This document shows positions 1 through 64,000 of a stretch of DNA of 64,000 nt, one piece after another. The stretch spans positions 6,057,501 to 6,121,500 of the forward strand of contig NZ_CP062229.1 of NCBI RefSeq assembly GCF_024707545.1. The letters are read 5' to 3'. Position numbers and translations under genes: made by a program. How positions within the stretch are numbered: the stretch's first letter is position 1; the number at the start of each line of letters is the position of its first letter. The notes beneath the pieces were generated by a model. It had not been told where the DNA came from. It was given only the letters and a program-made list of their open reading frames with translations, and made no database searches. The DNA comes from Mesorhizobium onobrychidis (GTDB lineage Bacteria; Pseudomonadota; Alphaproteobacteria; Rhizobiales; Rhizobiaceae).

Positions 1-305
1 ATCTCGACGAGGCGTTCAGCCTCGACGGCCCGATCGACCCACTCAGCCGGTCGCCTGACCGCCGCCTTGAACAGCGACGGTCCGTACACACACAGCAACA
101 GGGAGAAATGCTCGGCCGACGGGCGTGATCGTCGCTGCAGCCAGTTGTCGACGCTGGCACTGGAAATGCCGGTCATGGCTTCGACGTGATAGCCGGTCGA
201 GGTCGGGAATTTGCACCGAAGCCAGCCGATGAGGCCGGCCAGGTCGAACAACTCTGCGGGAAGGTTCCCGCAAGTCTGCGGATTGGATTGGGCAGATATG
301 AACAC
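1..305 (-). CDS. HTH-type phage regulator, 3' end outside window
   Basis: Reading the minus strand from a GTG at 305-303 gives an open frame to the window edge (about 101 codons). The GTG is preceded by GGAG seven bases upstream. The protein contains a helix-turn-helix-like stretch (LAGLIGWLRCKFP, then a segment ending in ASVDNWLQRRSRPS), which resembles small DNA-binding proteins of rhizobial prophages. An in-frame GTG at 353 is an alternative start with no good ribosome site. It faces away from the other control genes to its right. The C-terminus is not visible. A role in element gene control is inferred from fold and position only. Confidence 0.6.
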   Translation of the reverse strand, partial: MFISAQSNPQTCGNLPAELFDLAGLIGWLRCKFPTSTGYHVEAMTGISSASVDNWLQRRSRPSAEHFSLLLCVYGPSLFKAAVRRPAEWVDRAVEAERLVE

Positions 306-435
306 GGTTTCGCTCCACGATTGATCTCGTGGATCCTCGCGGTTCGAAATCACCCGAAGCGAAAAAAGCGGCGGGTTCTGGTTGGCAGCAACGCGGGAAA
401 CACGGGACTGCCATGCACGTAACGGATGCATGGGT

Positions 436-681
436 ATGGCCTCCAAGAACAGGAACAACAGTTGGATGGCGATGGAGAGGTTCGGTGATATTGCGATGCG
501 CATTGTCAGAAGGTGCGCACCGCAGGACGAAAACAAGGACTTCAGCCGGGAGTCGTCCCCTCCTCTGGTTGAAGGTGGAAGCGGGAACGCCGGAGTGACA
601 GGGGTTGGTCAGCGTCTCGGCGTTCCCGCGGACTCCTGCCGTCGCGGGCGGTTGGGCGGGGGGATGCGGCGGCAGGAATGA
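436..681 (+). CDS. Small hypothetical protein
   Basis: An open frame of about 81 residues (in-frame ATG also at 430) ends two bases before the stop codon of the convergent GapR-domain gene. The N-terminal part (SWMAMERFGDIAMRIVRR) could form an amphipathic helix; the rest is Gly/Arg rich. There is no clear Shine-Dalgarno sequence and I recognise no family. The tail-to-tail packing and the absence of any better frame are the main support. A seven-base inverted repeat (CCATGCA-N9-TGCATGG, 411-433) overlaps the start region. Confidence 0.35.
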   Translation: MASKNRNNSWMAMERFGDIAMRIVRRCAPQDENKDFSRESSPPLVEGGSGNAGVTGVGQRLGVPADSCRRGRLGGGMRRQE

Positions 682-683
682 CA

Positions 684-1799
684 TCACGACTTGGCCTCCA
701 TGGCGGTCGTGCATTTGTGGCAGTGCACCCGGCCGTAGCCGGCGCACTCCGAAGGGTTGAGGCAATGTGGACGCAGCGCGGCGATCGACTTCGCCAAGCC
801 TACCTTCAGGAAGGCCGGGACATCTGCGTCGGATGTTTTGGTGACGGCTTGCCCGGCATTGCTCCCGACATGACTACCCGGCTCTTCGCCGACCTGACCG
901 ACGAGGCTATTGGCACCCTCGCTTTTAGCGCTGCTCGGTGCCGGGCTTGGCTTGGGCTCGCCGTCGTGAGCCCCCGAAAGGGACGGGTCAGGTTTAATTT
1001 CGGAATTGGTTGCGTCGGTACCGCCGCCGACGCTCAGCCTACTTGCCTCTCCCGTCATGGGGGCGCCCTCAATGGCGCTGGTCCCACCGTTGTCTTCGGA
1101 GGCTTTCGCTTCGGGAATGGTGGCCGTGCTCTGGTCGCCAGACGGCACGGCATCGTCTGCTTGGGTCTGCGACGGAATGGCTGCGGAGGACGGAAGGTTC
1201 GAGCCGTCGCTCTCGCCTTCCTGACTATCCTCCGGGTGGAATGTCGACAGACTGGCTTGGAAAGGACCGTCGCCCTCCGCACTGTCCCCGTCTACCACCA
1301 TGGACGCCGGTTGAGCCGTTTCCGGCTGTTCGAAGATCTCGCCCGTCTCAGCGTCGTGAGGCGGCAGGTCGGACGCGATGTTGGTGTGCTTCATCATGAT
1401 GTCGGCGCCGCCATCGGCGGGCTTCCCGACAACCTTCAGGTCTGGCTTTTTGCCTTCGCCCCTCGTGCGCGCATACGCATGCGTATGCGAGGGCTTGGCA
1501 GCTGCTGCATCGTAAGCGGTCCGATAGAGGTCGAGAATCGCGTTGCGCTCGAGCATCGCGGCCTCGCCGTCCTTGGCCTTGCGGCGAAGCTCAGTGACCA
1601 GAGCGCCGACAGCAGTGCGATCAAAGCCGACACCCTTCAACTCGGCGTAGACTTCCTTCACGTCGTCGCCGATCGTGTCCTGCTCTTCGCGCAGCCGGAG
1701 GATGCGATCGACGAAGGCGCGCAACTGGCCGGCAGCGACGGTTTGCGATGTGGTCGTCACGTCGTCTGCTCCCTGTGTGATTTTGGGTTTGCGGCTCAT
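684..1799 (-). CDS. GapR-domain (DUF2312) DNA-binding protein with long C-terminal extension
   Basis: The 371-residue protein begins with a GapR/DUF2312-type domain at about residues 22-95 (QLRAFVDRILRLREEQDTI, then VKEVYAELKGVGFD). GapR proteins are small coiled-coil proteins that bind overtwisted AT-rich DNA in alphaproteobacteria and are normally about 90 residues. Here the domain is followed by about 230 residues of low-complexity Ser/Pro/Asp/Glu-rich sequence and a C-terminal Cys/His cluster (HCLNPSEC...HCHKC) that probably binds zinc. Its ATG overlaps the stop of the upstream small gene (ATGA), so the two are co-transcribed from the promoter at 2022-2051. Confidence 0.75.
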   Translation of the reverse strand: MSRKPKITQGADDVTTTSQTVAAGQLRAFVDRILRLREEQDTIGDDVKEVYAELKGVGFDRTAVGALVTELRRKAKDGEAAMLERNAILDLYRTAYDAAAAKPSHTHAYARTRGEGKKPDLKVVGKPADGGADIMMKHTNIASDLPPHDAETGEIFEQPETAQPASMVVDGDSAEGDGPFQASLSTFHPEDSQEGESDGSNLPSSAAIPSQTQADDAVPSGDQSTATIPEAKASEDNGGTSAIEGAPMTGEASRLSVGGGTDATNSEIKPDPSLSGAHDGEPKPSPAPSSAKSEGANSLVGQVGEEPGSHVGSNAGQAVTKTSDADVPAFLKVGLAKSIAALRPHCLNPSECAGYGRVHCHKCTTAMEAKS

Positions 1800-2014
1800 G
1801 CTGCCTGCTCCTGGGATGGCGCGGTCGGCTTGTCGCGGCGACGCGACATCATGAAGGCGCGGATCTCCAATTCGGTCTCGGGCCAGATGCGGCCGCCATT
1901 GCGGAGCCGTTCGACCAGCCGGCCATTCTTGGCCGCCAGGATGCCGAACCGGTACGCGGACAGGCCGGTCTCGGTCATGAAAGTTTCGATTTCGGAGATG
2001 AGCGATTTAGCCAT
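1796..2014 (-). CDS. Small HTH-like phage protein
   Basis: This 72-residue protein (MAKSLISEIETFMTETGLSA start) is the first gene of a leftward two-gene unit with the GapR-domain gene and is divergent from the XRE repressor. The segment ETGLSAYRFGILAAKNGRLVE resembles a minimal helix-turn-helix as found in Cro-like or small phage regulators. Only seven bases separate the predicted -10 from the ATG, so the message would be leaderless or nearly so. A Cro-like or accessory repressor role is possible but not shown. Confidence 0.6.
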   Translation of the reverse strand: MAKSLISEIETFMTETGLSAYRFGILAAKNGRLVERLRNGGRIWPETELEIRAFMMSRRRDKPTAPSQEQAA

Positions 2015-2021
2015 GCCGCGA

Positions 2022-2051
2022 GAATTAGCACGCTTTAGCGTACGCTGTCAA
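2022..2051 (-). promoter_or_regulatory. Leftward promoter with operator in its spacer
   Basis: On the minus strand a perfect TTGACA (2051-2046) is followed by an 18-base gap and TAATTC (2027-2022). The gap contains the palindrome ACGCTTTAGCGT (2030-2041), the same 12-bp motif seen at three other places nearby. A repressor bound there would block RNA polymerase. The start codon at 2014 lies where transcription should begin, suggesting a leaderless mRNA. Confidence 0.65.
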
Positions 2052-2081
2052 CACGGTTGGAGCGAACGAAATAAAGTGCAC

Positions 2082-2093
2082 ACGCTTCGGCGT
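2082..2093. promoter_or_regulatory. Operator-like palindrome upstream of repressor gene
   Basis: ACGCTTCGGCGT matches the ACGCY-N2-RGCGT pattern and extends by one base pair on each side to CACGC-TTCG-GCGTG. It lies 22 bases before the repressor ATG, just upstream of TATAGA/GATAAT sequences at 2103-2112 that could serve as a -10. It could mediate autoregulation of the repressor. As RNA it would also form a UUCG-type hairpin. Confidence 0.5.
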
Positions 2094-2114
2094 GAATTTG
2101 ATTATAGATAATGA

Positions 2115-2465
2115 ATGACTAACGATGATGATGAATGGTGGGGACGGCTACGGGACGCGATCGAGACAGCCAAAAATGGCGGGCGGTCGTACCGCGAAAT
2201 CAGCCTCGAGGCCAAGCAGGGCCGCAACTATGTGCAGCAGATGATGAAGAACGGGAAGGCGCCGGGGGCCGATGTCGTCGCCAAGCTGTGCAAGGCGCTC
2301 GGCGTCAGCATAACCTATATTTTCACAGGGGCTCGAATGACGGCAGAAGCAGAAGAGATGCTGGTTCTGTTTTCGCGTCTCGACGAAGAGGCGAAGGACA
2401 GCCTTCTTGGTTTGCTGAAGAAGATGCCTTCAACGCCGCCAGACGACGAAGCTCCACAAGGATGA
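2115..2465 (+). CDS. XRE-family phage repressor-like regulator
   Basis: The 116-residue protein has a Cro/C1-type helix-turn-helix at about residues 20-70 (YREISLEAKQGRNYVQQMMK, then AKLCKALGVSITYIF) and a short helical C-terminus (LVLFSRLDEEAKDSLLGLL). It lacks a LexA-like peptidase domain, so any induction would not be by RecA-driven self-cleavage. It is divergent from the GapR-domain unit, and palindromes of one type lie on both sides. It is the best candidate for the master repressor of the element. Confidence 0.75.
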   Translation: MTNDDDEWWGRLRDAIETAKNGGRSYREISLEAKQGRNYVQQMMKNGKAPGADVVAKLCKALGVSITYIFTGARMTAEAEEMLVLFSRLDEEAKDSLLGLLKKMPSTPPDDEAPQG

Positions 2466-2526
2466 TTTGCTGATCCCCTGGCTGAAGTCGCGTGAACAAC
2501 GCAAAGGCTTCTAATGTCTTTTTCAT
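2323..2526 (-). CDS. Possible small protein convergent with repressor
   Basis: A 67-codon minus-strand frame starts at an ATG preceded by GGGGA at good spacing. Its N-terminal part (LEAFALFTRLQPGDQQIILV) lies outside the repressor gene and resembles the helical C-terminus of the repressor (LVLFSRLDEEAKDSLLGLL). The C-terminal half is antisense to the repressor and looks random. It may be a real short phage gene with an overlapping tail, or chance. Confidence 0.3.
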   Translation of the reverse strand: MKKTLEAFALFTRLQPGDQQIILVELRRLAALKASSSANQEGCPSPLRRDAKTEPASLLLLPSFEPL

Positions 2527-2589
2527 GCTTTCCCCGCCAGACGGCCAAAACCGCCGCTTGTAACCGGTTCTCGCCCGGTTTCATATCGT

Positions 2590-3024
2590 TTAAGTGTCCA
2601 AACTAGACAGTAGGTCGGCCGCCCTTTTGATCGCGGCGATCAGCGTCTCAAAGAAGGCTGGCTTCCGCTCCGGTGAAATCATGATCGGCACGGTTCGATG
2701 CCCGATTCGGATGACATTCGCCCGCCCCTGAGCCTTGAGCTCATTGACGTGTCGATGGACGGTCGTCCTGGGGATAAGCGTGAGGGTGGCGATGTCGCTT
2801 ACGGAAAGCGGGCGCCCCTCGTATTGGCCCAGATGGATGGCAAGGATGATCCATGTCACGTCGACAGGATCCCCCTCCTCTATCCATGCGCTTCTTATTT
2901 CGAACATGAAGCGAAGCACGACCGCCCTGCGGCGGCGTTCGCTGGGCGATACGTTCTGCACGCACCTTCCTCCACAATCCCAGCCGTTCAACAGTAAACG
3001 GAATCGGCCGGTTCCTACGCTCAT
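2590..3024 (-). CDS. Winged-helix regulator (MarR-like HTH)
   Basis: Starting at ATG 3024, which excludes 38 residues that would overlap the early promoter, this is a 144-residue protein. A winged HTH is visible around LSVSDIATLTLIPRTTVHRH followed by VNELKAQGRANVI, as in MarR-type regulators. It is divergent from the early operon at 3150 and could regulate that operon and itself. An inverted repeat with seven-base arms at 3050-3069 lies in the shared upstream region. The true start is uncertain; ATG 3138 is also in frame. Confidence 0.6.
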   Translation of the reverse strand: MSVGTGRFRLLLNGWDCGGRCVQNVSPSERRRRAVVLRFMFEIRSAWIEEGDPVDVTWIILAIHLGQYEGRPLSVSDIATLTLIPRTTVHRHVNELKAQGRANVIRIGHRTVPIMISPERKPAFFETLIAAIKRAADLLSSLDT

Positions 3025-3049
3025 TCTAATGTACCGAACTAAATCGGTT

Positions 3050-3069
3050 CGTGCAAGAAATTTTGCACG
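3050..3069. promoter_or_regulatory. Inverted repeat between divergent regulator and early operon
   Basis: CGTGCAA (3050-3056) and TTGCACG (3063-3069) are perfect seven-base arms with a six-base spacer. The right arm overlaps the operator palindrome at 3067-3078 by three bases, so two proteins could compete here. It is placed to control the winged-helix gene at 3024 and perhaps the early operon. Confidence 0.4.
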
Positions 3070-3078
3070 CCATGGCGT
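3067..3078. promoter_or_regulatory. Operator-like palindrome, early control region
   Basis: ACGCCATGGCGT is a perfect 12-bp palindrome of the ACGCY-N2-RGCGT type. With flanks (TGC upstream, AC downstream) it matches the site inside the early promoter 41 bases away on the opposite strand. The pair suggests cooperative binding of the XRE repressor. Confidence 0.5.
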
Positions 3079-3098
3079 ACGATTTTTTGCGATGCCCG

Positions 3099-3126
3099 TT
3101 GACGTGTACGCTATGGCGTGCATAAT
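3099..3126 (+). promoter_or_regulatory. Early rightward promoter with operator in its spacer
   Basis: TTGACG (3099-3104) and CATAAT (3121-3126) are separated by 16 bases, and that gap holds ACGCTATGGCGT (3108-3119). Start of transcription would be near 3133, 17 bases before the first gene of the early operon. The same operator-in-spacer design occurs at the leftward promoter (2022-2051). Confidence 0.65.
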
Positions 3127-3149
3127 GGCTCCACACAACGGAGCCGGAC

Positions 3150-3491
3150 ATGAACGCTATCGCCGCCCAGGTCACACTGCTTTCCCAAACGCTGGCGAAG
3201 TGCGCCGCGCCGTCCATCAACATCGCTCCGAGCGTCATCGACTTCGGGCAGCAGAAGGCCGAACGCCTGACAGCGATGGCCCGTGCCGCCGGGAAGATTT
3301 CCGCATCGGTCCATGGCGGCAACCGCTTCGCGCAGATGCTAAACCCTGCCGACTTCGCGGTGCTTAAAGCCTTCGTCGCCTATGCCGATGGTGAGTTCGC
3401 GCTGTCGCAGGTGACGCGCCGCGACGACCTCGTCGACTTCCAGCACAGCCCCGACGGCTATTCCGACTATCGCGATAGGGAGAAGCTGTGA
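3150..3491 (+). CDS. Hypothetical phage protein, first early gene
   Basis: This 113-residue protein opens the long rightward operon. I recognise no family. The N-terminal half (MNAIAAQVTLLSQTLAKC and following) is probably helical and the C-terminus is acidic/polar. Its TGA overlaps the ATG of the next gene (TGATG), showing translational coupling. Confidence 0.65.
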   Translation: MNAIAAQVTLLSQTLAKCAAPSINIAPSVIDFGQQKAERLTAMARAAGKISASVHGGNRFAQMLNPADFAVLKAFVAYADGEFALSQVTRRDDLVDFQHSPDGYSDYRDREKL

Positions 3492-3721
3492 TGAACCTCC
3501 CCGGCTACGACGCTTGGAAGCTGATGTGCCCCGAAGAGGAGCACGAATCCAGAGGCGGCAAGATCTGCCCTGAGTGTGGGGCCTGGCACCAATCGCAATG
3601 CGACATGGAAGGCGCAGGCGTCTGCGCTTGGGAAGAGAGCCAGCCGGACCCTGACGCACTCATGGAGGCGCGTCGCGACGATCGGGAGCGCGAGCGCGAC
3701 TGGCCGGAGGACATTTTCTGA
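3491..3721 (+). CDS. Small zinc-ribbon-like phage protein
   Basis: Starting at ATG 3491, which overlaps the previous stop, the 76-residue product has Cys at MCPEEEH, CPECGAWH and QCDMEGAGVC, a possible zinc-binding knuckle, followed by an acidic/Arg-rich tail. No family recognised. It ends overlapping the start of the next gene. Confidence 0.6.
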   Translation: MNLPGYDAWKLMCPEEEHESRGGKICPECGAWHQSQCDMEGAGVCAWEESQPDPDALMEARRDDRERERDWPEDIF

Positions 3722-3987
3722 TGAGGTTCGATGGGAAGCGTTACCGTGACTGCCGTTTCTGCCGCGGCAGAGGCTGCCTCTACTGCGAAAGTGAGGCGAA
3801 CGCCGAATACAAGCGTCAGTTTCCGGACGGCCCAAAGCCGATTGCCACCTTCGACATGACGACGCCGGAAGGCATCGAAGCGGCACGAAAGGCCATCGGG
3901 CGCGAGGCGATCGAGAAGGCGTTCGGACCCGGTGGCGGCGGCATAGCCGAGTTCATCACGAACATCGCGAAGCCGGTGCAGCCATGA
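3721..3987 (+). CDS. Small CxxC-rich phage protein
   Basis: The 88-residue protein begins with CRFCRGRGCLYC, similar to one DnaJ-type CxxCxGxG zinc knuckle, and continues with a charged helical part and a Gly-rich segment (GPGGGG). No known family assigned. The start overlaps the previous stop by one base and the stop overlaps the next start. Confidence 0.6.
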   Translation: MRFDGKRYRDCRFCRGRGCLYCESEANAEYKRQFPDGPKPIATFDMTTPEGIEAARKAIGREAIEKAFGPGGGGIAEFITNIAKPVQP

Positions 3988-4181
3988 AATCTGACCTCGT
4001 CGACATTGCCATGGTGCGACATGCCGAGACGGATAAGGCGGTCTTGGTGTCGGAGACGGCACACCGCGCGGATGCAGTCTGGCTGCCGAAGTCTCAGATC
4101 GAAATCAGCAACGACGGCCACAAGAATTTCGTGACCATCACCATGCCCGAGCGGCTTGCCCTCGATAAGGGGCTGATCTGA
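3984..4181 (+). CDS. Hypothetical phage protein
   Basis: 65 residues. Start and stop both overlap neighbouring genes, as expected in a compact phage operon. The second half (AVWLPKSQIEISNDGHKNFV) suggests beta strands. No function assigned. Confidence 0.6.
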   Translation: MKSDLVDIAMVRHAETDKAVLVSETAHRADAVWLPKSQIEISNDGHKNFVTITMPERLALDKGLI

Positions 4182-4411
4182 TGACCGCGTCGCGCGACAA
4201 CGGTGGGCCGGCCTTCCCTTCTACGGAAGATCACCCGTCCTACGATCTCCCGATGCACTGCTTTGGCATGAGCCTTCGTGACTGGTTCGCTGGGCAGGCG
4301 CTTGCGGGTGATCTCGCAGCAACGCCGAATTGCCGCCCGTCGATCATCGGTAGCGCCGAGCGGGCCTACGCCTACGCCGACGCCATGCTGGCCGAAAGGG
4401 CAAAGCCGTGA
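4181..4411 (+). CDS. Conserved small phage protein (DNGGPAFP type)
   Basis: 76 residues with the pattern DNGGPAFP near the N-terminus and MSLRDWFAGQAL in the middle. This pattern is common in small early proteins of phages of Proteobacteria, whose function is unknown. It sits between two overlapping genes. Confidence 0.65.
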   Translation: MTASRDNGGPAFPSTEDHPSYDLPMHCFGMSLRDWFAGQALAGDLAATPNCRPSIIGSAERAYAYADAMLAERAKP

Positions 4412-4617
4412 GCGCCTGCCGCTGCAAAGACCGCCCGTCTGGCGGATTCCTCTCCGGTGATCTCGCCATGGCGGCAATCGTCCTGTGGTCGAGCGGGCAG
4501 TTCTGCACCGCTGATATCTCCAACCTTCTGACCGTCGGCGAGGACCAGGTCGACCGCACCATTCGTGCGGCGCGCGACACCGCCCGGCAGAACGACAGGA
4601 AGGCCGCACGCGCATGA
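4408..4617 (+). CDS. Hypothetical phage protein
   Basis: 69 residues. The central part (ISNLLTVGEDQVDRTIRAAR) could form a helix-turn-helix but the match is weak. Both ends overlap neighbours by four bases. No family recognised. Confidence 0.6.
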   Translation: MSACRCKDRPSGGFLSGDLAMAAIVLWSSGQFCTADISNLLTVGEDQVDRTIRAARDTARQNDRKAARA

Positions 4618-4895
4618 CCGAACCCAGCATCATCGACGCCCTGGCGACGTGGTCGGAGTGGCACGCAGATGTGCCGCCGACCGGCTCGACGGGCTCCTAC
4701 GCGGTCGACATGCAGATCGCCGACGCCTTCCGCATGATGATCTACCTCGGCGACCACACGCAGCGCCTGCGCTGGATCGAGCGCGAGGCCAGCGACCCGA
4801 ACGACCAGCGCGTCGGCGAGCCCTACCGGGCCGCAATCATCGCGTGGTGGCTCGCAATCTACGACGACAGGAAAATCAGGAGGATGGCGGCATGA
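4614..4895 (+). CDS. Hypothetical phage protein
   Basis: 93 residues, mostly helical and acidic-then-basic, ending RKIRRMAA. The ATG overlaps the previous stop and an AGGAGG lies near its 3' end that serves the next gene. No function assigned. Confidence 0.6.
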   Translation: MTEPSIIDALATWSEWHADVPPTGSTGSYAVDMQIADAFRMMIYLGDHTQRLRWIEREASDPNDQRVGEPYRAAIIAWWLAIYDDRKIRRMAA

Positions 4896-5989
4896 CCGAC
4901 TTTTACGCCTATTGGCGCGAAGAGCTTGTGAACCCGGGCTGCAACGCCCGCGACACCGATCGCCGCGACCTCGCCGGCTTCTACCGGATGAATGCCGCCA
5001 AGACCAAGCCGGACTATCCGGTGGCGATGTGGATGAACGCCGACGACACGTTGCTGTTGCTCAAGATCGGGCGACAGAAGCCGATCGAGCAAAAGACCGA
5101 CAAGTTTTGGGATTTCGAGGGCTCCGGCTGGTTTCACTGCGTCGCGGTCGAGCACGCCGAATATCTGAAGGCGTTCGAAACCGGCGAATGGAGCGACGGC
5201 AAGCCGGCGCGCAAGGTCGAGAAGGTCGTAGAGCCGCCCAAGGAGCCCGAACCGGCGCCAGCGCCGCAGGAAGTCGCCAACGCGCCATCCGTGCGCGTGC
5301 CTGGCGTGCCTGTGGCCGCTGGCGACAATGGCGGGCCGCCGCTCGGCCATGACATCGCCGAACAGGTCAAGGCCGAGAACGCGCTGCTGCGCACACTGAC
5401 CGCCAAGCCGGTCACCGACAAGGATACGGCCGAGAAGGTTGGCGAGTGCGTCAACCGGCTGCGCGCACTGAAATCGCGCGGCGAGAAGGAACATGAGGTC
5501 GCCAAGAAGCCTTGGCTGGAAGGCGGGCGCATCGTCGATGCTGCTTTCAATCCGTCGATCAAGGCGGCGGCCGACGGCATAAAGCTCGGCGCCGACAAGG
5601 TGACGAATTTCCTCAAAGCCGAACAGGCGCGCCTCGAGGCCATCGCGATCGAGGAGGCCGCGGTCAAGCAGGCCGAATTGAACAGGCGGGCCAAAGAGCA
5701 GGCCGAACTCACCGCCACGCCGATCGAGGAGATCGAGGTCAAGCAGGTCCAGCCCAAGCAGGTCCTCGCCAAGGTCGGCGGCGCCGCCGGCCGATCGCTG
5801 ACTGCCAACCAGCGCCGCTACTACAAGGCGCAGATCACCGACTTTTACGCGCTGCTCGACGCGCTGAAGGACGAACCCGGCATTCGCGAGGCCGTCGAGG
5901 TCCTCGCGCACCGCCTCGCCAACACCAAGGACGCAACAATCCCGGCCGGAATGAAGGTCGTGGAAGATCGGCATGAGGAGGCCGCGTGA
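4892..5989 (+). CDS. Large early phage protein with coiled-coil region
   Basis: The start at ATG 4892 is chosen because it is preceded by AGGAGG and overlaps the previous stop. The 365-residue protein has an N-terminal domain (MTDFYAYWREELVNPG and following), a Pro/Glu/Ala-rich linker near residues 110-150, a Lys/Glu/Ala-rich helical segment at about 200-290 that is probably coiled coil, and a C-terminal helical domain. It lies upstream of the recombination genes, so a part in DNA recombination or nuclease control is possible, but I cannot name a family. Confidence 0.65.
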   Translation: MTDFYAYWREELVNPGCNARDTDRRDLAGFYRMNAAKTKPDYPVAMWMNADDTLLLLKIGRQKPIEQKTDKFWDFEGSGWFHCVAVEHAEYLKAFETGEWSDGKPARKVEKVVEPPKEPEPAPAPQEVANAPSVRVPGVPVAAGDNGGPPLGHDIAEQVKAENALLRTLTAKPVTDKDTAEKVGECVNRLRALKSRGEKEHEVAKKPWLEGGRIVDAAFNPSIKAAADGIKLGADKVTNFLKAEQARLEAIAIEEAAVKQAELNRRAKEQAELTATPIEEIEVKQVQPKQVLAKVGGAAGRSLTANQRRYYKAQITDFYALLDALKDEPGIREAVEVLAHRLANTKDATIPAGMKVVEDRHEEAA

Positions 5990-6402
5990 TGGCAAAGTTT
6001 CGCAAACTCGACCGCGTGTCGATCCAAGGCGTGATCAACGGCAACTACATCCACGAAGGCAAAATCAAGGTTCGGATCGAGCCGTACAGCGACATTTTTG
6101 TCGAGATTTCAGACCTCACCATGGTTCGCCCTGACATCGTCGTCGGCGACACAGTGTGGCGCCCCGATAAGTCTACCACTCATGCAACGGTGCTGGCGAC
6201 CATCGACGATCATCTTTGGGTGTCGTTCGGCGACGGCAATTACGCGACTTGGTATGCGCCGCAGGTGCAGCGCCTCGATCTCGATGCTGCGCCTGCCGAG
6301 ATGGAGCCGCAGCCGATCGCGCCATCTACCGAGCCTGTCGAGCCACCACCTGACCCGGCACCTGTCGCCGCGACGGACCCCGACGACGATCTCCCTTTCT
6401 GA
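5989..6402 (+). CDS. Hypothetical phage protein with SSB-like acidic C-terminal tail
   Basis: The 137-residue protein has a beta-rich N-terminal half (KLDRVSIQGVINGNYI and following), a Pro/Glu/Ala-rich linker, and ends TDPDDDLPF. The last six residues match the C-terminal peptide of bacterial SSB proteins (DDDIPF/DDDLPF), which docks partner enzymes such as exonuclease I, RecO, RecQ and PriA. The N-terminal part has no clear SSB OB-fold signature. It is followed by a DEDDh exonuclease gene and bet, so recruiting a nuclease or host repair protein is a reasonable inference. Confidence 0.65.
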   Translation: MAKFRKLDRVSIQGVINGNYIHEGKIKVRIEPYSDIFVEISDLTMVRPDIVVGDTVWRPDKSTTHATVLATIDDHLWVSFGDGNYATWYAPQVQRLDLDAAPAEMEPQPIAPSTEPVEPPPDPAPVAATDPDDDLPF

Positions 6403-6442
6403 ACTTTCAACCCCGCCCACAAGGGCCATCAGGAGCAGCCGC

Positions 6443-7078
6443 ATGACCAAATATGCAATCTTCGACGTCGAGACAAACGGGTTCTTTCGCTACAAGGATG
6501 CCGACGGCAAGCCTGTGCCTGCCGATGATCCGAGCCAGCCGCGGCTCGCTGAGCTCGGTGTCATCCTGCTCGACGAAAACCTTGTCGAGGAACGCGACGT
6601 GCGGCTCTACGTGAAGCCGGACGGCTGGGAGATGACCAGCGAGGCGACCGCCGCCAATGGCCTGACCACCGGGTTCCTGGAAGAGAACGGCGTACCGGTC
6701 GCGCAAGTACTCGATGAGTGGCAACGGATCATCGACGAGGGCTACGTCGTCGTCGCCTACAACGCTCAGTTTGATTGCAAGCAAATGCGCGGAGAGCTCC
6801 GGCGCGCCGGCCGCGACGACATGTTCGAGCGGACGCCCAACATCTGCCTGATGCGGTCCAGCATGAAGCTTGGCGTCAAGAAGGCGAGCGGCAAAGGCGG
6901 CTTTCCAAAGCTCGATGACGTCTGCGTCCACTTCGGCCTTGTGAACGATGCGCCGCACTCTGCCGGCGGCGATATGCGGGTCACCGCCGAGATATTCAAG
7001 CGGATGCACGCGGCCGGCCAACTGCCCGAGCCGGCGATCCATTACGCGAAAAATCATCCCGACCAGGCTGCCGCCTGA
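6443..7078 (+). CDS. DnaQ-like 3'-5' exonuclease (DEDDh)
   Basis: The 211-residue protein carries the three exonuclease motifs: FDVETNG at about residue 5 (ExoI, D and E), YNAQFD near 110 (ExoII), and HSAGGD near 174 (ExoIII, H-x4-D). These define the DEDDh branch of the DnaQ superfamily, which removes nucleotides 3' to 5'. No polymerase or lipid-binding domain is attached. It sits 29 bases before bet, so it probably acts in phage recombination or end processing. Start ATG 6443 follows AGGAGC. Confidence 0.85.
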   Translation: MTKYAIFDVETNGFFRYKDADGKPVPADDPSQPRLAELGVILLDENLVEERDVRLYVKPDGWEMTSEATAANGLTTGFLEENGVPVAQVLDEWQRIIDEGYVVVAYNAQFDCKQMRGELRRAGRDDMFERTPNICLMRSSMKLGVKKASGKGGFPKLDDVCVHFGLVNDAPHSAGGDMRVTAEIFKRMHAAGQLPEPAIHYAKNHPDQAAA

Positions 7079-7107
7079 AACCCGCCACTGCGAGAGGAAC
7101 CGCAACA

Positions 7108-8190
7108 ATGAACGCCGTCACTGTCCTTCAGCCTTCCCGCTTGCCGATCGCCGCGTCGCTCGCCAAGGAGTTCGAAATCGGGGCCGCTGAGTGGCGGGTT
7201 CTCGTCGACCAGATATTCCCGGCGGCGCAGACCGTCGAGGCCATCTCCATGGCGCTATCCTACTGCCGCGCCCGCAAGCTCGATATCTACAAAAAGCCGG
7301 TACACATTGTGCCCATGTGGTCGGCAGCGCTCGGCAGGATGGTCGAATCGGTTTGGCCTGGAATATCCGAGATCCGCACCACGGCGGCGCGCACCGGCGA
7401 CTATGGCGGCATAGACGAAGTGATCTTCGGGCCGATGATTGAGCGTGAGTTCACCGGCGAAAAGGACAAGTGGGAGAACAAGCGCAAGGTCGGCACCGAG
7501 ACCGTCACGAAGAAGGTCCGCTATCCCGAGTGGGCGAGTGTCGTCGTCTACCGCTGGGTCCATGGCGAGAAGGCGGCGTTTCACACCAAGATTTTTTGGG
7601 AAGAAACCTACGCCTCGCTCGGCAAGATGGAGGTTCCCAACGACATGTGGGGCAAGCGCCCGCGCGGCCAGCTGGACAAGTGCGTTGAGGCCGCCGCGCT
7701 GCGCAAAGCCTTCCCCGAAGAGGTCGGCTCGATGTACGCGGCCGAAGAGATGGAAGGCCGCACGCTCATCGAGCATGAGGCAACGATGCCGCCTGCGCCG
7801 CCGCCAGCGCCTACGGCGAAGATCGCCGCGCCGACCGAGAAACCCGTCGAGATCGATGGCGAGGTTTTCGACGGCGAGACTGGCGAACTGGTCGAGGAAG
7901 AGATCGTCGCACCGCCACCGCCGGCCGCCAAGAAGGCCGCAACGGCGCCGGCCAAGGCCGAGTTCGCCAATCCCGACGACATGCTGAAAGACGCCGAAGA
8001 GCGGTTCAGCAAGGCCCAGGACGAAGGCGATTGGGGCGAGGTCCACTCCGAGTTTGTCCACCTGCAGGAGACGCTGTTTCCGCCAGATTGGGACCGCCTG
8101 GTTTCGATCATGTCGCGCCACTTCGACCGGGTGAGCATGAGCGAGGAAGAGCGTGCTGCCTTGAAGCAGCACCCGATCAACGGGGGCTGA
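7108..8190 (+). CDS. bet: Bet/RecT-type single-strand annealing protein
   Basis: 360 residues. The N-terminal 200 residues match the phage Bet family: LSYCRARKLDIYKKPVHIV, GRMVESVWPGISEIRTTAA, WASVVVYRW and LDKCVEAAALRKAFPEEVG are all characteristic. These proteins anneal complementary DNA strands in phage recombination. A Pro/Ala/Glu-rich linker (about 225-290) leads to a helical C-terminal domain. The partner nuclease upstream is DnaQ-like rather than a lambda-exonuclease type. The next gene starts two bases after the stop. Confidence 0.88.
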   Translation: MNAVTVLQPSRLPIAASLAKEFEIGAAEWRVLVDQIFPAAQTVEAISMALSYCRARKLDIYKKPVHIVPMWSAALGRMVESVWPGISEIRTTAARTGDYGGIDEVIFGPMIEREFTGEKDKWENKRKVGTETVTKKVRYPEWASVVVYRWVHGEKAAFHTKIFWEETYASLGKMEVPNDMWGKRPRGQLDKCVEAAALRKAFPEEVGSMYAAEEMEGRTLIEHEATMPPAPPPAPTAKIAAPTEKPVEIDGEVFDGETGELVEEEIVAPPPPAAKKAATAPAKAEFANPDDMLKDAEERFSKAQDEGDWGEVHSEFVHLQETLFPPDWDRLVSIMSRHFDRVSMSEEERAALKQHPINGG

Positions 8191-8191
8191 C

Positions 8192-9130
8192 ATGGGAGAG
8201 ATCACTGCAATCTCGTGGTGCGACCACACCTTCAACCCGTGGATCGGCTGCACGAAAGTCTCGCCTGCCTGTGACGGCTGCTATGCCGAAGCGATGATGG
8301 ATAAGCGCTATGGTCGCGTCCAGTGGGGCGCGCCTGGGCAAGGCAACGGGACGCGCGTCCGCACATCGGCCGGCAACTGGCAACAGCCGATTCGGTGGAA
8401 CAAGAAGGCCGCCGCTGACGGCACCCGGCCATTCGTGTTCTGCTCCTCGCTGGCCGACGTGTTCGATAACCAAGTGCCGACTGCATGGCGTACCGATCTG
8501 TTCGAACTGATCCGAGCAACGCGAAGCCTCGTGTGGCTTCTGCTCACAAAGCGTCCGCAAAACATCGTTCGGATGTACGGCTCGGCTTTCGATCTGCCAT
8601 GGCCGCGCAACGCGGCGATCGGCACGACGGTCGAGGATCAGAAGCGGTTCGATATCAACGTGCCGGCGCTGCGCGATGCGGGGCTAGAACTGCATCCGGC
8701 ATTCGCGTTTCTCTCCTGCGAACCGCTTCTAGGGCCGATCGGCGGCGACATCGACGGAATCGATTGGGTCATCACCGGAGGTGAGACCGACCAGGGCGGG
8801 CACAAGGCGCGGCCGACGCATCCCGACTGGTTCAGAGACATCCGCGATCAATGCGCGGCTGCCGGCGTGGCCTACCACCACAAGCAGAATGGCGAATGGG
8901 CACCAGGAGAATGCGCCGATCACCGGCCGACCAGGACCGAGGAAGTCGCGGAATACTACGACGACAGTTGGGGTCAGCCGGCGCATTGGGATTATGGCCG
9001 AGTCACGCCGCGACGGAGCGAGGAGATGCACCGCGCCGACGAGCCTGATGTTTACCGCCTCGGTAAGTCCCGCTCCGGTCGCCTGCTCGACGGTGTCGAG
9101 CACAACGCCAGACCGGCGGTGCCAGCATGA
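8192..9130 (+). CDS. Phage Gp37/Gp68 family (DUF5131) protein
   Basis: 312 residues with the family signature WCDHTFNPWIGC followed by CTKVSPACDGCYAE, a three-cysteine cluster that is thought to hold an iron-sulfur cluster as in radical SAM proteins. Later blocks (LLLTKRPQN, FLSCEPLLGPI, WVITGGE) are also typical. The family is common in phage and mobile early regions; its substrate is not established. It lies between bet and a run of small genes. Confidence 0.82.
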   Translation: MGEITAISWCDHTFNPWIGCTKVSPACDGCYAEAMMDKRYGRVQWGAPGQGNGTRVRTSAGNWQQPIRWNKKAAADGTRPFVFCSSLADVFDNQVPTAWRTDLFELIRATRSLVWLLLTKRPQNIVRMYGSAFDLPWPRNAAIGTTVEDQKRFDINVPALRDAGLELHPAFAFLSCEPLLGPIGGDIDGIDWVITGGETDQGGHKARPTHPDWFRDIRDQCAAAGVAYHHKQNGEWAPGECADHRPTRTEEVAEYYDDSWGQPAHWDYGRVTPRRSEEMHRADEPDVYRLGKSRSGRLLDGVEHNARPAVPA

Positions 9131-9405
9131 GCGGCTCCGCGCAATGCCCGCATCTGGATTTCCAGTTCAACGTCAAGGTCGCCCGGATCGAGGACGACAC
9201 GATCAAGCAGGCCGACATCACCGGCAAGTGCATGAACTGCGATCAGCCGCTCGTCTTCCGCTGCGACCTGCCCATGGGCGTCAGTTGGACGCATCCGACG
9301 CTGTCGGTCGACGCGCAGGAGCTTCGGCTTCCTGTGCTCGTGCTCGGCGACGAGGTCGACGAGAAAAAGAAACGACCAAGCTTCAGCGTGAGGGAAATCC
9401 GATGA
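9127..9405 (+). CDS. Small zinc-binding phage protein
   Basis: 92 residues with CPHLDF at the N-terminus and CMNCDQPLVFRCD in the middle, consistent with a zinc site. Starts four bases inside the previous gene and overlaps the next. Similar short proteins occur in rhizobial prophages; function unknown. Confidence 0.6.
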   Translation: MSGSAQCPHLDFQFNVKVARIEDDTIKQADITGKCMNCDQPLVFRCDLPMGVSWTHPTLSVDAQELRLPVLVLGDEVDEKKKRPSFSVREIR

Positions 9406-9764
9406 CCTATGACGAGGCCGAGAAGATCGTCGGCGCGATCAATTACCGTGCGTTCTTTGCAATGGGTCTGGCGGAGCCGTCGAAGGTCGGCTCGCTCGAA
9501 GGCGTTTCGCTGGCGCAAATGGTCGAGGCCACAGCCGTGGTGAAGGCAGAAAACCGGCGTGCCGAAACCCACGCCAAGGAACATGGCGGTGGATACACGA
9601 GTTGCGTGGTGCCTGCCGATCGGCTGATCGCTGCCGCCTATGTGCTGGAGAACTACGATCCCGACGGCGAGGCGATCGTCATGAGCCCCTATTCGGGATG
9701 GCGCGGCAATGTGCGGGCGCTTGGCGTCACGACTCTGACCATCAAGCCAGAGGAATCAGCATGA
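9402..9764 (+). CDS. Hypothetical phage protein
   Basis: Starting at ATG 9402, which overlaps the previous stop, this is a 120-residue protein (MTYDEAEKIVGAINYRAFFA start) with a mixed helix/strand pattern. A longer upstream reading of the same frame is rejected because it runs through two real genes. No function recognised. Confidence 0.6.
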   Translation: MTYDEAEKIVGAINYRAFFAMGLAEPSKVGSLEGVSLAQMVEATAVVKAENRRAETHAKEHGGGYTSCVVPADRLIAAAYVLENYDPDGEAIVMSPYSGWRGNVRALGVTTLTIKPEESA

Positions 9765-9964
9765 CCCCAGCATCAGAAAAATTCTTCGTCGGGTTTTTTG
9801 GAACTCTTCTGCTGGCAGTTGTCGTCATCATGATCGTTACGGCTCAAATGTGGCTTTTCACCACATTCGGCCCAATCGCAGGAACCCTCGTCGTGGTCTT
9901 GGCAGCCGCTTTATTCGGTGGGTTCATGCACGCAAGCACACCTGAAAAGGACGAGAAGCCATGA
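9761..9964 (+). CDS. Small membrane protein
   Basis: 67 residues with two hydrophobic segments at about 8-28 and 33-53 and a charged C-terminus (STPEKDEKP). Start and stop overlap its neighbours. Small membrane proteins in phage early operons can alter host functions, but nothing specific is visible. Confidence 0.6.
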   Translation: MTPASEKFFVGFFGTLLLAVVVIMIVTAQMWLFTTFGPIAGTLVVVLAAALFGGFMHASTPEKDEKP

Positions 9965-10464
9965 AAGCGCTGACCATCTTTCAGCCCTGGGCTACGCTGA
10001 TAGCGATCGGCGCAAAGCCCTATGAGTTTCGTGGTTGGCAACCGCCTAAGTGGCTGATCGGCCAGCGCCTCGCCATCCACGCCAGCGCGCGCCCGATCAA
10101 GGCGAGCGAGATTCGAGCTCTCATTCGGGCTCTGCACGGCGACGAGAACATGACCAATCCGTGCCTGCGGAAGGATGTGGCGCTGCCTGTGCTCGAGCGT
10201 GTGCTGGACGCTCTCAAGAAATCGCCTGACACGCTGTTCGGCACAAAGGAGGGGCTGACGTTGCCTCACTCCTGCGTCGTCTGCACGGCGGTAGTCGGCG
10301 AACCGAAGCGCGGCGATGCCTGTGCCGTCGAATTTGGCGACAACGCAGGTAACGACAGCGACCGCGACGGCACGTTCAATTGGGGCTGGCCGATGCTGGA
10401 CATTCAGCCGGTTGCCTCGATTCCCGCGCGCGGAGCGCAAGGTCTATGGGATTGGCGCGAATGA
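9961..10464 (+). CDS. ASCH-domain protein
   Basis: 167 residues beginning MKALTIFQPWATLIAIGAKP, then YEFRGW and AIHASAR, the pattern of phage-encoded ASCH domains, a PUA-like fold thought to bind RNA or modified nucleotides. The typical second half (LPHSCVVCTAVVGE, then FNWGWPMLDIQP) is also present. The role in the phage is not known. Overlaps both neighbours by four bases. Confidence 0.75.
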   Translation: MKALTIFQPWATLIAIGAKPYEFRGWQPPKWLIGQRLAIHASARPIKASEIRALIRALHGDENMTNPCLRKDVALPVLERVLDALKKSPDTLFGTKEGLTLPHSCVVCTAVVGEPKRGDACAVEFGDNAGNDSDRDGTFNWGWPMLDIQPVASIPARGAQGLWDWRE

Positions 10465-10946
10465 CCTCCAAAGCCGCCTTCCGCCACGACGTCATCGCCG
10501 GCATGCACTGCCTGGTGCCCTGCGACCTCGACGGCGTCGAGATGCTCCAAGCCATGAAGCGCGGCAAGGAGGTCCTGACCGAGATCCACACCCCGCGAAA
10601 CGTCCGGCATCACCGGATGCTCTTCCTGCTGATGCGCCACGTCATCGACGGCGGCGCATGGGAGGGCGACGAGGAAACCTTGCTCGACTGGATCAAATAC
10701 GCCACCGGCCATGTCAAGACCTCGATCGACCACATGGGCAATCCGCATTACGTGCCGAAGTCGATCGCCTTCGTCAGCATGGACCAGGCGGCGTTCCTGC
10801 GGTTTTTCGAGCGGGCCGTGTTCGCGATCTGCCACCGCCTGCTCGGCGACGGCGAGAATTGGGAAAAGCTCCGCGACCAGATCATCGAGATTGTCGACGG
10901 CCGGTTCACCAGCCAGGCCAACCACATGGGACGGGCTGCAGCGTGA
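10461..10946 (+). CDS. DUF1367-like phage protein
   Basis: Starting at ATG 10461 the product has 161 residues. LVPCDLDGVEMLQAMKRG, TPRNVRHHRMLFLLMRHV and YVPKSIAFVSMDQ resemble DUF1367 proteins, early proteins of lambdoid and related phages sitting near recombination genes. Position before an HNH gene and after ASCH fits. Biochemical role unknown. Confidence 0.65.
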   Translation: MTSKAAFRHDVIAGMHCLVPCDLDGVEMLQAMKRGKEVLTEIHTPRNVRHHRMLFLLMRHVIDGGAWEGDEETLLDWIKYATGHVKTSIDHMGNPHYVPKSIAFVSMDQAAFLRFFERAVFAICHRLLGDGENWEKLRDQIIEIVDGRFTSQANHMGRAAA

Positions 10947-11308
10947 GCCGCCGCGAATTTTCCCGCAAGGTGAAGCAGGCCGCGCTCGCTCGCGCCGCCG
11001 GCAAGTGTGAGAAGTGCACCGCGGCGCTTAAGCCGCGCGAGGGCGAAGTTGATCACATCCTGCCCGACATTCTAGGCGGGGAGCCGGTGCTGGCGAACGC
11101 ACAGGTTCTTTGCAGCGTGTGCCATGCCGAGAAGACGGCAGACGACATCCGCCGCACCAGGAAGGCTGATAGAGCGCGCGACAAGGCGTCTGGTGCCATC
11201 CGTCCGAAGCAGTCCATCCGATCCGCTCCATTCCCAAAACCCGAGAAGCCAGCACCGAAGGCCATGCCTGCCCGTAGGTCGCTCTACACCGCGAGGACAT
11301 CGCCATGA
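10943..11308 (+). CDS. HNH endonuclease
   Basis: A GTG start at 10943 overlaps the preceding stop and gives 121 residues. The protein contains CEKC, the HNH core VDHILPDILGG, an Asn (LANAQVLC), and CSVCHAEKT, i.e. a zinc-stabilised HNH/McrA-like fold. The C-terminal 45 residues are Lys/Arg/Pro rich and may contact DNA. In phages such proteins are free-standing nickases, homing nucleases or packaging factors; which one cannot be told. Confidence 0.8.
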   Translation: MSRREFSRKVKQAALARAAGKCEKCTAALKPREGEVDHILPDILGGEPVLANAQVLCSVCHAEKTADDIRRTRKADRARDKASGAIRPKQSIRSAPFPKPEKPAPKAMPARRSLYTARTSP

Positions 11309-12021
11309 CCGACCCGACATCTGCCCCCTCTGAGGGAAGCCTGAACCCGGCAGGATTGGCCGCCGCAACATCAGCCGTCACCGCCGAGATAGACCGATAT
11401 TGGCAGGATGACACCGTAGAGGCCGGGCACGACCTCATCGCAGAAAAGGCCATCCGCGCCTATCTCGCCGCTCTCGCATCACAGCCTGTTCCTGCTGTGG
11501 CGAAGGGGTGGCGCTGCTTTCATTGCGATGAGGTGTTCACCAACGAACGGTGCGCCCGAAACCATTTCGGCCGTGACGAGATGTGCGAGCCGGCGTGCCA
11601 AATCCAGATGGGGGCGGAACGCAGCCTGTTGTCCGCACTTCGCCGCGCTGAAGACGACTGCAACGAAATGATGCAGCGCATGGAGACGGAAACGACCGAC
11701 GGCGCCAAGGCATACTACGCGCAAACGTCACGGCATCAACAGCAACTTCGCACGATCGAGGAACTCGGCTATGAGCGCGGCCTTCGTGACGCCGCCCTCG
11801 CCCCTGCTGTAGCGGTGAATGGGTGGTGCCAGCCGTTGAAGAACGGTGAGCACCAGCCGCGCCAATTCATCGTCTATTATGAGGACGCGAGAGTTGGGAT
11901 AGCAGCTTTCGAAAATGAGGCCGACGCCCGAGAGCATTGGGAAAAGTCCAATCTAAACTGGAACTGCTACCTGTTCGGTGCGCTTCCTCTCGCCGCCTCT
12001 AATTCTGGGAGCGGGAGATGA
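11305..12021 (+). CDS. Phage protein with C2H2-like zinc motif
   Basis: 238 residues. A segment near residue 72 (CFHCDEVFTNERCARNHF) has the spacing of a single C2H2-like zinc finger. The middle is helical and the C-terminal part (QFIVYYEDARVGIAAFENE) may be a small beta domain. No named family. Overlaps both neighbours. Confidence 0.6.
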   Translation: MTDPTSAPSEGSLNPAGLAAATSAVTAEIDRYWQDDTVEAGHDLIAEKAIRAYLAALASQPVPAVAKGWRCFHCDEVFTNERCARNHFGRDEMCEPACQIQMGAERSLLSALRRAEDDCNEMMQRMETETTDGAKAYYAQTSRHQQQLRTIEELGYERGLRDAALAPAVAVNGWCQPLKNGEHQPRQFIVYYEDARVGIAAFENEADAREHWEKSNLNWNCYLFGALPLAASNSGSGR

Positions 12022-12302
12022 AATATCCAGGCATCAAACGAGCCACACTTGAAATCGCCTATGATAACGGCGGCATCAATCGCATGCGGTCTGAGAAGAA
12101 GATGCTCGGTGAACTAGCAAGGTTCCTTGAGCGGCAACCCGAAGAGATTCTGCCGGCAATCGACGAATGGTTGTCGGCTCTCTCGGATGACGATCTCCAA
12201 ACCGTCTGCACGGGCGAACACTACGAAATGGAAGCTCTGCTGAAAGACGCACCGCCGTTCACCGACCGACTGCTGAACGACTATTTCGATGAGGTGTGTT
12301 GA
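12018..12302 (+). CDS. Hypothetical phage protein
   Basis: 94 residues, largely helical and acidic at the C-terminus (LLNDYFDEVC). Its ATG overlaps the previous stop and the next gene starts at its last base. No function recognised. Confidence 0.55.
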   Translation: MKYPGIKRATLEIAYDNGGINRMRSEKKMLGELARFLERQPEEILPAIDEWLSALSDDDLQTVCTGEHYEMEALLKDAPPFTDRLLNDYFDEVC

Positions 12303-12760
12303 TGACCGGCGATACATCCCCGTCCGATCGCTGCGCGAAGCCTGGTTGCGGTGCGCTGAAAAGGATAGGCAACCCCTGCACCGATTGGGATTGCCCGCAA
12401 AAATATGTGACGGCCGCTGACTACCGCACCCTGCAAGACCACATTGCCGCCCTTGAAGCTGAAATAGCTCAATTGCGGGATGGGTCGATCAAGTTTGCGA
12501 TCACCAATGCAACGCTCAGCGCACGATGCGCGGAACTCGAAGCGCGCGCCCTCAAGGCTGAGGCGGATCATGAAACGCTGTCCGGCATCATTTGTGATCT
12601 GTTCCAAGAAGACAAGCATTACGACGGATGCCTATTCAAGGAGAACCGGAATTTCCCTTGCCAGTGCGGTTACAATGATCGAATGGCGAAGTACCAGGCC
12701 GCAGTCCGTGCCGCTAAAGAACACGCCGCCGCCCGTTCCCTTGCATGGAGGGCAGAGTGA
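12302..12760 (+). CDS. Hypothetical phage protein with Cys clusters and coiled coil
   Basis: 152 residues from ATG 12302. Cys residues lie at CAKPGC and CTDWDC near the N-terminus and CLFKENRNFPCQC near residue 118; the middle (LQDHIAALEAEIAQLRDG) is a likely coiled coil. Its 3' end contains the GGAGG for the excisionase-like gene. No known family. Confidence 0.55.
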   Translation: MTGDTSPSDRCAKPGCGALKRIGNPCTDWDCPQKYVTAADYRTLQDHIAALEAEIAQLRDGSIKFAITNATLSARCAELEARALKAEADHETLSGIICDLFQEDKHYDGCLFKENRNFPCQCGYNDRMAKYQAAVRAAKEHAAARSLAWRAE

Positions 12761-12996
12761 CGCGGGCTGACCCGATCGCATATCCGCCGCGTGGGCTGTC
12801 TCGAGATGAAGCAGCGCGCTACATCGGCGTTGGCGCAACCAAGTTCGACGAGATGGTCAAGGACGGCCGGATGCCGAAGCCGAAGCGCTTGGACGGCCGA
12901 ACTGTGTGGGATCGCGTGGCAGTAGACCTCGCTTTTACCGATATCCCCGAAGATGGCCACAAAAATTTCTTCGACGGCCTCTATTCCGTGAAATAG
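12757..12996 (+). CDS. xis: Excisionase-like HTH protein
   Basis: The GTG at 12757 is preferred over ATG 12745 because GGAGG (12747-12751) sits five bases before it and it overlaps the previous stop. The 79-residue protein has a MerR/AlpA-type helix-turn-helix (LSRDEAARYIGVGATKFDEM, then VKDGRMPKP), as in phage excisionases and recombination directionality factors. It lies ten bases upstream of the integrase, the usual position for xis. The symbol is by position and fold. Confidence 0.65.
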   Translation: MTRADPIAYPPRGLSRDEAARYIGVGATKFDEMVKDGRMPKPKRLDGRTVWDRVAVDLAFTDIPEDGHKNFFDGLYSVK

Positions 12997-13006
12997 ATGG
13001 CGCGCT

Positions 13007-14152
13007 ATGGTCCCCGCCATGAAGCATCCAGACTACCCCGGCGTTTCCGACATGACGACGCGTCATGGCAAGATACGCTGGCGCCTGCGCAGAAGCGGCA
13101 AGAAGGACGTTATGCTGCCGGGCACGCCGCATACCGCGGAGTTCGACGAAGCCTATGACAACGCCATCCTTGGACGGCCAGCGCCAGTTGTGCAAATGCC
13201 CGGCAGCGCCAGTCCGAAGAGCCTCAAAGCCGCCTATCGCCTGTTGAAGAAGACCGATGAATGGCTGGTGCTTGATGACAAGAGCAGCACCCGCTACCAG
13301 CAGACGATTGAGCGCATCCTATCGATGCCGGCCGGCGGCAAGACCGTTCTCGGTGATGGCCCCGTGGAAGATCTGAAGCGCTCCCATGTTAAATCGATCC
13401 TGTCCGCCTTCCGCGACACGCCGCACATGGAGCGTATCGTGCTGATCTGCCTTCGAAAGCTGATCATGGTGGCAATCGACGAAGAATGGATAGAGGTCGA
13501 TCCGACCTACAAGATGACGCGGAACCCACAGACCGATGGTCACAAAGCGTGGCCGCTCGAGATCATGGCGAAATACGAGGCCAGATGGGGAGTCGGCACC
13601 CGGCAGCGCACCGCCTATGCCTTGGCGCTTTGGCTTGGCAATCGCGTTAGCGACATCACCCGGCTTCGCTGGGATCACCAAACAACGAAGCACATTGCAG
13701 CCGACGGGGAAATCCACACCGTCGACGGCTTCGAATTTGTCCAGTTCAAGGGGCGCAAGCGGGGGAAACAGATGTTCCTGCCAATGACCCCGATGCTCAC
13801 GCGCGAGCTGGCGCCGCTGGCGCGTGACCCGGAAAAGACGGTTCTGGTGTCGTCGCGCGACAAACCTTACACAGACGGGTCCCTAAGCACAGCCATGGCT
13901 GACTGGTGCAGGGAAGCCGGGATCGCACCAGGGTACACCATGCACGGCCTGCGCAAGGCCCTTGGCGTCAAGTTGGCCGAGTCAGACGCATCGACGCGAC
14001 AGTTGATGGAAATGCTCGGCCACAAGAACATCGCCTACGCCGAGCTCTACAGCCGGGAAGCCTCACAGACCAGGCTTGCGGTGCAGGCCATGGAGAAGGT
14101 AACGAAGATCGAGGAAGCCCGGCGCCGGCCGAAGATCTCGGCCGTGGAATGA
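13007..14152 (+). CDS. int: Tyrosine recombinase (phage integrase)
   Basis: 381 residues (second ATG at 13019 possible). The N-terminal 90 residues are the arm-binding part, followed by a SAM-like core-binding domain and a C-terminal catalytic domain. Catalytic residues visible are Arg near 212 ([13 protein letters not shown]), His-x-x-Arg near 312-315 (HGLRKALG), His in MLGHKNI near 337 and the nucleophile Tyr near 347 (AELYSRE). It should integrate and excise the element whose early genes fill the left 13 kb. The gene ends 64 bases before pdxH, so an attachment site probably lies in that gap. Confidence 0.9.
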
Positions 14153-14157
14153 CCGCT

Positions 14158-14196
14158 GGAAACCTGTTTTGGAACCCTTTTGGAAACCTGTTTCCA
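14158..14196. repeat. Direct and inverted repeat, candidate attachment region
   Basis: GGAAACCTGTTT occurs twice (14158-14169 and 14182-14193), and TGGAAACCTGTTTCCA (14181-14196) is an inverted repeat with seven-base arms around CT. It lies between the integrase stop and the pdxH start, where crossover or integrase-binding sites are expected. The other attachment site is outside the window, so this cannot be confirmed. No tRNA gene is present here. Confidence 0.35.
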
Positions 14197-14216
14197 AACC
14201 ATTGGAATCGTTCAAT

Positions 14217-14825
14217 ATGCAAGAAGCAAGCGGTGACTTTACTGAGGCTGCCGAGCCATTCCGCCTCTTCGCCGCATGGCTCGACGACGCGACGAAGAGT
14301 GAGATCAACGATCCCAACAGCGTGGCGCTGGCGACCGTCGATGCCGAGGGCATGCCGAATGTGCGGATGGTGCTGCTCAAGGGGTTCGATGAAAGCGGAT
14401 TTGTGTTCTATACGAATTTCGAGAGCGCCAAGGGCCGCGAGATTCTTGGCAGCATGAAGGCGGCATTGTGCTTTCACTGGAAATCGCTGCGCCGGCAGGT
14501 GCGCGCGCGCGGGCCGGTGGAGATCGTTACCGAGGCGGAAGCGGACGCCTATTATGCGACGCGTCCGCGCGGCAGCCGAATCGGCGCTTGGGCCTCAAAA
14601 CAATCGCGGCCGCTGGAGAGCCGCTTCGCACTGGAAAAGGCCGTTGCCGAATACACGGCGCGCCATGCGATCGGCGAGATCCCACGGCCGAAACACTGGT
14701 CGGGCTTCCGTATCGTGCCGCAGACGATCGAGTTCTGGCACGACCGACCTTTCCGGCTGCACGACCGCGTCGTCTTTTCCCGCAACGCCAAGGGCGGCTG
14801 GGACAAGACAAGGCTTTATCCCTAA
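14217..14825 (+). CDS. pdxH: Pyridoxamine 5'-phosphate oxidase
   Basis: The 202-residue protein oxidises pyridoxine/pyridoxamine phosphate to pyridoxal 5'-phosphate with FMN. Typical blocks are present: [59 protein letters not shown] and the C-terminal [11 protein letters not shown] 14217 fits the family; an upstream in-frame ATG at 14169 would add residues encoded by the repeat next to the integrase. Its stop overlaps that of the convergent enoyl-CoA hydratase by two bases. Insertion of the element just upstream may have replaced its native promoter. Confidence 0.92.
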
Positions 14826-15580
14826 TTACCAGCTCTCTTCCTGGTCATGAAGGCCATCAAGGCCGCGCGGGCCTCGTCGGATTTGAGCCGCTCGCGGAAA
14901 TGCTCGCTTTCCAGGCCGATGCGGGCAACGAGCTCCTCACGCGAGCCGCGCATCAGGTCCCGCCCGATCTTCAGCGCTTGCGGCGGCTTGGCCGCGATCT
15001 GGCCGGCCGCTGCAAGCACGGAGGCTTCGAGTTCGTTTTCCTCGACCACCGCGTAGATCAGTCCGGCAGCCTTCGCCCGCTCGGCCGAAAAGCTCTCGCC
15101 GAGGCCAAGCAGCGCGAAGGCGCCTTGCCGGCCGAGAATCTGCGGCGCAAGAAGGCTCGACCCCGCCTCGGGGACCAGGCCGAGATCGACGAAGGGCGTG
15201 CGGAACATTGTGCGCGGTGTGGCGAAGGTCAGGTCGCAGTGCAGGTTGAGCGTGGTGCCGATGCCGACCGCAATGCCGTCGACGCCGGAGACCATGGGCT
15301 TTTCCGCCCTGGCCAGCGCCATCAGGAAATCCCAGACTTCGGTGCCGCCGTCGCCGCCGGTGGCGACGACCATGAAATCGGCGAGGTCGTTGCCCGACGA
15401 GAAGGCGCCTGAAACACCGAGGAAGACGTGGACGCGGATCGCCGGATCGGCGTCGCCCTCGGCAAGCGCTTTGGACATTTTCGCATACATGGCGCGCGTC
15501 AAGGCGTTCTTCTTGTCCGGACGGTTCATGCGGATGATCTGGATGGCGCCCTGTCGCTCGACGAGGATATGGTCTGTCAC
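14822..15580 (-). CDS. Enoyl-CoA hydratase/isomerase family protein
   Basis: GTG 15580 is chosen over ATG 15745 because AGGATC precedes it and the longer form would run into the acyl-CoA dehydrogenase gene. The 252-residue protein shows the crotonase pattern: [27 protein letters not shown] (oxyanion hole) and a second oxyanion segment near [11 protein letters not shown]. It probably acts in fatty-acid or branched-chain degradation with the upstream acyl-CoA dehydrogenase. Two copies of TTTGTGAAACG (15590-15600, 15608-15618) lie just upstream. Confidence 0.85.
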
Positions 15581-15633
15581 GGGTGATCCTTTGTGAAACG
15601 CCTGGCTTTTGTGAAACGTCAACCTTGTGGATG

Positions 15634-17403
15634 TCAGGCAGACATCAGTGTCTTGCCGGCAGCCGCAAGGCTTTCGGCGCCGCCAATGACGCGCTCCTTC
15701 AGCGCGCCCGCCTCGCCAAGCAGGTTTTCGGCAAAGAAACGGCAAAGGGCGACGCGGCTTTGGTCGGCAAGCGCACCGCGTGCCAGATAGGCGCCGCCCG
15801 CCGCAAGCGAGATCAGCCGCAGATACGGCGTCGCACCGGACAGCGCCTCGTCCGAACGCCCGTCGGCAAGCAGCCCTTGCAGGAAACGCGTCGCCTGGCC
15901 GAGCTCGTCGAGCGCCTTGTCGAGAGCATCGGCGGTGCGACCAAAACCCTGAAGATTTGAGGTCCGCACTTGATTGGCAACCGCTTTCAGTTCGGCGATG
16001 TAACCATGCATATGCTCGCCACCGCCAAGCGGCAGCTTGCGCGCCACCAGGTCGATCGCCTGGATACCGTTGGTGCCTTCGTAGATCGGCGCGATGCGCG
16101 CGTCACGATAAAGTGCTGCCGCACCGGTCTCCTCGATGAAACCCATGCCACCATGAACCTGCAGCCCGAGTGAGGCGACCTCAACGCCGACATCGGTGGA
16201 AAAGGCCTTGGCCAGCGGTGTCAACAGATTGGCACGTTCCTGCCAGTGGGTGGCTTCATCGCCGACGGATACGCGCGCGTGGTCAATGGCATGCGCACAG
16301 GAATAGCTGATGGCGCGCGCAATCTGGGTCAGCGCATTCATGGTCAGGAGGTTGCGCTGCACGTCCGGGTGATGGACGATCGGCGCCATGCCGTTGCCGT
16401 CATAGCTTGCAGCCTTGCCTTGCCGGCGGTCATTGGCGTAGGCGAGCGCCTTCTGCGTGGCCGTTTCGGCAACCGCCACGCCCTGCATGCCGACGGCGAG
16501 CCGCGCATTGTTCATCATGGTGAACATGCAGGCGAGCCCCTTGTTTTCCTCGCCGATTAGCCAGCCGATCGCGCCGGGGGCGGTCCCTTCGAAACCGTCG
16601 CCATAGATCATGGTGCAGGTCGGCGAGGCGTGTATGCCCAATTTGTGCTCCAGCCCGGAGCAGAAGACGTCGTTGCGTGCGCCCAGCGCGCCGTCGTCGC
16701 CGACAAGGAATTTCGGCACCAGAAACAGCGAAAGGCCACGCGTGCCGGCCGGCGCGTCCGGCAGCCGCGCCAGCACCAGATGGATGATGTTGTCGGTGAA
16801 ATCGTGCTCGCCATAGGTGATGAAAATCTTCTGGCCGAAGATGCGGTAGGTGCCGTCGCCGGCCGGCTCGGCGCGGGCGCGCAAGGCGTTCAGATCCGAG
16901 CCCGCCTGCGGCTCGGTCAGGTTCATCGTGCCCATCCATTCGCCGGAGACGAGCTTTTCCAAGTATTTGGCCTTCAGCGCCTGTGAGGCGTGCTTGTCGA
17001 GTGCTTCGACCGCGCCCATGGTCAGCGTCGGGCCGATGCCGAAGGCCATGGCGGCGGAGTTCCACATTTCGAGCGCCGCCACCCCCAGCATGGTCGGCAG
17101 TGCCTGGCCGCCGAATTCCTCCGGTGCGGACAGCGCGTTCCAGCCGCCGTCGATCCAGCGGCGATAAAGCGCCTTCCACCCGGGCGGCATGGTGACGGCA
17201 GCGCCGCTCAGCACCGCGCCTTGTTCATCGCCAATCTTGTAGAGCGGCGCGACCTCTTCGCTGGCGAAGCGGCCGGCTTCCGCCAGAATGGCGTCGACGA
17301 GATCTTCGCCAAGGTCGCCAAAGGTGCCGGCGTCAAGCGCCGGCTTCAGGCCGGCCACATACTTCAGCGTGAAAGCGATTTCCTCGACCGGTGCCCGATA
17401 CAT
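15634..17403 (-). CDS. Acyl-CoA dehydrogenase with C-terminal extension
   Basis: 589 residues, the long type of acyl-CoA dehydrogenase (ordinary ones have about 380). FAD/substrate-binding blocks are clear: MNLTEPQAGSDL, KIFITYGEHDF, the arginine-bearing LAVGMQGVAVAE and GGMGFIEETGAAALYRDARI, which includes the glutamate region, and YEGTNGIQAIDLVARKLPL. The last 130 residues are the extra helical domain of this subclass. It is upstream of the crotonase-family gene on the same strand with a 53-base gap. A LiuR-like operator lies 90 bases upstream of its start. Confidence 0.9.
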   Translation of the reverse strand: MYRAPVEEIAFTLKYVAGLKPALDAGTFGDLGEDLVDAILAEAGRFASEEVAPLYKIGDEQGAVLSGAAVTMPPGWKALYRRWIDGGWNALSAPEEFGGQALPTMLGVAALEMWNSAAMAFGIGPTLTMGAVEALDKHASQALKAKYLEKLVSGEWMGTMNLTEPQAGSDLNALRARAEPAGDGTYRIFGQKIFITYGEHDFTDNIIHLVLARLPDAPAGTRGLSLFLVPKFLVGDDGALGARNDVFCSGLEHKLGIHASPTCTMIYGDGFEGTAPGAIGWLIGEENKGLACMFTMMNNARLAVGMQGVAVAETATQKALAYANDRRQGKAASYDGNGMAPIVHHPDVQRNLLTMNALTQIARAISYSCAHAIDHARVSVGDEATHWQERANLLTPLAKAFSTDVGVEVASLGLQVHGGMGFIEETGAAALYRDARIAPIYEGTNGIQAIDLVARKLPLGGGEHMHGYIAELKAVANQVRTSNLQGFGRTADALDKALDELGQATRFLQGLLADGRSDEALSGATPYLRLISLAAGGAYLARGALADQSRVALCRFFAENLLGEAGALKERVIGGAESLAAAGKTLMSA

Positions 17404-17492
17404 GCCGCTCGCTCCTTCTCTGTCCGGCAGGGAAACTTAATATCCGTGCCGACACAAAACCATTCGCTATTGGGTCGCCTCTCCCACCTTCT

Positions 17493-17508
17493 TTTACGTA
17501 AACGTCAA
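17493..17508. promoter_or_regulatory. LiuR-like operator upstream of acyl-CoA dehydrogenase
   Basis: TTTACGTAAACGTCAA (TTGACGTTTACGTAAA on the gene's strand) resembles the binding site of LiuR, a MerR-family regulator of branched-chain amino acid and acyl-CoA catabolism in Proteobacteria. It lies in the gap between the divergent acyl-CoA dehydrogenase and the small zinc-ribbon gene. The match is from memory of the motif. Confidence 0.45.
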
Positions 17509-17525
17509 TTTTTGTCACGCGGATT

Positions 17526-17843
17526 TTGCAATTGGAGCTGTTCACGCTAAAATCGGCAAAAAGCCGGACAAGTCGACCGGCGACGGATCAAGAATACCGG
17601 ATCGGACCGCCCGTGCTCGCCAGACCTGACGCCTATCGCTGCATCGAATGCGGCCTGCCCTATCGAGCGGCAGGTTTTTGGTACCATCGGGGCAAGATCG
17701 AGGACGGCGCCGCCTATTGGTCGGATCGCGGCATTCTGTGTTCGCCGCAATGCTCGCTGGCCCATCACCGCAAGCGCCAGCCTGAGGGAACGCTGCCGCA
17801 AGCGCCGGCGCCCGACCCGTTCCAGCCGCTCTCCCTCCGTTGA
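17526..17843 (+). CDS. Small zinc-ribbon protein
   Basis: 105 residues from a TTG start (an in-frame GTG at 17612 is an alternative). CIECGLPY near residue 40 and LCSPQCSLAHHRKR near 71 form a likely four-Cys zinc site. The C-terminus is Pro rich. I do not recognise a named family. Start site is uncertain. Confidence 0.55.
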   Translation: MQLELFTLKSAKSRTSRPATDQEYRIGPPVLARPDAYRCIECGLPYRAAGFWYHRGKIEDGAAYWSDRGILCSPQCSLAHHRKRQPEGTLPQAPAPDPFQPLSLR

Positions 17844-17955
17844 TGGCCAGTAAAGCCACCACCGGCAGAATTGCGGCATTCGCCGCGGACCGCCGAAAGT
17901 ATTTCCTTAACCATGGCGGTTCAGGATCAGGTTTTGGCCAGCAAGGATCTGCTGT

Positions 17956-19119
17956 TTGAAGCCGCCGGCGCACCCTCTTCGCCGCCTAGGACTCCTCGTC
18001 GTCGCGACCGCGATGACAATGGTGTTGGGGCCGACACAAGCCTCGGATTTCTCCGCGCCGTGGAACGATGCCGACCGGGCGCTGGTGATCGACGCCTACG
18101 AATACAATCCCATTGATTGGGCTGAACTTGCGACCGACAAGCGGATCGTCGGCTTCATCAACAAGGCGTCCGACGGGATGCCGCCAGCCTATTTCTGTTT
18201 CGGCGACGAGACCGAGACGCGGCTCTGCAAGACGCTGTGGAAGCGCCATGCGGTGGCACAGGAACTGTTCCAGACGCGCAAGGTGGTGGCCAAGGCGCTC
18301 GGCCTGAAATGGGGCGCTTATCATCTCGCCCGCCCCGGCAACCCTGTCGGACAGGCCAATAATTTCATCAATTTCGCGAAACCTGGTCCGGATGACCTGC
18401 TTGCACTCGACATCGAGGATGACGACCCCACGAAATGGATGTCGCTCGAGGATGCAGAGGAGTTCGTGCGCCATGTGCATCGGCGGCTGGGCCGCTTTCC
18501 GGTGCTCTACACCAACGGCAAGACCGCCAGGCACATCGCCGACAACAAGTACAAATACCGGCTCCTGTCGCGGCTGCCGCTCTGGTATGCGCGCTACAAG
18601 CCGGACATCGGCGTGCATTTCCCGATGGGCAACTGGCAAGGCTACGCACTCTGGCAGTTTTCGGCAAAAGCCAATTGCGGCCGGTTCCGCTGTCCTTACC
18701 GGGTGGCCGGCACGCGCAACGATATCGACGTCAATGTCGCACCGATGGATGCCGCCACATTGCGCGCGCAATGGCCCTTCGGCGGCCTGATCGATGCGCA
18801 GCCGGATTACCTCGCCTCGATACCGGTGCCTCTCTCGCGCGAGGCCGGCCTTGCGGGCAATGCCATCACCTACGCCACCGTGGTGGCATCACCGACCTTC
18901 TCCGAAATGATCGCCATGTTCAGCGCCCGCTGGGCCAAGTTCCGCAGCAGCTTTCAAATGCCTGCTGTGAAGACGTTGCTGCGCCTTCCGCGCGGGATTG
19001 CCGAATATGTGGCCTGGACGCGGAAAGAAAAGCCCTCCGCATCAGCCGTTGAAGCCGCGCCCGCCGCCAGCGATCCGGTCAGCACTGCATCAACCGAGTT
19101 CGACCGTGGCCTGCGCTGA
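17956..19119 (+). CDS. Secreted glycoside hydrolase family 25 (lysozyme-type) protein
   Basis: 387 residues from a TTG start with AAGGA eight bases upstream. The N-terminus is a signal peptide (RRLGLLVVATAMTMVLG, cleavage probably after QAS). The GH25 barrel shows GFINKASDG, GAYHLARPGN, LLALDIEDDD (the acidic D-x-E pair), VLYTNGK, LPLWYARYK and GYALWQFS. It should cleave peptidoglycan beta-1,4 muramyl bonds in the periplasm or outside. The last 110 residues are an extra region of unknown role. It is convergent with purD. Confidence 0.82.
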   Translation: MKPPAHPLRRLGLLVVATAMTMVLGPTQASDFSAPWNDADRALVIDAYEYNPIDWAELATDKRIVGFINKASDGMPPAYFCFGDETETRLCKTLWKRHAVAQELFQTRKVVAKALGLKWGAYHLARPGNPVGQANNFINFAKPGPDDLLALDIEDDDPTKWMSLEDAEEFVRHVHRRLGRFPVLYTNGKTARHIADNKYKYRLLSRLPLWYARYKPDIGVHFPMGNWQGYALWQFSAKANCGRFRCPYRVAGTRNDIDVNVAPMDAATLRAQWPFGGLIDAQPDYLASIPVPLSREAGLAGNAITYATVVASPTFSEMIAMFSARWAKFRSSFQMPAVKTLLRLPRGIAEYVAWTRKEKPSASAVEAAPAASDPVSTASTEFDRGLR

Positions 19120-19139
19120 AAGCTGAAAGCCGTTCGGCG

Positions 19140-20417
19140 TCAGCGCGCCTGCTCGCGCGCGACGGCCTGCCAGCCGATGTCGCGGCGGCAAAAACCTTGC
19201 GGCCAATCGATCCGGTCGAGCGCCGCATACGCTCGTCTCTGCGCCTCGCCGACCGTGCCGCCGACGGCCGTGACGTCGAGCACACGGCCGCCATTGGCGA
19301 CCAGCGCGCCGCTATTGATTGCGGTGCCGGCATGAAAGATCTCGACGCCATCGCCCGCGGCCTCTTCCACGCCGCGGATGACCGAGCCCTTTTCCGGCGT
19401 GCCGGGGTAACCCCTTGCCGCCATCACCACGGTGAGCGCCGCCTCGTCGCGCCAGCGCGCGGAGGTATGCGCGAGTTGGCCGTCGGCAGAAGCGTTGAGC
19501 AGGACCAGGAGGTCGTCCTTCAGCCGCATCATCAGCACCTGGCATTCCGGGTCGCCGAAACGGGTGTTGTATTCGATCAGCTTCGGCCCCTCGCCTGATA
19601 TCATCAGCCCGGCAAACAGCACGCCCGAAAACGGCGCGCCACGTTCGGCCATGCCGCGCATGGTCGGCTCGACGATCTCGCGCATGGTGCGGTCGATCAT
19701 CTCCGGCGTCATCACCGGAGCCGGCGAATAAGCCCCCATGCCGCCGGTGTTCGGGCCGATGTCGCCGTCGCCGACGCGCTTGTGGTCCTGTGCGGTGCCG
19801 AACGGCAGCGCAGTGGCGCCGTCGCACAGGCAAAAGAAACTCGCCTCCTCGCCGGTGAGAAACTCCTCGACCACGACCTCCGCGCCGGCCTGTCCGAAGG
19901 ATCCGTCGAAACAGGCATCGAGTGCAGCCAACGCATCGGCCAACTTCATGGCGACGGTGACGCCCTTGCCGGCGGCGAGGCCGTCGGCCTTGATGACGAT
20001 CGGCGCGCCCATCTTTTCGACATAGGCCCTGGCCGACGCAAGGTCGCCGAAACGGCCATAGGCGGCGGTCGGGATGTCGTATTTCGCGCAAAGATCCTTG
20101 GTGAAACCCTTCGAGCCTTCCAGCCGCGCCGCCGCCTTGGACGGGCCGAAGACGCGAATGTTCGCGGCGCGGAGGTCGTCTGCAATGCCGGCGACTAGCG
20201 GCCGTTCCGGGCCGACCACGACGAGGTCGATCTTTTTCTCCGCGCAGAACCGGGCCACCGCCGCATGATCGGCAATGTCTAACGTCACCAGCTCGGCTTC
20301 TTGGCCGATGCCTGGGTTGCCCGGCGCCGCGTAAAGCTTCGTCAGCAGCGGCGAGGCCGCGATCTTCCAGGCCAGCGCATGTTCGCGGCCGCCGGAGCCG
20401 ATCAACAAAACACGCAT
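19140..20417 (-). CDS. purD: Phosphoribosylamine-glycine ligase
   Basis: 425 residues from ATG 20417 ([20 protein letters not shown], the family's usual start; a start 18 bases upstream is possible). PurD makes glycinamide ribonucleotide in purine synthesis. ATP-grasp features include [34 protein letters not shown] and [19 protein letters not shown] box lies upstream. The full length is present. Confidence 0.95.
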
Positions 20418-20452
20418 GCCCAGATCCCTTGCCATTCCACGATGAGGACTGC

Positions 20453-20480
20453 GCTATTGCGCCCCGGACGATGGGTCAAG
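20453..20480 (-). promoter_or_regulatory. Putative purD promoter
   Basis: On the minus strand CTTGAC (20480-20475) and AATAGC (20458-20453) are separated by 16 bases, close to the rhizobial sigma-70 pattern at the -35 but weak at the -10. The start of purD lies 36 bases further on. Confidence 0.35.
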
Positions 20481-20622
20481 ACATTTGGATGGTTTGGGAC
20501 AAATTGCGCACGGGAACGTCGGGCATCAACGGGGAAGGCTGGTTCGCCGTCTACCATATTTTACGGCATGACCATTTGGCTTGATGCTTGACGGCGTTCG
20601 CCTCTGCTGCCACTTCAGCACG

Positions 20623-21606
20623 ATGGAACCCATCCAATCGAAAGCTGCCCAGGGCCGCGTCGCCGATGCGCCGAGCGGCCACTGGGTCTACCGCATTCTG
20701 CCGCGCTGGCTGTGGTCCTATGCGCAGCTTGCCCGGTGGGATCGGCCGATCGGTTGGCAGTTGCTGCTGTGGCCGTGCTGGTGGTCGGCAGCCCTTGCCG
20801 CAAGTGCCTATCCACGCCCTACTGATCCACTGCTCTCGCTGCTGCCGGCGCCATGGTATCTCGTGCTGTTCCTGATCGGCGCCATCGCCATGCGCGGCGC
20901 CGGCTGCACCTACAACGATCTGGTCGACCAGGACATCGACAACCAGGTGGAACGCACGCGCTCGCGGCCGCTGCCGGCGGGAAAGGTCACGCGCCGGCAG
21001 GCCTGGGCGTTTCTCGTTATCCAGGCATTGATTGGACTCGCTGTGCTTCTGCAGTTCAACAGCTTTGCCATCCTGCTCGGCATCTGCTCGCTCGCTGTCG
21101 TCGCCATCTACCCATTCATGAAGCGATTCACCAACTGGCCGCAACTGGTTCTCGGCCTTGCGTTTTCCTGGGGTGCGCTGATGGGATGGGCGGTCGAATT
21201 CGGCGATCTCGATGGCCCGCCCATCATGCTTTATATCGGCTCGATCCTGTGGGTGATCGGCTACGACACGATCTATGCGCATCAGGACAAGGAGGACGAC
21301 GCCATCGTCGGCGTGCGTTCGACCGCACGCCTGTTCGGCGACAACACCAAGATCTGGCTCTTCGGGCTTTATGGCGGGGCGCTGGTCTGCTTCGCCATCG
21401 CCTTCGCCTCGGCGCAGGCGCCGGTGCCGGCGCTGGCCGGGCTGATCGCCGCCGGCGCCCATATGGCGCGGCAAATCGCAGTGCTGGACATCGACGACCC
21501 GGACCAGTGCATGCTTCTGTTCAGGTCGAACAACCAGGTCGGCTGGCTGGTCTTCCTCGGCCTGATCGGCGGTGGGCTGTGGGTGGCGCTAAAGCCGCTG
21601 GTGTAG
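20623..21606 (+). CDS. ubiA: 4-hydroxybenzoate octaprenyltransferase
   Basis: 327 residues from ATG 20623. This membrane enzyme joins the polyprenyl tail to 4-hydroxybenzoate in ubiquinone synthesis. Both Asp-rich motifs are present: TYNDLVDQDIDNQVERTRSR and YDTIYAHQDKEDD. About eight to nine hydrophobic segments follow the N-terminal 40 residues. It is divergent from purD, and a palindromic element begins five bases after its stop. The polyprenyl synthase gene at 35.5 kb would supply its donor. Confidence 0.93.
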   Translation: MEPIQSKAAQGRVADAPSGHWVYRILPRWLWSYAQLARWDRPIGWQLLLWPCWWSAALAASAYPRPTDPLLSLLPAPWYLVLFLIGAIAMRGAGCTYNDLVDQDIDNQVERTRSRPLPAGKVTRRQAWAFLVIQALIGLAVLLQFNSFAILLGICSLAVVAIYPFMKRFTNWPQLVLGLAFSWGALMGWAVEFGDLDGPPIMLYIGSILWVIGYDTIYAHQDKEDDAIVGVRSTARLFGDNTKIWLFGLYGGALVCFAIAFASAQAPVPALAGLIAAGAHMARQIAVLDIDDPDQCMLLFRSNNQVGWLVFLGLIGGGLWVALKPLV

Positions 21607-21610
21607 GGAC

Positions 21611-21768
21611 CGTTCCCTTCTCCCCTTGCGGGAGAAGGTGGATCGGCGCGCAGCGCCGAGACGGATGAGGGGTGCTGGAAGGAATGAGGCGTTGGTGTTC
21701 CCTGGAGCACCCCTCATCCGACCTCGCTTCGCGAGGCCACCTTCTCCCACAAGGGGAGAAGGGAGAGC
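21611..21768. repeat. Long palindromic intergenic element, CCTTCTCCC type
   Basis: Two arms of about 56 bases (21611-21669 and 21710-21768) are inverted relative to each other: the left begins CCTTCTCCCCTTGCGGGAG and reaches GATGAGGGGTG; the right begins CACCCCTCATCC and ends with GTGG...CCAC and GGGGAGAAGG. A short unpaired centre separates them. Each end is itself a hairpin. It lies between the convergent ubiA and DUF6101 genes and could act as a bidirectional transcription terminator. Related but distinct copies are in glyS, glyQ and after rnhB. Confidence 0.8.
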
Positions 21769-21775
21769 GCTCGCA

Positions 21776-22345
21776 CTATTCGTCGCGCGAAATAATTTCC
21801 TGGCCGCCGATGACCAGCCTGAGGCCGAGTTCGCCGGCCCTGCGACGGGCGAGGAAGCGCGGACGACGCGTGGTCGAAACCCGACCCTTGCGGCGGTCCT
21901 GCGCCGGCAGCGTCTTAATGGCGGCGCCAAGCGATTCCTCCAGCGTGCGGGCGACGCCGTCCGATTCGATCAGAAGCATCGGCAGGCGGTAGGCAGCGGC
22001 CCAGGCGCGCCAGTCGGCGGCGACATCCTCGAGATCGTCGGCCACCAGCAGCGGCACCGACAGCATCGGATCATTGTGCAGAAGCTCCAGCGTCACCGTG
22101 ACATTGCCATCCGGATCCTCCATCGCGCGGGCGGCCACGCCACGAAACGCGTTGGCAGGCAGAGCGATGAACGCTGGCACGCCGCTCATCTCCAGCATGC
22201 GGCGAATGACGGCGCCACGGTGGTCGATGGTGAAGGTAACGTCGCCATAATCGTCGCGCGTGGCGTAGCTCACCACCTGCGGCAGGCGGAATGGGTCGAG
22301 GCGCATGTTGCGCCCGGCCCAGACTGGCTTCAGTCCAGTGTTCAT
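21776..22345 (-). CDS. DUF6101 family protein
   Basis: 189 residues. WAGRNMRLDPFRLPQVVSYA, FRGVAARAMEDPDG and DGVARTLEESLGAAI are as in DUF6101 proteins, which I know only from Rhizobiales. No catalytic motif is visible; likely cytoplasmic. The upstream region contains CCGG-rich short inverted repeats that could fold in the 5' leader. Confidence 0.75.
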   Translation of the reverse strand: MNTGLKPVWAGRNMRLDPFRLPQVVSYATRDDYGDVTFTIDHRGAVIRRMLEMSGVPAFIALPANAFRGVAARAMEDPDGNVTVTLELLHNDPMLSVPLLVADDLEDVAADWRAWAAAYRLPMLLIESDGVARTLEESLGAAIKTLPAQDRRKGRVSTTRRPRFLARRRAGELGLRLVIGGQEIISRDE

Positions 22346-22529
22346 ATTGTGCCTTTCCTGTCTCTCCTGAGAGCCGGTCTTCCGGTTCTCCGGGCCGGTT
22401 TTTCCAGCCTCGTTGTGGGGAAACGTTAGCGCGGGCTTCTTATCGCAGCGCTTAAGAAAGTCGGTTAAATTTTGCTGATCTCAAGGGGATGGTTATCGGA
22501 ATGCGACCATTCACAAGACATCGAAAGGA

Positions 22530-23960
22530 TCAGATAACCTTACCGGGATTCATGATGCCGGCCGGGTCGAAGGCCGTCTTCACCCTGCGCATCAATTCGA
22601 TCGCTATCGGCGGCGCCGTCGCGATCAATTCATCGCGCTTCAGCTGGCCAATGCCGTGCTCGGCCGAAATCGAGCCGTGGAAGCTGCGCACGACATCATG
22701 CACGGCCTTGTTCATGGCGTGATAGAGCCCGAGAAACGCTTCGTCATCGCCGCCGACCGGCCGGGAGATATTGTAGTGGAGATTGCCGTCGCCCATGTGG
22801 CCGAAACAGACCTCGCGCGCGCCCGGGCTGACCGATTGCACGGCGCCGGCCGCTTTTTCGATGAATTGCGGGATGGCCGCCACCGGCACCGAGATGTCGT
22901 GCTTGATCGAGGCGCCTTCGGGCTTCTGCGCCTCGGGCAGCACCTCGCGGAAATTCCAGAAGGCATCGCCCTGCGTGATGCTCGCCGCAATCACCGCATC
23001 GCCGACGATCTCCTGTTCGAGGCCGGCTGAGAGCACCTCTTCGATCAGGGCCCTCGCATCCTCCGCCGAGCGGCCCGAAGAGATCTGCATCAGCACATAC
23101 CACGGCCAATCCCCGGACAGCGGCCGCACGACGCCTGGCGCGTGCTGAAGCGTAAAGTCGTAGGGCCTCTGGCCGATCAGTTCGAACGCGGTGAGCGCGG
23201 CACCGGCGCGATCCATCGCCAGGCTGAACAGAGACAGTGCCGCCTCAGGTGACGACAGGCCGGCAAAGGCCACCTCGCGCCCCTTGGGCTTGGGGAAAAG
23301 CTTGAGCACGGCGGCGGTGATGATGCCGAGCGTGCCCTCCGCGCCGACAAACAGGTTCTTCAGATCGTAGCCGGTGTTGTCCTTCTTCAGCTTGCGCAGA
23401 TCATCGAACACCTCCCCGGTCGGCAGCACCACTTCGACGCCGAGGCAGAGCTCGCGCGCATTGCCATAGGCAAGCACACCGGTACCGCCGGCGTTGGAAG
23501 AGAGATTGCCGCCGATCTGGCAGGAGCCTTGCGCAGCAAGCGACAGCGGAAACAGCCGGTCGGCGGCATCGGCCGCTTCCTGCAGCGTCTGCAGGATGAC
23601 GCCGGCCTCGACGGTGACCGTGTTGGACAGGATGTCGATCTCGCGGATGCGGTTCAGCCGCGACAGCGACAGCACGATCTCGCGGCCCGACATATCAGGC
23701 ACCTGCGCACCGACCAGCCCGGTGTTGCCGCTTTGCGGCACGACCGGCGTTCCAATCTCGGTCGCCAGCCGCATGATGCGGCTGACCTCGTCGACGCTGC
23801 CCGGCCTCAGCACCAGCGCCGTCCGGCCATGCCACAGGCCGCGTCTCTCCGTGAGGTAAGGCGCGATATCCTGCTGGTCGCGAAGTGCATATTTGTCGCC
23901 GACGATGGCGGCAAAGCGATCGATGAGGGCGGGGTCGATATCCCTTGAGATGTCGTTCAT
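22530..23960 (-). CDS. FAD-linked oxidase, GlcD/D-2-hydroxyacid dehydrogenase type
   Basis: 476 residues of the GlcD/LldD-type FAD family. The PCMH-type FAD domain shows VVPQSGNTGLVGAQ, SCQIGGNLSSNAGGTGVLAYG and LFVGAEGTLGIITAAVLKLF; the C-terminal domain has CFGHMGDGNLHYNI and SAEHGIGQLKRDEL, which carry substrate and metal ligands. It probably oxidises a D-2-hydroxyacid such as D-lactate or 2-hydroxyglutarate and passes electrons to a flavoprotein or quinone. It lies 18 bases downstream of the tsaC gene, in one operon. Confidence 0.88.
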   Translation of the reverse strand: MNDISRDIDPALIDRFAAIVGDKYALRDQQDIAPYLTERRGLWHGRTALVLRPGSVDEVSRIMRLATEIGTPVVPQSGNTGLVGAQVPDMSGREIVLSLSRLNRIREIDILSNTVTVEAGVILQTLQEAADAADRLFPLSLAAQGSCQIGGNLSSNAGGTGVLAYGNARELCLGVEVVLPTGEVFDDLRKLKKDNTGYDLKNLFVGAEGTLGIITAAVLKLFPKPKGREVAFAGLSSPEAALSLFSLAMDRAGAALTAFELIGQRPYDFTLQHAPGVVRPLSGDWPWYVLMQISSGRSAEDARALIEEVLSAGLEQEIVGDAVIAASITQGDAFWNFREVLPEAQKPEGASIKHDISVPVAAIPQFIEKAAGAVQSVSPGAREVCFGHMGDGNLHYNISRPVGGDDEAFLGLYHAMNKAVHDVVRSFHGSISAEHGIGQLKRDELIATAPPIAIELMRRVKTAFDPAGIMNPGKVI

Positions 23961-23978
23961 AGCTGGAAACTATGGTGC

Positions 23979-24950
23979 TCAATCGATCTTGTCACGAGGG
24001 GCGGCGGCGCGCGAAAGCCGGTCGTTGATCGCCTCGCCCAGTCCGTCGAAGGGGATCGGCTCGACGGCGATTGTCTTGGCGCCGCTGCGATCGAGATCCT
24101 GCATATGGGCAAAGAGGTTGGTCGCGGCCTCGCGCAGGTCGCCGGTCGCGGACAGGTTGCGCAAGGCAGCAGCGCCTTGCCACCCTTCGGCACGGCGGGG
24201 CCCGAACGCCAGCAAGGCTTCGCCCCTTGCGACTTTTGCGGCGTTGACCCGCACCGCAGCACCAGGCGCGTAATGCGAGGCGAGCATGCCCGGCGCCTCG
24301 ATGCCCGCCGCACCGCGCAGAAGCGTCATGCCGGCGGCCGCTTCGATCTCCTCGGCGGCAATGCCGCCTGGCCGCAGCAGCCGCAGCTTTCCGCCCTCGA
24401 TCTTGACGATTGTCGATTCGAGCCCGACCGACGTCGCGCCGCCATCGACCACCAGCTTGATTTTTGCACCAAGATCGGCCGCCACTGCCTCGGCCGTCGT
24501 GGCGCTGATCTTGCCTGAGGAATTGGCGCTGGGCGCGGCAAGCGGGCGTCCGAGCCGGGCGATCAGTTCGCCGCCAAAGCCTTTCGGCACGCGCAGCGCG
24601 ATCGTATCGAGCCCGGCGGTGACCAGCGGATGAATGCCGTTGCCAGGCCGCTGCGGCAGCACCAGCGTCAGCGGTCCCGGCCAGAATGTCTGCGACAGTC
24701 TTTTCGACAGCGGATCGAACAGCGCGATGCGCTCGGCCATCGCCAGATCGGCAACATGGGCGATCAGCGGATTGAAGCGTGGCCGGCCCTTGGCCTCAAA
24801 AATGCGCGCCACGCCCACGCCATTGGTGGCGTCGGCGGCCAGCCCGTAGACGGTTTCCGTCGGAATGGCGACGACATCGCCGCCTTCGAGCAGCGCCAGC
24901 GCCCGCTCCATCGCCTCGCCGGCGGCAAGTATCTCAGCCACTCTTATCAC
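23979..24950 (-). CDS. tsaC: L-threonylcarbamoyladenylate synthase, Sua5 type
   Basis: 323 residues. The YrdC domain (about 1-200) has VVAIPTETVYGLAADATN, KGRPRFNPLIAHV, WPGPLTLVLP and APSANSSGKISATTAEAV; the shorter C-terminal Sua5 domain has SHYAPGAAVRVN. The enzyme makes threonylcarbamoyl-AMP from threonine, bicarbonate and ATP for the t6A modification of tRNAs reading ANN codons. It is the long Sua5 form, with the flavin oxidase gene immediately downstream. Confidence 0.93.
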   Translation of the reverse strand: MIRVAEILAAGEAMERALALLEGGDVVAIPTETVYGLAADATNGVGVARIFEAKGRPRFNPLIAHVADLAMAERIALFDPLSKRLSQTFWPGPLTLVLPQRPGNGIHPLVTAGLDTIALRVPKGFGGELIARLGRPLAAPSANSSGKISATTAEAVAADLGAKIKLVVDGGATSVGLESTIVKIEGGKLRLLRPGGIAAEEIEAAAGMTLLRGAAGIEAPGMLASHYAPGAAVRVNAAKVARGEALLAFGPRRAEGWQGAAALRNLSATGDLREAATNLFAHMQDLDRSGAKTIAVEPIPFDGLGEAINDRLSRAAAPRDKID

Positions 24951-25101
24951 CTCACAGATGTGGGTGCGTAATACGGTGACGTTTGCGGGGCAAGTCCGGT
25001 TGTTAGCGAATTGCCAATCGCTAAAATGCTAGCTTTCCTCGCAAGCCCGCATCAATTCCCGGACGGTATGGTGCCGGCTTGTTGGGGCAAGGGGAATTTT
25101 C

Positions 25102-25560
25102 ATGGTCTGGGTGCGTATCCTGGGAGCGCTTGGTCTCACTCTGGCGGTGGGCGGAGCACAGGCTTCGTCCTTCGTTGTTCTCGGTGCACCATCCTCGACG
25201 ACATCCGTCGTCAAGCTCGGCGCGCCTGAACCGGTGAAGGTGGCTGGGAGCTCCTCGACGCCATCGATCGTGGCGCTCGGCGAACCAGTGCCCGATGTCA
25301 CCTATGAAAAAGTTGCTGCGATCCCGAGCCAGCCCAAGCCCAAGCATGATTTCATGGAAAGCCCGATGATCATTCGCGGCGGCATCGTCGGCAACGCCTT
25401 CGCAAAGCCGGCCCCCAGCGCCGCACCTGCCGCGACAACCGCTGCCGCAGCACCTGGGGCGGCCACCAGATCCGACAAAAAGATAACGGCAACGAACAGC
25501 CCGCCTGAGCCCGCAACGCCGCAACCAACGCCCATTCCCGAGATTGACCAGGCCAGATAG
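25102..25560 (+). CDS. Small secreted protein with short repeats
   Basis: 152 residues with a signal peptide (MVWVRILGALGLTLAVGGAQA). The mature part starts with three imperfect repeats, SFVVLGAPSSTTS, SVVKLGAPEPVKV and SIVALGEPVPD, then a Pro/Ala/Thr-rich low-complexity tail. No enzyme motif. An exported or cell-envelope protein of unknown role. GGGGAA precedes the ATG. Confidence 0.65.
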   Translation: MVWVRILGALGLTLAVGGAQASSFVVLGAPSSTTSVVKLGAPEPVKVAGSSSTPSIVALGEPVPDVTYEKVAAIPSQPKPKHDFMESPMIIRGGIVGNAFAKPAPSAAPAATTAAAAPGAATRSDKKITATNSPPEPATPQPTPIPEIDQAR

Positions 25561-25618
25561 GCGTTCGAGGCCAGGACGGCGCTCGCGCGCCGCCTGGTTC
25601 ATTGAGTAAAATTCCGTC

Positions 25619-25635
25619 GCCTGAAAAACTCAGGC
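25619..25635. terminator. Short hairpin at 3' end of acidic-protein gene
   Basis: GCCTGA-AAAAC-TCAGGC is a six-base stem with five-base loop that includes the distal TGA of the acidic-protein frame. It is followed by AATTTTA on the minus strand. A weak terminator between convergent genes is possible. Confidence 0.3.
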
Positions 25636-25932
25636 CGCGACTTCTTCGTCCACGTCGGTGGCGTCCGACTCTTCCTCTTCGTCGGTGTCCTCTTCGTCAG
25701 CGTCCGGCGCTTCGGCCTTCACTTCTTCGTCTTAGTCTTCCTCGTCATCCGAGAGGGTAGCGGCTTTGTCGTCTTCAGCGCCTTCGTGGTCGTCACCGTC
25801 CTCATCGTCTTCCGACAGCTCGGCAGCTTCGATCACGGCAGCGGCGGCCTCGTCGAGGGTTGTTTCGGAAACGGGCTCAAGCGTCTCGGCGGCGGTTTCT
25901 TCTGTCACTTCGATGTCGCGAGCGGAATTCAT
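25630..25932 (-). pseudogene. Acidic protein gene interrupted by an in-frame TAA
   Basis: ATG 25932 is preceded by GGAGG at ideal spacing (GGAGGCTTCC). The frame encodes a very acidic protein (DIEVTEETAAETLEP, later LSEDDEDGDDHEG) and meets TAA at 25734-25732 after 66 codons. The same frame then continues for 33 more codons of the same acidic, Ala/Val-containing composition to TGA at 25632-25630. The simplest reading is a GAA-to-TAA change in a protein of about 100 residues. The truncated 66-residue product may still be made and even functional. Low-complexity acidic proteins of this kind have no assigned function. Confidence 0.6.
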
Positions 25933-26043
25933 GGAAGCCTCCGTGGGGTTGGGGACTTGTCCCTTGTGCCACGCTGAGATCATCGTCATATGACTGTAAG
26001 CCGGCTCGAACCGGCTATAGGAAAGAAATTATTTTCCCAAGCC

Positions 26044-28425
26044 TCAGCCGGCGATTTTCGAGAAATCCGCAACCTGGTCGGTCGCTGCCCGGATGCGTGC
26101 CAGCAGTGCCAGGCGGTTGGCACGAACGGCCTGGTCCTCATCATTCACGAGAACGCGTTCAAAGAATGAATCAACCGGTTCACGCAACGCGCTAAGCGCC
26201 AGCATGGCGGCGGAAAAGTCTTCGTTGTGAATCGCTTGGCCGGCTTCCTTCTCGGCCTGATTCACCGCGGCAAACAGCGCTTTCTCGGCATCTTCCCGGA
26301 ATAGAGCCGGCTCAACACGTTCGGCGATCGTCGTTTTCTTCTTCTCTTCGGCGGCCAGGATGTTGGCCGCACGCTTGGTGCCGGCAAGCAGGTTCTTGCC
26401 GTCCTCGGTGTCGAGGAAGGAGCCAAGCGCTTGGACGCGGCGGACAATTTGAAGGAGATCGTCGTTGGACGATTGGCCAATCTCCCCCCTTGAGGGGGAG
26501 ATGCCCGGCAGGGCAGAGGGGGTCGTCTCGCGTGGATCGGCGCCCCACTCTGTCGCCTCTGGCGACATCTCCCCCTCAAGGGGGGAGATAGGGCGCGGCG
26601 CCAACACCGCATCTATCAAATCATGCCGCGCACCTTGGTCGCGGAGATAGACCTTCAAGCGGTCGTGGAAGAAGGCGAGGAGGTCGGAGCGGTAGATTTG
26701 CTCCGCCTTCCCTTCCAGCGTTGTAACGGCATTCTTGTCGAGATAGTTCGCCCACTCATAGGCGCTTCCGAAGATGGGTGTGAGCGCCAATCGGATACCG
26801 TTCTCGACCAGAATCCTCACCACCCCCAGCGCCGCTCTTCTCAGCGCATAGGGATCTTTTGACCCTGTCGGCTTTTCATCGATGGCCCAGAACCCGACCA
26901 GCGTGTCGAGCTTGTCGGCGAGCGCCACGGCCACGGATACCTGATCGGTGGGCACGCGGTCGGAGGGTCCCTGTGGCTTGTAGTGTTCTTCTATCGCTGC
27001 GATGGCGGATGGATGCTCACCTTGCAGCAGCGCATATTTGCGGCCCATGGCGCCCTGCAATTCCGGGAACTCGCCGACCACCTCGGTGGTGAGATCGGCC
27101 TTGGCCAGAACGGCGGCACGCTCGGCGCGCTCGCGGAGATATTTCTGCTCGACGTTCAGATCGTCGGCGGCCAGAAGCTTGCCATCGACGAAATTCGGCT
27201 GCTTCGACAACGTGTCAGCGATTTCGCCAGCCAGCCTCTTGATCCGCTCAACCCGCTCACCCTGCGTGCCGAGCTTGGCGTGGAAGGTGACGCCGAGATG
27301 GTCGAGGCGGGCCATGCGCTGGTCGAGCGGCTTCTTGAGATCGAGCCCGAACTTGTCCGCCGATGCCTGCAACTGGTCGAGGTCAGGCAGGTCGCCCTGG
27401 TCGGTCTTCCAGAAATAGAGCGCGTCGGAGAGACGGGCGCGCACCACCTTGCCGTTGCCGTAGGCGATCTCCTTGCCACCGTCGCTTGCTTCGATGTTGG
27501 CGGTCAGAATGAAGCGGTTGGAAAGCTCTTCATCGACGCCCTGCGGCCGCGTCACGAAGCACTTCTGGTTGGCGCGGATGGTCAGCCGGATCACCTCGGC
27601 TGGAATGGCGAGAAAGTCCTGCTCGAATTCGCCCATCAGCACGACAGGCCATTCGACAAGGCCGGACACTTCCTCGAGCAGCCCGTCGTCCTCGACCAGA
27701 TCGAGCCCGTTGGCGAAAGCGAGGTTCCTGGCGTCGGAAAGGATGATCTCCTTGCGTCGGTCGGCATCGAGCACGACCTTCGCCGCCTCCAGCTTGGCGG
27801 CATAGTCGTCGAAACGGCGCACGGTGATCGCGTCCGGCGCATGAAAACGGTGGCCGTAGGTGACATTGCCCGAGCGGATGCCGTCGATCTCGAAATCGAC
27901 CACCACCGGCTCCTCGGTTTCCGGGCCGAAGGTGCAGAGGATGGACTGCAGCGGCCGCACCCAGCGCAACGATCCGGGTTTCGCCGAGGCCGGCCCCCAG
28001 CGCATCGATTTCGGCCATGGAAAGCCGCGGATGATGCCCGGCACCAGCTCGGCGATGATCGCCTCGGCCGCCCGGCCCGGCTTCGCAATGTGGGCGACAT
28101 AGAAGTCGCCCTTCTTCGGATCGGCATGGACATGCGCCTCGGCGATCGAGGAGAGACCGGCCTTGCGCAGAAAACCCTGGACCGCCTGTTCGGGCGCATT
28201 AGTCGACGGCCCCTTGATCTCCTCGCTTATGTCCTTCGAGCGCGCGGTCACGCCGCGAATGTCGAGCGCCAACCGGCGCGGCGTCCAATATTCGCGCGCC
28301 GCCTCATACGTCAGCCCGGCCTCAACCAAACCGTCCGTCATCATCTTCTTCAGGTCGCCCGCCGCCTTGCGCTGCATGCGCGCGGGAATCTCTTCCGAAC
28401 GGAGTTCTAAAAGCAGGTCGGGCAT
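26044..28425 (-). CDS. glyS: Glycyl-tRNA synthetase beta subunit, with repeat-derived insert
   Basis: 793 residues (usual length about 690-750). It starts [20 protein letters not shown] as expected and shows MRWG and [13 protein letters not shown] blocks of the family, and the DALRxC-type anticodon-binding end ([20 protein letters not shown]). With GlyQ it forms the alpha2beta2 enzyme charging tRNA-Gly. Residues about 613-649 ([17 protein letters not shown] and following) are encoded by a palindromic repeat and are not family sequence; the frame is kept. glyQ lies 402 bases upstream on the same strand. Confidence 0.94.
26480..26589. repeat. Palindromic element inside glyS coding sequence
   Basis: Ends are self-complementary 23-bp hairpins (26480-26502 and 26567-26589) of the form ATCTCC...TTGAGG...GGAGAT, inverted relative to each other. 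The centre includes CCGGCAGGGCAGAGGGGG and TGTCGCCTCTGGCGACA. Translation on the glyS strand gives ISPLEGEM at one end and SPSRGEI at the other. The same end sequences occur in glyQ (29011-29154) and after rnhB (48427-48589). Confidence 0.88.
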
Positions 28426-28827
28426 TGATTGTGCTCACGCGGCAAAATGGTCCGGGCGGGCATAGCAACTCGGCTGGCCGCTGTCACCCTTCCCCATGCA
28501 ATCGGCGCATCTACCGACGATTCCAAAAATATTCCGCTGCCTGTCGGGTCGAAGCGGGGTCATCCGTCCTTGGGTCAAAGATCTCCATGAACCGAACGCA
28601 GCGCTGAAGCGACCAACGCTCAGGCAGAGAACTATTGGCTGAACGACAATGAAGACGGCATCGACATTCCTCCAGATCCTCGCGCTCAGCGCCTGTTTCG
28701 CAGCGCAGGCTCATGGCACGTTCACGATGCCTGGCGTTAGACAAGCGCTGCGGACAATGGCTGGCTCCAGCGGCCAAGGCGTATTGCCAATCAGCGCTTC
28801 AGTCGAAATCGCAAATAGCCTCTGGAG
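28426..28827. other. glyQ-glyS gap without a convincing gene
   Basis: 402 bases between glyQ and glyS. A plus-strand frame at 28649-28831 begins like a secretion signal (MKTASTFLQILALSACFAAQ) but lacks a ribosome site and turns to unrelated sequence; a minus-strand frame at 28511-28777 is Arg/Cys rich and shows no family. Neither is supported. A decayed gene is possible. Confidence 0.4.
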
Positions 28828-29892
28828 CTAAGCCGCCAGTCCACCTGCCTGCGTCAGCAAGAACGCCTCCCCACAGGCTTTCGCCAGATTGCGAACCCGC
28901 AAGATATAGCTCTGCCGCTCGGTGACGGAAATCACGCCACGCGCGTCGAGCAGGTTGAAGACGTGGCTGGCCTTGATGCACTGGTCGTAGGCGGGAAATA
29001 CCAGGCGGTGGCTCCCCTCCCCCTTGAGGGGATGGCCAGACGAGGTCTGGCCGGGAGGGGTCGCTCGGGCAGTGCTCGACGTCCTACTTGCGGTGCCTTC
29101 TGAGGCAACCCCCTCTGCCCGCTTCGCGGGCATCTCCCCCTCGAGGGGGGAGCAGGGCGCGCCGGCATCGAGCAGCGCCTTGCACTCGGCTTCGGCGTCC
29201 TCGAAATGCCGAAGCAGCATCGCCGTGTTGGCGAATTCGAAATTGTGGCGCGAATATTCCTGCTCGGCCTGCAGGAAGACGTCGCCATAGGTCACCTTGT
29301 CGGCGCCCTGGCGGCCGTTGAAGTTGAGGTCGTAGACATTGTCGACGCCCTGCACATACATGGCCAGCCGCTCCAGCCCGTAGGTGAGTTCGCCCGCCAC
29401 CGGCGCGCATTCGATGCCGCAGACCTGCTGGAAATAGGTGAACTGCGACACTTCCATGCCATCGCACCAGCACTCCCAGCCCAGCCCCCAGGCGCCGAGC
29501 GTCGGGCTTTCCCAGTCGTCCTCGACGAAGCGGATGTCATGCAGAAGCGGATCGACGCCGATGGCCGCCAGCGAGCCGAGATAAAGCTCCTGCAGATTGG
29601 GCGGGTTCGGCTTCAGGATCACCTGGTATTGGTAATAGTGCTGCAGCCGGTTCGGGTTCTCGCCGTAGCGCCCGTCCTTGGGCCGGCGCGAAGGCTGCAC
29701 ATAGGCTGCGTTCCAACGCTTTGGCCCGAGCGCGCGCAGTGTCGTCGCCGGATGGAACGTGCCGGCGCCGACTTCCATGTCATAGGGCTGGAGAACGACG
29801 CAGCCATAGTCCGCCCAGTAGTTATGCAAGGTCAGGATCAGCCCCTGGAACGAGCGGCTGGGATGCATATGGGCTGGGATATCAACGGTCAC
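28828..29892 (-). CDS. glyQ: Glycyl-tRNA synthetase alpha subunit, with repeat-derived insert
   Basis: 354 residues from GTG 29892, chosen for the GAGG five bases upstream (ATG 29868 and ATG 29943 are alternatives). The class II core is clear: [59 protein letters not shown] and [20 protein letters not shown]. The usual length is about 300. Residues about 247-294 ([16 protein letters not shown] and following) come from a palindromic repeat and separate [12 protein letters not shown] from [20 protein letters not shown]. Catalysis of glycyl-adenylate formation should be intact because the insert is in the helical C-terminal part. Confidence 0.94.
29011..29154. repeat. Palindromic element inside glyQ coding sequence
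   Basis: About 144 bases, exactly 48 codons. The left end is CTCCCCTCCCCCTTGAGGGG and the right end CATCTCCCCCTCGAGGGG; between them lie GGCCAGACGAGGTCTGGCC (a hairpin) and CCCGCTTCGCGGGCATC. It belongs to the same family as the glyS and post-rnhB copies; on the glyQ strand it translates to [15 protein letters not shown] and ends HPLKGEGS. Confidence 0.85.
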
Positions 29893-29940
29893 GGCGGCCT
29901 CGACGGAGCGGCGGGATGCGGCACCTGTTGGATGAGGCCG

Positions 29941-29980
29941 CATGATCTTGTCCGAAAAGTCTGCAACTTTTCGGGATCAG
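29941..29980. repeat. Rhizobial-type hairpin in glyQ leader
   Basis: CCGAAAAGT-CTGCA-ACTTTTCGG (29952-29974) is a perfect nine-base stem with five-base loop, flanked by GATC on both sides. Very similar hairpins are scattered between genes in rhizobial genomes. Here it lies in the 5' leader of glyQ between its promoter and start. Confidence 0.6.
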
Positions 29981-29981
29981 G

Positions 29982-30010
29982 CTCTAGAGCGCCGCCCGCC
30001 AAGCGTCAAG
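29982..30010 (-). promoter_or_regulatory. Putative glyQ promoter
   Basis: On the minus strand CTTGAC (30010-30005), 17 bases, CTAGAG (29987-29982), close to the rhizobial housekeeping pattern. The -35 abuts the stop of the TPR gene. Transcription would start near 29976, inside the leader hairpin repeat. Confidence 0.5.
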
Positions 30011-30016
30011 GCGAAG

Positions 30017-31792
30017 TCAGCCCTTCGGCGCGGGCGCCGGCTCGGGCTTGACCTTCGGGGTTTCCTGCGCCGTGTTGGATTCGATCGGCGGCAGGCCCTT
30101 CAGCAGTTTCTGCTGCAAGGCGGCGAGCACGTCGGGATCTGGCTTCAAGTCGCGGGCCTGGTTCCACTGGAAGGTGGCTTCCAGCCGGCGGCCGACGCGC
30201 CAATAGGCATCGCCGAGGTGATCGTTCAGCACCGGATCTTCCGGCTTCAGCGACACGGCACGCTCCATTTCGCGCACAGCGTCTTCAAACCTGCCCATGC
30301 GGAAATAGGCCCAGCCCAGCGAATCGACGATGTAGCCGTCACTCGGCCTGAGGTCGACGGCCTTCTGGATCATCTGAAGGCCTTCCTCGAGGTTGATGTT
30401 CATGTCCACCCAGGAATAGCCGAGATAGTTCAGAACCTGCGGCTGGTCGGGGAACAATTCCAGCGCCTTGCGGAAATTCGGCTCGGCCTTGGGCCACTCC
30501 TTCAGCCGCTCATAGGCGATGCCGCGCTGGTAGAAAATATTCCAGTCGGCGCGGGTCGGGGTCTTCAGCACCGCCACCGCCTTGTCATAGAGACCGGCTG
30601 CGGAGCGGAAATCCTCCTTCGAGGCATAGACGCCACCGAGCGCCTGATAGGCGCGCATGTCGCCGGGATGCGCTTCGACTAGGGCCTTCAGATGGGCGAT
30701 GGCCTCGTCATAGCGGTCGAGATCGGCAAGGTTGAGGCCGAGCTGCAGTTCCGAAAGCGCCTTCAGCGGCGAACTGGCCGGGACGCGGCGATAGAAGGCG
30801 ATGGCGCCCTCGCCGTCCTTCAACTGCTCGGAAACGGCGGCGAGCTGAACAAGGGCCGCGTCGCTGTCGGGCCTCAGTGCCAAGGCATATTGCAGATACA
30901 GGCGGACGAACGGCTCGCCGCCGCCGCGATTGAGCGCGGTGGCGAGATCGAGCAGAATTTCCGAGGCGCCGTCGGACGGGCCGGCAACGAAGGGTTCGAC
31001 CTTCTCGCCCTTGGTGATCTTGTCGCGAAGCGCTGATATCTCGACCTTGCCGGGTGCAAATGCCTCGGCCTGATCGAGCACGGACAGCGCCTTGTCCTTG
31101 TCGCCCTTGCGGGCAAGGAAGGAGGCATAGGCCTGGGCGTTGCGCATCCAGGTTTCGGGCGCGGCGCTACCGGTTGCGGTGTCCTGCAAGGTGGCGGCGT
31201 AGATCGCATCCGCATTTTCGGGCAGGCCCGACGCATCGGCGATCAGCGCGCGATGGAAGGATTTGAAGAGGCCGAACCAGTCCGGGCCCTGCAGCCTGTC
31301 GATGGAGGCCATGGCCTCGCTGGCGTCGCCGGCGCCCTGCTTGGCCCAGCCGGTCATAACGCCGGAGATCAGCCGGTCGAGGTCGGATTCGAGCGAAAGC
31401 TTGAGCCAGTACTCGGCCTTGGAAAAGTCCTTCTTGTGAAAGGAACCGACGGCCAGCGCCAGGCGCGAGAACCGCTCGACGTCGGGAACCGTCTTGAGCT
31501 TGTCGGCATAGACCAGGGATTCTTCGAAGCGCCCTTGCGCGATCAGCGACAGCATCAGGCTTTGCTGCAACGAGGTATCCCCGGGAGCGAAGGCGAGCGC
31601 CTGCTTGTAGTAGGCGATGGCGCTGTCGAGATCATTGTCGCCTTCGGCGACCCGCGCGGCAAGATAGGCCCCCGAGAACGATGTGATATTGACTGGCTCG
31701 GTGGTCTCTTTGGCATAGGCAGGCAGACCGGAGATCGCCATGCCTGTCACAATTGCCAGCCCTGTCAGCCAGCGCGCACATCCTTGCCGCAT
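30017..31792 (-). CDS. Exported TPR-repeat protein
   Basis: 591 residues from ATG 31792 (AAAGGGA upstream). A signal peptide (ARWLTGLAIVTGMAISGLPA, cleaved near AYA-K) is followed by about ten tetratricopeptide repeats, e.g. AIAYYKQALAFAPGD, AIAHLKALVEAHPGD, AEPNFRKALELFPDQ and AVREMERAVSLKPED. The C-terminus is Pro/Lys rich. Such periplasmic TPR proteins scaffold protein complexes; no catalytic domain. It lies upstream of glyQ but glyQ has its own promoter. Confidence 0.83.
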   Translation of the reverse strand: MRQGCARWLTGLAIVTGMAISGLPAYAKETTEPVNITSFSGAYLAARVAEGDNDLDSAIAYYKQALAFAPGDTSLQQSLMLSLIAQGRFEESLVYADKLKTVPDVERFSRLALAVGSFHKKDFSKAEYWLKLSLESDLDRLISGVMTGWAKQGAGDASEAMASIDRLQGPDWFGLFKSFHRALIADASGLPENADAIYAATLQDTATGSAAPETWMRNAQAYASFLARKGDKDKALSVLDQAEAFAPGKVEISALRDKITKGEKVEPFVAGPSDGASEILLDLATALNRGGGEPFVRLYLQYALALRPDSDAALVQLAAVSEQLKDGEGAIAFYRRVPASSPLKALSELQLGLNLADLDRYDEAIAHLKALVEAHPGDMRAYQALGGVYASKEDFRSAAGLYDKAVAVLKTPTRADWNIFYQRGIAYERLKEWPKAEPNFRKALELFPDQPQVLNYLGYSWVDMNINLEEGLQMIQKAVDLRPSDGYIVDSLGWAYFRMGRFEDAVREMERAVSLKPEDPVLNDHLGDAYWRVGRRLEATFQWNQARDLKPDPDVLAALQQKLLKGLPPIESNTAQETPKVKPEPAPAPKG

Positions 31793-32066
31793 CGTATCCC
31801 TTTCAGTCAAAGCCATGCCCGCGTCAGCGGGATCGCCGTAGACTCGATCTTTTCCAGGTAAAGCATGGCCTTTTTGGGGTCACGCTTCAACCCGGCCCGA
31901 ATTCACAATCGGGTCATGCGATCAAAAACCACGCTAGGAGCGCCAACTGCGACCGTCGAGCGCGCTTTGCGGCCTAGCGGGCTGCCGGCCTGTGCTGCTG
32001 CAGGACCGGCACCCCGATGCCGTAAGCGATCCGTAAGCGGCGGGCGTCGAAAGTTTCCGCAGCGGA

Positions 32067-33221
32067 ATGATGCGTGGAATCGTGCAGATGGATGCTGTTG
32101 CTTCGCCCAGGAAGATGCCGATGCTGGAAATGCCGCAGGACGAGCAGACCTTCGCCATTGTCGATCGAATCTACGAAGCGGCGTTCGCGGCCGAGCTGTG
32201 GCCGGAGGTATTGGCAGCGGCAGGCGCGATCTCCCGCTCGGCAAACGGCGCGATCTTTGTAGTCAGCGATCACTCGCCGGTCCGCGCCATCACCGAAGCG
32301 CATGTCCAGCCCTTGCTCGATGAGTTCATGGAGGGGGATACCTGGAAGTTTTCCGAGAGCGTGCAGCGGATGTGCAGCGCACAGCCGGTAAGCTTTGTAC
32401 GGGTCGACGATTTCATGACCGGCGAGGAGATCGAGCGCGATCCCGTCCGCAAAGGTGAAACGGCATTTGGCATCGGGTCGCATGTATGCACATCCATCGC
32501 CATGCCTGGCGGCGAGCGTGTCCTTTTTGTCTTCCAGCGCTGGCTGAAGGACGGGAGTTACGATCAGGCCGCAATCGATCTGTTGAACGGACTGCGTCCG
32601 CATCTCGCACGAGCCGGCCTTGTCGCCGGGCGCCTGGGTTTGGAACGGGCCAGGACCGCCGTATCCATTCTGAGGGAAATCGGGCTGCCGGCTGCAATCA
32701 TGAGTGGATCGGGCCGCGTGCTGACGGCCAATCCGCTTTTCGAAGACATGGCCGACGTCTTCCTTCCCACGGCCCATGCCGGCATGGGGATTGCCGATGA
32801 ACCGGCAAACGCGCTTTTCCAGCAGGCCATCGCGCAGAACCGGGATAACCGCGTCGTGCGGTCCATCCCCGTCGCTGCCATCAAGGGGCGATCCGCGCTG
32901 GTCGTTCACCTGTTGCCGCTGCGCCGCGCCGCGCATGATATTTTTTCGGGCGCGGACATTCTCGTTGCGGCAACCGCAGTCGGCATCGGCGCGACTGTTC
33001 CGTCGCCCAATATCCTTTCAGGCCTGTTCGACCTGACGCCGGCAGAAGCCCGGCTCGCCGTCGAGCTTGCCTCGGGCCTTTCGGTGCAGGAGGCGGCCAT
33101 GGAAATCGGCATCGCCGTCAAATCGGCCCGCACCTATCTCGAGCGAATCTTCCGGAAGACCGAAACTAGCCGTCAGAGCCAGCTCGTGGCGCTGCTGAAG
33201 AGCACGTGGTCGTTTTCGTGA
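32067..33221 (+). CDS. LuxR-type transcriptional regulator
   Basis: 384 residues (start may be any of several Met codons between 32067 and 32124). The C-terminal 65 residues are a LuxR HTH: FDLTPAEARLAVELASGLS, then VQEAAMEIGIAVKSARTYLERIF. The N-terminal 310 residues contain no receiver signature or autoinducer-domain signature that I can see; GVGIG/PAS-like sensing is possible. It stands alone between the TPR gene and the TetR gene. Target genes unknown. Confidence 0.75.
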   Translation: MMRGIVQMDAVASPRKMPMLEMPQDEQTFAIVDRIYEAAFAAELWPEVLAAAGAISRSANGAIFVVSDHSPVRAITEAHVQPLLDEFMEGDTWKFSESVQRMCSAQPVSFVRVDDFMTGEEIERDPVRKGETAFGIGSHVCTSIAMPGGERVLFVFQRWLKDGSYDQAAIDLLNGLRPHLARAGLVAGRLGLERARTAVSILREIGLPAAIMSGSGRVLTANPLFEDMADVFLPTAHAGMGIADEPANALFQQAIAQNRDNRVVRSIPVAAIKGRSALVVHLLPLRRAAHDIFSGADILVAATAVGIGATVPSPNILSGLFDLTPAEARLAVELASGLSVQEAAMEIGIAVKSARTYLERIFRKTETSRQSQLVALLKSTWSFS

Positions 33222-33295
33222 TCTCGACATGCCCATGAGGATCTGCTGATCTGCCGGGGAATTCCGTGCAGATTTCCGGCGCCGGTCGATGAAGC

Positions 33296-33901
33296 TCAGG
33301 CCCCCTGGATGAGTCTTGCGTCCAGCGACTGCATTGCCACGGTGATCAGAGCGTGCAGCCGCTCTTTCGGCACGCCGTCGCGCGCCTGCACCGAGAGACC
33401 GTGCATCAGCGTGGCGTAGTAATCGCCCAACGTTTCGGCATCCGTATCCGGCTTCAGCTCTCCGTCTCGAACGCCTTGCTTCAGTCGCTCGACGATCGAT
33501 GCGGTGCGGGCCAGGCGATGCTCCGCCAGCCAGTGGAGCACGCTGTCGTTTTCAACGGCGCAGTTGGTCGCGGCCGACACCACCATGCAGCCCCGCGGCC
33601 GCCCCGGCCTGGTGTAGGTCTCGACGGCTTCTCGCAACATTCGCTCGATGACCCGCCGGGCGGTCGGTTCCTCCGCCAGCGCGCGAGTGGCGAAGCCGCC
33701 TTCATTGGCCTCGTAAAGCGCCACCGCCTCGCGAAACAGGTCTTCCTTCGAGCCGAAGGCGGCATAGATGCGCGGCGAAGCCAGGCCAAGCATCGATACG
33801 AGGTCGGCCATCGAGGTGCCCTCATAGCCGCGGGTCCAGAAGGCGTCGCGGGCCTTCTCCAGCGCCTTGTCCCGATCGAACTCCCTTGGCCTTCCCGCCA
33901 T
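33296..33901 (-). CDS. TetR-family repressor
   Basis: 201 residues from ATG 33901 (GGAG upstream). The HTH is typical: AFWTRGYEGTSMADLVSMLG, then ASPRIYAAFGSKEDLFREAV. The C-terminal ligand domain is helical (subfamily with GCMVVSAATNCAVEND). It is divergent from an MFS exporter gene, and two related near-palindromes lie in the 103-base gap, so it very likely represses that exporter and itself until a toxic ligand binds. Confidence 0.87.
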   Translation of the reverse strand: MAGRPREFDRDKALEKARDAFWTRGYEGTSMADLVSMLGLASPRIYAAFGSKEDLFREAVALYEANEGGFATRALAEEPTARRVIERMLREAVETYTRPGRPRGCMVVSAATNCAVENDSVLHWLAEHRLARTASIVERLKQGVRDGELKPDTDAETLGDYYATLMHGLSVQARDGVPKERLHALITVAMQSLDARLIQGA

Positions 33902-33915
33902 TGCGATCTCCATTT

Positions 33916-33935
33916 TTTATCAATCAACAAATAAT
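33916..33935. promoter_or_regulatory. TetR operator, site 1
   Basis: TTTATCAATCAACAAATAAT matches 17 of 20 positions of the second site read on the opposite strand. It lies just upstream of the TetR gene start, suited to autorepression. Confidence 0.5.
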
Positions 33936-33961
33936 CCGCTTGACTTCGGATTGCAAACTCA

Positions 33962-33985
33962 ATTCTTTGTCGATCGATAAAGAAT
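33962..33985. promoter_or_regulatory. TetR operator, site 2
   Basis: A 24-bp near-perfect palindrome: ATTCTTT at one end, TCGATCGA in the centre and AAAGAAT at the other, with one mismatched pair (positions 8 and 17). It lies between a TTGACT (33940-33945) and the exporter's start at 34005, so binding would block exporter transcription. Confidence 0.6.
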
Positions 33986-34004
33986 CATCGACATGGAGAT
34001 TGAC

Positions 34005-35432
34005 ATGAGTTCACTCGATCAAGGCGCGCCGTTCACCGGGGCAACAGAGGTCGGCGCGAAGCGCGGCGCCACGCTGGCATTGCTCGCTTTCGCGCAGCTT
34101 ATCATCGCACTCGACCTCAACATCGTCTTCGTGGCGTTGCCGGAAATCGGTGACGGGCTGGGCTTTTCGGGCCAGACCCTGCAATGGGTGGTCAGCGCCT
34201 ACACCGTGTTCACCGGTGGCTTCCTGCTGTTCGGCGGCCGGGCCGCCGACCTGATCGGCCAGCGCCGCGTTTTCATCTTCGCGCTTTGGCTCTATGCGAT
34301 TTCGTCCCTGGTCGGCGGCCTCGCCTGGTCGCCGCAAGTCATCATCGCGGCACGTGCGGTGCAAGGGATCGGCGCCGCGTTCCTGTTCCCGGCCACGCTG
34401 TCGCTGATTAACCGCCTGTTTGCCGAGGGCCCGGAGCGCAACCGGGCGCTTGCGGTCTGGGGCGGCGCCGGAGCGAGCGGCCTGACACTCGGCTCGCTGG
34501 CGGGAGGGCTTCTCGCCAGCGCCTTCGGCTGGCCCTCCGTCTTCTATGTCAACGTGCTTTTGGCCGGGGTCGCCATCGTCGCGGCTTTCGCCATCATTCC
34601 GCGTGACGGCAAGCGGCACGAACACCGCAGCTTCGATCTGCCGGGCGCGCTGGCCGTCACCACCGGCGCAACCTTGCTCGTCTTCGCGCTGGTTCAAGGG
34701 CCCGAATATGGCTGGTGGTCGACTGCGATCATCGCCAGCGCCTTGCTGGCGGTAATTTTCCTAACCACCTTCGCGGTGATAGAGGCCAGGAGCGCCGATC
34801 CGCTGATGCCGCTGCGCCTGTTCCACAACCGCAGCCTCGTCGCCGGCATGACGATCACCTTCCTCTACATGGGGACTTTCGGGGCGCTGCCTTACTTCCT
34901 CACCGTGCTGCTGCAGAACGTGCATGGTTTCACCGCCTTGCAGACCGGCTTGGCGTTCCTGGTGCCATCCATCGCCATCGCGACCGGCACCCAGGTCGGC
35001 GAACGTCTGGCAACGCGTTTTTCGACGCGCGCGACGCTGGTCGGCGGCATGGTCGTCGGCGCGATCGGGACGGCCCTGATGGTATCCGGTGCAGACGCCG
35101 ACAGCAGCTATCTGTCCCTCGTACCCGGCTTGATCATCTCCGGCGTTGGACAAGGCATCGTCTGGACTGCCATGTGGATCGCCGCCGCCTCGGGTGTTTC
35201 CCATGACGAGCAAGGTGTCGCGTCGGGGATGGCTTCCACCATGCTCAATGTCGGCAATGCGATCGGCATGGCGGTGTTGATCGCGATTGCCAACCGCCAT
35301 GTCGGCGGATTGACGGGCGGTGCCTTGAAGACCGCCGTCGCCGACGGCATTCAGGTCGCCTTCTGGCTCGCTGCGGCAGGCATCGTTTTCAGCCTGCTCG
35401 CCGCAATGGTTCTTCCGGGGAAACCAAGATGA
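34005..35432 (+). CDS. MFS drug exporter, DHA2 (14-TM) type
   Basis: 475 residues from ATG 34005 (GGAG six bases upstream). The protein has 14 predicted membrane segments and the DHA2 signatures: LDLNIVFVALPEIGDGLGF in TM1, the loop motif LFGGRAADLIGQRRVF and ARAVQGIGAAFLFPATLSLI. It should expel small toxic compounds using the proton gradient, under control of the divergent TetR. Confidence 0.88.
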   Translation: MSSLDQGAPFTGATEVGAKRGATLALLAFAQLIIALDLNIVFVALPEIGDGLGFSGQTLQWVVSAYTVFTGGFLLFGGRAADLIGQRRVFIFALWLYAISSLVGGLAWSPQVIIAARAVQGIGAAFLFPATLSLINRLFAEGPERNRALAVWGGAGASGLTLGSLAGGLLASAFGWPSVFYVNVLLAGVAIVAAFAIIPRDGKRHEHRSFDLPGALAVTTGATLLVFALVQGPEYGWWSTAIIASALLAVIFLTTFAVIEARSADPLMPLRLFHNRSLVAGMTITFLYMGTFGALPYFLTVLLQNVHGFTALQTGLAFLVPSIAIATGTQVGERLATRFSTRATLVGGMVVGAIGTALMVSGADADSSYLSLVPGLIISGVGQGIVWTAMWIAAASGVSHDEQGVASGMASTMLNVGNAIGMAVLIAIANRHVGGLTGGALKTAVADGIQVAFWLAAAGIVFSLLAAMVLPGKPR

Positions 35433-35473
35433 GGGGGCGGGGCGCCGTGCCGGCCAAATGTCGGCGATGCCTT

Positions 35474-36490
35474 TCAGTTCACCCGGCTGATGCAGAAATC
35501 GATGACGTCGATCAGCGCCGATTTCTGCGGCGTCGCTTCAAGCGGCGCCAGCGCGTCGCGGGCGATCTCGCCGAAATGGCCGGCGCGCCCGATGGTGTCA
35601 GCGATCGCGCCGTGACGGGTCATCAATCCGATCGCCTTTTCCAGCCCGGCGTCGTCGGTGACATTGTCCTCGATGGCGCGCTTCCAGAAGGTGCGCTCGG
35701 CCTTGGTCCCGCGCCGGTAGGCGAGAATCACCGGCAGCGTCACCTTGCCTTCGCGGAAGTCATCGCCGACATTCTTGCCCAGATCCTTGCTGGTGCCGCC
35801 ATAATCCAGCGCATCGTCGATCAGTTGGAAGGCAAGCCCGAGATTCATGCCATAGGAGCGCAGCGCCGCGCGATCGTTTCGCGTCGCCTGGGCGATGACC
35901 GGACCGACCTCGGCGGCGGCCGAGAACAGGGCCGCGGTCTTGGCCTTGATCACCGCGAAATGTTCATCCTCGGTGGTTTCGAGGTTTTTGGCGGCGGCGA
36001 GCTGCATCACCTCGCCCTCGGCAATGATCGAGGCGGCGCTGGACAGGATGTCGAGCGCTTCCAGCGAACCGACATCGACCATCATGCGGAAAGCCTGGCC
36101 GAGCAGGAAATCGCCGACCAGCACGCTCGCCTGGTTGCCCCAGATCATGCGGGCGGTCTTCTTGCCGCGCCGCATGCCGCTCTCGTCGACGACATCGTCG
36201 TGGAGGAGCGTGGCGGTATGCATGAACTCGACTGATGTGGCGAGCTTGACATGGCCTTCGCCGGAATAGCCGAACATCTGGGCTGAGGCGAGCGTCAGCA
36301 TCGGCCTCAGCCGCTTGCCACCCGAAGAGATCAGGTGGTTGGCAATCTCCGGGATCATCTCGACGTTGGAACCGGCCTTCGACAGGATCAATTTGTTGAC
36401 GCGCCCCATATCGGCCGAAGTCAGGTCGATGAGATCCTTGATGGACGCGGCTTCCCGCTTCCCGTTTTCAATGTTGAGAACGACACCCAC
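35474..36490 (-). CDS. ispB: Polyprenyl (octa/decaprenyl) diphosphate synthase
   Basis: 338 residues from GTG 36490, with GGAG six bases upstream; longer frames upstream are not family sequence. Both Asp-rich motifs are present: LLHDDVVDESGMRRG (FARM) and FQLIDDALDY (SARM). GGKRLRPML and GDFLLGQAF are also typical. The enzyme builds the ubiquinone side chain from isopentenyl diphosphate; in rhizobia the tail is usually ten units, so the name ddsA may also apply. Works with UbiA (20.6 kb) and, for precursors, IspE (38.9 kb). Confidence 0.93.
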   Translation of the reverse strand: MGVVLNIENGKREAASIKDLIDLTSADMGRVNKLILSKAGSNVEMIPEIANHLISSGGKRLRPMLTLASAQMFGYSGEGHVKLATSVEFMHTATLLHDDVVDESGMRRGKKTARMIWGNQASVLVGDFLLGQAFRMMVDVGSLEALDILSSAASIIAEGEVMQLAAAKNLETTEDEHFAVIKAKTAALFSAAAEVGPVIAQATRNDRAALRSYGMNLGLAFQLIDDALDYGGTSKDLGKNVGDDFREGKVTLPVILAYRRGTKAERTFWKRAIEDNVTDDAGLEKAIGLMTRHGAIADTIGRAGHFGEIARDALAPLEATPQKSALIDVIDFCISRVN

Positions 36491-36652
36491 GACAAACTCC
36501 CGTCTTAAGTCACGCGCACGACGGCACCCCGATACCGCTGCAGACTCTAGGGCGGTACCCACAGGCACGGCAAGAGGCGATTTGGCGCGGTCGAGGTGGC
36601 GACGGGAGCCACCCACGTTTACATAGACGCTGCAACCTGCGAGTTTTGTCCG

Positions 36653-36877
36653 ATGATAGAGCTTATCCGCACCAACGATGCCGTGATCATCTCCTTTGTC
36701 GAATCGCTGATGCGCGATGCCGGCATCGGCTGTTTCGTCGCCGACCAGAACATGAGCGTGCTCGACGGTTCGATCGGCATCCTGCCCCGGCGCATCATGG
36801 TCGACGCCGACCAGGCCGATGCGGCGCGGCGCATCCTGACGGATGCCGGCATCGCCAACGAGATGCGCCAGACATAA
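36653..36877 (+). CDS. DUF2007-domain protein
   Basis: 74 residues (MIELIRTNDAVIISFVESLM start). ADQNMSVLDGSIGILPRRIM and VDADQADAARRILTDAG match the DUF2007 putative signal-transducing domain. Its TAA overlaps the ATG of the methyltransferase (TAATG), so the two are coupled. Divergent from the polyprenyl synthase gene. Confidence 0.78.
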   Translation: MIELIRTNDAVIISFVESLMRDAGIGCFVADQNMSVLDGSIGILPRRIMVDADQADAARRILTDAGIANEMRQT

Positions 36878-37677
36878 TGTCCGCGGCGCGCGCCACCCTT
36901 GTTCAGGACACGCCGGCCCATACGGTCGATGCCTTCCATCGCGGGCGGTTCTGGCTGGTGCAGCCGAAACAGGCCGGCCATCGCGCCGGCATGGACGCCA
37001 TGATGCTGGCGGCCTCCGTGCCGTCCACCTTCGCCGGGCGCCTTGCCGATTTCGGCGCGGGTGCCGGCGCCGCAGGCCTGGCCGTGCTGTCGCGCTGTCC
37101 TGATGCCGAGGCCGTGCTCATCGAACGGTCTCCGGAAATGGCAGCCTTCGCCGCAACGACGCTTGCCCACCCCGGCAATGCGCATCTCAACGACCGCGCC
37201 TCGGTGCTCGCCGCCGATGTCGCGCTGTCGGGCCAAGCGCGAACAGCCGCCGGGCTTGCCGACAACTCCTTCGATTTCGTCATCATGAACCCGCCCTTCA
37301 ATGCCGCCGAGGATCGCGCCACGCCCGACCTGCTCAGAAAGGCGGCGCATGTCATGGAGGAGGGGCTGTTCGACAGCTGGATCCGAAGTGCGGCTGCCGT
37401 GGTCAGGCCGCGCGGCGGTCTTGCCGTGATTGCCAGGCCCGATCAGCTCGGCGCCATCCTCGATGCGATATCGGGCCGCTTCGGCGACGCCAAGCTGCTG
37501 GCCGTTCACCCTCGCCCCGAGGCAGCGGCGATCCGCATTGTCGTCAGGGCAATACTTGGCGCACGCGGAAAACTGTCGATCCGCCCGCCGCTGATGCTGC
37601 ACGCACGATCGGGTGACGGCGCGACGGAGCGGACCGAGATGATCAACAACGGGCTGGCTTCGCTGTTCGGCGACTAA
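36877..37677 (+). CDS. tRNA1(Val) (adenine-N6)-methyltransferase-like protein
   Basis: 266 residues. A class I SAM domain with LADFGAGAGAAGLAVLSRCP (motif I) and FDFVIMNPPFN (the NPPF catalytic motif of N6-adenine methyltransferases), as in TrmN6/YfiC that methylates A37 of tRNA-Val. The preceding QAGHRAGMDAMMLAASVP is also typical. Coupled to the DUF2007 gene. Substrate is inferred from family. Confidence 0.83.
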   Translation: MSAARATLVQDTPAHTVDAFHRGRFWLVQPKQAGHRAGMDAMMLAASVPSTFAGRLADFGAGAGAAGLAVLSRCPDAEAVLIERSPEMAAFAATTLAHPGNAHLNDRASVLAADVALSGQARTAAGLADNSFDFVIMNPPFNAAEDRATPDLLRKAAHVMEEGLFDSWIRSAAAVVRPRGGLAVIARPDQLGAILDAISGRFGDAKLLAVHPRPEAAAIRIVVRAILGARGKLSIRPPLMLHARSGDGATERTEMINNGLASLFGD

Positions 37678-37761
37678 CCCTTTTTGGCCGGCCCGGCGTC
37701 GCGGCATTGCCGTTGGCCGGCGAATCCCTACATGCCTTCAAGCCAATCGAGCGGAGACCCC

Positions 37762-38628
37762 GTGAAACGCTTCCTGAACCGCCTGCTGCCGAAATCCTGG
37801 CGCTCCGACATCGTCATCATTCCCGTCATCCGGCTGCACGGCACCATCATGCCAGGCGGCGGCCAGTTCCGGCCGAGCCTGTCGCTCGCGTCCACCGCCG
37901 GCCCTATCGAGAGGGCGTTTTCCTTCGATGCGCCCGTGGTCGCCATTTCGATCAATTCGCCAGGCGGCTCGCCGGTGCAGTCGCGGCTGATCTTCAGACG
38001 CATCCGCGACCTGGCGACCGAGAAGAACAAAAAGGTTTTGGTCTTCGTCGAGGACGTGGCGGCTTCGGGCGGCTACATGATCGCGATCGCCGGCGACGAG
38101 ATATTTGCCGATCCGTCCTCCATCGTCGGTTCGATCGGCGTGGTGTCGGCCTCGTTCGGCTTTCCCGAGCTGTTGAAGAAGATCGGCGTCGAGCGCCGCG
38201 TCCATACTGCCGGCCAGAACAAAGCGGTGCTCGATCCGTTTAAGCCCGAGAAGAAGGAAGATATCGAGCGGCTGAAGGCGCTGCAGCTCGATGTCCACGA
38301 GACCTTCATCGACCTCGTCAAGGACCGGCGCGGGCCCAAGCTCAAGGACGACCCGGACCTGTTCACCGGCCTGTTCTGGACCGGCAAGAAGGGGATGGAA
38401 CTCGGCCTTGTCGATGCGCTCGGCGATATGCGCAGCGTGCTGAAGACCCGTTTCGGGCCAAAGACCCAGCTCAAACTGATCACGGGGCCGCGCGGCCTGT
38501 TCGGCCGGTTCGGCTGGTTCGGCTCGAGCAGAGGGGGTTTTTCGGCGCCCGATATCGCCGCGGCTGCCGCAAGCGGCGCGATCGATGCGGCGGAAGAGCG
38601 CGCGCTATGGGCGCGCTTCGGGCTTTGA
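37762..38628 (+). CDS. S49 family serine peptidase (SohB/SppA-like)
   Basis: 288 residues from GTG 37762 (GGAG five bases upstream). The ClpP-like fold shows AISINSPGGSPVQSRLIFR, the serine in EDVAASGGYMIAIAGDEIF and the lysine in AGQNKAVLDPFK, a Ser-Lys dyad as in SppA. An N-terminal membrane anchor is weak, so it may be peripheral. The family cleaves membrane-embedded remnants such as signal peptides. Followed by a small membrane protein gene. Confidence 0.88.
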   Translation: MKRFLNRLLPKSWRSDIVIIPVIRLHGTIMPGGGQFRPSLSLASTAGPIERAFSFDAPVVAISINSPGGSPVQSRLIFRRIRDLATEKNKKVLVFVEDVAASGGYMIAIAGDEIFADPSSIVGSIGVVSASFGFPELLKKIGVERRVHTAGQNKAVLDPFKPEKKEDIERLKALQLDVHETFIDLVKDRRGPKLKDDPDLFTGLFWTGKKGMELGLVDALGDMRSVLKTRFGPKTQLKLITGPRGLFGRFGWFGSSRGGFSAPDIAAAAASGAIDAAEERALWARFGL

Positions 38629-38710
38629 AAAACCGGTAAAAGCGTTTAACTTAAAGGCTTGACCGGCCCGACCGGCCGCCGCAGTCGGCCTTGCGAGGGA
38701 GGAGTTTGAC

Positions 38711-38896
38711 ATGCCACAGATCATTTTCTTCATCGCAGTCGGCCTGCTCGCCTATTTCGGCTATCGCTCCTTCGTCAGGGAAGCCGAGCGCGTGACGGCC
38801 AAGATACGGCGCACCGAAAAGCAGACTACCAACGGCACAATGGGCACGCTGGTCAAGGACCCGAAGACCGGCGAATACCGTCTGGCCAAGGACTGA
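38711..38896 (+). CDS. Small membrane protein
   Basis: 61 residues preceded by GGGAGGAG. One N-terminal membrane segment (IIFFIAVGLLAYFGY) and a basic cytoplasmic tail ending in TLVKDPKTGEYRLAKD. A small conserved rhizobial type, no function known. Lies between the S49 peptidase and ispE. Confidence 0.7.
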   Translation: MPQIIFFIAVGLLAYFGYRSFVREAERVTAKIRRTEKQTTNGTMGTLVKDPKTGEYRLAKD

Positions 38897-38921
38897 CATC
38901 ATCCCGCTCGAGACTGACCCC

Positions 38922-39824
38922 GTGGATTCCGGCATCACCGTCCGGGCATTGCATGCGCATGCCAAGATAAATCTCGCGCTGCACGTCACCGGCAGGCGCG
39001 CCGACGGCTATCACATGATCGAGAGCCTGGCGGTGTTCACGCGCTTCGGCGACCGGGTCGAGATCGAGCTTGCCGACAGCGACGGGTTTTCCGTGTCGGG
39101 CCGATACGCGTCTGCGGTCCCGCTCGACGACAGCAATCTGGTCGTGAAAGCGCGCGACGCGTTGCGAGAGCGGGCCGGTCAGCGGCATACGCCGCCGGTC
39201 GCCATCAGGCTCGAAAAGAACCTGCCGGTCGCATCCGGCGTCGGCGGCGGGTCGAGCGACGCCGCAACGGTGCTGCGTGGGTTGGCTGAGACATGGAGAC
39301 TGGACCTCGACGACGCCGAACTGGCGCGGATCGGCCTCTCTCTGGGCGCCGACGTTCCCATGTGCCTTACGGCAAAGCCGCTGATCGCGCGCGGTGTTGG
39401 CGACGAACTGTCGACCGTGCCGGACTTTCCCGCACTCGGGCTGGTTCTCGTCAACCCCGGCACCGCCATCTCCACGGCCGAGGTGTTCAATGCGCTTTCC
39501 GGTCGCGACAATGAGGGACTGCCGCCGCTGCCGCGCGACGTCGACTTCCACAGCATCCGCAACTGGCTGGAGATCACGCGCAACGATCTCGAGCCCGCGG
39601 CGCGGGCGATCCAACCCGCCATCGGCAAGGCGCTTTCGGTGCTCAACAAGGCCGGAGCGGGGTTCGCGCGAATGTCGGGTTCCGGGGCGACTTGCTTCGG
39701 GCTGTTCGAGACCGGCAATGTCGCCAAGCGCGCGGCCGTCGATATCCGCTGCCGCCATCCCGACTGGTTCGTCGCCGCGACGCGAAGCATGACATCGGAG
39801 GCTGACACGCATGGCCAGGATTGA
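38922..39824 (+). CDS. ispE: 4-diphosphocytidyl-2-C-methyl-D-erythritol kinase
   Basis: 300 residues from a GTG start. The GHMP kinase ATP loop is LPVASGVGGGSSDAATVL; AKINLALHVTGRRADGYH at the N-terminus and FARMSGSGATCFGLF near the C-terminus are diagnostic. It phosphorylates CDP-methylerythritol in the MEP isoprenoid pathway. Its 3' end overlaps moaB by 14 bases. Confidence 0.94.
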   Translation: MDSGITVRALHAHAKINLALHVTGRRADGYHMIESLAVFTRFGDRVEIELADSDGFSVSGRYASAVPLDDSNLVVKARDALRERAGQRHTPPVAIRLEKNLPVASGVGGGSSDAATVLRGLAETWRLDLDDAELARIGLSLGADVPMCLTAKPLIARGVGDELSTVPDFPALGLVLVNPGTAISTAEVFNALSGRDNEGLPPLPRDVDFHSIRNWLEITRNDLEPAARAIQPAIGKALSVLNKAGAGFARMSGSGATCFGLFETGNVAKRAAVDIRCRHPDWFVAATRSMTSEADTHGQD

Positions 39825-40368
39825 CGAGAGCCGCTCCTTCATTCCCGTGCGCATCGCGGTGCTGGCCGTTTCCGATACGCGCAGCCTCGCCGACGACAAA
39901 TCCGGCGAAACGCTGGCCGACCGCATCGTGGAGGCCGGCCATATCCTGGCCGCCCGCGACATCGTCACCGACGACCGCGAAAAAATCCGCGACAAGGTTC
40001 TGGGCTGGTCGAGGGACGACGCGATCGATGTCGTCATCACCACCGGCGGCACCGGCTTTACCGGCCGCGATGTGACGCCGGAGGCGCTGGAGCCGATCTT
40101 CGAAAAGCGCATGGACGGCTTTTCCGAAGTGTTCCACCGCATTTCCTATGACAAGATCGGCACTTCGACGATCCAGAGCCGGGCGACCGGCGGCGTCGTC
40201 AACGCGACCTTCGTTTTCGTGCTGCCGGGTTCGCCCGGCGCCTGCAAGGACGCCTGGGACGGCATTCTGAAGCCGCAGCTCGACTACCGGCACATGCCCT
40301 GCAACTTCGTCGAGATCATGCCGCGCCTGGACGAGCATCTGCGACGCGGCGGCACCAAAACAAGTTAG
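39811..40368 (+). CDS. moaB: Molybdenum cofactor biosynthesis protein B
   Basis: 185 residues. The MoaB/MogA fold signature VVITTGGTGFTGRDVTPEAL and the phosphate-binding VLPGSPGACKDAW are present. MoaB-type proteins adenylate molybdopterin before metal insertion. The start lies 14 bases inside ispE; the pair is co-translated. Confidence 0.92.
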   Translation: MARIDESRSFIPVRIAVLAVSDTRSLADDKSGETLADRIVEAGHILAARDIVTDDREKIRDKVLGWSRDDAIDVVITTGGTGFTGRDVTPEALEPIFEKRMDGFSEVFHRISYDKIGTSTIQSRATGGVVNATFVFVLPGSPGACKDAWDGILKPQLDYRHMPCNFVEIMPRLDEHLRRGGTKTS

Positions 40369-40396
40369 GTTCCCAAGGCTGTTTCGGGGCCAAAAA

Positions 40397-41371
40397 TCAG
40401 CGAATAACCGGCTCGCCGTGGAACCGCCGGCGCGAGGGCGGCGAAACGCCGAAGCCGACTTCCATCATCAGCCGCGGTTTGCGCGTCGGCACGGTGCCCA
40501 TGTGGAAGCCGAAGGGATCCTCGACAAAGCCCAAACCCGCCTCGCCGGTCAGCGTAATCGGGCTCTGCACGCCGTAGACATTCAGAACCTCTTCCGCGGG
40601 ATGGCCGACGAGAAGCGTCATCTGATGCTTGAGGATGCGGCGATTATGGCTGCCGCGAACATAGACATGCGGACCGGTCTCGGCATCGACCGGATTGAGA
40701 TAGAAGAAGAATTTCAGCATCCGCCAATCGTCGAGATCGAAGTGGTATTTGCCAAGCGACGCCAGGTTCTTCTCGGCGTCGGAGACGGAGCTTGTCGGAA
40801 AGCTCCACCAGACGCGCGTGGTGATCAGCTTCGCCTGGCTGCCGAGATAGTGGGCGGCGATGTCGAGAAGCAGCGGGTCGCGCTGCACGGTAAGCGCAGC
40901 GTTGCAGTCGAGAATCCGCTCGAAAAAGTGGCCGCTGAGCAATGGACGGCCGAAGTGCTTCTCGGCCTCCGCATGCTTGGCTGGCAGGAACTCCAGGCGA
41001 CGATCGAAATTGCCGAAGCAAGGCGTGCGCTGCGCAAAGCTGGCGATTTCCTCGTGGATCGACGACGGCAGGGCAAGCCCGGAAAAGAGGCCGTCCGAGC
41101 GGAGCGCGCCGACCACCGCGTCACGATCGACGCCGGTGAGCATCGTCTCCTCGGCTCTTTGTGCGGGTCGAACCGGTTTTGCCCCACGCCAATGCAACCG
41201 CCGCGCCGGCATGGTGCGCGCCAGCATGAACATCGGCAACCATGCCGGATTCTCGCGAAGGTCCGACAGATAGGTTGGAATCCGAACGGCAATGCGGCGC
41301 AGCAGGCTACCGTTTCGAGCGATCGACTCGAGGCTTGCAGCACCGGATTTGTCAGGACTTGAAAGGGCCAT
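40397..41371 (-). CDS. Phytanoyl-CoA dioxygenase (PhyH)-like protein
   Basis: 324 residues. A double-stranded beta-helix core is suggested by YHFDLDDWRMLKFFFYLN (the H-x-D iron ligands), TGPHVYVRGSHNRR and the distal His/Arg region FHMGTVPTRKPRLMMEVGFG. Such proteins are Fe(II)/2-oxoglutarate oxygenases. The substrate is unknown. It is convergent with moaB and has a perfect 15-bp dyad 110 bases upstream of its start. Confidence 0.75.
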   Translation of the reverse strand: MALSSPDKSGAASLESIARNGSLLRRIAVRIPTYLSDLRENPAWLPMFMLARTMPARRLHWRGAKPVRPAQRAEETMLTGVDRDAVVGALRSDGLFSGLALPSSIHEEIASFAQRTPCFGNFDRRLEFLPAKHAEAEKHFGRPLLSGHFFERILDCNAALTVQRDPLLLDIAAHYLGSQAKLITTRVWWSFPTSSVSDAEKNLASLGKYHFDLDDWRMLKFFFYLNPVDAETGPHVYVRGSHNRRILKHQMTLLVGHPAEEVLNVYGVQSPITLTGEAGLGFVEDPFGFHMGTVPTRKPRLMMEVGFGVSPPSRRRFHGEPVIR

Positions 41372-41481
41372 CAGGATTCTCAGCTACGAGGGCAGCATCG
41401 ACGAAGCGTCGGTCGCTCACCGCTCCGGCGTTAGCCGAACCATTCGCCCGCATCAAAGGAATGGTAATCCCCGGTAAGGTT

Positions 41482-41496
41482 TTGTGCAATGCACAA
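41482..41496. promoter_or_regulatory. Perfect dyad upstream of PhyH-like gene
   Basis: TTGTGCAATGCACAA has six-base arms around AAT. It lies in the gap between the PhyH-like gene (start 41371) and the convergent-facing metallo-hydrolase gene end at 41620. Placed to be an operator for the PhyH-like gene; the protein that binds is unknown. Confidence 0.35.
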
Positions 41497-41619
41497 TGAA
41501 AAGATCTGTCGCAAACTTTGTGGCAAGCTTGACGGAGCATTAATATTCTTTGGTTTCGCGACAGCAAGTGTTTTGAGCGAAGTGGAACGCGCACGGCAGA
41601 GATAATCGAGATGAAGCGA

Positions 41620-42447
41620 TCAAACCCCTTCGAGGATGATGATCGTCGGCCGGTCGGGCAGGGTCTTCAGCGAAACCGTCAGCGACCGGCCGGACAGGAA
41701 TTCCACCGCGAAATCGTCGCCCATCCTGCCTGTGAATTCGCTGATCGGAGTCGCATGGCGATGCATCGGCAGGATCATCGAGGAATAGAGCCGCGCGGTG
41801 ATTTCGGTCATCCGGTCGAGCGACAGCGTCATGCCGCCGTCGATAGGCACCATAAGGATGTCGAGCCGGCCGATGGCGCCGTAATGCGCGTCCTCCAGCC
41901 GGTGGTGCAGATGGCCGAGATGGCCGATGCAGAGCCCCGCCACTTCGAAAATGAAGATGGAATTGCCGTCCTTGCCGCGATCGCCGCCATTGCGGATATC
42001 CGTCGGCACGTTGCGGATGTAGACATCGTCCACGACAAGCGCGTGCCGCGCCGGACCGCCGTCCGGATTCCAGCCGCGCAGCACATATTCGATGGCGGGA
42101 TCCGGATGGTCCGAATAATGGGTGCGGTGGGCCTTGTTCATGGTCACCACGCGCGGCAGCGGGTCAGCGCCGTAGACGCCGGAAAAGTCGGTGGCGATCC
42201 TGACGCCGGCGGGCGTCTCGATGATGTAGGTCGAATGGCCGGCATAGGTGATCGTAACGTCGCCGTCGACGAAAGCCTCGGCCAGCGGAGGCGTCTGCGC
42301 CTTTGGCGCTGTGAAGCTGGCATAGGTGGCCGACGGCAGCGCTTCGGCGATCGCAACGCATCTCGACGGCGGCGGCTCTTCCTGGGCCGACGCGGCGAAC
42401 GGCCAGAAAGCCAGGGTCAGCAGAACGGTGGCAGATAGGCGGAGCAT
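41620..42447 (-). CDS. Exported MBL-fold metallo-hydrolase-like protein
   Basis: 275 residues with a signal peptide (LRLSATVLLTLAFWPFAASA). The beta-lactamase-fold pattern of the UlaG type is visible: DVTITYAGHSTYIIETPAGV, RIATDFSGVYG, THYSDHPD, IGHLGHLHHRL and MVPIDGGMTL, with His/Asp residues suited to bind metal. Substrate unknown. Neighbour cyclase on the same strand also has a signal peptide, so both may act in the periplasm. Confidence 0.72.
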   Translation of the reverse strand: MLRLSATVLLTLAFWPFAASAQEEPPPSRCVAIAEALPSATYASFTAPKAQTPPLAEAFVDGDVTITYAGHSTYIIETPAGVRIATDFSGVYGADPLPRVVTMNKAHRTHYSDHPDPAIEYVLRGWNPDGGPARHALVVDDVYIRNVPTDIRNGGDRGKDGNSIFIFEVAGLCIGHLGHLHHRLEDAHYGAIGRLDILMVPIDGGMTLSLDRMTEITARLYSSMILPMHRHATPISEFTGRMGDDFAVEFLSGRSLTVSLKTLPDRPTIIILEGV

Positions 42448-42640
42448 GACTGCCTCCCGTGGCAGGATCGGCGCTCATGCCACGATAGCGCCAGCAATTG
42501 TGATGGCTATCATCGGGACAGTCACGTTTTCGCGAGCGCCGGAGGGGCTGGTCGTCTGGACCTTTTGTCCCGACTTGCGCGACAAATCGCGTGGAATGGG
42601 ACGCGCCACGGCCCGGTCTCCAGATCGATATCGCCAGCGA

Positions 42641-43576
42641 TCAGGGCGTCGGACGGAAGACGCCGTTCTCGTCGCGCTTGAGCGGCGCCTTCTGCCGGGT
42701 AAGCGGCACGCCAGGCGCTTCGATGACCGAAACGCCCTCCGTCCAGTCGGCGGGTGCAATAGCGATGTAACGCGCATATCCGCCTGACCCGCCGAGCGGC
42801 TTGGCAAAGCCGATTGTGACCAACGCCCCGGCCTCTGGCACCTTGTCGAGGTTTGCAACGCCTTCTGCCTGCGTGAAATCGTTGTGAAGCAGCCAATGTT
42901 CGCCCTCGAGATTGGGCGTGGTGTCGGTGTCGAGCGGCTCATGACCGTGAAACAGGATCTTCCGCTCCAGATGCAGGAACTTCAGCGAGTCCAAACTGAC
43001 GCCTGGAAACGGCTTCTGGTTGAAGCGGGCGGCATCGGACCATTTCTTGTACCAATCCGAACGCACGAAGACGACCGAACCCTCCGGTATGCGGCCGTGC
43101 TCCTTTTCCCATTCTTCGATGTCGGCGACCTGGAGGTGATAGCCTTCGTCAGTCTGCACCTTGCCGCTGATGTCGATCACGACGAGCGGCCGCACGGCAT
43201 AAGTGGCCGGCAGGTCGCTGATCGTTGCACCGAGTGGATTCCAATGGGAGGGTGGATCGAGCTGCGTGCCATATTGGTCCGTCGTCAACTCGTAGGCGGT
43301 CGCAACGAACCCATGCTTGTCGTAGGTGAACTCTTCGCCGGCCTTGACGTAGCCCTCGATATCCCGACTGGCGACAGTCGGTTTGAACTTGGCATTGGCG
43401 AAGCCCGGCCATACGGGCTGCACCGGCTCGAAGGGGTGGGTCAGATCGATGTACTTGGCCGATTTGAGCGTGTTCTCATAAACCGACCAAAGGGACGATT
43501 CCTGCGCCAAAGCGATCGCCGGCACTGACCAAGCGGCTCCGAGCAAGGCGATACGAACGAATTTGGATACATTCAT
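42641..43576 (-). CDS. Exported cyclase-family protein (KynB-like)
   Basis: 311 residues from ATG 43576 with a signal peptide (FVRIALLGAAWSVPAIALAQ). IDLTHPFEPVQPVWPGF and YGTQLDPPSHWNP place it in the cyclase/kynurenine formamidase family of metal-dependent amidohydrolases. In KynB the corresponding motif is GTHxDxPxH; here the first His is Gln. A periplasmic hydrolase is likely; substrate unknown. Confidence 0.75.
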   Translation of the reverse strand: MNVSKFVRIALLGAAWSVPAIALAQESSLWSVYENTLKSAKYIDLTHPFEPVQPVWPGFANAKFKPTVASRDIEGYVKAGEEFTYDKHGFVATAYELTTDQYGTQLDPPSHWNPLGATISDLPATYAVRPLVVIDISGKVQTDEGYHLQVADIEEWEKEHGRIPEGSVVFVRSDWYKKWSDAARFNQKPFPGVSLDSLKFLHLERKILFHGHEPLDTDTTPNLEGEHWLLHNDFTQAEGVANLDKVPEAGALVTIGFAKPLGGSGGYARYIAIAPADWTEGVSVIEAPGVPLTRQKAPLKRDENGVFRPTP

Positions 43577-43867
43577 CTGCGATCTCCCCGAATTGTCGCC
43601 GAGTATCGCGAGTTTCCCGCAAGACGACAAGCATATGCATTCTGCCTAGGAGTATCGCGCCCATCATGCCCGGCCATCACCGCATGCAGGAGCTCGTCGG
43701 CTGATTCAATTTGCTTCAATCGCTCCGGATAATTGTTGTAAGATCAAGCCTCGACCAACACGGACCAACACGGAAAAATCGCGCTACCGTCGTCTAAAAT
43801 TCCCGATTGCCGTTCTGTCCACACGCCGCTCGACGACGGCGCTGACGCGCGACCTCAGGAGAGAACC

Positions 43868-44110
43868 ATGACCATCACCATCAAGGTCGGAGAGGCCAAG
43901 ACACACCTGTCAAATCTGTTGGCCAAGGTCGAAGCCGGCGAGGAAGTCATCATTTCGCGCGGCAACAATCCGATCGCGAAACTGAGCCGAATTCCCAAGA
44001 CCAACGACCTGGGCGCCCTGATCGAAGAAGTCCGCGCCGCGCGGGCCAGGGCCAAGCCCGTCACGACCGAGGAGATCGTGGCCTGGAAGCATGAAGGCCA
44101 TCGCTACTGA
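43868..44110 (+). CDS. vapB: Phd/YefM-type antitoxin
   Basis: 80 residues, intact. KVGEAKTHLSNLLAKVEAGE and VIISRGNNPIAKLSRI are the Phd/YefM DNA-binding fold; the C-terminal ARARAKPVTTEEIVAWKHEG would wrap the toxin. AGGAGAG precedes the ATG. Its TGA overlaps the ATG of the disrupted vapC. Tandem GACCAACACG copies (43753-43772) lie upstream. Confidence 0.8.
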   Translation: MTITIKVGEAKTHLSNLLAKVEAGEEVIISRGNNPIAKLSRIPKTNDLGALIEEVRAARARAKPVTTEEIVAWKHEGHRY

Positions 44111-44475
44111 TGATCTTCGTCCTTGATGCATCCGTTGCGGCCGCATGGCTCCTTCGGAGGAGCACAGTGAGGCGGCTGAAGCACTGATTGGCGCATTGAC
44201 AGCACAAGCCCGGTGCCGTCGCTGTTCTGGCACCAGGCCCGCAGCATCGTTCTGATGGCCGAACGTCGCAACCGCATCGCTCCGGGCGAGGCGATCGCGG
44301 CAATGGGCCGGTTGCGGCGCTGCCGCTCGAGGATGCAGGAACGGGCGGTGACGGATCTGTTTTGGCGCTGGCTACAAGCCACGGGCTGAGCGCCTACGAT
44401 GCCGTGTACCTGTCACTGGCTCTCGAGCGAACGCTTCCGCTCGCCACGTTGGACCGCAAGCTGGTCGCAGCAGCA

Positions 44476-45573
44476 CTAGTGTTGTGACTCTAACACTCGA
44501 CGCCCTCGTGCGACCTTTTCAAGGATGTCAGCAGCCTTGGCGGCCCAGATGAAGGGTTTGGGGTCGGCATTGTGATGCTCCAGGTAGGCCTCGATCGCGA
44601 TCGTCAGGTCGGTCACGCTGCGGAAGACGCCGCGGCGGATGGCGTCGTCGGTGATGAGCCCGAAGAAGCGCTCGACCTGGTTCAGCCAGGAGCCAGAGGT
44701 CGGCGTGAAGTGGAGGCGGAAGCGCTTATGCCGGGCAAGCCAGGCTTTGACCTTGGGATGCTTGTGGGTGGCGTAGTTGTCGACCACCAAATCCAGGGCG
44801 AAGTGCTTGGGCGTGTTGCGATCGATCGTGCGCAGGAAGCGCAGGAACTCCTGGTGGCGGTGTCGCGGCATGCATTCGCCGATGACCTTGCCGGTGGCCA
44901 CGTCGAGGGCGGCAAACAGTGTCGTGGTGCCGTTGCGCTTGTAGTCATGGGTCATCGTGCCGGCCCGCCCCTTCTTGATGGGCAGCCCCGGCTGCGTGCG
45001 GTCGAGCGCCTGGATTTGGCTCTTCTCGTCGACGCAAAGCACCAGGGCTTTGTCCGGCGGGTTGAGATAAAGGCCGACGACGTCCTGGACCTTCTCGACG
45101 AACGCCTTGTCATTGGACAGCTTGAATTTTTTGATCAGATGCGGCTTCAGCCCGTGCGCTGCCCAGATGCGCTGCACGCTCGACGGGCTGAGCCCCACCA
45201 CCTTGGCGAGCTTGCGCACCGACCAATGGGTGCTCGCCGGCGGCTTCTGATGCAGCGTCATATCCACCACACGCTTGATCACCTCGGCCGAAAGCGGCGG
45301 CTTGCGGCTCGGCCGGCTGGCATCCCGCTTCAGCCCCTCAATGCCGCACGCAACGTAACGATCACGCCAGCGATAGGCGGTTCGCTTGGTTTTGCCGGTC
45401 GCCCGTACAATCGCGGTGACGCCGTCGCCGTCCGCCCACATCAGCACGATCCGCGCCCGCCAAACCCATTTCTGTGGCGAGTTGCGGTCCGCCACCCAAC
45501 CTTCCAGCGTCGCCCGATCCTCAGGAGACAACCGGATGCCCGATTCAGTTGACATGCCCTCTGACTCGCACAT
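44476..45573 (-). CDS. IS630-family transposase
   Basis: 365 residues (ATG 45555 is an alternative start). An N-terminal HTH of the helix-turn-helix/IS630 type (VTAIVRATGKTKRTAYRWRD) is followed by a second HTH (KLAKVVGLSPSSVQRIW). The DDE catalytic residues are in LCVDEKSQIQALDRTQPG, LVVDNYATHKHPK and SGSWLNQVERFFGLI. Unlike many IS630 elements it is one uninterrupted frame. The TAG stop is formed by the duplicated target TA plus a flanking base. Confidence 0.92.
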   Translation of the reverse strand: MCESEGMSTESGIRLSPEDRATLEGWVADRNSPQKWVWRARIVLMWADGDGVTAIVRATGKTKRTAYRWRDRYVACGIEGLKRDASRPSRKPPLSAEVIKRVVDMTLHQKPPASTHWSVRKLAKVVGLSPSSVQRIWAAHGLKPHLIKKFKLSNDKAFVEKVQDVVGLYLNPPDKALVLCVDEKSQIQALDRTQPGLPIKKGRAGTMTHDYKRNGTTTLFAALDVATGKVIGECMPRHRHQEFLRFLRTIDRNTPKHFALDLVVDNYATHKHPKVKAWLARHKRFRLHFTPTSGSWLNQVERFFGLITDDAIRRGVFRSVTDLTIAIEAYLEHHNADPKPFIWAAKAADILEKVARGRRVLESQH

Positions 45574-45615
45574 CAGAGAGCTAAAGGGAATCCTTTCGTT
45601 AGAGACGGAACACTA
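44477..45615. mobile_element. IS630-family insertion sequence
   Basis: Terminal inverted repeats are GTGTTGTGACTCTAAC at the left (44479) and GTGTTCCGTCTCTAAC read inward from the right (45613), matching 13 of 16. Each end is flanked by TA (44477-44478 and 45614-45615), the two-base target duplication of the family. Excising the element and one TA restores the vapC reading frame at its C-terminus. Confidence 0.9.
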
Positions 45616-45739
45616 GCCGAGGGCATCGAGATCGTTGGGCCCCTCGGCAATGGCTGAATCCCCGGCCCCATGTCGCCTTCCTCTCGGGCTGGCGAAGGAC
45701 GCGACGTTCCCTCGCCCGCTATGGGGAGAGTGACGACCG

Positions 45740-46246
45740 TCACTTCGCCGGCGCCACCCAGATCTCGGCGTCGAGCCTCTTGGTCGCAAGGCCGCGCGCG
45801 ATGGCTTCGGCGCTGCGGGCGTTTTTCGATAAGGCCGCGGCCTGACGCTTGCTGATCACCAGCCCTTCTGCCAGTGCCCGGTTTCCCGAAAACACCCGCG
45901 ACAGGAACGGCACGCGACTGCCGCGCGCCCGCGAAAACCGCGCCGGCATCGTTTGCCGGGCCGTGTGGGCGACGACCTCGTCGATCCAGCCTTCCGCCAA
46001 CCGCGCGCCCGGCTCCAGCAGCAGCAGCCAGTCGCCCTTGGCCTGCCTGATGCCGGCAGCAATGCCGCCGCTCGCCACATAAAGGCAGCCGGCATGTTCG
46101 GCAACGCGGTGCGTCTGGTCGGTCGAGCCGGTGTCGCAAACGATGACATCGCGCACCACGCCCTCGACCGCGCCGCCGATCAGCGAGGCGAGCGTGCGGG
46201 CAAGTCTCTCTTCGTCATTCAGGGTCTGGATGAGAACGCTGAGCAT
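45740..46246 (-). CDS. Glycosyltransferase family 2-like protein
   Basis: 168 residues from ATG 46246. MLSVLIQTLNDEERLARTLA, IVCDTGSTDQTHRVA and AKGDWLLLLEPGARL match the N-terminal nucleotide-sugar-binding half of GT2 enzymes, with D-x-D-like ligands replaced by EPG. It is shorter than most GT2 proteins. Acceptor unknown. Divergent from the radical SAM gene. Confidence 0.72.
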   Translation of the reverse strand: MLSVLIQTLNDEERLARTLASLIGGAVEGVVRDVIVCDTGSTDQTHRVAEHAGCLYVASGGIAAGIRQAKGDWLLLLEPGARLAEGWIDEVVAHTARQTMPARFSRARGSRVPFLSRVFSGNRALAEGLVISKRQAAALSKNARSAEAIARGLATKRLDAEIWVAPAK

Positions 46247-46310
46247 CGTTAGCCGAATAGCGGAAAGCCGGGGGCAGCGCCAGTTTTTGCATTGCGTCAT
46301 AAAAATGTTC

Positions 46311-46339
46311 TTGATTTGTTCCAATCGATAAAATAGGAT
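46311..46339 (+). promoter_or_regulatory. Putative promoter of radical SAM gene
   Basis: TTGATT (46311-46316), 17 bases, TAGGAT (46334-46339) in an AT-rich stretch. Transcription would start near 46346, favouring the downstream start codon at 46398 for the gene. Confidence 0.45.
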
Positions 46340-46397
46340 TATTTTCATGAACAGAGCGATTCGACAGCCAACCGACAGTCCTTGGGAGAGGGCGAAA

Positions 46398-47552
46398 ATG
46401 GAACAGATCGTACGTGCCGACATTGCCGCCTTCGGGGCTGGAAGAGCCGAGATGGCCAATGCAATGATCGAGCAGAGCGGCGTCCGTATCCGCCCCGAGC
46501 GCAATCGCGGCCGATCCGCCGGCATCAACCCGTCCGGCCGGTTCGAACCGGTCAGCCGGCATGTGTTCGACGATGGCTGGAATTCGCTGGAGGAGCTGCC
46601 GCCGTTCAAGACCGAGGTGCAGGTCGAGAAGCCGCGCACCATCATCACCCGCAACGAATCGCCCGACATTTCCTTCGACCGCTCGATCAACCCCTATCGC
46701 GGCTGCGAACACGGCTGCGTCTATTGCTTCGCCCGTCCGACGCACAGCTTCATGGGCCTGTCGCCGGGGCTGGATTTCGAATCGAAGCTGTTCGCCAAGC
46801 CGGATGCGGCGCGGCTGCTCGACAAGGAACTGTCGAAGGACGGCTATCAGCCGCGCACCATCGCCATCGGCACCAACACCGATCCCTACCAGCCGATCGA
46901 GAAGCAGTACCGGATCATGCGCGAGATCCTCGAAGTGCTGGAGGCGCGCGGCCACCCGGTCGGCATCGTCACCAAATCGGCGCTGGTGACGCGCGACATC
47001 GACATTCTGGCGCGCATGGCCGAACGCGGACTGGCCAAGGTGGCGCTATCGGTGACGACGCTCGACCGCATGCTGGCGCGCACCATGGAACCCCGCGCGT
47101 CGACGCCAACCAAGCGGCTGGAGGCGATCAGGCAGCTTTCGGATGCCGGCATTCCGGCCTCTGTCATGGTCGCGCCGATCGTTCCCGGCCTGACCGACCA
47201 GGAGATGGAGCGCATCCTCGATTCGGCTTACGCGGCGGGAGCGCGCGAGGCAGGCTATGTCCTGCTGCGTCTGCCGCTGGAGGTGGCGCCGATCTTCAAG
47301 GACTGGCTGCTGCGCCACTATCCCGACCGCTATCGCCACGTCATGTCGCTGATCCGCTCAATGCGCGACGGCAAGGATTACGATTCGGAATGGGGCAAGC
47401 GGATGAAAGGCTCCGGTCCCTATGCCTGGCAGATCGGCCGGCGCTTCGAGATCGCCGCCAAAAGGCTTGGCCTCAACGCCGAGCGGCGGTCGCTCAGGAC
47501 CGACCAGTTCGTCGCTGCGGCCAAGGCAACCGAGCAACTGATGTTGCTTTGA
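46398..47552 (+). CDS. PA0069-type radical SAM protein
   Basis: 384 residues from ATG 46398, preceded by AGAGGG; ATG 46347 would add 17 residues but coincides with the expected transcription start. The iron-sulfur motif is GCEHGCVYCFAR (CxxxCxxC). Other blocks (SINPYRG, IAIGTNTDPYQPIEKQY, VGIVTKSALVTRDIDIL) are as in PA0069/SplB-like radical SAM proteins. The reaction is not established. Confidence 0.85.
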   Translation: MEQIVRADIAAFGAGRAEMANAMIEQSGVRIRPERNRGRSAGINPSGRFEPVSRHVFDDGWNSLEELPPFKTEVQVEKPRTIITRNESPDISFDRSINPYRGCEHGCVYCFARPTHSFMGLSPGLDFESKLFAKPDAARLLDKELSKDGYQPRTIAIGTNTDPYQPIEKQYRIMREILEVLEARGHPVGIVTKSALVTRDIDILARMAERGLAKVALSVTTLDRMLARTMEPRASTPTKRLEAIRQLSDAGIPASVMVAPIVPGLTDQEMERILDSAYAAGAREAGYVLLRLPLEVAPIFKDWLLRHYPDRYRHVMSLIRSMRDGKDYDSEWGKRMKGSGPYAWQIGRRFEIAAKRLGLNAERRSLRTDQFVAAAKATEQLMLL

Positions 47553-47633
47553 AGACATCATGTGCCGCCGTTGCCGGCTGCACATGAAAAAAATCCCGTC
47601 CGGCCTGTCCTGTCCCCGGGCTTGCAGACGGTG

Positions 47634-47668
47634 CCCTCCGGGTCCGGTGCCTCACCCGACCCGGAGGG
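47634..47668. repeat. Strong GC hairpin between radical SAM gene and rnhB
   Basis: CCCTCCGGGTC and GACCCGGAGGG form a perfect 11-bp stem with a 13-base loop. It lies 82 bases after the radical SAM stop and 40 before the rnhB start. No T run follows, so it is more likely an mRNA-stability or repeat hairpin than an intrinsic terminator. Confidence 0.55.
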
Positions 47669-47708
47669 GCTTGCGGAGAATCGGAGCCGATGCGAACCTC
47701 GCCGCAAC

Positions 47709-48404
47709 ATGGCTCGCGCGCGCTCTGATTCTCCGCTTCTCTTCGAAATCGTCGAGAGACCCGATTTCTCCTTCGAGACGAAGGCGATGGCCGAAGGCCT
47801 ATGGCCGGTGGCGGGAATGGACGAGGCGGGCCGTGGCCCGCTCGCCGGGCCGGTCGTGGCGGCAGCGGTGGTGCTCGATCCCGCCAACATTCCCGACGGC
47901 CTCGACGATTCCAAGCGCCTTAGCCATTTGCAGCGCGAGGCGCTGTTCCTGAAAATCCTCGGCTCCGCTCTTGGCGTGTCGATGGCTTCGGTCAGCGCGG
48001 AAGGCATCGATGGCAGCAATATTCTCAAGGCAAGCCTCGAGGCGATGCGTCGCGCTTTGGTCGGGCTCTCGGTGCAGCCAAAGCTGGCCCTGGCCGACGG
48101 GCGCGACGTGCCACCCGGACTGCCATGTGAAGGCAGAGCGCTGATCAAGGGCGACCAGCGCTCGCAGTCGATCGCCGCCGCCTCGATCGTCGCCAAGGTG
48201 ATGCGCGACCGCATGATGTGCGGCTGCGGCAGCCATCACGCGCATTACGGTTTCGAACTCCATATGGGCTACGCCACAGTCCGCCACCGTGCCGCGATCG
48301 AGCTGCATGGACCGGTGGCGCGGCTGCACCGCGCGTCCTTCGCACCGTTCCGGCTTGGCGGAACCGAAGTGCTCGACGAAGAGAGTTTTTCGGGTCTGGA
48401 TTAA
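47709..48404 (+). CDS. rnhB: Ribonuclease HII
   Basis: 231 residues from ATG 47709, chosen because family similarity starts shortly after it. [20 protein letters not shown] and LDDSKRLS hold the catalytic Asp-Glu pair, [20 protein letters not shown] the third acidic region. The enzyme cuts RNA in RNA-DNA hybrids, including single ribonucleotides. The usual HYP..YGF..HKGY segment is [14 protein letters not shown] here, with Lys replaced by Met. Convergent with the atp operon. Confidence 0.92.
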
Positions 48405-48426
48405 GCGATGGTCCATCGTCGCGCTT

Positions 48427-48589
48427 TCCCCCCTTGAGGGGGAGATGGCCGGCAGGCCTGAGGGGGTAGCCGCGCGTGAAGCGCCAACCTCCTCTTTCAT
48501 TCGACGTATTATCCGATACCGCGTCGCGCCAGCCGAAGCGACCCCCTCTGTCGCCTTCGGCGACATCTCCCCCTCAAGGGGGGAGATTA
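48427..48589. repeat. Palindromic element after rnhB
   Basis: Left end CCCCCCTTGAGGGGGAGATG and right end ATCTCCCCCTCAAGGGGGG match the glyS copy almost exactly. Inner parts GGCCGGCAGGCCTGAGGGGG and CCCCCTCTGTCGCCTTCGG are also shared; the centre is about 60 bases of unique sequence. It fills the gap between convergent rnhB and atpF. Confidence 0.85.
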
Positions 48590-48613
48590 CCCGCTCAGCC
48601 GCTTTCGCCTAAC

Positions 48614-48643
48614 AAAAAAGCCGCCAGGTTGCCCGGGCGGCTT
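48614..48643 (-). terminator. Rho-independent terminator of the atp operon
   Basis: On the minus strand AAGCCGCC, a loop, GGCGGCTT and then TTTTG. It lies 24 bases after the atpF stop, which fits the end of the operon. Confidence 0.75.
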
Positions 48644-48666
48644 CGATTACACGACCGTTGTGGCCC

Positions 48667-49158
48667 TCAATTCAGCTTCGACTTCACGTCCTGAAGCGAG
48701 GCCCTGAACAGGTCGGCACCCGCGTTTGCGTCAATCTTGCCGGCGAGCAGCGTGCGTGCGGCTTCGACGGCGATATCGACGGCGCTGGCGCGCACCTCGC
48801 TGATCGCCTCCCGCTCGGCCTGACCGATCTTCTGTTCGGCAAGTGCGGTGCGCCGGGCGACATAGTCCTCGGTCTTCTTGTGCGCCTCGGCAGCCAGCAT
48901 ATCGGCCTCGCGCTTGGCGGCGGCGACGATGTCGGCGGCCTCCTGCTCGGCCTCCTTGCGCTTGCGCTGGTATTGGCCGAGCAATTGCTGTGCCTCCTCG
49001 CGCAGCCGGCGCGCTTCTTCAAGCTCGTTGCGGATCTTGTCGGCGCGGGCGTCGAGCGCCTTGGCGATCAGCTTAGGCACCTTGATGTAGACGGCAATGG
49101 CCAGGAAAATGACCAGGGCAACGGTGGCCCAAAGCGTCGCGAGTGATGTGGCGTCCAT
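48667..49158 (-). CDS. atpF: ATP synthase F0 subunit b
   Basis: 163 residues from ATG 49158. One N-terminal membrane helix (LATLWATVALVIFLAIAVYI) and a long charged coiled coil typical of the peripheral stalk. Last gene of atpI-B-E-F'-F. Ten bases separate it from the b' gene. Confidence 0.93.
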   Translation of the reverse strand: MDATSLATLWATVALVIFLAIAVYIKVPKLIAKALDARADKIRNELEEARRLREEAQQLLGQYQRKRKEAEQEAADIVAAAKREADMLAAEAHKKTEDYVARRTALAEQKIGQAEREAISEVRASAVDIAVEAARTLLAGKIDANAGADLFRASLQDVKSKLN

Positions 49159-49168
49159 GATGCGCTCC

Positions 49169-49768
49169 TCACCGGGCCACGGATTTGACGGCTGCCGCGA
49201 TCTCGGCCTTGCTGGCCTTGCCGCCGACAAGCGCCTCGACGATGGCAGAAGCGGTGTCCTCGGCGATCGTGCCGACTTCCTTCATGGCATTGGCCTTGAT
49301 GGATGAAATGCGAGCCTCGGCTTCGCCAAGCTTCTGGTCAAGCGCTGCCTCGACCTTCTTGCGGGCGGCCTCGGCTTCCGCCTTGGCGGCATCGTTGGCC
49401 TGCTGGCCGATCGCATTGGCCTTGGTCTTGGCCTCCGCCAGTTCTTGCTCATAGGCGGCAACGGCGGCATCGGCCTCTCCCTTCAGCCTGGCGGCATGAT
49501 CGAGATCCTGCGTGATGCGGTCGTTGCGGACATCGATGATGCCGCCGACACGCGGCATCACCACCTTCTTCAGGAACAGGTAGAACAGCCCGAAGGTGAT
49601 CGCCAGCCACAGAAGCTGCGACGGGAATGTCGCCGGATCGAATGGCGGGAACACGCCGTGCGCCTCGGCAGGCACGCCGGTGCCGGAATGCGTATCGCCT
49701 TCCGTGCCGGTGTGGCCGTCTTCGACGGTGGGCGCGGACTCTTGCGCAAAGGCAGATGTCACGAACAT
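49169..49768 (-). CDS. atpG: ATP synthase F0 subunit b'
   Basis: 199 residues. The membrane helix (QLLWLAITFGLFYLFLKKVV) lies near residue 50 after an Ala/Gly/Thr-rich N-terminal extension, followed by a coiled coil. Alphaproteobacteria carry both b and b' forming a heterodimeric stalk. Also named atpF'. Confidence 0.92.
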   Translation of the reverse strand: MFVTSAFAQESAPTVEDGHTGTEGDTHSGTGVPAEAHGVFPPFDPATFPSQLLWLAITFGLFYLFLKKVVMPRVGGIIDVRNDRITQDLDHAARLKGEADAAVAAYEQELAEAKTKANAIGQQANDAAKAEAEAARKKVEAALDQKLGEAEARISSIKANAMKEVGTIAEDTASAIVEALVGGKASKAEIAAAVKSVAR

Positions 49769-49843
49769 GGACTATCCCCTGATATCAGGCCCGCCGCTGA
49801 TTGCGGCCGGCCCGTCCAATTCCCAATGTTAGCCGAACAGGGC

Positions 49844-50068
49844 TCAGCCGAACAGGGCCAGAAGCGCGATGAGAAGGGAGAAGATGCCCAGCGCTTCGGT
49901 CACGGCGAAGCCGAAGATCAGGCGGCCGAACTGGCCATCCGCGGCCGACGGGTTGCGCAGCGCGCCCGCCAGATAGCTGCCGAAGATGTTGCCGAGGCCA
50001 ATACCGGCGCCACCCATGCCGAGGCATGCGATGCCGGCGCCGATGAACTTTGCTGCTTCTGCTTCCAT
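49844..50068 (-). CDS. atpE: ATP synthase F0 subunit c
   Basis: 74 residues from ATG 50068. Two membrane helices around the polar loop NPSAADGQ; the proton-binding Glu is in [17 protein letters not shown]. The Gly-rich first helix ([17 protein letters not shown]) packs the c ring. Confidence 0.96.
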
Positions 50069-50146
50069 TTGTTCAACTCCTTTGGATCTAAAATTCCGTT
50101 GCAATTCCATCCGGCAGAAATGCCGGAAACTCTTGGCCAGCCTGGG

Positions 50147-50905
50147 TCAGTGCCCGGGATGCAGGGCGTCGTTCAGATACATGCAGGTCAGCACGGCAAA
50201 GACGTAGGCTTGCAGGAAGGCGACCAGCAATTCCAGCGCCGTCAGCGCCACGGCCATCGCCAGCGGCAGGACCGATCCGGCAATGCCGAGCGTGCCAAGC
50301 GCGCTCAAGCTCACCACGAAGCCGGAGAACACCTTCAGCGTGATGTGGCCGGCCAGCATATTGGCAAACAGACGAACCGAGAGGCTGACCGGGCGCGAAA
50401 CGAAGGAAATCACCTCGATCAGCACGACCAGCGGCAGCAGGTAAATCGGCACGCCATGCGGGACGAACAGTTTCAGGAAACCGAGGCCGTGCTTCATGAA
50501 CCCGTAGACGACGACGGTTCCGATCACCAGCGCGGCAAGGCCGAAAGTGACGATGATATGGCTGGTGACGGTGAAAAAATACGGGAAAAGACCGAGCAGA
50601 TTGGCGACGAGCACGAACATGAACAGCGAAAATACCAAGGGGAAGAACTTCATGCCTTGCGTTCCGGCTGCGTCCCTCAGCATGTTGCCGACGAATTCGT
50701 AGGCCATTTCCGAGACCGACTGAAGACGGGTGGGGACGAGGCTGCGGCTTGAGGTGGTGAGATAGAGGAACGCCGATGCGACGACCACGGTCGCGACCAT
50801 GAAGAGGGCCGAATTGGTGAAGGACAGGTCGTAGCCGCCGATCTCGATCGGAATCAGCTTGTTGATATGGAACTGGTGAATCGGATCGACCTTGTCAGCA
50901 GCCAC
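50147..50905 (-). CDS. atpB: ATP synthase F0 subunit a
   Basis: 252 residues with five to six membrane segments. The essential Arg is in [16 protein letters not shown] and a polar segment ([17 protein letters not shown]) carries the conserved Glu and Gln. It forms the proton half-channels with the c ring. Confidence 0.96.
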
Positions 50906-50976
50906 TTTAAATCCCCATCAAAGCCGCACGCGGCTTTAGCGTCCTGTTCACTGCGCCGGCAAACGGCGCCTCAAGT

Positions 50977-51375
50977 TCATTCTTTCGGATCGCGGGTTTT
51001 GTCGCCCTGTCCGAATTCCGCCATAAGCCCTGCGGAGCGCAGGACGTTGAGCACGCCGGCGCCAAAACCCAGCAGCAAAAAAACGATCAGACCCCATGGC
51101 GATGTCCCCGCCACACGGTCGATGATCCAGCCGAGACCAGCACCAACCACTATCCCGGCGATGAACTCGCTGGATAGCTTGAGCGCCTGGCCATATCCGG
51201 CCGCACTGCCCGCTTTCGCGTCGTCTTTCCCCTCGAGCCGGTCCGGCCGCCTTGTCGCAAGCGATGCTTCAAGGTCGCGCCGGCGGCGCTCAAGATCGTC
51301 GTCGCGGATGTCGGCTTGACGCTGTTTGCCGCGGCCGGTTTCTCCGGTTCCGTCTGGCCCATTCTTGTCGGCCAT
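50977..51375 (-). CDS. atpI: ATP synthase assembly protein I
   Basis: 132 residues. A long charged N-terminal part (about 65 residues) precedes two membrane segments, FIAGIVVGAGLGWIIDRVAG and WGLIVFLLLGFGAGVLNV. AtpI helps assemble the c ring. First gene of the F0 operon, with its promoter 58-86 bases upstream. Confidence 0.88.
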   Translation of the reverse strand: MADKNGPDGTGETGRGKQRQADIRDDDLERRRRDLEASLATRRPDRLEGKDDAKAGSAAGYGQALKLSSEFIAGIVVGAGLGWIIDRVAGTSPWGLIVFLLLGFGAGVLNVLRSAGLMAEFGQGDKTRDPKE

Positions 51376-51432
51376 CGTAACCCCCTTGCCCGGTCAGATC
51401 GTCGCCGTCCGTCCGCTCTTAAGTCGCCGGCA

Positions 51433-51461
51433 ACATAGTTAGAGGGTCCGCGCCCGTCAAG
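51433..51461 (-). promoter_or_regulatory. atp operon promoter, rhizobial sigma-70 type
   Basis: On the minus strand CTTGAC (51461-51456), a 17-base gap and CTATGT (51438-51433), nearly the CTTGAC-N17-CTATAT consensus of rhizobial housekeeping promoters. Transcription should begin near 51426, giving a leader of about 50 bases before atpI. Confidence 0.7.
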
Positions 51462-51617
51462 CCACGGGCGGGACTTCAGCCTTAAGTATTTTCTCTATCG
51501 AAATCAATGGCTTGCCGGGGTGCGACATCGTGCCCGCTACCGTCGTTGGCGTGCCGCGGCCGAATCCCTGCGCCGAGGGGTCTTCGATCGAGCGTGCCCG
51601 GGGCCTTGCCGGAGCGC

Positions 51618-52802
51618 TCAGCTCCAGCCGCCGCCATAGGTGCGGTAGAAGATGTGCAGGCCGATCTTGGTCATTTTTTTCATCGTCCGCGCCCAACCCG
51701 GGTTGACGTAGTTGGCGTAGTAATGGGTCGACGATCCGACTTCCGGGATGAAGATCTTGCCGGCAGTGACTGCCATGGCGATATCCTGCGCGGTCTTGTA
51801 GTGGGCCGGGCTCTGGATGCGTTTCTTCCTGCCGTCACAAGCGAAGGAAAACTGGCAACGGTTGAACCACTTGTCGTTCTGGTAGACGACGCCGCAGATC
51901 GAGTTCGGATAGGCCGGATTGCGAACGCGATTGAGGATGACCTGGGCGACGGCGGCCTGGCCGCGCACGGATTCACCGCGCGCCTCGAAATAGATGCCGT
52001 TGGCGAGGCAAGTCTGTTCCGGCTTGGAGAAGACGCTCGCCGGCAGCGGAGTTTGCATCCACGAATGATCGCCCTTGGCCACCGGCGGAATGAAACGGCC
52101 ATCGTTCGGCTTCTCGTCCTGAAGCAAGGCCTCGAAGGGCGAAGCCTGCGCATAGTCGGGCGCGGCCGCTGCGTAGGCGGTCGCCAGGACGTCAGGGCGG
52201 TCGTTGTTGACCAGCGCGGCCAGCATGGCCGGCACGCCAGGATCCGGCTTCTTGTCGACGCGCCTATGAAACGCGGCGGCAATCTGGATCTCCTTGCCTT
52301 TGATCTCGGGCTTGGCGAAAGCCATTTTCAGGCCGCTGTCCATGCTCGGGCGAAGCAGCGAGGAGGTGCGCTCGAAAACCGAGCCGGCATTGAAGTTCTT
52401 CGGCGGCGCGACCGGCGAGACGATGATAATGCGGCCCTTCTTGTCGGCGCGCATGATGCGGTCCTCGTCGGGCGTCGTGCTGGCCACGCTGCCCTTTCTG
52501 CGAAACGACACGGCGCCGATGCCGGGCAACCGGACGCCGGAACCCGAGATCGAGCCGGTGGTGTCGGAATCGAGGAAAGGCATCTCGGCGGCATGGACCG
52601 AGCCGGCGACGGATTTCTCGACATAGGCGTTCCAGCGGGCGTTCGGCGCCTTGAGGCCCGAAATCAGGCTCGTCATGTCCTGGTAGGCGATGACATTGGG
52701 AAAGCCGACCCAGATGCCAAGTCCGATGACCAGAGGAGACAGAAAGGAACGTCTTTTCTCACCGGCGAAAGCGACAAGCCGCTTCAAAACACGTCGATGC
52801 AC
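51618..52802 (-). CDS. SleB-type cell wall hydrolase
   Basis: 394 residues from GTG 52802 (GGAG upstream). A hydrophobic stretch near residue 20-35 (FLSPLVIGLGIWVGFP) anchors or exports it. The C-terminal 130 residues are the Hydrolase_2/SleB lytic transglycosylase domain: CLANGIYFEARGESVRGQAA, QVILNRVRNPAYPNSICGVV and the aromatic THYYANYVNPGW. The middle 230 residues are of unknown fold. It should cleave peptidoglycan in the periplasm. Confidence 0.83.
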   Translation of the reverse strand: MHRRVLKRLVAFAGEKRRSFLSPLVIGLGIWVGFPNVIAYQDMTSLISGLKAPNARWNAYVEKSVAGSVHAAEMPFLDSDTTGSISGSGVRLPGIGAVSFRRKGSVASTTPDEDRIMRADKKGRIIIVSPVAPPKNFNAGSVFERTSSLLRPSMDSGLKMAFAKPEIKGKEIQIAAAFHRRVDKKPDPGVPAMLAALVNNDRPDVLATAYAAAAPDYAQASPFEALLQDEKPNDGRFIPPVAKGDHSWMQTPLPASVFSKPEQTCLANGIYFEARGESVRGQAAVAQVILNRVRNPAYPNSICGVVYQNDKWFNRCQFSFACDGRKKRIQSPAHYKTAQDIAMAVTAGKIFIPEVGSSTHYYANYVNPGWARTMKKMTKIGLHIFYRTYGGGWS

Positions 52803-52921
52803 GGAACTCTCCAGAAACGCAACGGACCCCACTGGAGAGGCACAATGATGCATTAACCTTGATGGGGCGTTAACAGGTTGGATCGTGTTTGCCCTGTCGA
52901 TCCTTCCCTGTCGATCTGAAG

Positions 52922-53395
52922 TCAGGCGCTTTTGCGGCCATGTTCGGGCCGAAGAAAGATCGGCCAGGCGATCAGTGCGCAAAAAGCCGCAGCCAGCCAG
53001 ACGCCCGTCCACGACCAGAAGACGAGAAGCCCTGGAATGGCAATCGGCACCAGGAAGAACACGATAAAGACGAAGCTGTTGGCGAGGCCGAGCGCCGTTC
53101 CAGCGTGGTTTGCGCCGGCAAGCGTGGCAAGTTCGGTGTAGGCGACACCGTGCCATGAGGAAACACAGACGCCGGCAACAACCAGCAGTCCAAGGATCGC
53201 CGGCGAGAGGATCGGCTGCCACTCAGACATGGCGGCGGATGCCAGGACCAGCAGTCCAAGCGCTGCGAAGGCGATCACGCTCAGGGCGCTGCAAAGACGC
53301 AGGAACGATCGGCGGTTGCCGCGGCGATCCGTGAAGCGGCCGCTCCAGACGCGCATGACCATGGCGCCGATCTGCACGGCAGCCAGGCCTGCGCA
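52922..53395 (-). pseudogene. MFS transporter fragment, C-terminal part only
   Basis: The frame from about 53395 (GLAAVQIGAMVMRVWSGRFT) to the stop at 52922 encodes about 155 residues with four to five membrane helices, e.g. FLRLCSALSVIAFAALGLLV and FIVFFLVPIAIPGLLVFW. This corresponds to the last third of a 12-TM major facilitator. The first two thirds are missing; upstream sequence does not continue the fold. It marks a break at the edge of the 53.4-58 kb block. Confidence 0.65.
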
Positions 53396-53608
53396 TCTGT
53401 GAACGCCCGGTGCCGATGATGAAAAGCGGTCGTTCGTTCTCCGCCAGGCGTACTACCAGGCGAACCGACTCTTACCCGACTTTCAATTGTGCATCGATTT
53501 GGCTGCTCCAGTACCGAACTCGTCGTCGTTTCGAAGCGCGGTTGGTCGCCGGCGCCGATCTGCTAAACTCCCCGCAGAAATGGAGCGAAGCAGATTGGCG
53601 GTTTTGAT

Positions 53609-55270
53609 ATGCGCCAAAAGAGGTGGTCTGTCGCGGACGTGGCGAGGGAACTCGAACGAGGCCGCAAGTCCTACAAACGGCATGCCTGGGCCGATGCCTA
53701 CCAAGCACTCTCGCTCGCCGATAAAGTGGTTCCGCTGGCCGTCGAGGATCTCGAGTTGCTGGCGATGTCGGCGTATATGATCGCTCGGGATGACGACTAT
53801 CTGAGAGCGCTTGACCGTGCCTACCACGCCTATCTGGATGCGGGCGAAAGTGTGCGCGCGGTTCGCTGCGCCTTCTGGCTGGGTTTGCGCCTGCTCTTTA
53901 GAGGAGAGACGGGCCGCGCGACCGGATGGCTCGCCCGTGCCAAGCGGCTTATCGAATGCGAGGAGCGCGATTGCGTTGAAGCGGGCTACCTGCTGTTGCC
54001 GGTGGTGCAGCAGCATATCGACGCCGGGGAATGGGAGGCCGCGTATGCCGCCGCGGGCAATGCCGCCGAGATCGGCGATCGCTTCGGAGAGGCAGACCTG
54101 ATCGCCTGCGCCCGCCACCTGCAGGGCTTGGTTCTGATGCAACAGGGGCAGGTCGAGCAGGGGCTCAGGCTGCTAGACGAGGCCATGCTCGCGGTCACAG
54201 CTGGGGAGCTGTCGCCGCTGGTCACGGGTTTGATCTATTGCAGCGTGATCGACGGCTGTCAGCAAGTATACGCGGTGGACCGTGCCCGCGAATGGACGAC
54301 CGCCCTTGCGCGGTGGTGCGAGGCACAACCCGAGATGGTCAGCTTTACCGGCAAGTGCCTGGTGCATCGCGCGGAAATCATGCAGCTGCACGGCGCCTGG
54401 CCGGAAGCGCTCGTGGAGGCGCGCCGCGGCTGCGAGCGTTTCGAAAAGGGCATCGATCCTCAGCGCCCCGCCTCGGCCTTCTATCAATTAGCGGAGATAC
54501 ACCGACTCCAGGGCGACTTTACAGCGGCTGAGGAGGCATACCGGAGCGCGAGCCGTTGGGGCTGGGAACCGCAGCCTGGCTTGGCCTTGTTACGGATGGC
54601 GCAAGGACGCGTTGAGATTGCGGCGGGAGCGATCCGACGCGTCGTCAGTGCTACTACCGACCCATTGCAGCTGGCAAGGCTCTTGCCCGCCTGTGTCGAC
54701 ATCATGTTGGATGCGGGCGAAATCGAGGATGCTCACGCTGCCTGCCAGACACTAAAGGAAATAACTGATCGCTTCGACACGGGCCTTCTTGGTGCGATTG
54801 CTGCCCACGCCCAAGGCGCTGTGGAACTGGCCGAAGGCGACGCTCAGGCTGCGCTGGGCTCGCTGCGCCGAGCTTTGCAGGGGTGGGAACAGGTCAAGGC
54901 GCCGTACATGACCGCACGCACGCGTTTGCTGGTGGGGCTGGCCTGCCGCGCTCTGGCGGACGAGGAAGGAGCAAGTTTGGAACTGGATGCGGCCTGCGCC
55001 GTGTTCGAACAGTTGGGAGCCGTGCCGGATCTCGCCCGGCTTGAATCGCTTACAAAGGGTCCACTGTCCGCTCATCCCCACGGACTGACGCCGCGTGAGT
55101 TGCAGGTCCTTCGGCTGATTGCCACCGGCAGGACCAACAAGGTCATCGCCGCCGAGCTGTTCTTGAGCCAGCGGACAGTCGACAGGCACGTAAGCAACAT
55201 CTTCACCAAGCTCACCCTTCCTTCGCGGGCGGCCGCGACGGCCTACGCATACGAGCACAAGCTGATCTGA
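53609..55270 (+). CDS. TPR-containing LuxR-family regulator
   Basis: 553 residues. The first 480 residues are helical repeats of the TPR/MalT type (LAMSAYMIARDDDYLRALDR, AWPEALVEARRGCERFEKG, LEGDAQ-type helices). The C-terminus is a LuxR HTH (LTPRELQVLRLIATGRTNKV, then AAELFLSQRTVDRHVSNIF). No AAA/STAND ATPase domain is present, unlike MalT. It precedes the hydrolase-like and flavin-oxidase genes on the same strand and probably controls them. Confidence 0.83.
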   Translation: MRQKRWSVADVARELERGRKSYKRHAWADAYQALSLADKVVPLAVEDLELLAMSAYMIARDDDYLRALDRAYHAYLDAGESVRAVRCAFWLGLRLLFRGETGRATGWLARAKRLIECEERDCVEAGYLLLPVVQQHIDAGEWEAAYAAAGNAAEIGDRFGEADLIACARHLQGLVLMQQGQVEQGLRLLDEAMLAVTAGELSPLVTGLIYCSVIDGCQQVYAVDRAREWTTALARWCEAQPEMVSFTGKCLVHRAEIMQLHGAWPEALVEARRGCERFEKGIDPQRPASAFYQLAEIHRLQGDFTAAEEAYRSASRWGWEPQPGLALLRMAQGRVEIAAGAIRRVVSATTDPLQLARLLPACVDIMLDAGEIEDAHAACQTLKEITDRFDTGLLGAIAAHAQGAVELAEGDAQAALGSLRRALQGWEQVKAPYMTARTRLLVGLACRALADEEGASLELDAACAVFEQLGAVPDLARLESLTKGPLSAHPHGLTPRELQVLRLIATGRTNKVIAAELFLSQRTVDRHVSNIFTKLTLPSRAAATAYAYEHKLI

Positions 55271-55407
55271 ATCGATCGGCCATAGTGGGCGAAACTACCC
55301 ATGCGGCGGTTGGCGCAAATTGGGTGATTTTGCCGAAGCGGCGCTGTGGCGATCCGTCCTAACGTCGATTTGCGGATCAACACCGTAGATACGAGCAGGA
55401 GGATGCC

Positions 55408-56349
55408 ATGTCCGAGATACAAGCGCGGATGGCCGCTCAGGAGCCAGCAGAAGGGCTTCGCGGTCGCCGGTTTGTCGGCAAGCAGGCTCGTGAACGGCTG
55501 CTGGCGGAGATGCCTGTCACCGAGCGACGGCTGGAACTGGCTGGCATTCCGACCGCCGTGCTGGAAGGCGGAGACGGCCAGCCAATCGTCCTGCTGCATG
55601 GACCGGGAGAGCACGCGGCCAAGTGGATGCGGGTCATCCCGGACCTGGTGACGACACATCGCGTGGTCGCCCCCGACTTGCCGGGTCACGGAACGACTGA
55701 TGTACCTGACGGCCCGCTGAGCACCGATCGCGTACTCGCGTGGCTCGGCGAACTGATCGAGCGAACCTGCCCGATGCCGCCGACGCTGGTGGGGCAAATC
55801 CTTGGCGGCGCCATAGCAGCGCGCTTCGCCAGCCACCGGAGCGACCGACTCAGCCGGCTCGTTCTTGTCGATACGCTCGGCCTGGGGTCATTCCAGCCGA
55901 CGCCGGAGTTCGGGCTCGCCTTGACCGACTTCATGGCGGGGCCGACCGAGGAGACGCACGACAGGCTCTGGCGCCAATGCGCCTTCGATCTGGACCGCAT
56001 GCGTGATCAGATGGGTGAGAGCTGGGAGTGGTTGAAGGCGTACAACCTCGATCGTGCCCGCGCGACGAACTTGCACGCGGCGCAGCACAGCCTCATGACG
56101 CAGTTCGGGATGCCCGCGATCCCGCCAGCGGACCTCATGCGGATCACGGTTCCCACGACTCTGATCTGGGGCAGGCACGACCTCGCGACGCAACTGGCGA
56201 TCGCCGAGTCAGCGAGCACCCGCTACGGATGGCCGCTACATGTGATCGAGAACGCCGCCGACGATCCTCCCATCGAGCAGCCCGAAGCTTTTCTGCGGGC
56301 GTTGCGCGAGGCGCTCGAAACTTCGACCGGACGGGGGAACGTCACATGA
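55408..56349 (+). CDS. Alpha/beta-hydrolase-fold protein lacking catalytic Ser and His
   Basis: 313 residues. The fold is clear: QPIVLLHGPGEHAAKWMRVI, HRVVAPDLPGHGTTDV, the nucleophile-elbow strand PTLVGQILGGAIAARFA and the acid strand TTLIWGRHDLATQLAIAE. The expected GxSxG is GQILG, so the nucleophile position (about residue 131) is Ile. The usual catalytic-His segment GAGHxPxxEQP is NAADDPPIEQP, with Asp at about residue 285. Asp 258 remains. It is probably not a classical serine hydrolase. Its TGA overlaps the ATG of the flavin oxidase (ATGA). Confidence 0.83.
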   Translation: MSEIQARMAAQEPAEGLRGRRFVGKQARERLLAEMPVTERRLELAGIPTAVLEGGDGQPIVLLHGPGEHAAKWMRVIPDLVTTHRVVAPDLPGHGTTDVPDGPLSTDRVLAWLGELIERTCPMPPTLVGQILGGAIAARFASHRSDRLSRLVLVDTLGLGSFQPTPEFGLALTDFMAGPTEETHDRLWRQCAFDLDRMRDQMGESWEWLKAYNLDRARATNLHAAQHSLMTQFGMPAIPPADLMRITVPTTLIWGRHDLATQLAIAESASTRYGWPLHVIENAADDPPIEQPEAFLRALREALETSTGRGNVT

Positions 56350-57797
56350 ACATGAGCGCCATCGACATCGCTGGTCTCGAGGGTGGGCGCGTCAACCTGA
56401 CCTCAAAGCAGCTCGACGAATTGGAGGCGCGCCTTGAGGGGCCGCTGCTGCGCCCCGGCGATGAGGGCTGGGATGATGCTGTACTGATCTGGAACGGCAT
56501 GGTGGCCAAGGTCCCGGCGCTCGTGCTCCAACCGACTTCGGCCCACGACGTCGCCGCGGCCGTGGGATTCGCACGTGACCACCGGCTGCTCCTTAGCGTG
56601 AAGGGCGGAGGCCATAACATCGGCGGAACTTCTATCACCGAGCGCGGCTTGGCGCTCGATATGACCCGCATGCGCGACGTCACAGTCATACCCAATGCCA
56701 AGCTCGCGCACGTCGGGCCCGGGTGTCTGCTCAAGGACGTCGACCGCGCGACACAGAAGCACGGGATGGCAACTGTGCTCGGCTTCATATCCGAGGTTGG
56801 CGTCAGCGGCTTGACCCTCGGCGGCGGCTTGGGATACCTGACGCGTCGGTTCGGTTGGACGGTCGACAACCTCGAGGAGGTCGAGATCGTCACTGCGGAC
56901 GGCGAGATCCGCACCGCCAACCGCCATGAGAATGCCGACCTGTTCTGGGCGATCCGTGGCGCCGGTGCCAACCTCGGCGTTGTCACCCGGTTCACCTTCC
57001 ACCTGCACGAAGTCGGCCCGACCGTCTACGGCGGACTCGTCGCCTGGCCCTTCGACCGGGCCGAAGTGATTCTCCGAGCCTACAGAAGGATCACCACCGA
57101 GGCGCCCCGGGAACTGGCCGTGTGGCTGAACCTCCTCCGTGCCCCGGCAGCGCCCTTTGTGCCAGAGCAGTGGCACGGGGAGCGGATCTGCGCGCTGGTC
57201 GTCTGTTACAGCGGCGACCTGGGCAACGTCGACGAGGTGTTCGCACCCATGCGGGCGTTGTCCGACCCCGTCGTGGATCTGCTTCAGGAGCAGCCCTATG
57301 CGCAAGTGCAGTCCTACCTCGACGCGGCAGAGCCGAAGGGCAACCACTACTACTGGAAGACCGAGTATGCCGCCGAGCTGAGCGACCGCCTCCTGTCGAC
57401 CTGGCGGGACTTGGCCGCCGCGTGTCCCATCCCGGAAGCGCAGCTCGGAATCCTCCACCTCGGTGGAGCCCTCAACGAGCACGACGGGGACGACGGGGCC
57501 GTCGGGAACCGGGACGCCCGCTATGCCTGCGGCGTGATCGGCATCTGGAAGCCGGACGAACCCGAGGCGGACACGTTCCCGCAATGGGTCCGCGACGCAT
57601 GGAAACGGATCCGACCCTTCTCAACCGGTGGCAACTACATCAATTTCCAGACCGCCGACGAGGACGAGGAGCGCATCTGGGCGACGTACGGCGCCAACTT
57701 CGACCGTCTCGTCGAGGTCAAGAAGAAGTACGACCCGGACAACGTGTTCCGCTCAAACCGGAACATCGCGCCTCGAACCCGAGCCGGGAATGCGTGA
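56346..57797 (+). CDS. BBE-type FAD-dependent oxidase
   Basis: 483 residues from ATG 56346. PCMH-type FAD domain: SVKGGGHNIGGTSITERGLA (His about 90 is the usual covalent FAD site), GVSGLTLGGGLGYLTRRFGW and GAGANLGVVTRFTFHLH. The C-terminal berberine-bridge segment is YINFQTADEDEE...YDPDNVFRSNRNI. These enzymes oxidise alcohols, sugars or alkaloid-like substrates and pass electrons to oxygen. Translationally coupled to the hydrolase-like gene. No second covalent Cys motif is obvious. Confidence 0.87.
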   Translation: MNMSAIDIAGLEGGRVNLTSKQLDELEARLEGPLLRPGDEGWDDAVLIWNGMVAKVPALVLQPTSAHDVAAAVGFARDHRLLLSVKGGGHNIGGTSITERGLALDMTRMRDVTVIPNAKLAHVGPGCLLKDVDRATQKHGMATVLGFISEVGVSGLTLGGGLGYLTRRFGWTVDNLEEVEIVTADGEIRTANRHENADLFWAIRGAGANLGVVTRFTFHLHEVGPTVYGGLVAWPFDRAEVILRAYRRITTEAPRELAVWLNLLRAPAAPFVPEQWHGERICALVVCYSGDLGNVDEVFAPMRALSDPVVDLLQEQPYAQVQSYLDAAEPKGNHYYWKTEYAAELSDRLLSTWRDLAAACPIPEAQLGILHLGGALNEHDGDDGAVGNRDARYACGVIGIWKPDEPEADTFPQWVRDAWKRIRPFSTGGNYINFQTADEDEERIWATYGANFDRLVEVKKKYDPDNVFRSNRNIAPRTRAGNA

Positions 57798-58284
57798 GCG
57801 AACCACGGCGTCGAACAAAGATCGAGGTCTATTTCATTGAGGCGGGCACGGACCCGCTGGTCGCTCGCGTTCATTCGAGCATGTCCGGCGGTTGGCTAAA
57901 GCGCGTCGCGTTTGAACGGATTCATGCGACGCGCTTTAAGTTCTTGTTTTTATGCATGTCGTTGTCGCAAAACCGCCCCGCACTTTTGCGCGACGGGCAT
58001 TAAGTCGACGATCACTGGCGTATGAGCTGGAGCCGCCGCCGCGGCGCAGATCGCAGTGGATGGGTGGCCGAGTGGCGAATTATTTCAATCACTTGGAGGG
58101 CGGCGGGGTCTGGAAGGTTTGGCGTTTGTCTCGCTGGCCGAGAGCGACTCCATGCGCGCCGTGCACCAATCCCATGACCCAACGAGAGCGCAGCAACGGT
58201 TCAGGTGGAAAGCGTTTGTTCGTTGAGCCGCAACCAAAACCATCAGCGACTCCTGAAATGGCGAGCGGTGGCGTGCTGGTCCGG
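57798..58284. other. Intergenic region with one repeat, no gene seen
   Basis: About 490 bases between the flavin oxidase and the convergent SDR gene. The first part holds a repeat element (57898-58001); I see no supported gene or RNA in 58002-58284. Short open frames there lack ribosome sites and family similarity. Confidence 0.5.
57898..58001. repeat. Rhizobial-type intergenic repeat with two hairpins
   Basis: AAAGCGCGTCGC and GCGACGCGCTTT (57898-57909, 57926-57937) form a perfect 12-bp stem, followed by TTCTTGTTTTTATGCATGTC and a second stem CGCAAAA...TTTTGCG within GTCG...CGAC. I recall near-identical sequences in many rhizobial intergenic regions. The first stem plus the T-rich stretch could end flavin-oxidase transcription. 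Confidence 0.65.
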
Positions 58285-59175
58285 TCAGGGGATAATTCCC
58301 CGAGGGCCCCGGCGTAGCTGGATGTGGCGGGTACCGCAGCATTTCTTGAACTTCATACCAGAACCGCAAGGACATTGATCATTGCCGCCGCGTTGCAGCC
58401 GGCCGACCAGGGGCAGCAGCGCTGCGGAAGGCAGGAGCGATGCCGCAAGGGCAGCCAACTTGGCCGAGATACCCGGTACGACGAGGCGACGACCGGATTT
58501 GAACCCTCGCCACGCCCGTTCGGCCACATACTCCGGATCCACCTTGGGCAATATGTTGAAGAGCGCCGCCTGATTGGCGCCTGACCTTGCGAGAAACTCC
58601 GTCGACACCGGGCCTGGTGCCACGCATGTGACCGTCACACCGGTTCGGCGCAACTCCTGATGAAGCGCCTCTGAGAAGAAGCGCACGAAACCTTTGCTGG
58701 CGAAATACAGAGCCATGTAAGGCCCGGGAACGAACCCGGCCACGGAGCTGAGATTGAGCACCCCGCCCCGTCGGCGCGCCACCATTCCCGGCAGAAAATG
58801 GAGGGTCAGTTCTGTGAGGGAATGTATGTTGAGATCGATGATGCCGAGTTGACCATCAATAGGCAGCGCCGTCGCCGCGCCCCGCAGGCCATAGCCGGCG
58901 CTGTTGACCAGGACATCACAGACCAGGCCGTGTGCGGACAGAAAGCCCTCCAGGCGCGTTGGCGCATCGCCTGCCACGAGATCCAACTCGAGCGTGAATG
59001 CCTCGCCACCTCCCTTCCGAACTTCGGACGCCGCGGCGGCCAAACCCTCGGGCGAGCGGGCAACCAGCACAACCGCACCGCGCTCCCGTGCAGCGACGCT
59101 CGCAATTGCCCGGCCAATTCCACCCGAGCCGCCAATCACGACGACGGCTGGCCGGAATTCACGGTGCGAAATCAT
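58285..59175 (-). CDS. Short-chain dehydrogenase with C-terminal SEC-C motif
   Basis: 296 residues. SDR domain (1-260): VVIGGSGGIGRAIASVAARE (cofactor loop), LVNSAGYG, LNLSSVAGFV (catalytic Ser) and YFASK (Tyr and Lys). The last 30 residues carry CPCGSGMKFKKCCG, a SEC-C zinc motif as in SecA. The combination is unusual. Last gene of a three-gene operon; its ATG overlaps the stop of the acyltransferase gene. Confidence 0.85.
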   Translation of the reverse strand: MISHREFRPAVVVIGGSGGIGRAIASVAARERGAVVLVARSPEGLAAAASEVRKGGGEAFTLELDLVAGDAPTRLEGFLSAHGLVCDVLVNSAGYGLRGAATALPIDGQLGIIDLNIHSLTELTLHFLPGMVARRRGGVLNLSSVAGFVPGPYMALYFASKGFVRFFSEALHQELRRTGVTVTCVAPGPVSTEFLARSGANQAALFNILPKVDPEYVAERAWRGFKSGRRLVVPGISAKLAALAASLLPSAALLPLVGRLQRGGNDQCPCGSGMKFKKCCGTRHIQLRRGPRGIIP

Positions 59176-59954
59176 GTCGCGTTCCTCCGTCTTGCAGGAG
59201 CGGCAACACTTTGACCGAGCAGCATCACTTCATTGGCGACAGTGCCGTTCAGAATCTTTTCGAATCTCTCCAGTGCTCGTGCGACGTTCGCTCCATCCAT
59301 TACCCGGTGATCGTAGTGGATGCGGACATTCACCGATCCGTCATTGCCGATCGGACCGTAGTTTAGAAGCGTGGTCAATGGTGTCAGCGGATTGAGTGAT
59401 TCCGCACCGAGACCAGAATAGACGGACAGTTGGAAGGTACCGAAGTAATTTGCCCTTTGCCGGCCGATGTTCAACCCCAGCCACATAAGCAGCCACCTGA
59501 CTGGCGCGGGCGCACCTGCCATCCGCAAGGCACGCCGGAACTCCGGGACCTCCAGGATCGGCCGTGATCGAGACGCGTGGATGGATTCCTCAAGTTCCGT
59601 GATGGAGTAGCGCTCCGGGCACTTGATGCAGCTCAGCAGAACGGCCGGCTCGCCATCATATTCGCGCTCGTGGGCAATCGAGGCTACGCTTGCCGGATAC
59701 TCGTAAAGCTGCGGCCAGGGCAACTTGACATAGGCGCGCCGCAGCTCCGGCATCTCCAGGGCGAGAAGCGCATATCCTTTCAGGAAGATCGCAGTCCACG
59801 AGGGCCTGGTCTGCTGCGCCATTCTAGCCCTTACGAGTGGGCCGAGGTTCATCTGACGCTGCACCGCGACGCGTGGCACGCCGATCGAAAACCTCATCAG
59901 ATCGCCAACAAGGCGCCGGGGCGCCGAAAGCTTGAGGGCTCGGCCTCGCATCAA
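59172..59954 (-). CDS. Stand-alone 2-oxoacid dehydrogenase E2-type acyltransferase domain
   Basis: 260 residues. The C-terminal RIHYDHRVMDGANVARALER carries the catalytic His and Asp of the chloramphenicol-acetyltransferase-like fold of E2 proteins, and YFGTFQLSVYSGLGAESLNP is a central strand pair. There is no lipoyl domain and no E1/E3-binding domain, so it cannot serve in a normal dehydrogenase complex. It may transfer acyl groups from CoA to an unknown acceptor. Middle gene of the operon. Confidence 0.75.
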   Translation of the reverse strand: MMRGRALKLSAPRRLVGDLMRFSIGVPRVAVQRQMNLGPLVRARMAQQTRPSWTAIFLKGYALLALEMPELRRAYVKLPWPQLYEYPASVASIAHEREYDGEPAVLLSCIKCPERYSITELEESIHASRSRPILEVPEFRRALRMAGAPAPVRWLLMWLGLNIGRQRANYFGTFQLSVYSGLGAESLNPLTPLTTLLNYGPIGNDGSVNVRIHYDHRVMDGANVARALERFEKILNGTVANEVMLLGQSVAAPARRRNAT

Positions 59955-59961
59955 ACGACCT

Positions 59962-60555
59962 CTAATAAAGATAAGGGAATATTCGCTTGGTCCTTTCCAT
60001 ATAGGCGCGGTATTGCGGGCCTAAATTCTCCAGCATCATACGCTCTTCCTTATCCACTCTCAGCAGGAAAAGCACTGCGAAACCGATCAAACCAGATATG
60101 CCCGCAACCCAGTTCGGCAGCAGAAAGAGCTGGCCGAGCCCCATAAGCAGAAACGAGGTGTACATCGGGTGACGGACCAAGGCGTATGGCCCGGCGGTGA
60201 CCAGTTCATGCCGCTCGCGAATCTCGAGCGTGATCGACCAGTTACGGCCAAGTTCCTTGTGGGACATGCGAAAAATCCACAGCGCGGAGCAGAAGATGAT
60301 GGTTCCGAGCGCCACCGACCACACGCTGGCCGGATGGTCAGCCGCTGCGGGGATGCCGGTGGCGACATAGAAGCCAGGCAGGATCGCCAGGCCAAGGAGA
60401 GCCGATGCAAGCCCGACGGTGTCGGAACTTGAGCGGCCGCCAGCTACAATTCGCACGCGCCTTGCCCGGCGCTCGAACGGATACCGGATCACGTACCAAG
60501 CAACGATGCCGATCACCCAGATGATCTCGCCAACTGAAGCTACAGCAATGGTCAC
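59962..60555 (-). CDS. Isoprenylcysteine carboxyl methyltransferase-like membrane protein
   Basis: 197 residues with about five membrane segments. HELVTAGPYALVRHPMYTSF and the C-terminal DKEERMM...YRAYMERTKRIFPYLY are typical of the ICMT/PEMT-like family that uses SAM to methylate membrane substrates. First gene of the operon; seven bases before the acyltransferase gene. Bacterial members act on lipids or unknown small molecules. Confidence 0.83.
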   Translation of the reverse strand: MTIAVASVGEIIWVIGIVAWYVIRYPFERRARRVRIVAGGRSSSDTVGLASALLGLAILPGFYVATGIPAAADHPASVWSVALGTIIFCSALWIFRMSHKELGRNWSITLEIRERHELVTAGPYALVRHPMYTSFLLMGLGQLFLLPNWVAGISGLIGFAVLFLLRVDKEERMMLENLGPQYRAYMERTKRIFPYLY

Positions 60556-60708
60556 TTCAGGTCACCGGAGCCTTTCTCGATCTGGGATCACGATAAGCCG
60601 TCGCAACGATGTCAGCGTCCGAGTTGTCGACCGATAGACATTCAGTGCGCGTTCCTTTCGGACTTAACCGGGCAATGAGACGCGAAAGCGGGTTTTGCCA
60701 ATCGCATT

Positions 60709-61308
60709 TCAACCCCCGTTCATCTCCCGAAGCTTGGTTATGAATTGTTGCGGCCGGAGCCAGGTACCGGGGGTCTTATACCCCATGGATCTGGCGATGT
60801 CCGCTACGAATGCGTTGCAATTGTAGAGCGACGCGTGCCAAAGTGGAGAACTGGCCTGCAGCCTTCGTATGCTCGCGACGGCTTTCCTATATTCGGCTTC
60901 GGTAAGCAAAACTCGCCAGCTTGCCGACCGGTAGGCATCTTCCAGGTCGCCGTCCGTCCACCCGGTCGAGGCTGGCACGGGCGCCAAATGGCCGAGAACA
61001 TAGACATTGGGATCATTGGACTTCGGAGCGAGCCCCGCGACTTCGGGGTTGACCATCCGTCCCGCCTGGTTCAATCGTCCAAAAATCACGAAGGAATGGC
61101 CGTAGGTAAGGGCGTACCGGGAGCGGAACTCGATGAAATGCCGTTGGGCTTGAGTTGATGCCGCCGCGCTCGCCGGCATCGCCGCGGTTCTTAGTGCCCG
61201 ATCATTGGACACGAAACTCGGCTGGGGCTTGTTGTCCTGCGACTGACATGACGCTGCGACAAGCGCGAGCAGGGCCACGATTGTTGAACGGCCACTTACA
61301 AGCGTCAT
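60709..61308 (-). CDS. Lipoprotein with permuted papain-like (LRAT/NlpC-like) pattern
   Basis: 199 residues with a lipobox (VALLALVAASCQS). In the mature part YGHSFVIFGRL carries a His and LYNCNAFVADIARSMG a Cys, the order seen in permuted NlpC/P60 and LRAT-like thiol enzymes. It could be an amidase, peptidase or acyltransferase in the envelope. Family assignment is by pattern only. Confidence 0.6.
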   Translation of the reverse strand: MTLVSGRSTIVALLALVAASCQSQDNKPQPSFVSNDRALRTAAMPASAAASTQAQRHFIEFRSRYALTYGHSFVIFGRLNQAGRMVNPEVAGLAPKSNDPNVYVLGHLAPVPASTGWTDGDLEDAYRSASWRVLLTEAEYRKAVASIRRLQASSPLWHASLYNCNAFVADIARSMGYKTPGTWLRPQQFITKLREMNGG

Positions 61309-61452
61309 CTCATCCAGAACTCCGAGGACCGCAGACCTAGTGCCAGCCTATGCCCGCCAACCTCAGGTAGGCTGCGAATCCGGCCTTGGCCCCTGCATAT
61401 CGATATGGGGAAGGGCCTGGCGGCCCTTCCCCAAATCTCCGAAAGCCGGTGC

Positions 61453-61593
61453 TTATTTAATCACGGGCTCTTCTACGGCAGCGGGTTCCGGCGGAGGAGC
61501 CTTCCCCTTTCCTTTACCGATCCAGCCGTTCGCGCAGCCGCTCAGGCTGGCAACGGCGAGGGTAGCAACCATTACAATCAACATCCTGCTCAT
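61453..61593 (-). CDS. Very small lipoprotein
   Basis: 46 residues from ATG 61593 (AAGGA upstream). MLIVMVATLAVASLSGCANG is a lipoprotein signal with the lipid-modified Cys; the tail is Lys- then Pro/Glu-rich. Resembles entericidin-like or other small rhizobial lipoproteins of unknown role. Confidence 0.65.
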   Translation of the reverse strand: MSRMLIVMVATLAVASLSGCANGWIGKGKGKAPPPEPAAVEEPVIK

Positions 61594-61792
61594 CAAGCAA
61601 TCCTTTCCCCAGGGGCGGAACAGCCTATAGAATCGCCACAAATAAAACGATATGCAGCCCCACCAAGTTAGCTGCGATCTACACCAACGCCTAGTGCAGA
61701 AATGACACAGTTGGCACCCGGTTGCAGGCGGCAGCTTTGCGGTGACGTGCCGGCAGGGCTCACCATCCAACGGAGATCAGGCCTGCCCACCA

Positions 61793-62389
61793 TCAAACAA
61801 CCACCACCGTCGTGCCCAAAGGAGTACGGTCGTAGAGGTCAATGATGTCGTCATTTATCAAACGGATGCACCCGTTCGATACCGCTGTGCCTATCGTCCA
61901 TGGCTCGTTTGTACCATGTATCCGGAAGTGGGTGTCGCGCCCGTCGCGATAGAGATAAAGGGCACGCGCACCAAGCGGGTTGTTTGGTCCGCCAGGGACC
62001 CCCCCTGCATACTGCACCAGGCGCGGCTTGCGCTTCATCATGCTGGCGGTGGGTGTCCACGACGGCCAGTCCGCCTTGCGGCCGACGGTCGCTGTACCCT
62101 TGAACGAAAGTCCCTGCTCGCCGACGCCGACGCCGTAGCGCGTCGCCCACCCGTCGGTCTCGACGGCATAGAGAAAACGTTGCGAAGTATCGACGACGAT
62201 CGTTCCAGGCGGCTCGTTTCCGTCGTACCGCACATGCCGCCGTCGGAAACGAGGATTGAGGCCATTCCTTGGTCCGAACGCGGATGAAATCGGCTCCGTC
62301 GCCTGTCGTAGCGTCGACGTACATCCGGAAAGCATCAGAGCCAGACTACCCAGCACGAGCCCCCGGCGCGCAATGTGGTGTTCTTCCAT
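61793..62389 (-). CDS. L,D-transpeptidase (YkuD domain) lipoprotein
   Basis: 198 residues. The N-terminus RRGLVLGSLALMLSGCTS is a lipoprotein signal. The YkuD domain shows VDTSQRFLYAVE, GVGVGEQGLSFKGTATVGRK and the catalytic HFRIHGTNEPWTIG...SNGCIRL with its His and Cys. It forms 3-3 peptidoglycan crosslinks or attaches proteins to peptidoglycan. Confidence 0.9.
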   Translation of the reverse strand: MEEHHIARRGLVLGSLALMLSGCTSTLRQATEPISSAFGPRNGLNPRFRRRHVRYDGNEPPGTIVVDTSQRFLYAVETDGWATRYGVGVGEQGLSFKGTATVGRKADWPSWTPTASMMKRKPRLVQYAGGVPGGPNNPLGARALYLYRDGRDTHFRIHGTNEPWTIGTAVSNGCIRLINDDIIDLYDRTPLGTTVVVV

Positions 62390-62577
62390 TTCTACCTGCT
62401 AGGAAACTGGTCAATCTACCCCGCCCTCGTCTCTACCATTCCCGGGCCTGCGGGCCAAGTCTCGCTGTGTGGTGGCAAAATGAATTCACAGGATTGACAA
62501 GCGAATTGGAGCGAAACTTCTTGCGATAACCGTCTGCCTCTGTTCGGTTATGTCAAAATGGGCATAGGACAGAGACG

Positions 62578-63333
62578 ATGAAGCCTGACTTCCATGGTAA
62601 AGTCGCGATTGTGACCGGCGCAGGCTCCGGAATAGGAGCGGCTGTTTCACGGCAACTCGCGCAAGAAGGAGCCGAGGTTGTTGTCGCCGACCTTGATGCC
62701 GAGGCCGCGCGCTGCAAAGCCGCCGAAATAAGCGCGCAAGGGGGCAGGGCCTACGACTTTGCGGTCGATGTCACGGATGCGGCAGCCGTCGAAAAGCTGA
62801 TCGAGTTCACTGTCCAGAAATGCGGCGGACTGGATATGGCGGTAAACAATGCAGGTATCGACGGCGTTCGAAAAGCGACGGCAGACTATCCGCTCGACAA
62901 CTGGCACAAGCTGATAAACGTCAATCTAAATGGCGTTTTCTACAGCATGAAGTACGAAATCGCCGCCATGCTGGATCGAGGCGGAGGCGCCATCGTGAAC
63001 ATGTCCTCGATTCTCGGTTCCGTCGGCTTGCCGACTGCGTCCGCATACACGGCAGCGAAACACGGGGTCGTTGGATTGACCAAGGTTGCGGCGATTGAAT
63101 ATGCGAGGATGGGCATCCGGATCAATGTCGTCGGCCCCGGCTGGATCGAAACGCCTCTTCTATCGGAGCAAATGGAGACATTAACCACCCGGCGCATGGC
63201 AGCCCTTCAGCCGATGGGCAGACGCGGCAAACCGGAAGAGGTAGCGGCTCTTGTGTGCTTCCTGTTGTCCGATCAGGCCAGCTTTATCACTGGGAGCTAC
63301 CATCTGGTGGACGGAGCTTACACCGCCCATTAG
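62578..63333 (+). CDS. SDR-family oxidoreductase (FabG-like)
   Basis: 251 residues, classical SDR: VTGAGSGIGAAVSRQLAQEG, NNAGIDG, IVNMSSILGSVG (Ser) and YTAAK (Tyr, Lys), with the C-terminal GSYHLVDGAYTAH. NAD preference is suggested by Asp in VVADLDAEAA. Substrate unknown. It stands alone between the L,D-transpeptidase and der genes. Confidence 0.88.
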   Translation: MKPDFHGKVAIVTGAGSGIGAAVSRQLAQEGAEVVVADLDAEAARCKAAEISAQGGRAYDFAVDVTDAAAVEKLIEFTVQKCGGLDMAVNNAGIDGVRKATADYPLDNWHKLINVNLNGVFYSMKYEIAAMLDRGGGAIVNMSSILGSVGLPTASAYTAAKHGVVGLTKVAAIEYARMGIRINVVGPGWIETPLLSEQMETLTTRRMAALQPMGRRGKPEEVAALVCFLLSDQASFITGSYHLVDGAYTAH

Positions 63334-63584
63334 GTGCAGTGGCTGTCCCCACTCGTGCTGGCTACTGCCACGGCGATGACGCCCAGATCGCCGGGCTGCC
63401 CGCACTGCCTGAGATGGCGCTGTTCCCGCATCGCAAGGAAGGCCGGGCCAGACCCGGTGGCGGCGCGACTTGCCGACATCCTGCTGCAGGTGGCGGTGGA
63501 ATCGCCTACCCGAAAATGTGCAGGCGCTGCCCGCGAGCGGCCTGCGGAGCGTAGCCTGATGCTGGCGCCCAGAAGACGCGCAGC

Positions 63585-64000
63585 TCAGCGGCGTTTTTTC
63601 GCCTTGCTGGCGAACGGATTTTCCGAGGCGCGCAGGGCGATGCGGATCGGCACGCCGGGCATGTCGAAGGCTTCGCGCAGGCTGTTCGAGAGATAGCGGA
63701 CATAGGATTGCGGCATCGCGTCCGGCCGTGAGCAGGACACGACGAAGCCCGGCGGGCGCGTCTTGGCCTGGGTGACATATTTGATCTTCAACCGGCGCCC
63801 TGCCACGGCGGGCGGCGGATGATGCGCCAGGATGCCTTCCAGCCAGCGGTTGAGCTTGCCGGTCGAGACGCGGCTGTTCCACACTCTGTGCGTCCTGATG
63901 ACGGCATCCATCAGCTTGTCGAGGCCACGCCCGGTCTCGGCCGAGACCGGCACCGCCTGCATGCCGCGCGCCTGCGGCAACAGCCGCTCGGTCTTCTCGC
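63585..64000 (-). CDS. der: GTPase Der, C-terminal part (5' end outside window)
   Basis: The visible 138 residues are the C-terminal end of Der/EngA: the end of the second G domain ([20 protein letters not shown]) and the KH-like domain ([56 protein letters not shown]), then a basic tail (FASKAKKRR). Der is an essential 50S ribosome assembly factor. The frame stays open to the window edge. Confidence 0.93.

Follow-up and report, generated by a model that had tools for sequence, protein, structure and literature searches.

Palindromic repeats read in frame within the glycyl-tRNA synthetase subunits of Mesorhizobium onobrychidis and related bacteria

The glyQ-glyS locus and the insert in glyQ

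In the 64-kb window analyzed here, i.e., the whole stretch of Mesorhizobium onobrychidis DNA under study, both subunits of glycyl-tRNA synthetase (GlyRS) are encoded by intact ORFs on the minus strand. They belong to a 7.55 Mb genome of two contigs, and the best relatives of the GlyQ protein are found in Mesorhizobium. Each of the two genes contains a palindromic element (Table 1). The glyQ element reads in frame as 48 residues, CSPLEGEM...KGEGS. According to an initial annotation, exactly 48 codons had been added to the gene. The 48 residues are indeed read in frame, but the distance from a conserved AG to the (F/L)PAYDQ motif is 54 codons with the insert versus 14 without it. The net gain is 40 codons, and the 8-codon linker of the empty alleles (ASNDNLAM and similar) is missing from the insert alleles.

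Table 1. Features of the glyQ-glyS locus, in window coordinates.
Feature	Position	Strand	Basis or remark
glyQ, glycyl-tRNA synthetase alpha subunit, 371 aa, element-interrupted	28828..29943	-	ORF; Pfam PF02091; solved relatives 7eiv, 7yse, 7qcf
glyS, glycyl-tRNA synthetase beta subunit, 793 aa, own palindromic insert	26044..28425	-	ORF; Pfam PF02092 + PF05746
Palindromic element in glyQ (GlyQ residues 264-311)	29011..29154	-	In-frame translation, blastn, allele comparison, RNA fold
First palindrome core in glyQ (peptide SPLEGE)	29134..29152	-	
Inner hairpin GCCCGC/GCGGGC in glyQ element	29117..29131	-	Stem retained through paired changes in other carrier clade
Inner hairpin GGCCAGAC/GTCTGGCC in glyQ element	29034..29052	-	6 nt shorter in several genomes, stem and frame intact
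Second, degenerate core in glyQ (peptide PLKGE)	29019..29031	-	
Palindromic element in glyS (GlyS residues 613-652, site S610)	26470..26589	-	Inverted repeats, in-frame translation, RNA fold
GlyS hypervariable segment, residues 548-584 (alignment cut)	26674..26784	-	

Both inserts had also been assigned to C-terminal helical parts of the subunits, a placement that did not hold. In an AF2 model of GlyQ, which was used for the helix-loop-helix contrast only (mean pLDDT 57.6, shallow alignment of 50 rows), residues 267-308 have pLDDT values below 50 and lie between helices 241-261 and 315-334. The GlyQ insert is thus a predicted unstructured linker between two C-terminal helices, and the model suggests that it would be disordered in the real protein as well. 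In GlyS, the copy is located outside any helix, in the stretch that separates PF02092 from the anticodon-binding domain. Inverted repeats are present in both element stretches, and the predicted RNA folds have energies of -85.3 kcal/mol (z -3.3; glyQ element, positions 29005-29160) and -87.7 kcal/mol (z -8.2; glyS element, positions 26470-26600). Among the glyQ carriers, alignment pair 31/43 of the inner stem is CG in 10 cases, UA in six and AG in one, and pair 33/41 is CG in 11 and GC in six. Since the two carrier clades differ in both halves of the stem, the hairpins appear to be kept as well, and the paired change may represent one single event.

GlyQ and GlyS were sampled from 139 of the 145 other genomes of the genus in addition to the window, which provided 140 GlyQ genes. 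The full repeat is present in 17 of these, always in frame, and one further gene has a single-core remnant. The figure of 17 corresponds to 18 long GlyQ gaps minus locus L143, which contains a 26-residue non-palindromic linker; eight rows that could not be parsed by pattern were read by eye as lacking an insert. This comparison of GlyQ lengths, proposed in the initial annotation, established that the insert is real, albeit with the smaller gain over empty alleles given above. L143 (G082), P0032, P0033 and P0041 have another, non-palindromic linker (..YKDNPLYG..) at the insert loop. The gap lengths of the inserts are 141, 150, 159, 162 and 165 nt, and the alignment gaps are 3, 6, 9, 12 and 15 nt. 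As a control, 47 two-core copies of the M. onobrychidis genome were measured from core to core; the remainders (modulo three) are 28/10/9, or 10/10/9 without the 18 copies of a dominant 108-nt class.

The insert and its flanks have similar pS values (0.27 and 0.29), whereas pN/pS is 0.45 in the insert versus 0.047 in the flanks. The constraint on the insert sequence is therefore relaxed, and a pN/pS of 0.45 leaves room for a weak function. The distances between inserts are correlated with those between the genes (Mantel r 0.77, reached in 0/2000 permutations). Because its divergence tracks that of the gene, the insert is old. Its distribution needs at least seven changes on the 133-genome tree described below, or nine on a GlyQ-only tree of all 140 genes; thus its inheritance is not simple, and loss, gain or exchange of alleles must be frequent.

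Judging from the open and conserved frame, the GlyQ insert is probably translated. Alternatively, the segment could be absent from the final protein if the hairpin RNA were excised or skipped by the ribosome, a process for which very stable folds that bring the ends together would be well suited. Breaks in glyS might also point in this direction: in five of the 139 loci, the GlyS reading frame is divided among overlapping ORFs, two of them (L127 and L137) with N runs in the insert, and three (L135, L215 and L221) with a frame broken at an insert site, in L215 elsewhere too. These three broken frames could be due either to sequencing error or to a real frameshift. However, the frame is intact in 17/17 full GlyQ inserts with gaps in multiples of three only, shortened remnants remain in frame, and Rfam covariance models, self-splicing introns included, gave no match at gathering score in the 64-kb window. 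We therefore consider removal of the segment very improbable.

The repeat family and the reading frame of its copies

The glyQ and glyS stretches have 57 and 136 blastn matches, respectively, in the M. onobrychidis genome. For the palindrome core, the pattern search gave 185 places per strand in 7.55 Mb (about 0.25 per 10 kb) versus 0 for a reversed control, and across 37 genomes of the genus, M. onobrychidis included, 1 to 322 cores per strand were counted, with 0 to 40 for the controls. Most copies consist of two inverted half units of about 45 nt each, whose cores lie either towards the inside or towards the outside of the pair, around a variable centre. A second two-armed palindromic element is located elsewhere in the window (48428-48590). 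By blastn, the glyQ and glyS copies match each other over about 50 nt within one arm, and SPLEGEM is common to both. By sequence, the two are members of one mosaic repeat superfamily but of different subtypes. The initial description of the glyQ insert as a second copy of the glyS element is thus partly wrong: superfamily, peptide and matching arm are shared, but the subtype differs, and the glyQ copy is old. Nor is the start CSPLEGEM shared with glyS, whose copy begins with ISPLEGEM.

Among the matches listed, at least five of 83 distinct sites in the M. onobrychidis genome are interior to a gene and in frame, with glyQ and glyS in addition. This is a lower bound, because the codon-score gene caller is conservative and left even the glyS copy unreported. 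The five host genes encode XdhC, a hydantoinase A-like protein, a UvrD/PcrA-like helicase, a molybdopterin oxidoreductase (NasA/nitrate reductase-like) and a dihydrolipoyl acyltransferase (E2), where the repeat lies in the linker. In locus L015, a palindromic insert is found in a uvrD/pcrA-like helicase gene (positions 1430-1548), between the DEYQDTN and GDDDQS motifs.

One reading frame prevails in the GlyS inserts, beyond what open frames alone would give: the first core is in phase 2, which yields ISPLEGE, in 35/35, 29/33 and 10/11 cases, tallies in which the carriers are related and not independent. Of 94 oriented genomic copies, 57, 43 and 57 are open in the three frames. Phases 0 and 2 are thus equally open, and filtering by stop codons was rejected as the sole cause of the shared SPLEGEM frame. 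The ISPLEGE frame might instead be favoured as the milder, acidic peptide.

Recurrence of inserts at four GlyRS loops

The distribution of inserts was analyzed in the 133 genomes that have an intact copy of each gene, after leaving out L130 (GlyS cut by a contig end), L238 (no GlyS) and the five split GlyS loci. Inserts and remnants, scored by a motif rule, were found at one loop of GlyQ (15 genomes) and at three sites of GlyS, named by window residue: S292 (13, where the insert of L253 lacks a palindrome core and that of L256 is of another repeat type), S406 (38) and S610 (39). At least one of the four loops is occupied in 60/133 genomes. By the same rule, one in-frame remnant is present in GlyQ and 10 in GlyS. 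A tree built from 2769 insert-free columns requires at least 7 changes for GlyQ, 12 for S292, 22 for S406 and 18 for S610. All 20 cores in the 133 glyQ ORFs are at the loop, and in glyS 146 cores fall on the three sites and none elsewhere after the start codon; a further 26 precede the start in the stop-to-stop frame.

Two other synthetases served as controls in 81 genomes each, tallied by eye from match listings. For ValS, full matches without length change (2778-2781 nt) were obtained in 69 genomes; eight members of a divergent clade have a common longer form (2901-2904 nt) and lie outside this judgement, and four matches were cut, split or not found. For the first 727 residues of LeuS, 78 genomes were within 12 nt of expectation, one lacked 28 residues and two gave no match. 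No palindromic insert was detected in the 69 normal-length ValS matches or in this part of LeuS. In the repeat-poor genomes G062, G072, G092 and G130 there is no insert in GlyQ, nor in GlyS of the three whose loci were sampled. Double insertion into one enzyme had initially been judged unlikely by chance alone, and this assessment is borne out by four loops that are hit throughout the genus, and in some other genera as well, with none in ValS and LeuS.

A property of the DNA could contribute to this pattern, if the target sequence, transcription or inter-allele recombination caused the glyQ-glyS locus to attract or spread insertions regardless of protein tolerance. In 132 loci, the glyQ-glyS spacer contains 70 cores in 83 kb (in 40 genomes), glyS 145 in 307 kb and glyQ 19 in 134 kb, corresponding to 8.5, 4.7 and 1.4 cores per 10 kb, versus about 0.25 for the whole M. 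onobrychidis genome. Moreover, at three of the four sites, the core of the insert alleles is preceded by GCGCC-like bases. Part of the GlyRS excess may thus stem from the DNA of the locus itself, although the rich spacer is only partly telling because most repeat copies are located in spacers anyway. On the other hand, not a single core was found in the 396 kb directly downstream of glyS (3 kb for each of the 132 loci), and within the genes only the four loops take inserts. As the main cause, attraction by the DNA is therefore conceivable but unlikely. The initially suggested hot spot is supported for the enzyme with its four loops, and perhaps for the locus in view of the core-rich spacer.

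The initial annotation had also considered that the two peptides might interact, and a check for one, both or neither insert was part of its proposal. Such interaction or co-evolution across the subunit interface would fit the observation that all 14 carriers of the full GlyQ insert with an intact GlyS also have an insert or remnant in GlyS. However, 45 of the 133 genomes have a GlyS insert or remnant but none in GlyQ, 73 have neither, and the supported independent contrasts number only six (median p 0.25). With so few contrasts, co-occurrence is inseparable from kinship, and a correlation between the inserts, which is present in the raw counts only, was rejected. Furthermore, pN/pS in the GlyS inserts is 0.79-0.82 versus a comparison value of 0.10; they are close to neutral and encode a nearly unconstrained peptide. 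An interaction of the two peptides is accordingly hardly credible. The other option put forward, that they are tolerated, is supported by the pN/pS values, the predicted disorder and the in-frame remnants.

Outside the genus, only one of 119 genomes of the family (G224) has a long insert in the GlyQ loop, and the palindromic repeat there is of another kind. Among the best 120 GlyQ relatives, the loop is also occupied by other types of insert and by a tandem repeat. The tandem repeat (SSAEGTRG type) is present in P0101 and P0110, and P0039, P0052, P0055, P0080 and L373 have GlyQ repeats at two places, in the loop and at the C-terminus (LPLEGGGRREAAGGG type). The GlyS matches in 60 genomes from other genera are in some cases broken near query residues 295, 410, 530-547 and 575. 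Cored inserts at the three GlyS sites were found in 11 of 48 GlyS from other genera, several of them being of other repeat types, one per genus. This proportion is not a frequency, because the loci comprise the 30 best matches and 19 that were chosen mostly for broken matches (L365, with three ORFs, was excluded). As far as the sequences indicate, what is common across genera is the position in the protein and not descent from one insertion.

GlyS varies in a second way. Its hypervariable segment exists in 33 types of 9-114 residues among the 133 genomes (29 types if the five shortest are lumped) with 55-56 type switches on the tree, and contains no palindrome core. Within the four largest types, pN/pS is 0.23-0.60, indicating purifying selection, and long variable segments are also found in 25 of the 48 GlyS read from other genera. 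Rhizobial-family GlyRS might accordingly be a target of diversifying selection, driven by an antagonist that binds its surface, e.g., a phage factor, a toxin or an antibiotic, with captured palindromes and swapped GlyS cassettes as the raw material from which the loops are rebuilt. The many types and switches, the purifying selection within types and the lack of such length changes in ValS and LeuS would agree with this scenario. In contrast, pN/pS of the palindromic GlyS inserts is about 0.8 and not above 1, and the 73 genomes without any palindromic insert also argue against it. We know of no antagonist of the GlyRS surface, and regard diversification of this kind as rather improbable.

Known palindromic elements and the proposed origin of the inserts

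The closest known kind are the Rickettsia palindromic elements (RPE), which were reportedly described by Ogata et al. in 2000 and 2002. In a review, they are characterized as palindromic repeats of ~150 bp, some families of which have entered unrelated protein genes in frame and add an extra peptide to the product, and frequent in-frame palindromes outside Rickettsia are called conceivable (PMC10969869). The Mesorhizobium repeats resemble RPE by architecture: they are palindromic and located in frame within unrelated genes (glyQ, glyS, xdhC and those for the hydantoinase A-like, UvrD/PcrA-like and NasA-like proteins and the E2 linker). In contrast to RPE, they belong to another bacterial order and are G+C-rich, most copies are not interior to genes, and insertion has recurred at the same loops of a single enzyme.

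By host range and architecture, the repeats also resemble RIME, mosaics of palindromes that Osteras et al. are said to have described in 1995 as Rhizobium-specific intergenic mosaic elements. Both are dispersed mosaics of palindromic half units in a Rhizobiales host, here in both relative orders, but RIME are described as intergenic whereas the Mesorhizobium repeats occur within genes as well. A further article names RIME among the repeated elements of Rhizobiales (PMC2245857). With MITE and REP the repeats share that they are short, structured and dispersed. A target duplication of the MITE kind was recognized in none of the allele pairs compared by eye (10 for GlyS and 4 for GlyQ), where the linker is replaced, but old inserts may have lost theirs. 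Unlike REP/RAYT systems, the M. onobrychidis genome has no match to the Y1 (RAYT-type) transposase family PF01797, for which 5 of 14 control genomes were positive; a REP-type transposase was therefore rejected as the insertion machinery. Among the titles listed from an open-licence literature library, no report of palindromic insertion into GlyRS or of a hypervariable GlyRS was found.

The insert in glyQ is probably an old palindromic repeat that is translated as a tolerated loop, and the recurrence in GlyRS would chiefly result from permissive linkers. Long ago, a palindromic mosaic repeat of the RIME/MITE-like kind would have entered a surface linker of GlyQ, replacing eight codons, and since then diverged along with its gene. 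Transcribed and translated within GlyQ, it would form a flexible, disordered and hydrophilic loop between the two helices, where selection would maintain the frame and stop-free reading with little regard for the insert sequence. The repeats presumably land widely, and those that keep the frame in GlyRS linkers would persist. They would thus accumulate in this enzyme chiefly because four linkers, one in GlyQ and three in GlyS, are unusually permissive, and we infer that this permissiveness is the main cause of the recurrence.

In-frame palindromes, best known from Rickettsia, are found here in many genomes of soil bacteria, one essential enzyme of which has been colonized repeatedly, unevenly and at fixed loops by different repeats. 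The GlyRS loops represent a natural experiment that can tell which protein loops accept additional peptide, and the case bears on how selfish repeats turn into protein sequence. It also raises the question why, among the three synthetases examined, GlyRS is so variable.
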